A stretch of 36,907 nt of DNA from Clostridiales bacterium DTU036 (GTDB taxonomy: Bacteria; Bacillota; Clostridia; Peptostreptococcales; Acidaminobacteraceae). The position numbers and the translations under genes are program-made. The notes beneath the pieces are model-generated. The model was not told the DNA's origin. It did no database searches and worked only from the letters and a program-made list of their open reading frames with translations. Each line of letters begins with the position of its first letter. Position 1 is the first letter of the stretch. The DNA is taken from positions 1 to 36,907 of the forward strand of contig LFTD01000088.1 of the NCBI GenBank assembly GCA_001512625.1. The letters run 5' to 3'. Of the stretch, positions 1-36,907 are shown in pieces.

Positions 1-18
1 GGCCTTTTTTTTGTAAAC

Positions 19-47
19 TTGATGAAATTATTAAAGGATGTTACAAT
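19..47 (+). promoter_or_regulatory. Candidate sigma-A promoter for pyrH operon
   Basis: TTGATG (19-24) - 17 nt - TACAAT (42-47), with TG one base before the -10; lies between a T-tract (terminator tail, ~5-12) and pyrH. Confidence 0.6.
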
Positions 48-80
48 TATAAATATATTAAGTGTCAATTGGAGGAAGAT

Positions 81-782
81 TTGGATTATAAGCGTATACT
101 CCTAAAGCTAAGTGGAGAAGCACTAGCCCCCGCCTCAGGAACTGGCATTGATGATCAGGTACTTTTCAAGGTAGCCGACCAAATCAGGCTATTATATGAA
201 AAGGGCTATGAGATTGCCATAGTTGTTGGTGGAGGCAATTTTTGGAGGGGCAGAAGTAGTGGAGAAATGGACCGCTCAACTGCAGACTATATGGGAATGC
301 TGGCTACAGTAATAAATGGCCTGGCTCTACAGGATGCCATTGAGAAGTTTGATATTCCTACTAGGGTTATGTCAGCCATAGAAATGCCTAAGGTTGCTGA
401 AGCCTACATTAGAAGGAAGGCCTTAAGCCACTTGGAAAAGGGTAGGGTGATTATCTTTTCTGGGGGAATTGGCAATCCTTTTTTCTCAACCGATACAACA
501 GCTGCTCTTAGAGCTGCTGAGATAGAGGCTGAGATTGTGTTATTTGCCAAGACTGTAGATGGGGTCTATGATAAAGACCCAGTCCTTCATAGTGATGCCA
601 AGCGTTACTCAAGTATGAGTTATAGAGATATAATTGTGGGAGGCTTAAAGGTTATGGACCAAACAGCTGCTACCCTACTTATGGAAAATGGTATTCCCAG
701 CTTTGTATTTAGCATGAAGGAAGATAATAGTTTAATTGAAGCCCTTGAAAATGAAGAAAAAGGAACCATTATTAGGAGGTAA
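81..782 (+). CDS. pyrH: UMP kinase; start probably TTG at 81 rather than 69
   Basis: YKRILLKLSGEAL...VVGGGNFWRGR...GGIGNPFFSTDTTAALRA typical of PyrH. GGAGG SD at 71-75 fits TTG at 81-83. Confidence 0.95.
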   Translation: MDYKRILLKLSGEALAPASGTGIDDQVLFKVADQIRLLYEKGYEIAIVVGGGNFWRGRSSGEMDRSTADYMGMLATVINGLALQDAIEKFDIPTRVMSAIEMPKVAEAYIRRKALSHLEKGRVIIFSGGIGNPFFSTDTTAALRAAEIEAEIVLFAKTVDGVYDKDPVLHSDAKRYSSMSYRDIIVGGLKVMDQTAATLLMENGIPSFVFSMKEDNSLIEALENEEKGTIIRR

Positions 783-787
783 ATTTT

Positions 788-1342
788 ATGAAGCAATTAT
801 ATAAAGAACTGGATACTAGTATAGCCAAGGCTCTGGATTTTTTAAAAGATGAGCTTTCTAGCGTCAGAGCAGGAAGGGCCCATCCAGGTATTTTGGATAG
901 GATAATGGTTAACTATTATGGCACCGATACCCCCCTAAATCAAATGGCATCTGTTTCTGCACCAGAAGCCAGACTTATTCTAATTTCACCCTATGATAAA
1001 ACTACAATACCTAGTATTGAAAAGGCAATTTTGAATTCGGATCTATCTCTAAATCCCAGTAATGATGGTAAGGTTATTAGGCTTAATCTTCCTCTTTTAA
1101 CTGAGGAAAACAGGCTTAAGCTTACTAAACTTGTTAAAAAACTTGGTGAAGAGTCCAAGGTGACAATAAGAAATGAAAGAAGAAATGTCATTGAGACTAT
1201 CAAAAAAATGGAAAAGGATGGAGACGTTAGAGAGGATGATTCCATCAAAGCCCAGGAAGAGGTTCAAAAGTCTATAGACAAGGCTGTTGCTGATATCGAT
1301 AAGCTTGTCGAAAATAAAACCCAGGAAATAATGGCGGTCTAA
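788..1342 (+). CDS. frr: Ribosome recycling factor
   Basis: ELSSVRAGRAHPGILDRIMVNYYGTDTPLNQMASVSAPEARLILISPYDK matches RRF. Confidence 0.96.
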   Translation: MKQLYKELDTSIAKALDFLKDELSSVRAGRAHPGILDRIMVNYYGTDTPLNQMASVSAPEARLILISPYDKTTIPSIEKAILNSDLSLNPSNDGKVIRLNLPLLTEENRLKLTKLVKKLGEESKVTIRNERRNVIETIKKMEKDGDVREDDSIKAQEEVQKSIDKAVADIDKLVENKTQEIMAV

Positions 1343-2028
1343 TGATTCCAATTCATGTTGGCTTTATAATGGATGGTAATGGTAGGTGGGCTAAGAGTAG
1401 GGGGCTACCGAGATCTGCTGGCCATAGAGCGGGAACTGAAAATATCAGACACATTATTAGGACCTCAAAGGATCTTGGTATTAAATATCTATCCTTTTAC
1501 GCCTTTAGTACAGAAAACTTTAAAAGACCAGTAGAAGAAGTTACTTTTCTTATGAACCTTCTTATTGAGTTTTTTAATAAAGAGCTTCCTGAACTGATAG
1601 AAGAAGGGGCTAGAATTCATATTCTGGGGGACCTGTCTCTTTTTAAGCCTCCAGTTAGATTTGTATTAGAAAAGGCTATAAAGTCTACTGCTGATAATGA
1701 CAAGATCCACGTCTGCCTAGCCCTGGGTTATGGGGGCAGGGCTGAAATAGTTAGAGCTGTAAATCAAATAATTGCAGAGGGTATTAAAAAAGTTGATGAA
1801 GAGAGTTTTGAAGACTATCTTTATACTGCTGGTATGCCCCAAGTAGATTTTTTAATTAGGACTAGCGGAGAATTAAGAATTAGTAATTTTCTTCTTTACC
1901 AGCTTGCCTACAGTGAACTTTATTTTACACCGGTTTACTGGCCTGATTTTGGTAAGGAAAGCTATATGGAGGCCCTAGAAGACTTTGCAAGACGGAACAG
2001 ACGATTTGGAGGGGTAGAAGATGAATAA
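1342..2028 (+). CDS. uppS: Undecaprenyl (isoprenyl) diphosphate synthase
   Basis: HVGFIMDGNGRWAKSRGLPRSAGHRAG and DFLIRTSGELRISNFLLYQLAYSELYF motifs. Confidence 0.96.
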   Translation: MIPIHVGFIMDGNGRWAKSRGLPRSAGHRAGTENIRHIIRTSKDLGIKYLSFYAFSTENFKRPVEEVTFLMNLLIEFFNKELPELIEEGARIHILGDLSLFKPPVRFVLEKAIKSTADNDKIHVCLALGYGGRAEIVRAVNQIIAEGIKKVDEESFEDYLYTAGMPQVDFLIRTSGELRISNFLLYQLAYSELYFTPVYWPDFGKESYMEALEDFARRNRRFGGVEDE

Positions 2029-2782
2029 ACGATTAATAACTGCAGCTGTAGGAATAGTATTATTATTGGGGCTCTTGTGGATTGGCGGGTTAGCGCTGCG
2101 AGTTGCAGTAATTATGATTACCCTACTTAGCATGATGGAGCTCAAAGGAACCCTGGGTTCTTCCTACCGGTTAGACGACTTTGTAAGTGCTGTTTTTGTT
2201 GTGCTTAGCTTCTTTTTACCCTGGGATCTGGCCATGGCACTAGGTTTTCTTTACTTGATAGTATCCTTAGGGCTTAGTTTTGTAATGAGTCCCCTTGATT
2301 TGAGAAGGACCCAGATGAATGGTTTTTCATATTTCTTTGTTCTTATACCCTTTATCCTTCTCTACAGGCTAATAGCCTTTTCTCCAATCAAGAACCTATA
2401 CCTTTTGGCTTTGGTTTTGGCCTGGGGCAATGACACCTTTGCCTACTATATAGGTAATATTTTTGGAAAGACCCATTATACAAGTATTAGCCCTAACAAA
2501 ACTGTTGAAGGTGCTCTAGGAGGCCTTTTAGGTGGTCTTCTCTTAGTTTTCTTAGTTGCAGCTATTATGGTGCCAGATATCTCTTATTTAGTCCTATTAA
2601 TCTATGGAGTCTTAGGAGGAGTTTTTGCCCAGCTTGGAGATTTTTTCGGTAGTTATATTAAGAGGAGCTGTAAGGTTAAGGACTTTGGAGTTGTAATGCC
2701 TGGTCATGGTGGTATTTTAGATAGGTTTATATCTGTTATGTTTTCCAGTGTCTTACTATATATGATGCATAATTTTTTCTAA
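2021..2782 (+). CDS. cdsA: Phosphatidate cytidylyltransferase
   Basis: Multi-TM protein with C-terminal KDFGVVMPGHGGILDRFISV signature; conserved position after uppS. Confidence 0.94.
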   Translation: MNKRLITAAVGIVLLLGLLWIGGLALRVAVIMITLLSMMELKGTLGSSYRLDDFVSAVFVVLSFFLPWDLAMALGFLYLIVSLGLSFVMSPLDLRRTQMNGFSYFFVLIPFILLYRLIAFSPIKNLYLLALVLAWGNDTFAYYIGNIFGKTHYTSISPNKTVEGALGGLLGGLLLVFLVAAIMVPDISYLVLLIYGVLGGVFAQLGDFFGSYIKRSCKVKDFGVVMPGHGGILDRFISVMFSSVLLYMMHNFF

Positions 2783-2792
2783 TAGAGACTAT

Positions 2793-2814
2793 AAGGAGCC
2801 TGGCTCCTTTTTTT
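2793..2814 (+). terminator. Rho-independent terminator after cdsA
   Basis: AAGGAG-CCTGG-CTCCTT followed by a T-run. Confidence 0.8.
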
Positions 2815-2815
2815 A

Positions 2816-2845
2816 TTGTCATAATCAAGCTGTGGAATCTATAAG
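2816..2845 (+). promoter_or_regulatory. Candidate promoter for dxr-rseP-ispG-polC
   Basis: TTGTCA (2816-2821) - 18 nt - TATAAG (2840-2845), directly after the cdsA terminator. Confidence 0.5.
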
Positions 2846-2877
2846 CCTTCTGGTGTATACTTAGGTGTGGGGTAATT

Positions 2878-3996
2878 ATGAAAAAAATAGGTTTGTTAGG
2901 CGCCAGTGGTTCTATTGGCAGCCAGACTCTGGATGTAATTGCTAGAGATAGTAACTTTAAACTAAGTTACTTTACTGTTAATAGCTCTATTTCCAGGGCC
3001 AAGGAAATAATTGAAGAGTTTAAACCAGACTACTGTCTGATTACATCAAATAAAAGAAATGAGCTGGGAAGCCACTATCAAAATACCAAGATACTAGGCT
3101 TAGAAGACTTGGAGGGCCTTATTAAAAACCAGGAGGCAGATATAGTCCTAAATGCCATGATGGGTATGTCGGGCCTTGCCTCAAGCTGGTGGGTTTTAGA
3201 GACTGGTGGTAAATTAGCTCTGGCTAATAAAGAGAGCCTAGTAAGCGCAGGGGGGCTTCTAAAGGCCCTTGAGAAAAAACATGGAGGACTTATCCTTCCT
3301 GTTGACTCAGAACACAGTGCCATTTGGCAGTGTTTGGAGGGTAATAATAGCCAGGGAGTAGAAAAGTTAATCCTTACTGCTTCAGGTGGGGCTTTTAGGG
3401 ATATAAGTAGGGGTGAAATGCTGACTAAAAAGGCTAGTGATGCCCTTAAACACCCTAACTGGTCCATGGGTCTAAAGATAACCATTGACTCTGCCACCCT
3501 TATGAATAAGGGGCTTGAGGTAATGGAGGCCTACTGGCTCTTTGGAATAGAGCCAGAAAGGATTGATGTGATTATTCACAGAGAGAGCCTTATCCATTCA
3601 ATGGTCCAGTATAAAGATGGTAGTGTGCTAGCCCAGCTGGGTATTTCAGATATGCGCCAGCCCATCCACTACGCGCTTCATGAGAAAAATAGAAGGCCTT
3701 TGGATTTGGAAAGACTGGATTTTAATCAAATATCTTCCTTAAATTTCCAGCCCCTAGATCATGAAAAATACCCTAGTCTTAGCTACTGTTATAGAGCACT
3801 AGAAGAGGGAGGCAACAGGCCGCTTTGCCTTAATACAATCAATGAGATCCTGGTAGAAAGATATCTTAAAGATCAAATAAGTCTGAGGGATTTATTTGAT
3901 GGGCTAGAGGCCAGCTTTGAAGAAGAATTCTTTGAACCAAAGAGTTTAGAAGACCTCCTTTTGGAGGAAGAAAGAATTAGAAGGAATATGAAATAA
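2878..3996 (+). CDS. dxr: 1-deoxy-D-xylulose-5-phosphate reductoisomerase
   Basis: MKKIGLLGASGSIGSQTLDVI; NKESLVSAGGLL; LPVDSEHSAIWQCL; LTASGGAFRD. Confidence 0.96.
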   Translation: MKKIGLLGASGSIGSQTLDVIARDSNFKLSYFTVNSSISRAKEIIEEFKPDYCLITSNKRNELGSHYQNTKILGLEDLEGLIKNQEADIVLNAMMGMSGLASSWWVLETGGKLALANKESLVSAGGLLKALEKKHGGLILPVDSEHSAIWQCLEGNNSQGVEKLILTASGGAFRDISRGEMLTKKASDALKHPNWSMGLKITIDSATLMNKGLEVMEAYWLFGIEPERIDVIIHRESLIHSMVQYKDGSVLAQLGISDMRQPIHYALHEKNRRPLDLERLDFNQISSLNFQPLDHEKYPSLSYCYRALEEGGNRPLCLNTINEILVERYLKDQISLRDLFDGLEASFEEEFFEPKSLEDLLLEEERIRRNMK

Positions 3997-3998
3997 AT

Positions 3999-4994
3999 AT
4001 GCTTACCTTTATAAATTTTATAATAATATTTAACTTAATAGTATTTTTCCATGAGTTCGGCCACTTTATTATGGCAAGGAAAAATGGAGTAAGAGTACAT
4101 GAATTTGCCCTAGGAATGGGGCCAGCTATTTTCTCGAGAACCAAGGGGGATACCCAGTATTCTTTAAGGCTTCTTCCGCTAGGAGGCTACTGCAAAATGG
4201 AGGGAGAGGACGAGGCCAGTCCCAACCAGGATTCTTTTAGTGAAAAGACTGCCTGGCAGCGTTTTAGTATAATTATTGCTGGCCCAATTATGAACTTTAT
4301 TTTAGCACTAATTTTATTTTTTGGACTTAATGCCTTCACAGGAGTTCCCAGCCTAACTATTTCTGAAGTAATAGATGGGCCTGCTAAGGAGGCGGGAATT
4401 GTGGCAGGTGACAAGGTCTTAGAAATCGACTCTCAGAAGATTAAGAACTGGCAAGACCTGGTAAATGCCATAGATTTAAGTGATGACAAGGTTGAGGTTC
4501 TGGTTGAAAAAGCCAGTGGAGGCCAGCAGGCCTATACTTTGGAGCCAATGGTAGAAGAAGGCGTCAAACTAATTGGTATTGTTCAGGGCAGAGAAAAGAG
4601 CTTTTTTGGTGCTTTTAAGTATGCTGTGTCGCAAATCTTATCAATTTTTGGAAGCTTTTTTACCTTCTTCTCTAGACTTTTTACAGGTCAGGGCTCCAGC
4701 GATGATGTGGCTGGACCACTGGGTCTGGTTAAACTTGTTGATGAGGTAACTAAGGCTGGCTTTTATATGGTGGTTTTCTTTACTGCCTTCTTTAGTATGA
4801 ACCTAGGCGTAATGAATTTACTACCTATACCAGCACTAGATGGCGGTAGACTATTATTTATTATAGTAGAACTGGTAAGAGGCAAGCCTTTAGATCCGGA
4901 CAAGGAAGGTATGATTCACTTTGCTGGATTTGTCTTTTTAATGCTTGTTATGGTTTTTGTGACCTTCCTTGATATACAGAAATGGATAAACTGA
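3999..4994 (+). CDS. rseP: RIP metalloprotease RseP/RasP (site-2 protease)
   Basis: FFHEFGHFIMAR (HExxH) , PDZ region, MNLLPIPALDGGR motif. Confidence 0.94.
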   Translation: MLTFINFIIIFNLIVFFHEFGHFIMARKNGVRVHEFALGMGPAIFSRTKGDTQYSLRLLPLGGYCKMEGEDEASPNQDSFSEKTAWQRFSIIIAGPIMNFILALILFFGLNAFTGVPSLTISEVIDGPAKEAGIVAGDKVLEIDSQKIKNWQDLVNAIDLSDDKVEVLVEKASGGQQAYTLEPMVEEGVKLIGIVQGREKSFFGAFKYAVSQILSIFGSFFTFFSRLFTGQGSSDDVAGPLGLVKLVDEVTKAGFYMVVFFTAFFSMNLGVMNLLPIPALDGGRLLFIIVELVRGKPLDPDKEGMIHFAGFVFLMLVMVFVTFLDIQKWIN

Positions 4995-6031
4995 TGACTA
5001 GAGCAGTTAAAATAGGAAATGTAATTATAGGGGGAGGTTTTCCCCCAGCCCTTCAGTCCATGACTACAACTAAGACCCAGGATATAGAAGCTACTGTGGA
5101 GCAAATTTTAGAGCTTGAGAAGCTAGGTTGTGAGATTATCCGGGTTACAGCCAATAATAAAGAGGCTGCCCTGGCAATTTCAGAGATTAAAAAGAGGATA
5201 AATATTCCCCTTGTAGCTGATATTCATTTTGATCCTGAAATGGCTATTATTGCCCTGAATGCTGGAGCAGATAAAATCAGGATAAACCCTGGTAACATGG
5301 CTCTAGATGCCCTGGATAGGATTTTGGAGCTGGCCAAGAGTAAGGACGCCGCTATAAGAATTGGTATTAACTCTGGTAGTTTGGAAAAAGAATTTTTAGA
5401 TAAATACGGTGTAAGTTCCCAGGCCATGCTTGAGAGCATGAAGAAGTATGTGGCTTATTTTGAGGAGAGGGGCTTTGAAAAGATTATCCTCTCTGCTAAA
5501 GCCTCTGATGTTAGGCTAACAGTAGAAGTAAATGAGCTTCTAGCCCAGCACTTTGATTATCCTCTTCATTTAGGAGTTACTGAGGCAGGGGTATATGAAA
5601 CAGCCATTATAAAGTCTGCCATGGGTATAGGCAGTCTACTGCTAAGGGGGATTGGGGATACACTGAGGGTTTCTATTACAGGAGACCCTAGGCAGGAACT
5701 GCCAGTGGCCAAGGAGATCCTCCAGGTACTAGGCCTTAGGAGCGGGATAAATGTGATTAGCTGCCCCACTTGTGGCAGGTGCGAAATGGATTTAGCTAAT
5801 CTGGCAACTAGGATTAGTAAAGAAGTTAAGGGCATAGACAAGGACCTTACTATAGCCATAATGGGCTGCGCTGTAAATGGACCAGGAGAGGCTAGGGAAG
5901 CTGATATTGGTATAGCAGGAGGTAGGGGTTCAGGGCTGCTCTTTAAAAAGGGTCAGATTATTGAAAAGGTTGATGAAAAGGACCTTTATGAAAGACTTAT
6001 GACAGAAATCAAAGGAGAGTTGGATGCTTAA
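4982..6031 (+). CDS. ispG: 4-hydroxy-3-methylbut-2-en-1-yl diphosphate synthase
   Basis: LQSMTTTKTQDIEATVEQI; CPTCGRCEMDL; IMGCAVNGPGEAREADIGIAGG. Confidence 0.96.
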   Translation: MDKLMTRAVKIGNVIIGGGFPPALQSMTTTKTQDIEATVEQILELEKLGCEIIRVTANNKEAALAISEIKKRINIPLVADIHFDPEMAIIALNAGADKIRINPGNMALDALDRILELAKSKDAAIRIGINSGSLEKEFLDKYGVSSQAMLESMKKYVAYFEERGFEKIILSAKASDVRLTVEVNELLAQHFDYPLHLGVTEAGVYETAIIKSAMGIGSLLLRGIGDTLRVSITGDPRQELPVAKEILQVLGLRSGINVISCPTCGRCEMDLANLATRISKEVKGIDKDLTIAIMGCAVNGPGEAREADIGIAGGRGSGLLFKKGQIIEKVDEKDLYERLMTEIKGELDA

Positions 6032-9000
6032 GCTAGATACTTATCTAGAAGAGTATTTTGGGGCCACTGAAATAGTAAAGGCCCTTCTTTTTGAGGAGGA
6101 GCTTAGCCTAGACCTCTATCTTTTAGTTGAAGAGCAAAAGGATGCTAAAGCTTTAGAAGCCAGCCTGGGCCAGACCCTAGGTCTAAACCTTAGAATCTTT
6201 ACAAGAAGAGATGGGACAATTCCTGGCCTTTTAAAGGATTTTAAACTAGAGCGCGGCGGGCTTCCAGAGGACCTTGATTATAAGCTAGTAGATGGAAGCT
6301 TAGAACTTATCTCAAGTGATACTGACTGGCTAAATAGCAAGCTTAAGGAGCTTGAAGATTTTTTTTGGCCCTGGCAGGAAATAAAGCTGATAGGTGTGGC
6401 TTCTAAGATAGAAGAAGAGGATTTTAGGGAAGCTCTAAAAGATGAATTAAATCAGCTTGTTAAAGACAATGCGGTTATTAAAGAAACCAAGGAAAAAAAG
6501 AAAAAAACCCACAAGTACCTCCAGAAGGTCAGGGGGCCCTTTGTTAAAATTGCAGATATCATAGAAGAGGAGCAGGGCCAAAATCTTTCCATTGCAGGTG
6601 AGCTTATTTCCATTGATAAAAGAGACCTAAAAAATGGCAAGGTTCTTGTCACGCTAAGTATTTATGATGGGACAAACTCCATGGGCTGTAAGTTTTTTAC
6701 CAGTAAAAAAGACGAGGAAGTCCTTGATGGAATTATTAATAAGGGGGATTTTTACAGTCTTCAGGGAAGCCTTAAGTATGATAGTTATAATAATGAACTT
6801 ATGCTCTTCCCCAGCAGAATAAACCAAATAGAAAGGCCTCCCGAAAAAATGGATAGGGCCGAAAGAAAAAGGGTTGAACTGCATCTTCACACCACTATGA
6901 GTGAAATTGATGGAGTAAGTGATATAGCTGATTATCTGGCCAGAGCCAAGGCCTGGGGCCATAAAGCCCTGGCTATAACTGATCTTGCCAGTTTTCATAG
7001 TTTTCCTAAAGCCTTTGAAAAGGCCAAAAAATCTGATATTAAGGTCCTCTATGGTCTGGAAATCCTCGAGTATGATGATGAGAAGCCTGTTGTTGAAATT
7101 GAGAACTATGGCTTTCATGATACCTTTATAGCCCTGGATCTTGAGACAACTGGCCTTAGAAACGATAGGGATGAAATTATTGAAATAGGGGCGGTTAAGA
7201 TTCAAAACTTTCAAATAGTGGATAGCTACCATAGTTTTGTAAAGCCTGATAAGAATATTCCTTATCATATAACTGAACTTACTGGTATAACTAATGAGAT
7301 GGTTTCAGGGGCAAGGGAGCTAAAAGAGGTTTTTGGGGAGTTTTTGAGCTTCACTGAGGACTATCCTATTGTTGGCCATAATTTGGATTTTGATAGGGGC
7401 TTTTTGCAGGTGGCTGCAAAGAAGCTTGGCTATGACTTTAATCCTCAGGGAGTAGATACTCTGGCTCTTAGTAGGCTTGTGCTTAGGGATATTAAGAGGC
7501 ATAGGCTAAACCAGGTTGCTAAAAAATTAAAGATTCCTCAGCTAGACCACCATAGGGCCCTTGATGACGCCCTAGTTTGTGGAAAGATTTTTGTTGAACT
7601 TTTAAGGATACTTGAAAATCAGGATGTAAGGGACTTTGACGGGGTAAACAGCCTAGCTGACCAGTACTACTATATATCTGCTTCTAGAAAGTATACAACT
7701 AGTCTTCTTGCAAAAAACACCCAGTCCTTAAAGAAACTTTATGAGATGGCCTCTATTTCAAATCTAAACTACCTTGAGCATGGCCAGCCTCTAGTACCCT
7801 CAAGTTTACTTAAGCAGTATAGAGAACACTTTCTGGTTGGCTCCAGTGGCAGTGATGGTTGGCTGGTTGATAACATCATAATGTGCACTCCTGAAGAAGA
7901 GCTAAAAGATTATATGAAAAAATATGACTTCGTTGAGCTTCAGCCCCTAGGTCAGTACTCAAGATATTTTGAGCGCAATACTTTAAATAGCCTAGATGAG
8001 CTTAAGGAGGTCCATATGAAGATAATTGAGCTTGCCGATGGAGCAGGTCTACCCTTAGTTGCCACCGGCGATGTAAGGTATCTTGATAAGGAAGACTTTC
8101 TTTATAGAAATATTGTAAGGGCGGGACAGAAAAAGAACCTATCCTTGGAGGTCAGTGGCAACCACTACTTTAGGACCACTGAGGAGATGATGGAAGAATT
8201 TGTTCATCTAGGGGATAGGGCAGAAGAAATCGTTATAGATAATACAATAAAAATTGCCGACTCGATAGAGGAAATTATCCCTATTCCTCAGGGCAAATTT
8301 CCTCCTGAAATAGAGGGTAGCGACCTCGAGCTTAAAAACAAGTGCTATAGCAGGGCTGAAGCCAGGTATGGTAGTCCACTTCCTGAGTTGATTAAGGCCA
8401 GGCTTGACTATGAGCTCAATGCAATAATTAAAAACAAATTTTCAGTACTATATATAGTTGCAGAAAAACTAGTTAAAAAATCTAATGATGCAGGCTACCT
8501 TGTTGGGTCCAGGGGTTCAGTGGGATCTTCCTTTGCTGCTACAATGGCTGGTATAACCGAGGTCAACCCCTTGCCACCCCACTACTACTGTAAGAATTGC
8601 AAATACAGTGAATTTGCAGATGAGGCCATCTATGATAATGGCTATGATATGAAGAACAAGGACTGCCCCGTTTGTGGAAGCCTTCTTAAAAAGGATGGCT
8701 TTAACATTCCCTTTGAATCCTTTATGGGTTTTGAGGGAAATAAGGAACCTGATATTGACCTAAACTTTGCTCCAAATATCCAGGGAGAAATCCATAAGTA
8801 TACTGAGGAACTCTTTGGTAGAGACAATGTATTTAAGGCAGGTACCATTGGAACAGTTGCTGATAGGACTGCCTTTGGCTATGTGATTAACTACTTTGAA
8901 GAAAGGGATATGGAGATTTCCCGCAGGGAGATAGAGCGGATTATTGGTAGGGTAACAGGTGTTAGAAGGTCTTCTGGCCAGCATCCAGGAGGTATTATTG

Positions 9001-10175
9001 TTTTACCTAAGGACCAGTCTATCTATAATTTCACCCCTATCCAGTATCCCGCCAATGACCCAACTAGTGGGGTTATAACAACCCACTTTGACTATAAGGC
9101 ACTAGAAGGTAAGCTTTTAAAACTTGATATACTTGGCCATGATGTTCCCAGTATTATCCATGACTTAGAAGAGATGACAGGTTTTGACTCCTCCCAGGTC
9201 CGCTTTGATGATGAAGGGGTGCTGAGTATTTTTAATTCAGTTGAAAGGTTAGAGTTAAAGGATAGCCGCTATAAAATAAGCAAGGGCACACTAGGCATAC
9301 CTGAATTTGGTACGGGTTTTGTAAGAAACATGCTGGAGGATACAAAGCCTGAGAACCTATCTGATCTTATAAGAATATCGGGTCTTAGCCATGGGACCAA
9401 TGTATGGCTAAACAATGCCCAGGACCTGGTGAGAAATGGTGTTATCACAATTAAAGATGTTATAGCAACTAGGGAGCAGATAATGGTTTATGGAGTTCAA
9501 ATGGGAATTCCAAGGGACCACGCCTTTAACATCATGGAAAGGGTCAGAAAGGGAAGGGGTCTAAGTGAGGAGGACTTGGCAGTTATGAAGGAGGTAGAGG
9601 TACCTGCCTGGTATCTAGACTCCTGCAATAAGATTTCCTACATGTTCCCCAAGGCCCACGCTGTAGCCTATGTACTAATGAGCTTTAGAATTGCCTACTA
9701 CAAGGTACATTTCCCCTTGGCCTTCTATGCCAGCTATTTTTCAACAAAGGTGGATGACTTTGATGCCAAGGCCATGACCCAGGGTATTGACAAGGTAGTT
9801 TCATATTTAGAAAACCACATACCTGAGACTGGTGCCTCAAAAAAGGAGGAAGACTACTATGCCCTTATGGAGGTAGTTTATGAGATGTATGCAAGAGGCC
9901 TAGAGTTTAAACCGGTTGATCTATATAAATCCCACGCCTGGAAGTTTCTAATTGAGGATGGGAAGATACTGCCCCCTCTTAGATCTATATCAGGTCTTGG
10001 CCATAGTGCTGCCCTGGCTATTGTAGAGGCTAGGGAGCAGCCCTTTATTAGTGTAGAGGATCTCCAAACAAGGGCCAAGGTAAATGTAACTGCCGCAGAG
10101 GCTTTAAGAAGCCTGGGCTGCTTTGAAGATATGCCTGAGAGTAATCAGATTAGTATCTTTGATTACATTATATAA
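6024..10175 (+). CDS. polC: DNA polymerase III PolC-type alpha subunit with DnaQ-like exonuclease
   Basis: 1383 aa; HLHTTMSEIDGVSD PHP domain; FIALDLETTGLRNDRDEIIEIGAVKI exonuclease; GSRGSVGSSFAATMAGITEVNPLPPHY polymerase domain. Confidence 0.97.
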   Translation: MLKLDTYLEEYFGATEIVKALLFEEELSLDLYLLVEEQKDAKALEASLGQTLGLNLRIFTRRDGTIPGLLKDFKLERGGLPEDLDYKLVDGSLELISSDTDWLNSKLKELEDFFWPWQEIKLIGVASKIEEEDFREALKDELNQLVKDNAVIKETKEKKKKTHKYLQKVRGPFVKIADIIEEEQGQNLSIAGELISIDKRDLKNGKVLVTLSIYDGTNSMGCKFFTSKKDEEVLDGIINKGDFYSLQGSLKYDSYNNELMLFPSRINQIERPPEKMDRAERKRVELHLHTTMSEIDGVSDIADYLARAKAWGHKALAITDLASFHSFPKAFEKAKKSDIKVLYGLEILEYDDEKPVVEIENYGFHDTFIALDLETTGLRNDRDEIIEIGAVKIQNFQIVDSYHSFVKPDKNIPYHITELTGITNEMVSGARELKEVFGEFLSFTEDYPIVGHNLDFDRGFLQVAAKKLGYDFNPQGVDTLALSRLVLRDIKRHRLNQVAKKLKIPQLDHHRALDDALVCGKIFVELLRILENQDVRDFDGVNSLADQYYYISASRKYTTSLLAKNTQSLKKLYEMASISNLNYLEHGQPLVPSSLLKQYREHFLVGSSGSDGWLVDNIIMCTPEEELKDYMKKYDFVELQPLGQYSRYFERNTLNSLDELKEVHMKIIELADGAGLPLVATGDVRYLDKEDFLYRNIVRAGQKKNLSLEVSGNHYFRTTEEMMEEFVHLGDRAEEIVIDNTIKIADSIEEIIPIPQGKFPPEIEGSDLELKNKCYSRAEARYGSPLPELIKARLDYELNAIIKNKFSVLYIVAEKLVKKSNDAGYLVGSRGSVGSSFAATMAGITEVNPLPPHYYCKNCKYSEFADEAIYDNGYDMKNKDCPVCGSLLKKDGFNIPFESFMGFEGNKEPDIDLNFAPNIQGEIHKYTEELFGRDNVFKAGTIGTVADRTAFGYVINYFEERDMEISRREIERIIGRVTGVRRSSGQHPGGIIVLPKDQSIYNFTPIQYPANDPTSGVITTHFDYKALEGKLLKLDILGHDVPSIIHDLEEMTGFDSSQVRFDDEGVLSIFNSVERLELKDSRYKISKGTLGIPEFGTGFVRNMLEDTKPENLSDLIRISGLSHGTNVWLNNAQDLVRNGVITIKDVIATREQIMVYGVQMGIPRDHAFNIMERVRKGRGLSEEDLAVMKEVEVPAWYLDSCNKISYMFPKAHAVAYVLMSFRIAYYKVHFPLAFYASYFSTKVDDFDAKAMTQGIDKVVSYLENHIPETGASKKEEDYYALMEVVYEMYARGLEFKPVDLYKSHAWKFLIEDGKILPPLRSISGLGHSAALAIVEAREQPFISVEDLQTRAKVNVTAAEALRSLGCFEDMPESNQISIFDYII

Positions 10176-10200
10176 AGTATCTTTGATTACATTATATAAA
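10153..10200. repeat. Perfect 24-bp tandem duplication across polC stop codon
   Basis: GTATCTTTGATTACATTATATAAA at 10153-10176 and again at 10177-10200; polC TAA at 10173-10175 lies in copy 1. Confidence 0.95.
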
Positions 10201-10202
10201 GC

Positions 10203-10231
10203 TTGAAATTTAGGGATTTTTATGCTATAAT
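10203..10231 (+). promoter_or_regulatory. Strong sigma-A promoter for rimP-nusA-infB operon
   Basis: TTGAAA (10203-10208) - 17 nt - TATAAT (10226-10231), extended -10 TGC just upstream. Confidence 0.8.
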
Positions 10232-10249
10232 TTTTAGGATGAAGTATTT

Positions 10250-10276
10250 GGAAAGAGTGGTGGCCCCACTCTTTCG
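10250..10276 (+). promoter_or_regulatory. Leader hairpin upstream of rimP
   Basis: GAAAGAGTGG ... CCACTCTTTC inverted repeat between promoter and rimP SD (AAAGGAGG). Confidence 0.65.
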
Positions 10277-10303
10277 TTCTTAATATAGATAAAGGAGGTT
10301 AAG

Positions 10304-10765
10304 GTGAAAAGCGTAAGCAGCATAGTTGAAGAGATTCTAACAGCTTTTCTGGAAACTCATGGGCTGGAACTATATGATCTGGCTTTTGTAAAAGAAGGAC
10401 CTAATAGGTTCTTACGAGTATTTATAGATAGTCCAGAGGGAGTGGATCTCAATCAGTGTGAGATGGTAAGTAAGTTCTTGTCAAATGAACTTGATAAAAA
10501 AGACCCAATAAAGGAACAATACTATTTAGAGGTGTCTTCACCAGGCCTTGAGAGGATTTTGAAAAAAGATGAGCACTATAAGAAGTATCTGGGAGAAAAA
10601 ATCCAGGTAAATCTTTATTCAACTTTAGAAGGCCAAAAGATGATTACCGGTAAGCTTGTGGAAAAAGAGAAAGAATTCATTAAAGTATTAGATGATTGTA
10701 CTAAAAAGGAGTTAGAAATTCCCCTTGCCCTTATATCTAAGGCAAAGAATATTGTGGAATTTTGA
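10304..10765 (+). CDS. rimP: Ribosome maturation factor RimP
   Basis: GTG start; FLRVFIDSPEGVDLNQCEMVSKFLSNELD ... YYLEVSSPGLERILKK. Confidence 0.95.
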   Translation: MKSVSSIVEEILTAFLETHGLELYDLAFVKEGPNRFLRVFIDSPEGVDLNQCEMVSKFLSNELDKKDPIKEQYYLEVSSPGLERILKKDEHYKKYLGEKIQVNLYSTLEGQKMITGKLVEKEKEFIKVLDDCTKKELEIPLALISKAKNIVEF

Positions 10766-10773
10766 GGTTAAGA

Positions 10774-11874
10774 ATGGATAATATTACAGAAGTTATTGCA
10801 GCTATTGCCAAAGAAAAAGAAATAGCGGTGGAAACCCTCTTCGAATCAATAGAAGCAGCCCTTATAACTGCCTATCGCAAGAATTTTGGAAAGAATAGAA
10901 ATGCCAGGGCAAGTATAGACAGGGTAACTGGAGAAATTAAGGTTTTCACTCAGTTTGTAGTGGTTGAAGAGGTAGAGGATAGCGAGACAGAAATTAGTCT
11001 AGAAGAAGCCAAGAAGATAAATCCAATTTATGAGCTTGATGATATCTATGAGACCGAAGAAACTCCCAAGGACTTTGGCAGGGTTGCAGCCCTGGCAGCC
11101 AAGCAGGTTGTAGTCCAAAGGATCAGAGAGGCTGAGCGCTCCAGTGTTTATGATGAGTATAAGAGTAGGGAACAAGAACTGATTTATTCCCAGATTCAAA
11201 GAATCAATAATGGGGTAGTTTATTTTAATCTTGGTAAGGCTGAAGCTATCATGCCACCAAAAGAGCAGATTCCTGGAGAGCGTTATAGGGTAGGAGATAG
11301 ACTAAGAAGCTTTATAATTGAAGTAAAGGATGAAAAACGCAAGGCCTTAGAAGAGGGCAAGACAGCCAAGGATGTCAAGGGTAAAAAGGGACTAGAAATT
11401 GTTTTGTCTAGAACCCATCCAGGCCTAGTAAGAAGACTTTTCGAGCTGGAAGTTCCTGAAATCATGGAAGGAGATGTCCTTATTAAGTCTATTGCCAGAG
11501 AAGCTGGTAGTAGGACCAAGCTGGCAGTTCAGGCTGGTAGAGAAGGGCTTGATCCAGTAGGTGCCTGTGTAGGCCCAAAGGGTTCTAGGGTTTCCCACAT
11601 AGTAGATGAGCTTGGCGGGGAGAAGATTGATATAGTTGAGTATACTGATGATATGGCTACCTTTATCGAAAATGCTCTAAGCCCTGCTAAGGTTAGTGAA
11701 GTTAGGCTGATAGGAGATAGGAATGCAGAGGTTGTTGTTCCTGATTTCCAGCTTTCTTTAGCCATAGGAAAGGAAGGCCAAAATGCTAGGCTTGCTGCTA
11801 AACTTACAGGAATTAGAATTGATATTTTAAGTGAAACTCAGGACAAGGAGAGGTCCGGGAATGAAGAAGCATAA
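10774..11874 (+). CDS. nusA: Transcription termination/antitermination factor NusA; start probably ATG at 10774
   Basis: KKINPIYELDDIYE..., DPVGACVGPKGSRVSHIVDELGGEKIDIVEY, S1 and KH motifs. ATG 10774 is in frame with the called TTG at 10762 and has an upstream GAGG. Confidence 0.95.
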   Translation: MDNITEVIAAIAKEKEIAVETLFESIEAALITAYRKNFGKNRNARASIDRVTGEIKVFTQFVVVEEVEDSETEISLEEAKKINPIYELDDIYETEETPKDFGRVAALAAKQVVVQRIREAERSSVYDEYKSREQELIYSQIQRINNGVVYFNLGKAEAIMPPKEQIPGERYRVGDRLRSFIIEVKDEKRKALEEGKTAKDVKGKKGLEIVLSRTHPGLVRRLFELEVPEIMEGDVLIKSIAREAGSRTKLAVQAGREGLDPVGACVGPKGSRVSHIVDELGGEKIDIVEYTDDMATFIENALSPAKVSEVRLIGDRNAEVVVPDFQLSLAIGKEGQNARLAAKLTGIRIDILSETQDKERSGNEEA

Positions 11875-12124
11875 AACCCCACTGAGAAAATGTGTTGCCT
11901 GCTCTGAGCATAAGGATAAAAGAGAGCTTATTAGGCTAGTTAAGAACAAGGAAGGCCAGGTCTTCTTTGATCCGACGGGCAAGGCCAACGGTAGGGGGGC
12001 CTATATTTGTAGGAGCCTTGAGTGCTTTGAAAAGGCTATCAAGGACAAGAGCCTACAGCGTAGTTTAAAGACAAGTTTAGATCAGGAGACCATAGATGAA
12101 CTCCGGAGAAGTTTGGAAAACTAA
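11861..12124 (+). CDS. ylxR: YlxR family RNA-binding protein (RNase P modulator RnpM family); start probably ATG at 11861
   Basis: TPLRKCVACSEHKDKRELIRLVKN...DPTGKANGRGAYIC; SD AGGAGAGG before 11861. Confidence 0.9.
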   Translation: MKKHKTPLRKCVACSEHKDKRELIRLVKNKEGQVFFDPTGKANGRGAYICRSLECFEKAIKDKSLQRSLKTSLDQETIDELRRSLEN

Positions 12125-12410
12125 AGTATTAAGCCTTCTTGGCTTTGCGGCAAAATCCGGTAACTTAGTAACTGGCAGTTTTGCTGTTGATAGAGCACTT
12201 AAAGAAGGAAGTATAGACCTGCTGCTTTTCTCAGAAGAAACCAGTAAAAAAACCATTGCCTCCTTTCTCCACCAAAGGGACCTGCCTAGTGCAGTTCTTA
12301 CGGACTCTGCTACTATGTCAAAACTAACAGGGGTTAGTAATAGACATGTATTTGCAGTTAAGAGGGGAAAGTTGGCTGAAGCGATGATCAAGGAGATATC
12401 TAGGAGGTGA
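12096..12410 (+). CDS. L7Ae/L30e/S12e family ribosomal protein (YlxQ-like)
   Basis: LLGFAAKSGNLVTGSFAVDRALKEGSIDLLLFSEETSKKT; conserved position between ylxR and infB. Confidence 0.85.
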   Translation: MNSGEVWKTKVLSLLGFAAKSGNLVTGSFAVDRALKEGSIDLLLFSEETSKKTIASFLHQRDLPSAVLTDSATMSKLTGVSNRHVFAVKRGKLAEAMIKEISRR

Positions 12411-12414
12411 TTCT

Positions 12415-14550
12415 TTGAGAAAAATACGCGTATATGAATTAGCTAAAGAATACAAGATGACCAGTAAAAATCTAATCACTAAATTAGAGAGTATAGGAAT
12501 CGAAGTAGCCAATCACATGAGCACTTTGGATGAAGAAGAACATAAGAAGTTTATTGACTTTGTTAAGGGTGAGTTAGCAAGTGATAAGCCCGAGCCCAAA
12601 AAAGCCGAAAGCCCAGAACCTAAAAGGGCTAAGGCACCTGAAAAGAAAAAGGACAAGCCTAAGAAGTTAAAGAAGGCTATCCCTGTAGCTGAGGAGCCTG
12701 ATAAGGATGCCCCTAAAAGAAACTGGCAAAAGAGAAAAAGAGGAACTAAGGCAGACTACCGTAGGGATAAGGAAGAAAAGATAATAGACCTAGCAGGAAG
12801 TGAAGTTGAAATTGACGAAGTGGTGACTCTAGGAGAGCTGGCTGAAAAGCTTCAAAAACCTGCCACTGAGATAATAATGAAATTCATGTCACTAGGTGAA
12901 ATGTATAATATCAACTCAAATATTAGCTTTGAAGAAGCTGAAATCCTGGCCATGGAATATGAAGTGAAACTTGTTAGAGCCCAGAGTCTTTCAGAGATTG
13001 AAGAGGAAATGTTTGACTTTGAGGACGCCGAGGAAGATCTTATTGAAAGGGCCCCTGTAGTAACTGTAATGGGCCACGTTGACCATGGAAAGACCTCGCT
13101 ACTTGACTCAATTAGAAATACAAGGGTTACTAAGAAGGAGGCCGGTGGAATTACCCAGCACATAGGGGCAAGTGAAATAAAAATCGATGGAAAGAAAATA
13201 GTTTTCCTTGATACCCCAGGCCATGAGGCCTTTACCACCCTAAGAGCTAGGGGAGCACAGATTACTGATATTTCTATTCTAGTAGTTGCGGCAGATGATG
13301 GGGTTAAACCCCAGACCGTTGAGGCTATCCACCATGCCAAGGCAGCAGGTGTTCCTATAATTGTTGCTATTAACAAAATGGATAAACCCACTGCCAATCC
13401 CGATAGGGTTAAGCAGGAACTCACAGAGCACGGCCTTGTTGTTGAGGACTGGGGCGGAGATATTATTGCTGTTGAGGTATCTGCAAAGACAGGAGAAGGT
13501 GTAGAAAATCTACTTGAGATGGTTCTACTAGTTGCAGAAATGCTGGAACTTAAGGCCAATCCAGATAGACCTGGTGTTGGTACCATTATTGAAGCCAATG
13601 TAGATAGGCGCATGGGAACAACAGCCACTGTCCTTCTTGAAAAGGGAAGGATGAAGATAGGAGACAACATCTTTGCAGGGGCTAGTTTTGGTAGAATTAG
13701 GACTATGATTAATGATGCTGGAAAAAGACTTAAAACAGCAGGCCCTTCTTCAGCCTTTGAGATAACTGGCCTAAATGATGTTCCCATGGCAGGGGAGAAA
13801 ATCTATGTAACAGTGGATGACCAGACTGCCAGGCTTTATGCAGAAAGAAATGCAGAAAAAGAGAGAAGTGAGAGAATTGCACAACCTAAGCTTGTAGCTA
13901 GTCTTGATAGTATTAGTGAAGATGAGGGTCAAGCCAAGGTCCTAAATGTAATTCTAAGGGCTGACGTTCATGGTTCTGTAGAGGCTATAAAGAACTCTCT
14001 TGATAAGATTAATACCGATGAGGTAATGGTAAATATCATCAAGTCCCAGGTTGGAGCTATAACTGAGGCTGACATTCTTCTGGCTACAGCCAGTGAGGCG
14101 GTTATCCTTGGCTTTAATGTTAGACCTGATAATAACATTCAAAATGTTGCTGAAAGGGAAAATGTTGAGATTAGGACCTATAGGGTTATCTATGACATTG
14201 TAAATGATGTTAAGGACGCCCTAAGCGGTATGCTAGACCCAGACCAGAAGGAAGTAGTGGAAGGTAACATAGAGGTAAGGGACACCTTTAAAGTACCAGG
14301 AGTTGGCACTATTGCAGGTGGCTATGTTATGAGGGGTCAGATTTCAAGGACCTCTATGGTTAGGCTGATAAGAGACGGCATTGTAATCCACGAAGGTGAG
14401 GTCTCGTCACTTAGAAGGTTTAAGGATGACGTCCGCCAGGTTCAAACTGGTTATGAGTGTGGTATTGGAATAAAGAATTACAACGATATTAAGGAAGGGG
14501 ACATTATTGAAACCTTCATTATTAAAGAAATCCAGAGGAGTTTAGACTAA
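12415..14550 (+). CDS. infB: Translation initiation factor IF-2 (TTG start)
   Basis: VTVMGHVDHGKTSLLDSIRNTRVTKKEAGGITQHIGA; DTPGHEAFTTLRARGAQ; SD TAGGAGGTGA upstream. Confidence 0.97.
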   Translation: MRKIRVYELAKEYKMTSKNLITKLESIGIEVANHMSTLDEEEHKKFIDFVKGELASDKPEPKKAESPEPKRAKAPEKKKDKPKKLKKAIPVAEEPDKDAPKRNWQKRKRGTKADYRRDKEEKIIDLAGSEVEIDEVVTLGELAEKLQKPATEIIMKFMSLGEMYNINSNISFEEAEILAMEYEVKLVRAQSLSEIEEEMFDFEDAEEDLIERAPVVTVMGHVDHGKTSLLDSIRNTRVTKKEAGGITQHIGASEIKIDGKKIVFLDTPGHEAFTTLRARGAQITDISILVVAADDGVKPQTVEAIHHAKAAGVPIIVAINKMDKPTANPDRVKQELTEHGLVVEDWGGDIIAVEVSAKTGEGVENLLEMVLLVAEMLELKANPDRPGVGTIIEANVDRRMGTTATVLLEKGRMKIGDNIFAGASFGRIRTMINDAGKRLKTAGPSSAFEITGLNDVPMAGEKIYVTVDDQTARLYAERNAEKERSERIAQPKLVASLDSISEDEGQAKVLNVILRADVHGSVEAIKNSLDKINTDEVMVNIIKSQVGAITEADILLATASEAVILGFNVRPDNNIQNVAERENVEIRTYRVIYDIVNDVKDALSGMLDPDQKEVVEGNIEVRDTFKVPGVGTIAGGYVMRGQISRTSMVRLIRDGIVIHEGEVSSLRRFKDDVRQVQTGYECGIGIKNYNDIKEGDIIETFIIKEIQRSLD

Positions 14551-14912
14551 TGAATAAACAAAGGCTACGTAAAATAAATGAAGAAATAAAGCGAATTATC
14601 AGTTCTTCACTGGTCTTTGATGTAAAAGATCCAAGACTTCCTTCGATGATAAATGTGCTTGATGTTGAAACTGCTAGCGATATGAAGACCACCAAAATCT
14701 TTGTAAGCTGGGTAGGCGATGAGGACAGAGATGAGGTTCTTTCCATCCTAAATAAGGCTGCTGGCTATTTTAGGAAGGAACTAGGAAATGAACTAAAGAC
14801 CTATAATACTCCCCAGCCCCAATTTTACTATGACGATTCTATAGAGCGGGGAATGGAGATGGAGGAGCTGCTTCGTGGTATCACATATAGCGATGAACCT
14901 GAAGAAGACTAA
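14550..14912 (+). CDS. rbfA: Ribosome-binding factor A
   Basis: RLRKINEEIKRIISSSLV...VKDPRLPSMINVLDVETASDMKTTKIFVSW. Confidence 0.93.
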   Translation: MNKQRLRKINEEIKRIISSSLVFDVKDPRLPSMINVLDVETASDMKTTKIFVSWVGDEDRDEVLSILNKAAGYFRKELGNELKTYNTPQPQFYYDDSIERGMEMEELLRGITYSDEPEED

Positions 14913-15843
14913 GGACTTTATTTTGAGCTACAAGAGCTTCTTGATCCTACCCCATGTTAGGGCTGATGGAGATGCTCTTGGCTCATCCTTAGCCCTTAAA
15001 CTAGCTCTGGAAAAGATTAATAAAAAGGCTGTGGTTTGGTGTGAAGACGCACTTCCCCACGGCCTTAAGCCATTTATGGATGGGAAGACAAATAAGGCCC
15101 CTCTTTTAGAGAGCTTTGAAGCCCTTATAGCTGTGGATACAGCAAATTTATCAAGGATTCAGTCCATTTATAAGGATTACGACCAGCTCCCCATCTTAAA
15201 TATAGACCACCATCCAACTAATACTGACTATGGACAGGTTAACCTTGTTTATGGTGGTCTTTCATCTACAGGTGAACTTATGGCTATGGTTATTGATGAA
15301 CTTGGAGTGGAGCTGGATAAGAATATTTCTGAGGCTCTTTATATTGCGCTAATAAGTGATACCAACCGCTTCCAGTATGATTCCATAACTTCTGATAGCC
15401 TAAGGCTAGGAGCTAGGCTCCTTGATGCAGGTGCTGACTTTGATAGGATCCACAGGCATCTTTATGGTGAGAAGCCTTTGGAACTCTTAAAGCTCCTATC
15501 CCTAGCCACTGATAAAAGTGTTTTTTTATCAGAGGATGTGGTTTTTTGTCAACTGACTCAAGAGGACTTTGATAGGGCGGGATTTTATGAAACCGATGAT
15601 GTTATTGCTCTCTTAAGGGATATTGAAAGAGTAGGAGTGGCAGCTCTGGTCTACCACCAGGATGGCCAGGAGAAACTCTCACTAAGAAGTAAGGGAGACT
15701 ATCTGGTTGATGGTTTAGCCAAGTCTTTTGGAGGTGGTGGTCATAAAAAGGCAGCAGGTTCACCTTTTAATCTTGAGGACATCGAGCTTTTAAAGGAAAG
15801 ACTTAAGGAGCTTAGCCATGTGGGGCAAGATAAATCTCTATAA
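14875..15843 (+). CDS. nrnA: DHH/DHHA1 bifunctional oligoribonuclease/PAP phosphatase NrnA-like (start may be ATG 14893)
   Basis: LPHVRADGDALGSSLAL; NIDHHPTN; GGGGHKKAAGSPF. Confidence 0.9.
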   Translation: MVSHIAMNLKKTKDFILSYKSFLILPHVRADGDALGSSLALKLALEKINKKAVVWCEDALPHGLKPFMDGKTNKAPLLESFEALIAVDTANLSRIQSIYKDYDQLPILNIDHHPTNTDYGQVNLVYGGLSSTGELMAMVIDELGVELDKNISEALYIALISDTNRFQYDSITSDSLRLGARLLDAGADFDRIHRHLYGEKPLELLKLLSLATDKSVFLSEDVVFCQLTQEDFDRAGFYETDDVIALLRDIERVGVAALVYHQDGQEKLSLRSKGDYLVDGLAKSFGGGGHKKAAGSPFNLEDIELLKERLKELSHVGQDKSL

Positions 15844-16696
15844 GCCAGAAAACATGACTTCTCAGCAGGCTGTCAGCCACCTTAGGAGGATCCTAGGCCT
15901 TAAAAGAATAGGTCACTCTGGCACTCTGGACCCCATGGCTACAGGAGTTCTTAACTGTTTTGTTGGTAGGGCCACTCGATTTATTGATCTGCTTCCAGAG
16001 AGTGAAAAGATCTATAAAGCAGACTTCATTCTTGGTAAGAGTTCTGACACCCTGGATATATGGGGAAAGGTTGTGGACCATGAATTTGAAGCTGTGGAAG
16101 AGGAAGAGCTAAAGAGGGTGCTTGAGGGTTTCTTAGGTGAGAGTCTCCAACTTCCTCCCATGTATTCAGCCATAAAGTATAAGGGAAGAGCTCTTTATGA
16201 TTATGCTAGAGAGGGTCAGGAGATTGAGCGAAAGAAGCGAAGGATTCTTATTTCAAAACTTGAACTATTAAATTTTGATGGATTTGAGGGCAGCCTTATG
16301 ATTCACTGTAGTAGGGGGACCTATGTAAGGAGCCTTATTGATGATATTGGTTCTAGGCTTGGGACTGCTGGGCTTATGTCGGGTCTAGTTAGGCTGAGAA
16401 ATGACTGGGTTGACCTTGAGGACTGCTATAGTCTAGACCAAATTAGAGAGATGTATTCTAAAGGGGATATGAGTTTTCTTACCTGCCCAGCTACTAATGT
16501 TAGTTTGGCTAGGGCTGATATAGATAAGACAACCTACGAGGACTTGGCTCAAGGCAGGATAAATAGTTTTAGAAGTGAGTGCCAGCAGGGCAGGTACCTT
16601 ATCTACTGGGATAATAACTTTGTGGGCACAGCTCTTTGTGAGAAGGAAGGCTTTCTTGTAAGGGAAAGGATAATAAAGGTGGAAGATGATTCTTAG
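15818..16696 (+). CDS. truB: tRNA pseudouridine(55) synthase
   Basis: NLYKPENMTSQQAVSHLRRIL...RIGHSGTLDPMATGVL; PPMYSAIKYKGRALYDYAREG. Confidence 0.96.
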   Translation: MWGKINLYKPENMTSQQAVSHLRRILGLKRIGHSGTLDPMATGVLNCFVGRATRFIDLLPESEKIYKADFILGKSSDTLDIWGKVVDHEFEAVEEEELKRVLEGFLGESLQLPPMYSAIKYKGRALYDYAREGQEIERKKRRILISKLELLNFDGFEGSLMIHCSRGTYVRSLIDDIGSRLGTAGLMSGLVRLRNDWVDLEDCYSLDQIREMYSKGDMSFLTCPATNVSLARADIDKTTYEDLAQGRINSFRSECQQGRYLIYWDNNFVGTALCEKEGFLVRERIIKVEDDS

Positions 16697-17588
16697 CAGT
16701 GTAGAAGACTTACAGAAAAAAAAGGGGCCCTTTGCCCTAACCATGGGAAATTTTGATGGCCTTCATATAGGCCATAAGAGAATTATTTCTACTCTTATAG
16801 ATGAAGCTAGAAAGGATGGACTTACTAGCCTTGTAGTTACCTTTACCAACCATCCCAAGGAGCTAATCACAGGAGAAAAGGTAATACCAGTAATTAGCAG
16901 TGATGAAAAACTTGAAAGGCTTGAGGAAGAAGGGGTGGATTTGGTTTTAGGGCTGGAATTTACCCAAGAAATTAGGCAGATGAGCCAGAAAGAGTTTTTA
17001 GATTACCTGGGGGTAGAGTTTAAAAAGATTATTGTAGGTCATGATTTTAAGTTTGGCCATAATGGAAGTAAGTATAATAGCGATGAAATAGAAACTATTC
17101 CCGTTGAGGCCTTGGTAGTTGATGGAAAGATTGTAAGTTCAACTATTATAAGAGAATATATGAGTCAGGGGGAGATGGAAAAGCTTAGATTATTTCTGGG
17201 CAGGCCCTATCGCCATAGTGGCAAGGTAATCCATGGAAAGAAGGTGGGTAAGGCTTTAGGTTATCCCACTACCAATGTAACCATTAATGAGAGCGTCTAT
17301 GCCCTGAGAACTGGGGTCTATGTTACTAAGACCTACCTTGTTGACTCTGTTTTTAAGAGTGTAACCAACATAGGTAGGATTCCCACTTTTGATGGCAGGC
17401 CCTTTTCTGTTGAAACCCATATTTTGGATTTTGATAGGAGTATCTATGGTGAAGAAGTAAGAATAGAGTTTCTTCATTATCTAAGAAAAGAAGAGAAGTT
17501 TGATGATGTAGATGCCCTAAAGGCAAGGATTGCTGAGGATGTTGAGGCCACTAGGGACTACTTTAATAATCATCCAGAGGAGGTCTAA
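16686..17588 (+). CDS. ribF: Bifunctional riboflavin kinase/FAD synthetase
   Basis: ALTMGNFDGLHIGHKRII; VGHDFKFGHNGS; GRPYRHSGKVIHGKKVGKALGYPTTNV. Confidence 0.96.
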   Translation: MILSSVEDLQKKKGPFALTMGNFDGLHIGHKRIISTLIDEARKDGLTSLVVTFTNHPKELITGEKVIPVISSDEKLERLEEEGVDLVLGLEFTQEIRQMSQKEFLDYLGVEFKKIIVGHDFKFGHNGSKYNSDEIETIPVEALVVDGKIVSSTIIREYMSQGEMEKLRLFLGRPYRHSGKVIHGKKVGKALGYPTTNVTINESVYALRTGVYVTKTYLVDSVFKSVTNIGRIPTFDGRPFSVETHILDFDRSIYGEEVRIEFLHYLRKEEKFDDVDALKARIAEDVEATRDYFNNHPEEV

Positions 17589-17589
17589 A

Positions 17590-17832
17590 ATGAAGGTTAG
17601 GTTATTTTCTGCAGGTTACTGACCCCACTGTACTGGCGTGGAACGCCTTATAGTTGAAGAAAGACTTAATGTAGAAATCCTTGATATTTCTAAGGATAGG
17701 GGTCTGGTAAAGGAACTTTTACATATTGGAGATAAGAGGCAGATCCCCTGCCTTGATATAGATGGTAAGGCTCTTTATGAATCCAAGGCTATTATGGCCT
17801 GGCTTATGGACAATCTAGATCAATTAAAATAG
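17590..17832 (+). CDS. Glutaredoxin-like selenoprotein, TGA (17620-17622) decoded as Sec; 80 aa MKVRLFSAGYUPHCTGVERLIVEERLNVEILDISKDRGLVKELLHIGDKRQIPCLDIDGKALYESKAIMAWLMDNLDQLK
   Basis: AGGAGG SD at 17578-17583, 6 nt before ATG 17590; frame continuous with the called ORF 17638-17832 except one TGA; UxxC replaces the CxxC motif of the thioredoxin fold; cis-Pro motif QIPCLDIDGKALYESKAI; SECIS-like hairpin follows the TGA; selU is nearby. Confidence 0.88.
17627..17654 (+). promoter_or_regulatory. Candidate bacterial SECIS element
   Basis: Lower stem 17627-17632 (ACTGTA) pairs with 17649-17654 (TATAGT, one G-U); internal loop; upper stem GGCG (17635-17638)/CGCC (17644-17647); apical loop TGGAA. 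The loop begins 16 nt after the TGA. Confidence 0.72.
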
Positions 17833-17840
17833 CCTTTTTC

Positions 17841-17869
17841 TTTACAAACTTAAATGCTTATGGTATTAT
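17841..17869 (+). promoter_or_regulatory. Promoter for rpsO
   Basis: TTTACA (17841-17846) - 17 nt - TATTAT (17864-17869), TG at extended -10 position. Confidence 0.7.
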
Positions 17870-17870
17870 T

Positions 17871-17945
17871 GTTAACGGTACTTTAGCTTTGTATATGATT
17901 CTCCAACATCTACAGGGCTAAAGCGAATAATTTTAGGAGAAAATA
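17871..17945 (+). promoter_or_regulatory. rpsO 5' leader with inverted repeat (possible S15 autoregulatory leader)
   Basis: CTTTAGC (17881-17887) and GCTAAAG (17917-17923) pair in the leader between promoter and SD (TTAGGAG). Confidence 0.45.
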
Positions 17946-18209
17946 ATGACAAAAGAACAAAAGCAAGCAATTATTGAAGAGTACAGACTACATGATAATG
18001 ATGTGGGCTCTGCTGAAGTACAAGTAGCTATCCTTACCTTTAGGATTAATGAGCTTAATGAGCACCTCAAAGTTCATAAGAAGGACCACCACTCAAGAAG
18101 GGGTCTACTAAAGTTGGTTGGTAAGAGAAGGAATTTACTAGAATACGTTAAAAAACAAGATGTTGAGCGTTATAGAAGCTTAATCGAACGTCTTGGACTG
18201 CGTAAATAA
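17946..18209 (+). CDS. rpsO: 30S ribosomal protein S15
   Basis: [48 protein letters not shown]. Confidence 0.97.
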
Positions 18210-18237
18210 AAGGTGGGGAGTACCCGCCTTTTCTTCA
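18208..18237 (+). terminator. Hairpin terminator/attenuator between rpsO and pnp
   Basis: AAAAGGTGGG - GAGTA - CCCGCCTTTT then TCTTC; 10-bp stem. Confidence 0.75.
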
Positions 18238-18264
18238 TATTTATAGAAAAAACTAGGAGGAATA

Positions 18265-20634
18265 ATGAAAGAAAGAGTCTTTCGCAGGATGCTAGCAGGA
18301 CGTGAGCTTGAAGTTGTCGTCGGAAAATTTGCACCCCTTAGCGACGCCACCGTCTTTGTTAGTTATCAAGATACCCAGGTCATGGTTCACGTGACCAGCG
18401 CAGCTCCAAGAGAGGGAATTGATTTTTTCCCTTTAAGCTGTGAATTTCAAGAAAAACTATATGCTGTTGGAAGAATACCTGGTTCCTACATTAAAAGAGA
18501 AGCCAGACCCTCAGAAAAGGCTACCCTGGCTTCTAGGCTAATGGACAGGCCTATTAGACCCCTCTTTCCTGAGAGTTATAAGAATGACCTACAGATAATC
18601 GCTGAGGTTATGAGTATTGACCATGAATCAGGACCAGAAGTAGTGGCTATGATAGGAGCTTCAATTGCCCTAAGTTTAGCTGAAGATATCCCCTTTTTAG
18701 GACCTATTGGCGCCATGCAAATTGGCTATATAGATGGGGAGTTTATCCTTAACCCATCTGAACATGAACTTGCTGAGTCTGATCTTAGCTTGATAGTTGC
18801 TGGTACCAGGGAAGCTGTTCTTATGGTTGAAGCCCAGGCTAATGTAGTTTCAGAAGAAAAGGTTCTAGAAGCGATTCTACTTGCCCACGAAGAAATCAAG
18901 GGTATTGTAGATTTTATTGATGAAATAGTTGAAGAAACAGGAGTTGTTAAAAAGGAATATGTGGCTCCTGAAATTAATTATGTGAACAAGGCCTTTGTTG
19001 AGGCCCAGGTAAGCCAAGGACTCACTGATATCTTTGCTCAGAGCCTTGATAAAGAGGCTCGCCAGGAGGCAACTGACGCGCTGGCTGAAGAAATGCTTGC
19101 AGCATACGGCGAGGCCAATGAAGATCTTGAAGAGGCAAAGCCTGAGCTTATGGGCTTTTTCAAGGATGTTGAAAAAAGCGTTATGAGAAGGATGATTGTC
19201 AAGGAGAACCACAGGCCCGATGGTAGAAAGAGTCACGAAATCAGACAACTTACAACAGAAACCGGCCTTTTAAGAAGGACTCATGGTTCTGGTTACTTTG
19301 TTAGGGGTCAAACCTCAGCTCTAAGTGTTACAACCCTAGGTGCTCTAGGGGATGCCCAGCGTCTTGATGGGATAGAACTGGATGAGACTAAGAGATTTAT
19401 GCACCACTACAACTTTCCTAACTACTCAGTAGGGGAGACAGGACCAATTAGAGGACCAAATAGAAGGGCCATTGGCCACGGAGCACTGGGTGAAAAAGCC
19501 CTACTTGCAGTTATTCCTGAAGAAGACGACTTCCCCTATAGTATCAGGGTAGTTTCAGAGGTCCTATCTTCTAATGGATCCTCATCGCAAGCCTCTATCT
19601 GTGCAGCCACCATGTCTCTTTTAGATGCTGGTGTTCCTCTTAAAGCTCCAGTTGCTGGAATTGCTATGGGTCTTATTAAAGAAGATGAGGACATCGTAGT
19701 TCTAAGTGATATCCAGGGAGTAGAAGACTTCCTAGGAGATATGGACTTTAAAGTAGCTGGTACCAAGGATGGTATTACTGCTATGCAGATGGATATGAAA
19801 ATTGCTGGTATTGATAAAGAAGTCTTAGAGCAGGCTCTAGAGCAGGCTAGACAAGGTAGGCTTCATATCCTTAATGCTATGAATGAAGCCATCAGCGAAC
19901 CAGCAGAGCTATCTCCCTATGCGCCAAGAGTCTTTGTACTTTGGATTGATCCAGATAAAATTAGAGACGTTATTGGTTCAGGTGGAAAGACAATTAATCA
20001 GCTTACAGCAGATTATTCCTGCAAGATAGATATTGATGATGATGGTAGAATTGTAATTACAGCTGAAGATGGTCCCGGTGGCGAGGGGGCTAAAAAGGCT
20101 ATAGAAGAAATAACTAAAGAAGTTGAAGTTGGTGAAGTCTATAATGCCAAGATAGTGCGCATTGCTAAATTTGGAGCCTTTGTTGAGCTTACTCCCTACC
20201 ATGAAGCCCTTGTTCATGTTTCTGAACTAACTATTGAAAGACTTGAGAATGTTGAAGACAAGTTTAAAGAAGGAGAGATGATAGAGGTTAAAGTTATAGG
20301 TGTTGATGATGATGGCAAGATTGCAGCCTCTAGAAAGGCTTTACTCAAGGCTGAGGAGAACAAGGAACTGGCTGAGAAGATGAAAAATATTGCCATAGGC
20401 GATGTCTTCACTGCAAAAATCCTTAGGATCGCTAAATTTGGAGCCTTTGTTGAGTTAGTCAAGGGAGTAGATGCCCTCTGCCATATCTCAGAATTAACCC
20501 TTAAGCACTTAAAAAGAGTAGAGGATGAATTTAAGATTGGCGATGAAATTGTTGTCAAGGTAATTAGTATAGATGGGGACAAGATTGGAGTTTCAAGAAA
20601 AGCTCTTTTAGAAGAGGCTATCAGTGAAGCTTAA
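18265..20634 (+). CDS. pnp: Polyribonucleotide nucleotidyltransferase (two C-terminal S1 repeats)
   Basis: DTQVMVHVTSAAPREGIDFFPL; GRIPGSYIKREARPSEKATLASRLMDRPIRPLFP; KH and S1 domains; S1 repeats near 'AKIVRIAKFGAFVEL' and 'AKILRIAKFGAFVEL'. Confidence 0.97.
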   Translation: MKERVFRRMLAGRELEVVVGKFAPLSDATVFVSYQDTQVMVHVTSAAPREGIDFFPLSCEFQEKLYAVGRIPGSYIKREARPSEKATLASRLMDRPIRPLFPESYKNDLQIIAEVMSIDHESGPEVVAMIGASIALSLAEDIPFLGPIGAMQIGYIDGEFILNPSEHELAESDLSLIVAGTREAVLMVEAQANVVSEEKVLEAILLAHEEIKGIVDFIDEIVEETGVVKKEYVAPEINYVNKAFVEAQVSQGLTDIFAQSLDKEARQEATDALAEEMLAAYGEANEDLEEAKPELMGFFKDVEKSVMRRMIVKENHRPDGRKSHEIRQLTTETGLLRRTHGSGYFVRGQTSALSVTTLGALGDAQRLDGIELDETKRFMHHYNFPNYSVGETGPIRGPNRRAIGHGALGEKALLAVIPEEDDFPYSIRVVSEVLSSNGSSSQASICAATMSLLDAGVPLKAPVAGIAMGLIKEDEDIVVLSDIQGVEDFLGDMDFKVAGTKDGITAMQMDMKIAGIDKEVLEQALEQARQGRLHILNAMNEAISEPAELSPYAPRVFVLWIDPDKIRDVIGSGGKTINQLTADYSCKIDIDDDGRIVITAEDGPGGEGAKKAIEEITKEVEVGEVYNAKIVRIAKFGAFVELTPYHEALVHVSELTIERLENVEDKFKEGEMIEVKVIGVDDDGKIAASRKALLKAEENKELAEKMKNIAIGDVFTAKILRIAKFGAFVELVKGVDALCHISELTLKHLKRVEDEFKIGDEIVVKVISIDGDKIGVSRKALLEEAISEA

Positions 20635-21058
20635 GATCATAAATAAGTCCCACCACCCCCTTCCAGAATACAAGACCCCAGGTTCAGCCGGTATGGACCT
20701 GAGGGCCTATCTGGAGGAACCCGTAGTCTTAGGCTCACTTGAGCGTAGGCTTATTCCCACAGGCCTATTTATAGAGCTGCCCAAAGATTATGAAGCCCAG
20801 ATTAGACCAAGAAGTGGGATGAGTATAAAACACGGTCTAAGCCTTATAAATGCCATTGGCACTATTGATAGTGATTATAGGGGAGAGCTTATGATTCCCC
20901 TGGTTAATCTATCCAAGGATTCCTATGAACTGGTAGATGGAGAAAGGATTGCCCAACTAGTCATTTCTCCTGTAGTCCAGGCTGAGCTTGTTGAAGTAGA
21001 CCAGCTAGATGAAACTCATAGGGCTGATGGAGGCTTTGGTTCCACTGGTAAATTATAG
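20624..21058 (+). CDS. dut: Deoxyuridine 5'-triphosphate nucleotidohydrolase
   Basis: TPGSAGMDLRAYL; RPRSGMSIKHGLSLINAIGTIDSDYRGE; RADGGFGSTG. Confidence 0.96.
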   Translation: MKLKIINKSHHPLPEYKTPGSAGMDLRAYLEEPVVLGSLERRLIPTGLFIELPKDYEAQIRPRSGMSIKHGLSLINAIGTIDSDYRGELMIPLVNLSKDSYELVDGERIAQLVISPVVQAELVEVDQLDETHRADGGFGSTGKL

Positions 21059-21066
21059 GAGGAGCG

Positions 21067-23400
21067 ATGGCTAAAAAAAAGACTAAGAAGAAGACTGTTA
21101 AAAGAAAAGGGGAGGGCCAGGGCCTATCGATTCAGGTCAAGCTCACCCTGCTTTTTGCTGCCCTGATTTTTTATCTTCTTTCATTCTTTTCAACTAAAAC
21201 TGGTATAGTTGGCCAGACCATTAGGGAGCTAACGCTAGGTGTTTTTGGTTTCTCGGGTTACCTACTTCCCTTTGCCTTTTTCTTTATTTTTATACTTAGG
21301 ATTAATCCAAGGCTTAGGGCAAACAGGGATAGGTTTACAGCAGGAATCATTACCTTTTATGTTATGACCAGTTTTATTCAGGGTTATATCCTTTTAGAAC
21401 CCATACTTAAGATTTTTGCAGATAATAAGTCAACCTTAAAGCTATCCTATGAAGGTGGTATAGAGGGAGTTAGTGCTGGGGTATTTGGTAACCTACTTGT
21501 AGTACTTACTTATAAGGCAGCTGGAAGGTATGGAATCCTTGTTCTGGCTCTACTTTTAGGCCTACTTTCATTATACTTTTTTACTAGGCTATCAATTGCT
21601 GATTTCCAGGCCAGTCCAAGTAAAAAAGCCAAGGCTAAGCCAAAAGCTAAAAAAGCTAGAGAAGCTAAAGAAAGAAAGGCTAAGGATGACTCCTATCTTT
21701 TTGGAACAACCAGGCATCCCCAGGCCTTAGATGACAGGCCCCAGCTCGATGAGCAGGTTAGGACCAGTCCAAGAGAATTTAATTTTACAGAGGACTATGA
21801 CCATGTAAGGGTAGATCTTAGGGAGGAGCCTCAGCTTGTTAAAGATGAGGAAGAGAGCCTTCCTCTAGTCCACCTGCCTGAAGAAGAGCCTCAAACTATT
21901 AAAGAAGTCTCTAAAAAAGAAGATCTAGTAGATGTAGAAAGTGAAACTGAGCTTATAAATAAAGAAGTTGGCCAGATGGCTGCCAAGCCTATAAGAAGCT
22001 ATAAAAAGCCCCCTCTTTCTATACTTGAAAGGGCAACAAAGAGCAAGGGAACTGGCAGTGGAGAAAAAAGGCAGATGATGGAGCTAGCTAAAAAGCTAGA
22101 AAACATACTGGAAAACTTCTCCGTTAAGGCCCGAGTTTTAGAGGTTGTTAAAGGTCCAATTGTCAACCGCTTTGAGATTCAACTTGAGCCAGGTACAAAG
22201 ATTTCAAAGATTACTGGTTTATCCGATGATATTGCTCTAAATATGGCTGTTGCCCAGGTTAGGGTAGCCCCTATTATGGGCAAGAGTACAATTGGAATTG
22301 AGATTCCCAATAAAGAAAAGGACTCAGTTGCTTTAAGAGAGATTCTTACTAGTAAGGAGTTTAGGGATATAGATTCTAAACTAGCTGTGGCACTGGGCAA
22401 GGATATTTCTGGCAAGCCTGTAGCTGCAGACCTAGCCACTATGCCCCACCTACTTATTGCAGGCTCAACGGGTTCTGGTAAGAGTGTGTGCATCAATACA
22501 ATAATTGCTTCTTTATTATTTTCTGCTAGCCCCGATGAGGTCAAGCTTTTAATGGTTGACCCTAAAGTGGTGGAGCTAAGTAATTATAATGGGATTCCGC
22601 ATTTAATTTTGCCTGTTGTAACTGACCCCAAAAAAGCAGCCATGGCGCTAGGCTGGGCTGTTAACGAAATGACTAGAAGATATGAACTTTTTGCTGAGTC
22701 TAAGGTCAAGGATATTAAGGGGTATAATAAGAAAAATCCTGAAAATCTACCAAGGATTGTTGTAATAATAGATGAGCTAGCTGATCTTATGATGGTTGCA
22801 CCCAGCCAGGTAGAAGATAGCATAGCCAGGCTTTCTCAGATGGCTAGAGCTGCAGGAATCCATCTTATTGTTGCTACTCAGAGGCCTTCAACAGAGGTAA
22901 TTACTGGTCAAATCAAGACCAATATTCCATCTAGAATTTCCTTTGCCGTTTCTTCTGCAATTGACTCTAGGATAATCCTAGATAGTAGTGGCGCTGAGAA
23001 ACTGCTGGGACAAGGTGATATGCTCTACCAGCCCTTTGGGTCTAATAAGGCAAAGAGGGTCCAGGGCTGCTTTGTCTCCGATGGAGAGATTAGTGAAATG
23101 GTGGAATTTATAAAAAATCAAGGTATAGAAACTATATATAATGAAGAAATAGTTGAAAAATCTGCTCAGCCGCCAGAAGCAGAATTTGATGATGAATATT
23201 TAGAGGATGCCATTAAGATGGTAATTGAAGCAAAGAGTGCTTCTGCCAGTATGCTTCAAAGGCGGTTTAGAATCGGCTATAACAGAGCGGGAAGGTTAAT
23301 TGATATGATGGCTGATATGGGAATTGTAGGTCCTCCACAAGCTAGTAAACCAAGGGATGTACTAGTAAGTGATTTCGAGGAGGTGGAGCCTTGGAATTAA
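21067..23400 (+). CDS. ftsK: DNA translocase FtsK/SpoIIIE
   Basis: N-terminal TM segments, charged linker, MPHLLIAGSTGSGKSVCINTIIASLL, VVIIDELADLMM, C-terminal gamma winged helix SASMLQRRFRIGYNRAGRLIDMM. Confidence 0.95.
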   Translation: MAKKKTKKKTVKRKGEGQGLSIQVKLTLLFAALIFYLLSFFSTKTGIVGQTIRELTLGVFGFSGYLLPFAFFFIFILRINPRLRANRDRFTAGIITFYVMTSFIQGYILLEPILKIFADNKSTLKLSYEGGIEGVSAGVFGNLLVVLTYKAAGRYGILVLALLLGLLSLYFFTRLSIADFQASPSKKAKAKPKAKKAREAKERKAKDDSYLFGTTRHPQALDDRPQLDEQVRTSPREFNFTEDYDHVRVDLREEPQLVKDEEESLPLVHLPEEEPQTIKEVSKKEDLVDVESETELINKEVGQMAAKPIRSYKKPPLSILERATKSKGTGSGEKRQMMELAKKLENILENFSVKARVLEVVKGPIVNRFEIQLEPGTKISKITGLSDDIALNMAVAQVRVAPIMGKSTIGIEIPNKEKDSVALREILTSKEFRDIDSKLAVALGKDISGKPVAADLATMPHLLIAGSTGSGKSVCINTIIASLLFSASPDEVKLLMVDPKVVELSNYNGIPHLILPVVTDPKKAAMALGWAVNEMTRRYELFAESKVKDIKGYNKKNPENLPRIVVIIDELADLMMVAPSQVEDSIARLSQMARAAGIHLIVATQRPSTEVITGQIKTNIPSRISFAVSSAIDSRIILDSSGAEKLLGQGDMLYQPFGSNKAKRVQGCFVSDGEISEMVEFIKNQGIETIYNEEIVEKSAQPPEAEFDDEYLEDAIKMVIEAKSASASMLQRRFRIGYNRAGRLIDMMADMGIVGPPQASKPRDVLVSDFEEVEPWN

Positions 23401-24413
23401 GTGTTGAAGAAGCCCTTCAAGGGGATTATATTCTAATTGACCTTCGCAGTGAAAAGGAATATGGACTTTCCCATATTCCTTTTGCTGCTTCTCTACCCCT
23501 TCTTGATGATGAGGCTAGGGCTATTGTGGGGTTTGCCTATAAACAAATTTCCAGAGAAGAAGCTTTCAAACTTGGCCTTGACCATGTGCTACCAAAGCTT
23601 GACTTTCTTAAAAAAGGTATTGATAAACTTCTAGAGAAAAAGGAAGTAGTGCTTTACTGCTCTAGGGGAGGCATGAGATCTTCTTCTGTTTACAAACTTT
23701 ATGCCCATGATAATAGAGTCCACCTTCTTGAGGGAGGCTACAAAGCTTATAGGAAATTTATACTCGACAAAATGCCCTCTGAAATAGAAAAGAGAGATTT
23801 CCTTGTTTTTCAGGGGCTGACTGGAGTGGGTAAGACTAGAATTCTCCAAGAGCTAGCTGCTGATTATAATGTTCTAGATCTAGAACTTCTAGCTTCTCAT
23901 AGAGGCTCTGTTTTTGGAGGTCTGGGCCTTGATGAGCAGCCTAGCCAGAAGCAATTTCAAAATGATATCTTTTCCTTTCTCTATTCCACTGAAGGTTTAA
24001 TTTTGGTTGAATCTGAATCTTCAAAAATAGGAAAATTACTCCTACCTAAAGAAATTAGAAGTAAGATTCTTACTTCTCCTCTTTTTCTTATTGAAGCTCC
24101 CATGGATTATAGGGTAAAATTCTTAGAGGAGGACTATGGAGTGAAGCTCAGAGAGAACAAAGATGAGCTTATAGAGGATATTTGGATGCTAAAAAGCCAA
24201 CTTGGTAGTGAGGCCTGCTCAGAACTTGCTGAACTTTTAGAAAGAGATGAGATGGCCAGGGCCATAGAACTTTTACTTATAAACTATTATGATCCCCTAT
24301 ATAGGCATAGTATGAAGACTAGTGAGGAGAGATTACTTTTCACTTTTGATGCCAGTAAAGAGGATGTTACCAGGGAAATAGGAAGAAAAATAAATGAAAT
24401 TTTATATTCATGA
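23391..24413 (+). CDS. mnmH: tRNA 2-selenouridine synthase MnmH/SelU (rhodanese + P-loop)
   Basis: Rhodanese motif VVLYCSRGGMRSSSVYKL, FQGLTGVGKTRILQEL P-loop, LLASHRGSVFGGLG; 340 aa. Confidence 0.93.
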   Translation: MELSVEEALQGDYILIDLRSEKEYGLSHIPFAASLPLLDDEARAIVGFAYKQISREEAFKLGLDHVLPKLDFLKKGIDKLLEKKEVVLYCSRGGMRSSSVYKLYAHDNRVHLLEGGYKAYRKFILDKMPSEIEKRDFLVFQGLTGVGKTRILQELAADYNVLDLELLASHRGSVFGGLGLDEQPSQKQFQNDIFSFLYSTEGLILVESESSKIGKLLLPKEIRSKILTSPLFLIEAPMDYRVKFLEEDYGVKLRENKDELIEDIWMLKSQLGSEACSELAELLERDEMARAIELLLINYYDPLYRHSMKTSEERLLFTFDASKEDVTREIGRKINEILYS

Positions 24414-25689
24414 GCTTGGCTGTGCCAAGAATACAGATGATGTAAACCATATGACTAGCCTGCTAATTGACAAGGGCTATCTTCCTTTAGAAGGACCAGC
24501 AGGAGCAGATTACATCATTGTTCATACCTGTGGTTTTATTGAAGAGGCTGTTAAGGAGAGCCTTGATGCTATTCTCGAGCTGGCTGATTATAAGGATCTG
24601 GGATGCAAAAGTCTTATTGTAAGCGGTTGCCTCAGTCAAAGATATCAGTCCTCCCTTGAAAGGGAACTTCCTGAAGTAGATTTATTTCTAGGCACCTCCT
24701 ATAGTCATAGGATAGATGACTATATTAATAAAAAAGGAGCCTACTATGATAGGGTGGACTTTAAATTAAAGTCATACCAGCATAGGGAGGTTTCAAAGAA
24801 TTATGAATACCTAAAAATAGCTGAGGGCTGTGATAACTATTGCAGCTACTGTATTATTCCCAAGCTTAGAGGACCCATGAGGAGTAAGACTATAGAGGAG
24901 CTGGTTCAGGAGGCTACAGAGCTTTCTAAAAGGGGGGCAAAGGAGCTAATCCTTATAGCCCAGGACCTAAGTCGCTATGGTCAGGATAGGGGCCAGATTA
25001 AGATTCTGGAGTTATTAAGGGCTCTTAACCAGATACCAGGAATAAATTGGATCAGGCTCCAGTATGTCTATCCCGACATTTTGGATGAGGAGTTTTTTAC
25101 TACCATGGCAGGTCTTGACAAGGTTGTGGCCTATTTAGATATGCCTATCCAGCATGCTTCTGATGGGGTCTTAAAGAGGATGAACCGCCATACAAGCCAG
25201 GCTGATCTAAGAAGGGTAATAGAGCTGGCTAGAAAGATTATGCCCCATATTGTTCTTAGGAGTACTGTAATGGTGGGTTTTCCAGGAGAGACTGATGAGG
25301 ACTTTAGGGTTCTTATGGATTTTATTGAAGAAATAAAGTTTGATAAGCTGGGAGCCTTTAAGTACTCCGATGAGGAGGAGGTTGCCAGCCATAAGCTTGA
25401 TGGCAAGGTTTCCGAAGAAGTAAAAGAGCAGCGATATGAGGCTATAATGGCCCTGCAGATGGGGATTTCAGAAGATAAACTTTCCACGCTCCAAGGCCAG
25501 GTTCTTGAGGTAATGGTGGACGAGGTTTATAGTGACTCCTGGATAGGTAGGACAAGGGGAGACTCCCCAGATGTTGATGGCATTGTCTATGTTGAAGGTA
25601 ATGGTGTTAAAGTAGGAGATATACTGAAGGTAAAGATTAAGACTAGTTCAGAGTACGATTTAGTGGGGGAGCCCTATGAATTTAGCTAA
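24394..25689 (+). CDS. rimO: Ribosomal protein S12 methylthiotransferase RimO
   Basis: FYIHELGCAKNTDDVNHM; IAEGCDNYCSYCIIPKLRGPMRSK radical SAM; C-terminal TRAM. Confidence 0.94.
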   Translation: MKFYIHELGCAKNTDDVNHMTSLLIDKGYLPLEGPAGADYIIVHTCGFIEEAVKESLDAILELADYKDLGCKSLIVSGCLSQRYQSSLERELPEVDLFLGTSYSHRIDDYINKKGAYYDRVDFKLKSYQHREVSKNYEYLKIAEGCDNYCSYCIIPKLRGPMRSKTIEELVQEATELSKRGAKELILIAQDLSRYGQDRGQIKILELLRALNQIPGINWIRLQYVYPDILDEEFFTTMAGLDKVVAYLDMPIQHASDGVLKRMNRHTSQADLRRVIELARKIMPHIVLRSTVMVGFPGETDEDFRVLMDFIEEIKFDKLGAFKYSDEEEVASHKLDGKVSEEVKEQRYEAIMALQMGISEDKLSTLQGQVLEVMVDEVYSDSWIGRTRGDSPDVDGIVYVEGNGVKVGDILKVKIKTSSEYDLVGEPYEFS

Positions 25690-26203
25690 TAAATTAACCC
25701 TGGCCAGGATGATTGCAGTACCTATATATTTTTACATGGCCCTTTATACAGACTACAGGCTTTTAAGCCTAATAGTGTTTGCCCTGGCAGCTCTTACTGA
25801 CTATCTAGATGGCTATATAGCTAGGAAGTATTCCATGATAACTGCGCTGGGCCAGCTAATGGACCCACTGGCAGATAAGTTTCTAACCCTTTCTGCCTTT
25901 ACCGTTTTTATGGCTCAAGGACTTATTTCTCCTCTAGTCTTATTAATAGTAACTCTTAGGGAGATTCTTATTTCGGTATTTAGGGCTGTGGCAGCTTCTA
26001 AAGATATAGTTATAGCAGCTTCCGTTTATGGAAAACTAAAGACTGTGCTTCAGATGGCCACTATTCTTGTGCTCCACTGGCTAAGGCTCTATAACATTGA
26101 CATAAACCTTTACCATAGAATCCTAATTTGGCTTATGGCTTTAGCCACAGTGCTCTCAGCAGTGGATTATATATGGAAAAATAAAGAGGTGCTAAAGGAA
26201 TGA
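25676..26203 (+). CDS. pgsA: CDP-diacylglycerol-glycerol-3-phosphate 3-phosphatidyltransferase
   Basis: NLANKLTLARMIAVPIYF; DYLDGYIARKYSMITALGQLMDPLADKFL. Confidence 0.94.
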   Translation: MNLANKLTLARMIAVPIYFYMALYTDYRLLSLIVFALAALTDYLDGYIARKYSMITALGQLMDPLADKFLTLSAFTVFMAQGLISPLVLLIVTLREILISVFRAVAASKDIVIAASVYGKLKTVLQMATILVLHWLRLYNIDINLYHRILIWLMALATVLSAVDYIWKNKEVLKE

Positions 26204-27306
26204 AAGTCGGAGTAATGACCATAGGAGACGAAGTCCTTCAGGGTAGAATACTGGATAAAAACAAGGCCAACCTGGGCCAGTTCTTTTTGACAAGGGGGAT
26301 TGAGGTTTCTCTTTCTATTAACCCACCAGATGAGGCAGAGGCTCTTAAAAGGGCTTTGGTTTATATGCTAGAAGAAGTAGATCTTCTTGTCATAACAGGA
26401 GGCTTAGGCCAGACCAAGGATGATATGACATATAGGATTACTAAGGAAGTTTGTCAGGATTACCAGGAAGAGATAATTCCCAACCATAATGGTGCAGCTC
26501 ATGGTTACCTCTTGAAAAAGGGAGTTAAGTCTCTTATTCTTGTACCAGGACCTCCAAATGAAAATCAGCCCATGTTTGAGGCAATAGATAAGGTCTTAGA
26601 TAGGCAGGAGCTCTATGAGAAGTTCTATCATCTTATGGGAATAGGCGAGTATGATCTGGAGAAGTCTTTTGAAGGAAACTTTGGGAATGAAGCCCAGCAG
26701 CTTCTTACTTATGTTTCAATAGGCTATGTCAGTTTAAGGGTTTTTTCCAAGGACCAGGATCAGTTTATAAGGCTGAGTGAAAAGGTGGAGGCAGTATTTG
26801 GCGACTATATTTTTTATGAAGATAAGATGGATATAGAAGAGCAGATACTGGATAAATTAAGAAAAGAAAACCTGAGTATTTGCCTAGCTGAATCGGTCAC
26901 TGCAGGAGGCCTTATGAAGAGGTTAACCAGCGTATCTGGTGCCAGTGATGTGGTTTATGGGGGTATGGTGGTATATCAAGACCAGGCCAAAACTCAGTTA
27001 CTTGGGATAAGTCCCGAGCTTCTAGAAACCTATACCAGTGTTTCAAGCCAGGCCTCCCTGGCTCTAGCTAGGTCAAGTAGAATCAAGACCGGAGCCGATA
27101 TAAGTCTTGGGATTACAGGCTATGCTGAGCACGAAGATGATGAAAAAAGAGGCCTTTGTTATATTCATATAGTTAGCCCCTGGGGGGAAGAAGCTTTCTT
27201 TAGAAAGGTCCCCAGTAGGGAAAGAAATAGATCCAGAGAGGCTATGATTAATTTTGCCCTAGCTAGTCTTTGGAAAATGCTTGCAAAAATGCCTGTTATG
27301 GACTAG
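26200..27306 (+). CDS. cinA: CinA family protein (MoCF-like + nicotinamide-deamidase-like domains)
   Basis: GDEVLQGRILDKNKANL; ITGGLGQTKDDMT; LAESVTAGGLMKRLTSVSGASDVVYGGMVVYQ; position before recA. Confidence 0.9.
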   Translation: MKVGVMTIGDEVLQGRILDKNKANLGQFFLTRGIEVSLSINPPDEAEALKRALVYMLEEVDLLVITGGLGQTKDDMTYRITKEVCQDYQEEIIPNHNGAAHGYLLKKGVKSLILVPGPPNENQPMFEAIDKVLDRQELYEKFYHLMGIGEYDLEKSFEGNFGNEAQQLLTYVSIGYVSLRVFSKDQDQFIRLSEKVEAVFGDYIFYEDKMDIEEQILDKLRKENLSICLAESVTAGGLMKRLTSVSGASDVVYGGMVVYQDQAKTQLLGISPELLETYTSVSSQASLALARSSRIKTGADISLGITGYAEHEDDEKRGLCYIHIVSPWGEEAFFRKVPSRERNRSREAMINFALASLWKMLAKMPVMD

Positions 27307-27309
27307 AAT
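27281..27309 (+). promoter_or_regulatory. recA promoter inside the cinA 3' end
   Basis: TTGCAA (27281-27286) - 17 nt - TAGAAT (27304-27309); -10 overlaps the cinA stop codon. Confidence 0.65.
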
Positions 27310-27318
27310 GTGTTTATA

Positions 27319-27330
27319 GAACGAATGTTC
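27319..27330. promoter_or_regulatory. LexA/SOS box of Gram-positive type
   Basis: GAACGAATGTTC matches GAAC-N4-GTTC, directly upstream of the recA SD GGGAGGA. Confidence 0.85.
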
Positions 27331-27340
27331 GGGAGGAATT

Positions 27341-28354
27341 ATGTCGGAAAAAGATAAGGCTATAGATCATGTCCTTTCCCAGATAGAAAAACAATTTGGT
27401 AAGGGTTCAATTATGCGGCTAGGGGATGAACCCTCTAGAAAAGATATTGGGGTTATACCTTCTGGGGCCTTGTCCCTGGATATTGCTCTAGGTATAGGTG
27501 GTATTCCTAGAGGTAGGATTATAGAAATCTATGGACCAGAGTCATCTGGTAAAACTACTGTGGCCCTTCATATGATAGCTGAGGCTCAAAAGCTTGGTGG
27601 AGTAGCAGCCTTTATTGATGCTGAACATGCCCTAGATCCTGGCTATGCCAAAAATATAGGTGTAGATACCGATGGTCTTATTCTATCCCAGCCAGATACT
27701 GGTGAGCAGGCCCTTGAAATTGTAGACGCCCTAGTTAGAAGTAATGCAATTGACATTATAGTTGTTGACTCTGTTGCTGCCCTGGTCCCCAAGGCTGAAA
27801 TGACAGGGGAGATGGGAGATAGCCACATGGGTCTCCAGGCTAGACTTATGAGCCAGGCACTAAGGAAATTAACAAGTATAGTGGCAAAGAGCAACACCAG
27901 CATTATTTTTATCAACCAGCTGAGAATGAAGATTGGTGTAATGTTTGGTAACCCAGAAACTACTACTGGTGGCAATGCCCTTAAGTTCTACTCTTCAGTT
28001 AGACTGGATGTTAGAAGAATAGAGACCATTAAAGAGCGAGACGATATGATTGGCAACAGGACCAGGGTTAGGGTGGTTAAAAATAAGGTGGCCCCTCCCT
28101 TTAAAACTGCTGAGTTTGATATCATGTATGGAACCGGCATTTCTAGTGAAGGCTGCATCTTAGATGCTGCGGTTGAGGCTGATATAGTTAAGAAGGCTGG
28201 CTCCTGGTACTCATACGGTGATGAAAGACTGGGCCAGGGTAGGGAAAACGTGAAAGCCCACCTATTAGAAAATCCAGACTTATTAGATGAACTAGACCAG
28301 TTAGTAAGAGAATTTTATCAAATAGCCAAGGAAGATGATAATGAGACGGAATAA
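27341..28354 (+). CDS. recA: Recombinase RecA
   Basis: [52 protein letters not shown]. Confidence 0.98.
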
Positions 28355-28372
28355 ACCCGTCTCATTATTTTT
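28340..28372 (+). terminator. Terminator overlapping the recA stop codon
   Basis: AATGAGACGG - AATAAAC - CCGTCTCATT followed by ATTTTT; 10-bp stem. Confidence 0.85.
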
Positions 28373-28399
28373 ATAATCAATACAAGTGTAGGCAATATA

Positions 28400-28408
28400 T
28401 GATATAAT
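28400..28408 (+). promoter_or_regulatory. Extended -10 promoter for rny
   Basis: TGA-TATAAT (28400-28408); no good -35. Confidence 0.55.
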
Positions 28409-28450
28409 GTGACAGCTAGATAAATATAGGAGGTGATTATTATTCCTAAC

Positions 28451-29983
28451 ATGGAAACATTCCTTATTTACATCGTATTAGCAATACTTGGTATTGTTTT
28501 GGGATATCTACTAAGAAAAAATATTGGTGAGAGAAAAACTGGAAATGCTGAAGACAAGGCCAACGAAATTGTACTTGAAGCAAAAAAATCCGCGGAAATT
28601 ATCAAGAAAGAAGCCCTTTTCGAAGCCAAAGAGGAAATCCACAATTTACGATCTAATCTGGAAAAAGAAACAAGAGAGCGCCGCAGTGAAATTCAACGTA
28701 TAGAGCGCCGAAATTTACAAAAAGAAGAAAGCTTAGAAGCAAAACAAAAAGAGCAAGAAAAAAGAGACCGTGAGCTTGCAAATCTAGACAAAAAGATGAC
28801 TGCTCTTAAAAAGCAACTTGAAAATCAAAAGGAAGAGCAAGAAGTAGAGCTCCAGCGCATAGCTTCACTATCAAAGGATGAAGCCAAGACCATTCTCCTT
28901 GATGAGGTTGACAAGCAGCTGGATAGGGAGAAGGTACTGCGTATCAGGGCGGCTGAGGAGGAAATTAAAGAAGAATCCAATAAAACCGCCCAGAAGATAC
29001 TGGCAAATACCCTCCATAGGATCTCTTCTGACTTTGTTTCAGAAAATACTGTCAGTACAGTTACCCTTCCTAATGATGAGATGAAGGGCAGGATAATTGG
29101 AAGAGAGGGTCGCAATATCAGGGCTCTTGAAAAGGCAACAGGGGTTGATTTAATTATTGATGATACGCCAGAGGCAGTTATAATTTCTTGCTTTGATCCC
29201 GTTCGCCGTGAGATTACACGGATGGCCTTAGAGAAGCTGATTACTGATGGGCGAATCCATCCAACCAGAATCGAAGAGATGGTTAACAAGTCACGAAGCG
29301 AAATTGAAGAAAAGATGAGAGAAGAAGGTAAAAATGCCATCTTCGAACTTGAACTAGGTAGGGTCCACCCTGAACTTGTAAAATTAGTGGGTAGGCTTCA
29401 GTTTAGAACTAGTTATGGTCAAAACGTCCTGAGCCATAGTATAGAGGTTGCCAAGGTAGCCGGTATGCTGGCCAAGGAATTAGGTGCCAATGTGAGAGTA
29501 GCTAAAAGAGCTGGATTATTTCACGATATTGGTAAGGCAATAGATACAGAGGTTGAGGGCACCCATATAGAGCTGGGAATGCAGCTTCTTAAAAAGTATG
29601 GAGAATCAGAAGATGTTATCCATGCCATGAGCACCCACCATGGTGATTATGAACCCACCACTGTTGAAGCAGTAATTGTTACAGCAGCCGATGCTATTAG
29701 TGCAGCCAGGCCAGGAGCTAGAAGAGAGGCCCTTGATTCTTATATTAAGAGGCTTGAAAACCTAGAGACTATAGCCGGTTCCTATGAGGGAGTCGACCAT
29801 GCCTTTGCAGTACAGGCTGGTAGGGAAATCAGAATTATGGTTGTTCCTGAACAAATAAGTGATGATGAGATGGTCCTACTCTCAAGAGATGTAGCTAAGC
29901 GCATTGAAGATGAGATGGATTATCCAGGTCAAGTCAAGGTACACATGATTAGAGAATCTCGGGCGGTATCCTACGCCAAGTAA
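28451..29983 (+). CDS. rny: Ribonuclease Y (start probably ATG 28451)
   Basis: N-terminal TM, long coiled coil, KH (GRIIGREGRNIRALEKATGVDLIIDDTPEAVIISCFDPVRREI), HD domain (LFHDIGKAID). Confidence 0.96.
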   Translation: METFLIYIVLAILGIVLGYLLRKNIGERKTGNAEDKANEIVLEAKKSAEIIKKEALFEAKEEIHNLRSNLEKETRERRSEIQRIERRNLQKEESLEAKQKEQEKRDRELANLDKKMTALKKQLENQKEEQEVELQRIASLSKDEAKTILLDEVDKQLDREKVLRIRAAEEEIKEESNKTAQKILANTLHRISSDFVSENTVSTVTLPNDEMKGRIIGREGRNIRALEKATGVDLIIDDTPEAVIISCFDPVRREITRMALEKLITDGRIHPTRIEEMVNKSRSEIEEKMREEGKNAIFELELGRVHPELVKLVGRLQFRTSYGQNVLSHSIEVAKVAGMLAKELGANVRVAKRAGLFHDIGKAIDTEVEGTHIELGMQLLKKYGESEDVIHAMSTHHGDYEPTTVEAVIVTAADAISAARPGARREALDSYIKRLENLETIAGSYEGVDHAFAVQAGREIRIMVVPEQISDDEMVLLSRDVAKRIEDEMDYPGQVKVHMIRESRAVSYAK

Positions 29984-29991
29984 TTTTCTTG

Positions 29992-30020
29992 AATAGGGGC
30001 TAAGGTAGCCCCTATTTTAT
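29992..30020 (+). terminator. Terminator after rny
   Basis: AATAGGGGCT - AAGGT - AGCCCCTATT then TTAT. Confidence 0.85.
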
Positions 30021-30033
30021 TGGGCGATTGTCC

Positions 30034-30062
30034 TTGAAATCCTTTATACATTAAGCTAAGAT
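30034..30062 (+). promoter_or_regulatory. Promoter for MarR-like regulator/cobalamin salvage cluster
   Basis: TTGAAA (30034-30039) - 17 nt - TAAGAT (30057-30062). Confidence 0.6.
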
Positions 30063-30079
30063 AGGAATATAGAAGAAAG

Positions 30080-30089
30080 TTCAATTGAA
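30080..30089. promoter_or_regulatory. Candidate MarR-type operator
   Basis: Perfect palindrome TTCAATTGAA between the predicted promoter and the regulator's SD. Confidence 0.45.
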
Positions 30090-30109
30090 TTTTATTAGGA
30101 AGGTAAACT

Positions 30110-30937
30110 ATGAATAACATTGCTACGGGAATTGAGCAGCTTGCTCGGATGATTGAAACTATTTTTGAGGATAAGCTGGCTGAGAGTTCTTTGAATCGTG
30201 GTCAGTATGCCTACTTGCTTTATCTTTACGAAAATGAGGGCACAAATCAATATGATATTTCAAGGGACCTTTATATTGACAAGACCACTGTGGCCAAGGC
30301 CCTAAAAAAACTTGAAGAAAGTGGATATATCCTTAGAAAAACTGACCAAAGGGATAAAAGAAGGGTCAATGTTTTCTTGTCTAAAAAAGGCAAACTAGTC
30401 TATGAGGAAGTCAAGGAAGCTTCCAATGATATTCAAGCTATCATGTCCACCAATGTTCACCCAGAGCTTTTAGATGAACTGTCTTCTCTACTTGAAATTT
30501 TTATACAAGAACTGGATCTTAAGTGGTGTGATATCAAGGGTTATAAGAGAGATACATCCTATTCACTGGCTAGCAAGCAGGACATGGATCTACTTAAGGA
30601 TAGGAACATCTACCGCTTCAAGGATGAAGAAGAGCTCTTTATTGAGAGATTTGGCCAGTATGTCCTAAACTGGATTCGCTTTGAGCAGGATGATAATCAA
30701 AACGTAGTTGCTAGTGAAATTCACTTTCATCAGATATCCGATGTAATCCAACATGGTATGGAATTAATCAGAGAATTTGAGCACTGGTATTTTGGCAACT
30801 TTAAAGGCTCTATTACCATTAGGATTACTGAGGGGGATATTGAAAGGCAAAAGCTCCTTCATAAAAACCAGTATCTATTTAGGAACTATGAAAACCATGG
30901 AGATGAAACCTACTATTACTATGATAAGAATAGATAG
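30110..30937 (+). CDS. MarR family transcriptional regulator with ~120-aa C-terminal extension
   Basis: wHTH: LNRGQYAYLLYLYENEGTNQYDISRDLYIDKTTVAKALKKLEESGYILRKTDQRDKRRVNVFLSKKG; extension from ~KGYKRDT onward is not part of standard MarR. Confidence 0.85.
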   Translation: MNNIATGIEQLARMIETIFEDKLAESSLNRGQYAYLLYLYENEGTNQYDISRDLYIDKTTVAKALKKLEESGYILRKTDQRDKRRVNVFLSKKGKLVYEEVKEASNDIQAIMSTNVHPELLDELSSLLEIFIQELDLKWCDIKGYKRDTSYSLASKQDMDLLKDRNIYRFKDEEELFIERFGQYVLNWIRFEQDDNQNVVASEIHFHQISDVIQHGMELIREFEHWYFGNFKGSITIRITEGDIERQKLLHKNQYLFRNYENHGDETYYYYDKNR

Positions 30938-30962
30938 TGATTTCAACTAATGGGGGACTAGA

Positions 30963-31490
30963 ATGCTAGAATTTATTTTAGGTGGAGCAAGAAGCGGAAA
31001 GAGTAGCTATGCAGAAGCCAAGGTAGAGGCCTATCCTGGGGCTGTTTATCTTGCAACTGCCAAGGTATATGATGATGAGATGGCTCATAGAGTAAAACTT
31101 CATCAGGAAAGAAGAAATAAGCAGTGGCTGACCCTGGAAAAGTATAAGGACTTTAAAGTGGAAGATTTCTCTGATAAGCCAGCTGTACTAATAGATTGTC
31201 TAACCATGATGGTAACAGGCCTTTTTTTTGAGGAAGATGTAAGTGATTTTTCCGATGAAAGTTTTATGGAGCTTGAGGAGAGGATCTGGCTTGAGATTGA
31301 AAGCCTCCTGGATTTATTAGTTGATAGGGATGTTTTTCTTGTCTCCAATGAAATTGGCCTAGGCTTGGTACCGGAGAAAAGGCTATCCAGGGTTTTTAGA
31401 GATATGATGGGAAGGTTCCATCAGAAAATAGCCAAAAGGGCAGATAGGGTAACTCTTGTGGTGGCAGGACTTGCTTTGGAGGTTAAATGA
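30963..31490 (+). CDS. cobU: Adenosylcobinamide kinase / adenosylcobinamide-phosphate guanylyltransferase
   Basis: LEFILGGARSGKSSYAEA P-loop; YLATAKVYDDEMAHRVKLHQERR; VSNEIGLGLVPEKRLSRVFRDMMG. Confidence 0.95.
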   Translation: MLEFILGGARSGKSSYAEAKVEAYPGAVYLATAKVYDDEMAHRVKLHQERRNKQWLTLEKYKDFKVEDFSDKPAVLIDCLTMMVTGLFFEEDVSDFSDESFMELEERIWLEIESLLDLLVDRDVFLVSNEIGLGLVPEKRLSRVFRDMMGRFHQKIAKRADRVTLVVAGLALEVK

Positions 31491-32203
31491 TTAAGGCTTT
31501 TCTTATTCAGCTTGGGCTCTATACCACTCTTTATAGTAACCAACATATCTGGACTGAGGATGAATATAAAAAAGGTTTGATATTTACCCCCCTAATAGGT
31601 CTTATAATAGGGGGCATACTTTATTTAATAAGTCTTTTACTACCAGAATTCCTTGAGGGATTTATTCTACTTTTTGCTTATACAATACTTACTGGTGGCC
31701 TACATATGGATGGCTATAGTGATACTTTAGATGGTATCCTAGCCAGAAGAGGTAGGGATAGGGCACTTGAAATTATGCAGGACCCCCTTCTAGGGACCTT
31801 TGGTATCCTTGGGCTTATTATACTAAGCCTAGGGTATTATAGTTTTTTTCCTAGCCTTGGCAAGGCCTTGATAGTCCTACCCCTACTGGGCCGCTATGGA
31901 GCTCTACTTTCAGTCTATAAGAATAAATATACCAGATTAGATGGTATGGGTCGTTATTTTGTTGAGGGAGTGAAGGGTCAGCTTCTTCTTATCTGGTTAC
32001 CCATTACTGCTTTTCTGGTTTATTTTTTGCTGGGTCTAGCTGGTCTACTTGGCCTTGGCCTTACTTTGGGCTATAGTTATTATATGGGTAGGTTCTTTCT
32101 ATCTAGACTTGGTGGAATGACAGGGGATACAGTGGGTTTTATTATTGAATCCTCACAATTAATTTTTGCCTTAACTTTTCTATTGGTGGATATATGGATA
32201 TAA
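31487..32203 (+). CDS. cobS: Adenosylcobinamide-GDP ribazoletransferase
   Basis: TPLIGLIIGGILYL; LTGGLHMDGYSDTLDGILARRGRDRALEIMQDPLLGTFG. Confidence 0.95.
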   Translation: MIKAFLIQLGLYTTLYSNQHIWTEDEYKKGLIFTPLIGLIIGGILYLISLLLPEFLEGFILLFAYTILTGGLHMDGYSDTLDGILARRGRDRALEIMQDPLLGTFGILGLIILSLGYYSFFPSLGKALIVLPLLGRYGALLSVYKNKYTRLDGMGRYFVEGVKGQLLLIWLPITAFLVYFLLGLAGLLGLGLTLGYSYYMGRFFLSRLGGMTGDTVGFIIESSQLIFALTFLLVDIWI

Positions 32204-32754
32204 TATTACTTAGACATACTTCAAGTATTGATAATGAGGCAGGTGTATTTTCAAGACCTGACACTGGTCTTAGCAAAAAGGGGCTTATAGAAATGGATAG
32301 ACTTCTTTTAAAGGACTATTCTGTGGAGGTAATCTACTCCTCACCCTATAAAAGAAGTCTGGTTTTGGCCCAGACTCTTGCACAAAAGCTGGATTTACCC
32401 CTTATTGAGGACCCGAGGTTAAGGGAGATAGATTTTGGGCTATTTGAGGGAAGGAGTTTTGCAGAAATTGAAAAAAGCTTTCCTGAGGAAGTTGAAAAAT
32501 GGTTGGAAGACCCTTTGTCTTTTAGGTACCCCGGTGGTGAGGCTTTTTCTTGTGTGGGAAAAAGGGCTAGGAGCTTCTATAAGGACCTTGATAGATCTAG
32601 TCTAATAATAAGCCACCAAGCCCTTATGTTTAGTCTTCTTGCTGAGGTGCTGGGTTATGACTACAAAGAGCTTGCCAAACTGCAAATGGGCTCAGGTGCC
32701 CGAATACATTTAAAAGATCAGCCCTGGCGGCTAATTTCATTGGAGAATTTATAA
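32194..32754 (+). CDS. cobC: Histidine phosphatase family, probable alpha-ribazole phosphatase
   Basis: LLRHTSSIDNEAGVFSRPDTGLSKKG; YSSPYKRSLVLAQTLAQ; operon context with cobS. Confidence 0.85.
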   Translation: MDIILLRHTSSIDNEAGVFSRPDTGLSKKGLIEMDRLLLKDYSVEVIYSSPYKRSLVLAQTLAQKLDLPLIEDPRLREIDFGLFEGRSFAEIEKSFPEEVEKWLEDPLSFRYPGGEAFSCVGKRARSFYKDLDRSSLIISHQALMFSLLAEVLGYDYKELAKLQMGSGARIHLKDQPWRLISLENL

Positions 32755-33239
32755 TGGATACAAAAAAACTTACTAAAATGGCCTTTCTTATAGCTCTTAG
32801 CGTGATTGGCTCCTACATAACTATTTTTATGAGTGTGGCTCTAGACTCTTTACCAGGCTTTTTTGCTGCTCTAGCTTTAGGGGCAGGAGCAGGTGGTATA
32901 GTAGGGGCGCTGGGTCACTTTATGACTGCCCTTGTCCATGGCTTCCCCCTTGGACTACCAACCCATTTTCTACTTATGGCTATGATGTATCTAGCCTGTT
33001 ATTTTTTAGGTTATTTCTATAAGAAATCTCCTCTCTTAGCTCTGGCAGGAAGCCTATTTATCAATTGGATCTTGGCCTTAGTGATGAGTTCACTTTTAAC
33101 CTACTTTATAGGAGTAATGCCGGGCCCCTTTAGCCTGGTTCCAATTATGCTAGTTCCCTTGCTACTAGGGACTCTTTTTAACCTACTGCCAGCCTACTTT
33201 TTATTTATAGTCTTGGATAAAAGATATGAATTATCGTGA
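32754..33239 (+). CDS. ECF-type substrate-specific component, CblT-like (probable alpha-ribazole transporter)
   Basis: Small multi-TM protein with ECF S-component-like features (GAGAGGIVGALGHFMTALVHGFPLGLPTHF), adjacent to a CblS-like kinase and cob genes. Confidence 0.72.
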   Translation: MDTKKLTKMAFLIALSVIGSYITIFMSVALDSLPGFFAALALGAGAGGIVGALGHFMTALVHGFPLGLPTHFLLMAMMYLACYFLGYFYKKSPLLALAGSLFINWILALVMSSLLTYFIGVMPGPFSLVPIMLVPLLLGTLFNLLPAYFLFIVLDKRYELS

Positions 33240-33945
33240 TTTAAGCTTGATTGACATAGGGGATAAAAAACTTATTTTTGCAACTGACTCTTCTGGCGCA
33301 ATAGGTATGAAGGAGAATGATCAGGTCAGAATTGACAATTATAGACTGGGAAGGTTTTTAGCCCAGGTTCCTTTTATGGAGATTATGGCAACGGGAGCTG
33401 AGCCTTTCTATGTCTTTTTACCAATAGCAAATGAGATGGAGCCCACTGCTGCTGGAATAATTGAAGGGGTTAAATCAATTATGAAGGAGGCAGGTATGGA
33501 CCTAGGGTCTATAAATGGTTCTACAGAAGAAAACATGGCTACCAGTCAAACTGGAGCTGCTATAACTATAATGGCAGTAGTAGATGGGAACTTTAAACTT
33601 CCTAAGGCCAAAAGGGGCCAAGGAGTTTTTTCAATAGGCCTTCCTAAGGTTGGCCAGGAGGTTCTAAATGATAGGGGGGAAATAATGACTCTTTATCATT
33701 TAAAGGAGCTTAGGAAAATGGACTTTGTTGGAGATATTCTCCCTGTTGGGAGTAAGGGAATCTACTATGAAGCAGGGGAGATGGCAAGGAGTAATTCCCT
33801 GGAACTAGAGCTGATTTTTAAGGAAGACTTAATATATAAATCCGCTGGTCCTGCAACGGTTGCACTTTGTTCGGCTCCAGAAGATAAATTTGAAGAATTA
33901 AAAAAACTAGCCCTGCCAGTAAATCTTATAGCAAGACTAGTCTAG
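33226..33945 (+). CDS. AIR synthase-related protein, CblS-like (probable alpha-ribazole kinase)
   Basis: PurM-like pattern DIGDKKLIFATDSSGAIG, GSTEENMATSQTGAAITIMAVV; follows the CblT-like gene. Confidence 0.72.
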   Translation: MNYRDLSLIDIGDKKLIFATDSSGAIGMKENDQVRIDNYRLGRFLAQVPFMEIMATGAEPFYVFLPIANEMEPTAAGIIEGVKSIMKEAGMDLGSINGSTEENMATSQTGAAITIMAVVDGNFKLPKAKRGQGVFSIGLPKVGQEVLNDRGEIMTLYHLKELRKMDFVGDILPVGSKGIYYEAGEMARSNSLELELIFKEDLIYKSAGPATVALCSAPEDKFEELKKLALPVNLIARLV

Positions 33946-33967
33946 GCCCTTAGGGGCTTTTTTTATT
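33945..33967 (+). terminator. Terminator of the cobalamin salvage cluster
   Basis: AGGCCC-TTAG-GGGCTT hairpin followed by T-run. Confidence 0.7.
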
Positions 33968-34979
33968 TACCTATTTCAAGGGTCCAACCATGCTTGTCTT
34001 CCAGGTCTCCAAACTGAATACCAGTAAGGGTGTCGTAGAGCTTTTTAGTTATTGGCCCTACTTCTTCTTCACTATAGAAGACATGTTTTTCTCCCTTATG
34101 GCTGATAGCTCCAATGGGAGAGATAACAGCTGCAGTGCCACAGGCTCCAGCTTCAACAAACCTATCAAGCTTATCGATGTAGACATCATCCTCTATGGCT
34201 TTTAGTCCTATGTCCTCAGCAATTTGAAGCAGGGAGTATTTGGTAATTGAGCCGAGGATTGAAGGGGACTTAGGAGTAACAAACTCACCCTCTGCAGTAA
34301 TGCCAAAGAAGTTGGCAGCTCCTACTTCCTCAATCTTGGTGTGGGTTAGGGGATCAAGGTAGATGCAATCAGCATAGCCCTGGTCCTTAGCTTCTTTGTT
34401 GGCAAGGAGGCTAGCTGCATAGTTGCCTCCAACCTTGGCCTGGCCTGTACCTTGGGGGGCAGCTCTGTCAAAGTCTGTGGTGATAAAGTTAACTGGGGCT
34501 AGGCCACCTTTGAAATATGCTCCTACAGGCATTACAAAGACGCAGAATATATACTCAGGGGCTGGAGCTACACCGACCCTATGGCCAACGCCAATTAGAA
34601 AAGGTCTTATGTAAAGAGTTCCACCTGTGCCATAGGGAGGGATGTACTCACTGTTGGCAAGGACTACTTCTTTAACACCCTTTAAGAACAAGTCTACTGG
34701 TACCTCTTCCATTAGAATTCTTCTTGCACTGGCCTGGAATCTTTTGGCATTTTCTTCAGGTCTAAATAGGAGGATTCTACCATCCTCTGCTCTATAGGCC
34801 TTCATACCTTCGAAACACTGCTGGCCATAGTGGAGGGCAGTTGAAGCAACACTTATACTAATCATGTTATCATCAACCAGTTCCCCTTCACTCCACTTGC
34901 CATCCTTATGATGGGCAAGGAAGATTGCATTGGTTCTGCTATAGTCAAAGCCTAAATTATTCCAATCGATATTTTTCAT
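33963..34979 (-). CDS. ilvE: Branched-chain amino acid aminotransferase
   Basis: ALHYGQQCFEGMKAYRAEDGRILLFRPEENAKRFQASARR; GTGQAKVGGNYAASLLANKEAK; EVGAANFFGI. Confidence 0.95.
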   Translation of the reverse strand: MKNIDWNNLGFDYSRTNAIFLAHHKDGKWSEGELVDDNMISISVASTALHYGQQCFEGMKAYRAEDGRILLFRPEENAKRFQASARRILMEEVPVDLFLKGVKEVVLANSEYIPPYGTGGTLYIRPFLIGVGHRVGVAPAPEYIFCVFVMPVGAYFKGGLAPVNFITTDFDRAAPQGTGQAKVGGNYAASLLANKEAKDQGYADCIYLDPLTHTKIEEVGAANFFGITAEGEFVTPKSPSILGSITKYSLLQIAEDIGLKAIEDDVYIDKLDRFVEAGACGTAAVISPIGAISHKGEKHVFYSEEEVGPITKKLYDTLTGIQFGDLEDKHGWTLEIGK

Positions 34980-35001
34980 GTATGACTCCTTTCTTTAGGA
35001 G

Positions 35002-35010
35002 ATTATAACA
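35002..35010 (-). promoter_or_regulatory. Extended -10 promoter for ilvE
   Basis: On minus strand TGT-TATAAT (35010-35002); weak -35 TTCATT at 35030-35025 with 17-nt spacing. Confidence 0.55.
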
Positions 35011-35086
35011 TCATTTTCATATTAAATGAATAAATAATGAGCTTCTTTTAAGATTTATTTGCTTGTTAAATATTAGCCTTTCCACC

Positions 35087-35115
35087 TTGACAGTGGGAAG
35101 TCTAAACCTTATACT
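35087..35115 (+). promoter_or_regulatory. Promoter for iscR-iscS-iscU
   Basis: Consensus TTGACA (35087-35092) - 17 nt - TATACT (35110-35115). Confidence 0.8.
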
Positions 35116-35145
35116 TAAACTACACTAAGTTACTAGGAGATTATA

Positions 35146-35568
35146 ATGAATCTTACCACAAAAGGTCGCTATGGCATGGCGGCTATGTGTGAGCTGGCTG
35201 CCAAGGCTGATGAAGAGCCTATGCCAATCTCACAGATTGCTAAAAATTTAGATCTTTCCCAGCGCTATCTGGAGCAGCTTTTTAGGCAGCTCAAGGCCAG
35301 TGGCCTAGTGGATTCCACCAGAGGAGCAAAGGGAGGTTATTACCTTACTAGGAAGCCTGAGGATATTACTACGGGTGATATTCTTACAGCCTTAGAAGGT
35401 AGAATTGTTTCCGTCGGTTGTCAAGGTAAGGAGTGCTCTGAAGTTTGTGAGGATCCTGATAGCTGTCTTACCAGACCTCTATGGATGAAAATTCAAGAAG
35501 ATGTTATGGATATTGTTAACTCAACTAGTCTGAAAGATTTAGTAGATAAGGAAAAGGATGATGAATAG
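35146..35568 (+). CDS. iscR: Rrf2 family transcriptional regulator, IscR-like
   Basis: LTTKGRYGMAAMCELA; SQRYLEQLFRQLKASGLVDSTRGAKGGYYL; C-terminal cysteine cluster CQGKECSEVCEDPDSC. Confidence 0.88.
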   Translation: MNLTTKGRYGMAAMCELAAKADEEPMPISQIAKNLDLSQRYLEQLFRQLKASGLVDSTRGAKGGYYLTRKPEDITTGDILTALEGRIVSVGCQGKECSEVCEDPDSCLTRPLWMKIQEDVMDIVNSTSLKDLVDKEKDDE

Positions 35569-36727
35569 AATTTACATGGATAACTCTGCCACTACCTATC
35601 TAAAACCCGAGGTTTTAGATGTTTTAATAGATGCACTTAAAAACCACAACTCCAATGCTGCTTCTGCCCATAGCTTTGGTCAGGAGGGTAAAATGGACCT
35701 AAGTAGGTCCAGAGAAAAAGTCGCCAGTTTAATTGGGGCTGAGCCAAGGGAGGTATATTTTACTTCTGGTGGAACTGAAGCTGATAACTGGGCTGTTCAT
35801 ATAGCTAAAAAGACCCGCAAGGGCAAGCATATGATTACAACAACCATAGAACACCATGCCATTCTTCATACCATGGAAGAGGCTATAAAGGAAGGTTATG
35901 AGGTTACTTTTTTACCTGTTGATGAAAATGGTCTGGTAAGTCCAGAGCAGGTTGAAGAGGCAATTAGAGAGGACACTATACTTATTTCCATCCACTATGG
36001 TAATAATGAGATTGGTACTATCCAGCCCATAGAAGAGATTGGAGCAGTGGCCAGAAAACACAAGGTTCTTTTCCATACTGACGCCGTCCAGGCTGTGGGA
36101 AATGTTCCTATTGACCTATCCAGTTCAAATATTGACATGATGAGTTTTTCAGCCCACAAAATCTATGGTCCCAAGGGAGTTGGCGCTCTTTTTATTAGAA
36201 AAAATGTCAAACCCTATCCTTTTATTCACGGTGGCGCCCAGGAAAAAGGCTATAGAGGAGGAACAGATAACCTACCCTCGATAATTGCCTTTGCCAAGGC
36301 CTGTGAGCTTGCAGAAGAAGGAATGGAGGATCATATAAAGAGACTAACTAGCCTAAGGGATAGACTAATAAAAGGACTTTTAGAAAATATCCCCCACAGT
36401 AAGTTAAATGGCCATCCCACACAAAGACTTCCTGGTAATGTAAATATTAGTTTTAAGTTTATTGAAGGTGAGAGTATCCTTCTGATGCTAGATATGCAGG
36501 GAATTGCTGCTTCCTCTGGTTCTGCATGTACCAGCGGCAGCCTGGACCCTTCCCACGTACTTATGGGAATTGGGCTTAGTCACGAAATAGCCCATGGTTC
36601 TTTAAGACTTACCCTTGGAGACACAACAATTGAAGAGGATGTGGATAAAGTTATTGAAAAACTCCCACCTATTATTCAAAGGCTAAGAGAAATGTCTCCA
36701 CTTTATGAAGAGGAAATGAGGAAATAA
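35558..36727 (+). CDS. iscS: Cysteine desulfurase IscS/NifS family
   Basis: IYMDNSATTYLKPEVLD; FTSGGTEADNWAVH; SFSAHKIYGPKGVGALF; SSGSACTSGSLDPSHVL. Confidence 0.93.
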   Translation: MMNRIYMDNSATTYLKPEVLDVLIDALKNHNSNAASAHSFGQEGKMDLSRSREKVASLIGAEPREVYFTSGGTEADNWAVHIAKKTRKGKHMITTTIEHHAILHTMEEAIKEGYEVTFLPVDENGLVSPEQVEEAIREDTILISIHYGNNEIGTIQPIEEIGAVARKHKVLFHTDAVQAVGNVPIDLSSSNIDMMSFSAHKIYGPKGVGALFIRKNVKPYPFIHGGAQEKGYRGGTDNLPSIIAFAKACELAEEGMEDHIKRLTSLRDRLIKGLLENIPHSKLNGHPTQRLPGNVNISFKFIEGESILLMLDMQGIAASSGSACTSGSLDPSHVLMGIGLSHEIAHGSLRLTLGDTTIEEDVDKVIEKLPPIIQRLREMSPLYEEEMRK

Positions 36728-36728
36728 A

Positions 36729-36907
36729 ATGGCAATGTATAATGATAAGGTAATGGATCACTTTATGAACCCAAGGAATGTTGGCGAAATCGAAAATCCC
36801 GATGGAGTGGGTGAGGTTGGTAACATTCGCTGTGGAGATATAATGAGGATCTCCCTTAGAATAAGTGATGATGAGATAATTGAAGATATTAAATTTAAGA
36901 CCTTTGG
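36729..36907 (+). CDS. iscU: Fe-S cluster scaffold IscU/NifU, partial (runs off window)
   Basis: MAMYNDKVMDHFMNPRNVGEIENPDGVGEVGNIRCGDIMRISLRISDDEIIEDIKFKTFG, open at the window end. Confidence 0.92.
   Translation, partial: MAMYNDKVMDHFMNPRNVGEIENPDGVGEVGNIRCGDIMRISLRISDDEIIEDIKFKTF

Follow-up and report, generated by a model that had tools for sequence, protein, structure and literature searches.

A glutaredoxin-like gene with an in-frame TGA codon in Clostridiales bacterium DTU036: evidence for a small selenoprotein

In the window (the whole 36,907 nt stretch of Clostridiales bacterium DTU036 DNA that was analysed), a plus-strand reading frame just downstream of ribF meets a TGA at its 11th codon, and the question raised by this locus is whether the codon marks the end of a damaged or misread gene or is translated and, if so, as which amino acid. 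It is highly probable that the locus encodes a full-length, 80-residue glutaredoxin-like selenoprotein, in which SelB, guided by a stem-loop, would insert selenocysteine (Sec) at the UGA for oxidoreductase chemistry of the UxxC type.

The interrupted frame and its neighbours

The gene occupies positions 17590..17832 of the plus strand, from the start codon ATG at 17590 to the stop codon TAG at 17830-17832, and its translation with TGA as U is MKVRLFSAGYUPHCTGVERLIVEERLNVEILDISKDRGLVKELLHIGDKRQIPCLDIDGKALYESKAIMAWLMDNLDQLK. The TGA at codon 11 (17620..17622, plus strand) is the sole interruption of the 80-residue frame and, together with the TGT at codon 14 (17629..17631, plus strand), would give a U-P-H-C motif with Sec11 in the first position and Cys14 as the resolving cysteine. 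A Shine–Dalgarno sequence, AGGAGG, is located at 17578..17583 of the plus strand with a 6 nt spacer to the ATG, exactly where the earlier note had placed it. It lies within the final codons of ribF (16686..17588, plus strand; TIGR00083, 240 bits), a gene that ends in GTC TAA, and the ribF stop codon (17586-17588) finishes 1 nt 5′ of the ATG. Downstream, rpsO, encoding S15 (17946..18209, plus strand; TIGR00952, 139 bits), is followed by pnp (18265..20634, plus strand; TIGR03591, 992 bits).

A mechanical ORF list contains only a 64-residue ORF from GTG 17638, a codon that has no Shine–Dalgarno sequence upstream and sits inside the predicted hairpin described below. Translation confirmed that the frame from ATG 17590 runs through the TGA into this ORF, as had been proposed. 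The further proposal that the gene is missed by ORF calling holds for the mechanical list; beyond that list, misannotation is deduced from the list itself and from the NCBIfam search, in which no model reached its cut-off for the window protein, so that automatic annotation probably drops the gene or cuts it to 64 residues. When the window was scanned for frames of at least 60 codons with exactly one TGA and a redox- or Sec-like motif, the gene at 17590-17832 was the one plausible case, the other matches being three minus-strand frames, each opposite real genes.

The interval before rpsO contains a block (17840-17945; GGTACTTTAGC...TCTCC.AC...GGGCT.AAGCGAATAA) that is present also in a second species of the genus (G001, introduced below) and in part in a third genome of the genus (G002). 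The block, for which an Rfam search gave no match, is possibly an S15 leader or a promoter region.

Fold and cysteine-containing relatives

The window protein matches the Pfam family Glutaredoxin (PF00462) at 36.9 bits, against a cut-off of 22.9, and GST_N_3 at 35.2 bits, against a cut-off of 22; GST_N (28.7 bits) and GST_N_2 (27.4 bits) are likewise over their cut-offs. Among the NCBIfam models, TIGR02181 (glutaredoxin 3; 23.5 bits versus 90) and TIGR02196 (YruB-type; 27.2 bits versus 88.55) fall below theirs. The AlphaFold model obtained from a 14-sequence alignment (pLDDT 95.3, pTM 0.84) shows the order of elements typical of the thioredoxin fold. In a Foldseek search it matches the N-domains of GST and of SspA/MglA as well as glutaredoxins (TMq up to 0.85), the glutaredoxins and GST N-domains ranking with the best hits in the PDB. 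A thioredoxin/glutaredoxin fold is predicted with confidence from this model, and the characteristic features of a glutaredoxin are found on it: U-x-x-C lies at the start of helix 1, and the QIPCL segment (residues 51-55; 17740..17754, plus strand) contains the invariant Pro53, the cis conformation of which is presumed. The fold and the cis-Pro segment suggested previously from the sequence are in agreement with the Pfam assignment and the model. By its sequence, the protein belongs to a standalone glutaredoxin subfamily that is GrxB/GST_N-like.

A single-sequence scan of genome contigs for relatives found nothing, and an alignment-based scan succeeded: in 84,980 species genomes scanned with the alignment, 125 relatives with the hallmark GGKRQ-V-PCLFIDG-x-x-LYES were found, 80 of which were kept. 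The screen covered 104 loci; in 100 the motif begins with Cys, mostly as CPYC or CPFC, and the four exceptions are one unreadable fragment and three TGA records, two of which are copies of the G001 gene and the third the window gene. Two SPYC motifs in this screen were traced to an overlapping-match artefact (SPYCPYC), both being CPYC. The TGA of the window gene stands opposite the first Cys of the C-P-[YFW]-C motif of the Cys-type relatives, the position that the earlier note had assigned to it; in the 14-sequence alignment this column is Cys in all 12 Cys members, and Pro12, Cys14, Pro53, Cys54, Leu55 and Tyr63-Glu64-Ser65 are invariant. An order-wide survey of 395 genomes found the subfamily in ten, with the window gene and that of G001 as the only Sec forms, and a phylum-wide survey of 399 genomes found no further Sec form. 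The two Sec sequences cluster in the tree (96/90), in which their neighbours are not resolved. Among the sequences examined, Sec in this GrxB/GST_N-like 'PCL...YES' subfamily appears only in this genus, as judged from two Sec-type sequences, both of which come from draft genomes.

Two Cys-type glutaredoxin genes from another genus of the same family (genomes G021 and G032; L017:1501-1710 and L018:927-1136) are preceded by ribF and a MarR-like gene, and in G032 rpsO-pnp is next downstream. In both, a SECIS-like hairpin follows the Cys codon at the spacing seen in the Sec genes (GGUCG-UGAC-CGACU and GAUCG-UGAC-CGAUU, with one compensatory pair); it could be the vestige of an earlier Sec codon or have arisen by chance. 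The reshuffling null is about 1.7% for each gene, the two genes not being independent and the test having followed sight of the hairpin, and the tree, weakly (66/84), does not group these Cys genes with the Sec pair.

Decoding of the TGA codon

All four of the sel genes for which the earlier note had proposed a search were found in the host assembly (G000), a draft of 1.41 Mb with a completeness of 86.6%. The contig C122 carries tRNA-Sec (C122:22689-22781; 77 bits, gathering threshold 47), selB (338 bits, cut-off 242) and, adjacent to selB, selA (504 bits, cut-off 268), which selD adjoins. The host selD (L026:9720-10640, minus strand) itself needs an in-frame TGA: its mechanical ORF starts at TTG, and reading the TGA as Sec lengthens the frame upstream via LTQYAKAAG-U-AAKLAPGSL. 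The same Sec codon (the TGA in YAKAAGUAAK) is found in selD of G001 and G021, and the hairpins after the TGA covary (CUGGUA-GUU-UAUCAG in the host and CCGAUA-GGU-UAUCGG in G021, paired by eye), with changes from U-A to C-G and from G-U to A-U. The host selD, which would be called truncated from TTG, is in its own right a selenoprotein gene with a hairpin that covaries among G000, G001 and G021. No component of the Sec pathway seems to be missing in this lineage, and the pathway appears to be used.

The frame would also be open if the TGA were read as some other amino acid, by a Trp-type code or by general readthrough. However, TGA terminates seven of the 34 main plus-strand ORFs of the window and is hence a normal stop, so that this is not a genome in which TGA encodes Trp, a point on which the earlier analysis was right; the codon aligns with the catalytic Cys and not with a Trp, and selABCD are present. 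Decoding as another amino acid is extremely improbable.

The homolog of G001 (Tissierellia bacterium isolate AS09scLD_251, JAAYGQ010000155.1), another species of the genus, lies in the gene order ribF-grx-rpsO-pnp, matching the window. Among 61 genomes, it is the one interrupted by a single stop, again a TGA and at the corresponding codon, and the two states anticipated for homologs at position 11, Cys and TGA, are thus represented by the relatives and by this same-genus gene, respectively. In G002, neither ribF nor a glutaredoxin gene was found in the assembly, the rpsO contig of which starts 125 nt upstream of rpsO. A sequencing or assembly error that turned TGT or TGC into TGA might be suspected in a draft of 130 contigs; since the same TGA occurs in the separate assembly of G001, an error of this kind, which had been named beforehand as a possible refutation, is so unlikely that it can practically be disregarded.

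The two proteins share 46 of 79 residues (58%) when the TGAs are counted as a match. After the TGA, the nucleotide mismatches between the two genes number 21, 12 and 45 at codon positions 1, 2 and 3 (70 of each), a bias that is the signature of a frame translated 3′ of the TGA, as judged from this pair of sequences; by NG86, dN is 0.31 and dS is saturated. Before the TGA, the corresponding mismatches are 4, 1 and 3 of 9 each, the nine codons being too few to be read alone, and these codons align without gaps to strand 1 of the relatives. The mechanical ORF finder, by giving only the 64-residue ORF, would fit a pseudogene, in which a nonsense mutation struck a CPHC glutaredoxin and left either a relic or an N-terminally truncated 64-residue protein from GTG 17638. 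Yet a species 42% divergent in the protein has TGA at the identical codon and no other lesion, and the differences 3′ of the TGA retain their codon-position bias; moreover, the GTG is without a Shine–Dalgarno sequence, its product would be missing both strand 1 and the active site, and the machinery for Sec is complete in this genome. A pseudogene is very improbable.

A putative bSECIS stem-loop, GGCGU-GGA-ACGCC (17635..17647, plus strand), has its loop 17 nt after the TGA. In G001 the stem-loop AAGGCGU-GGA-ACGUCUU lies at the same distance, and the geometry of both genes conforms to the bSECIS model (PMC13188914). The MFE of the 48 nt starting at the UGA is −11.5 kcal/mol for the window and −8.5 kcal/mol for G001 (−6.2 for a shorter, 37 nt piece of G001). 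Between the two genes, conserved residues have an identical codon in five of six cases over the hairpin versus 16 of 37 elsewhere, a suggestive difference in small numbers. Because about 5% of synonymous-codon reshuffles of each gene yield a similar hairpin, the SECIS on its own is modest, supporting evidence and is not decisive; an Rfam search matched no SECIS family. Sec insertion at the UGA is supported by the sequence and by comparison with relatives, and the claim that this is a real small selenoprotein is upheld by selABCD, the TGA conserved in G001 and the bSECIS-like hairpin.

Proposed chemistry and comparison with known glutaredoxins

Translation would start at ATG 17590, probably on one message with ribF, and Sec would be inserted at the UGA by SelB and Sec-tRNA-Sec, with the stem-loop immediately 3′ of that codon as the guide. 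In thioredoxin and glutaredoxin chemistry, the nucleophile at the first position of the motif attacks and the second Cys resolves. By analogy, the Sec11 selenolate would attack a disulfide or a similar oxidized group on a partner, the resulting mixed selenenylsulfide would be resolved by Cys14, and re-reduction of the Sec-Cys bond would follow; a UxxC thiol-disulfide oxidoreductase is the most likely function. Glutathione is doubtful as the reductant because no match over the cut-off was found for a GshF-type synthetase model in G000-G002, which are incomplete genomes, and a donor of the thioredoxin-reductase type or another thiol seems more likely; independence of GSH is only a speculative suggestion. 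The chances are about even that the gene represents a separate Cys-to-Sec conversion in the standalone 'PCL...YES' subfamily, one that is restricted to a single uncultured genus of Tissierellia, has not been recorded before among the selenoprotein families and operates where glutathione may not be made.

Sec-containing glutaredoxins with UxxC have been described from Clostridia, Geobacter sulfurreducens, Moorella thermoacetica, Alkaliphilus metalliredigenes and the Sargasso Sea (PMC1794560, PMC1088965, PMC13188914); the kind is already established, and the window gene adds a member to it. These proteins resemble the window protein, by description rather than by sequence, in PF00462/COG0695 membership, UxxC, widespread Cys homologs and a bSECIS after the UGA. 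When the family profile was compared with PDB sequences, the top match was 7c10 (E 2e-9), glutaredoxin-1 of Clostridium (Alkaliphilus) oremlandii, a native selenoprotein crystallized with Sec replaced by Cys and thus with the motif CPHC (PMC7642778). This protein (7c10/7c12/7c13), for which a Sec-type MsrA has been proposed as the partner (PMC7642778), is likewise a small single domain with U-P-H-C, a native first-position Sec and an anaerobic Clostridia-type host, whereas only about 56 positions align and it does not have the GGKRQ-x-PCL...YES hallmark. The UXX-star families (NF041114, NF041211, NF047338 and NF041212) are also small glutaredoxin-like (seleno)proteins, but the window protein scores 14.7, 21.6 and 17.3 bits with NF041114, NF047338 and NF041212 (cut-offs 72, 97 and 66) and, with a best score of 21.6 bits versus 97, is outside them by the curated threshold.

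The locus is a clean example of a real gene that looks broken only because of Sec recoding, and our understanding of Sec decoding and of glutaredoxins is unchanged by it. The new element may be Sec in the GrxB/GST_N-like standalone branch, seen only in this genus among the sequences examined; Sec use would thereby extend to a branch with Cys in every other readable sequence examined. To the GrxB/GST N-terminal domain (Escherichia coli Grx2 and the SspA/MglA N-domain) the protein is linked by its GST_N_3 match, PCL...YES and the structural similarity given above, but it has 80 residues, lacks the C-terminal all-helical domain and would have Sec for the catalytic Cys. The Cys-type standalone glutaredoxins of Halanaerobium, Collinsella, Lachnospiraceae, Chlamydiota and Omnitrophota agree with it in length, in about 40-45% of residues and in the C-P-[YF]-C and GGKRQVPCLFIDGxxLYES hallmarks and differ in having TGT or TGC where the window gene has TGA, and the locus offers a close comparison of Sec and Cys forms together with a compact bSECIS.
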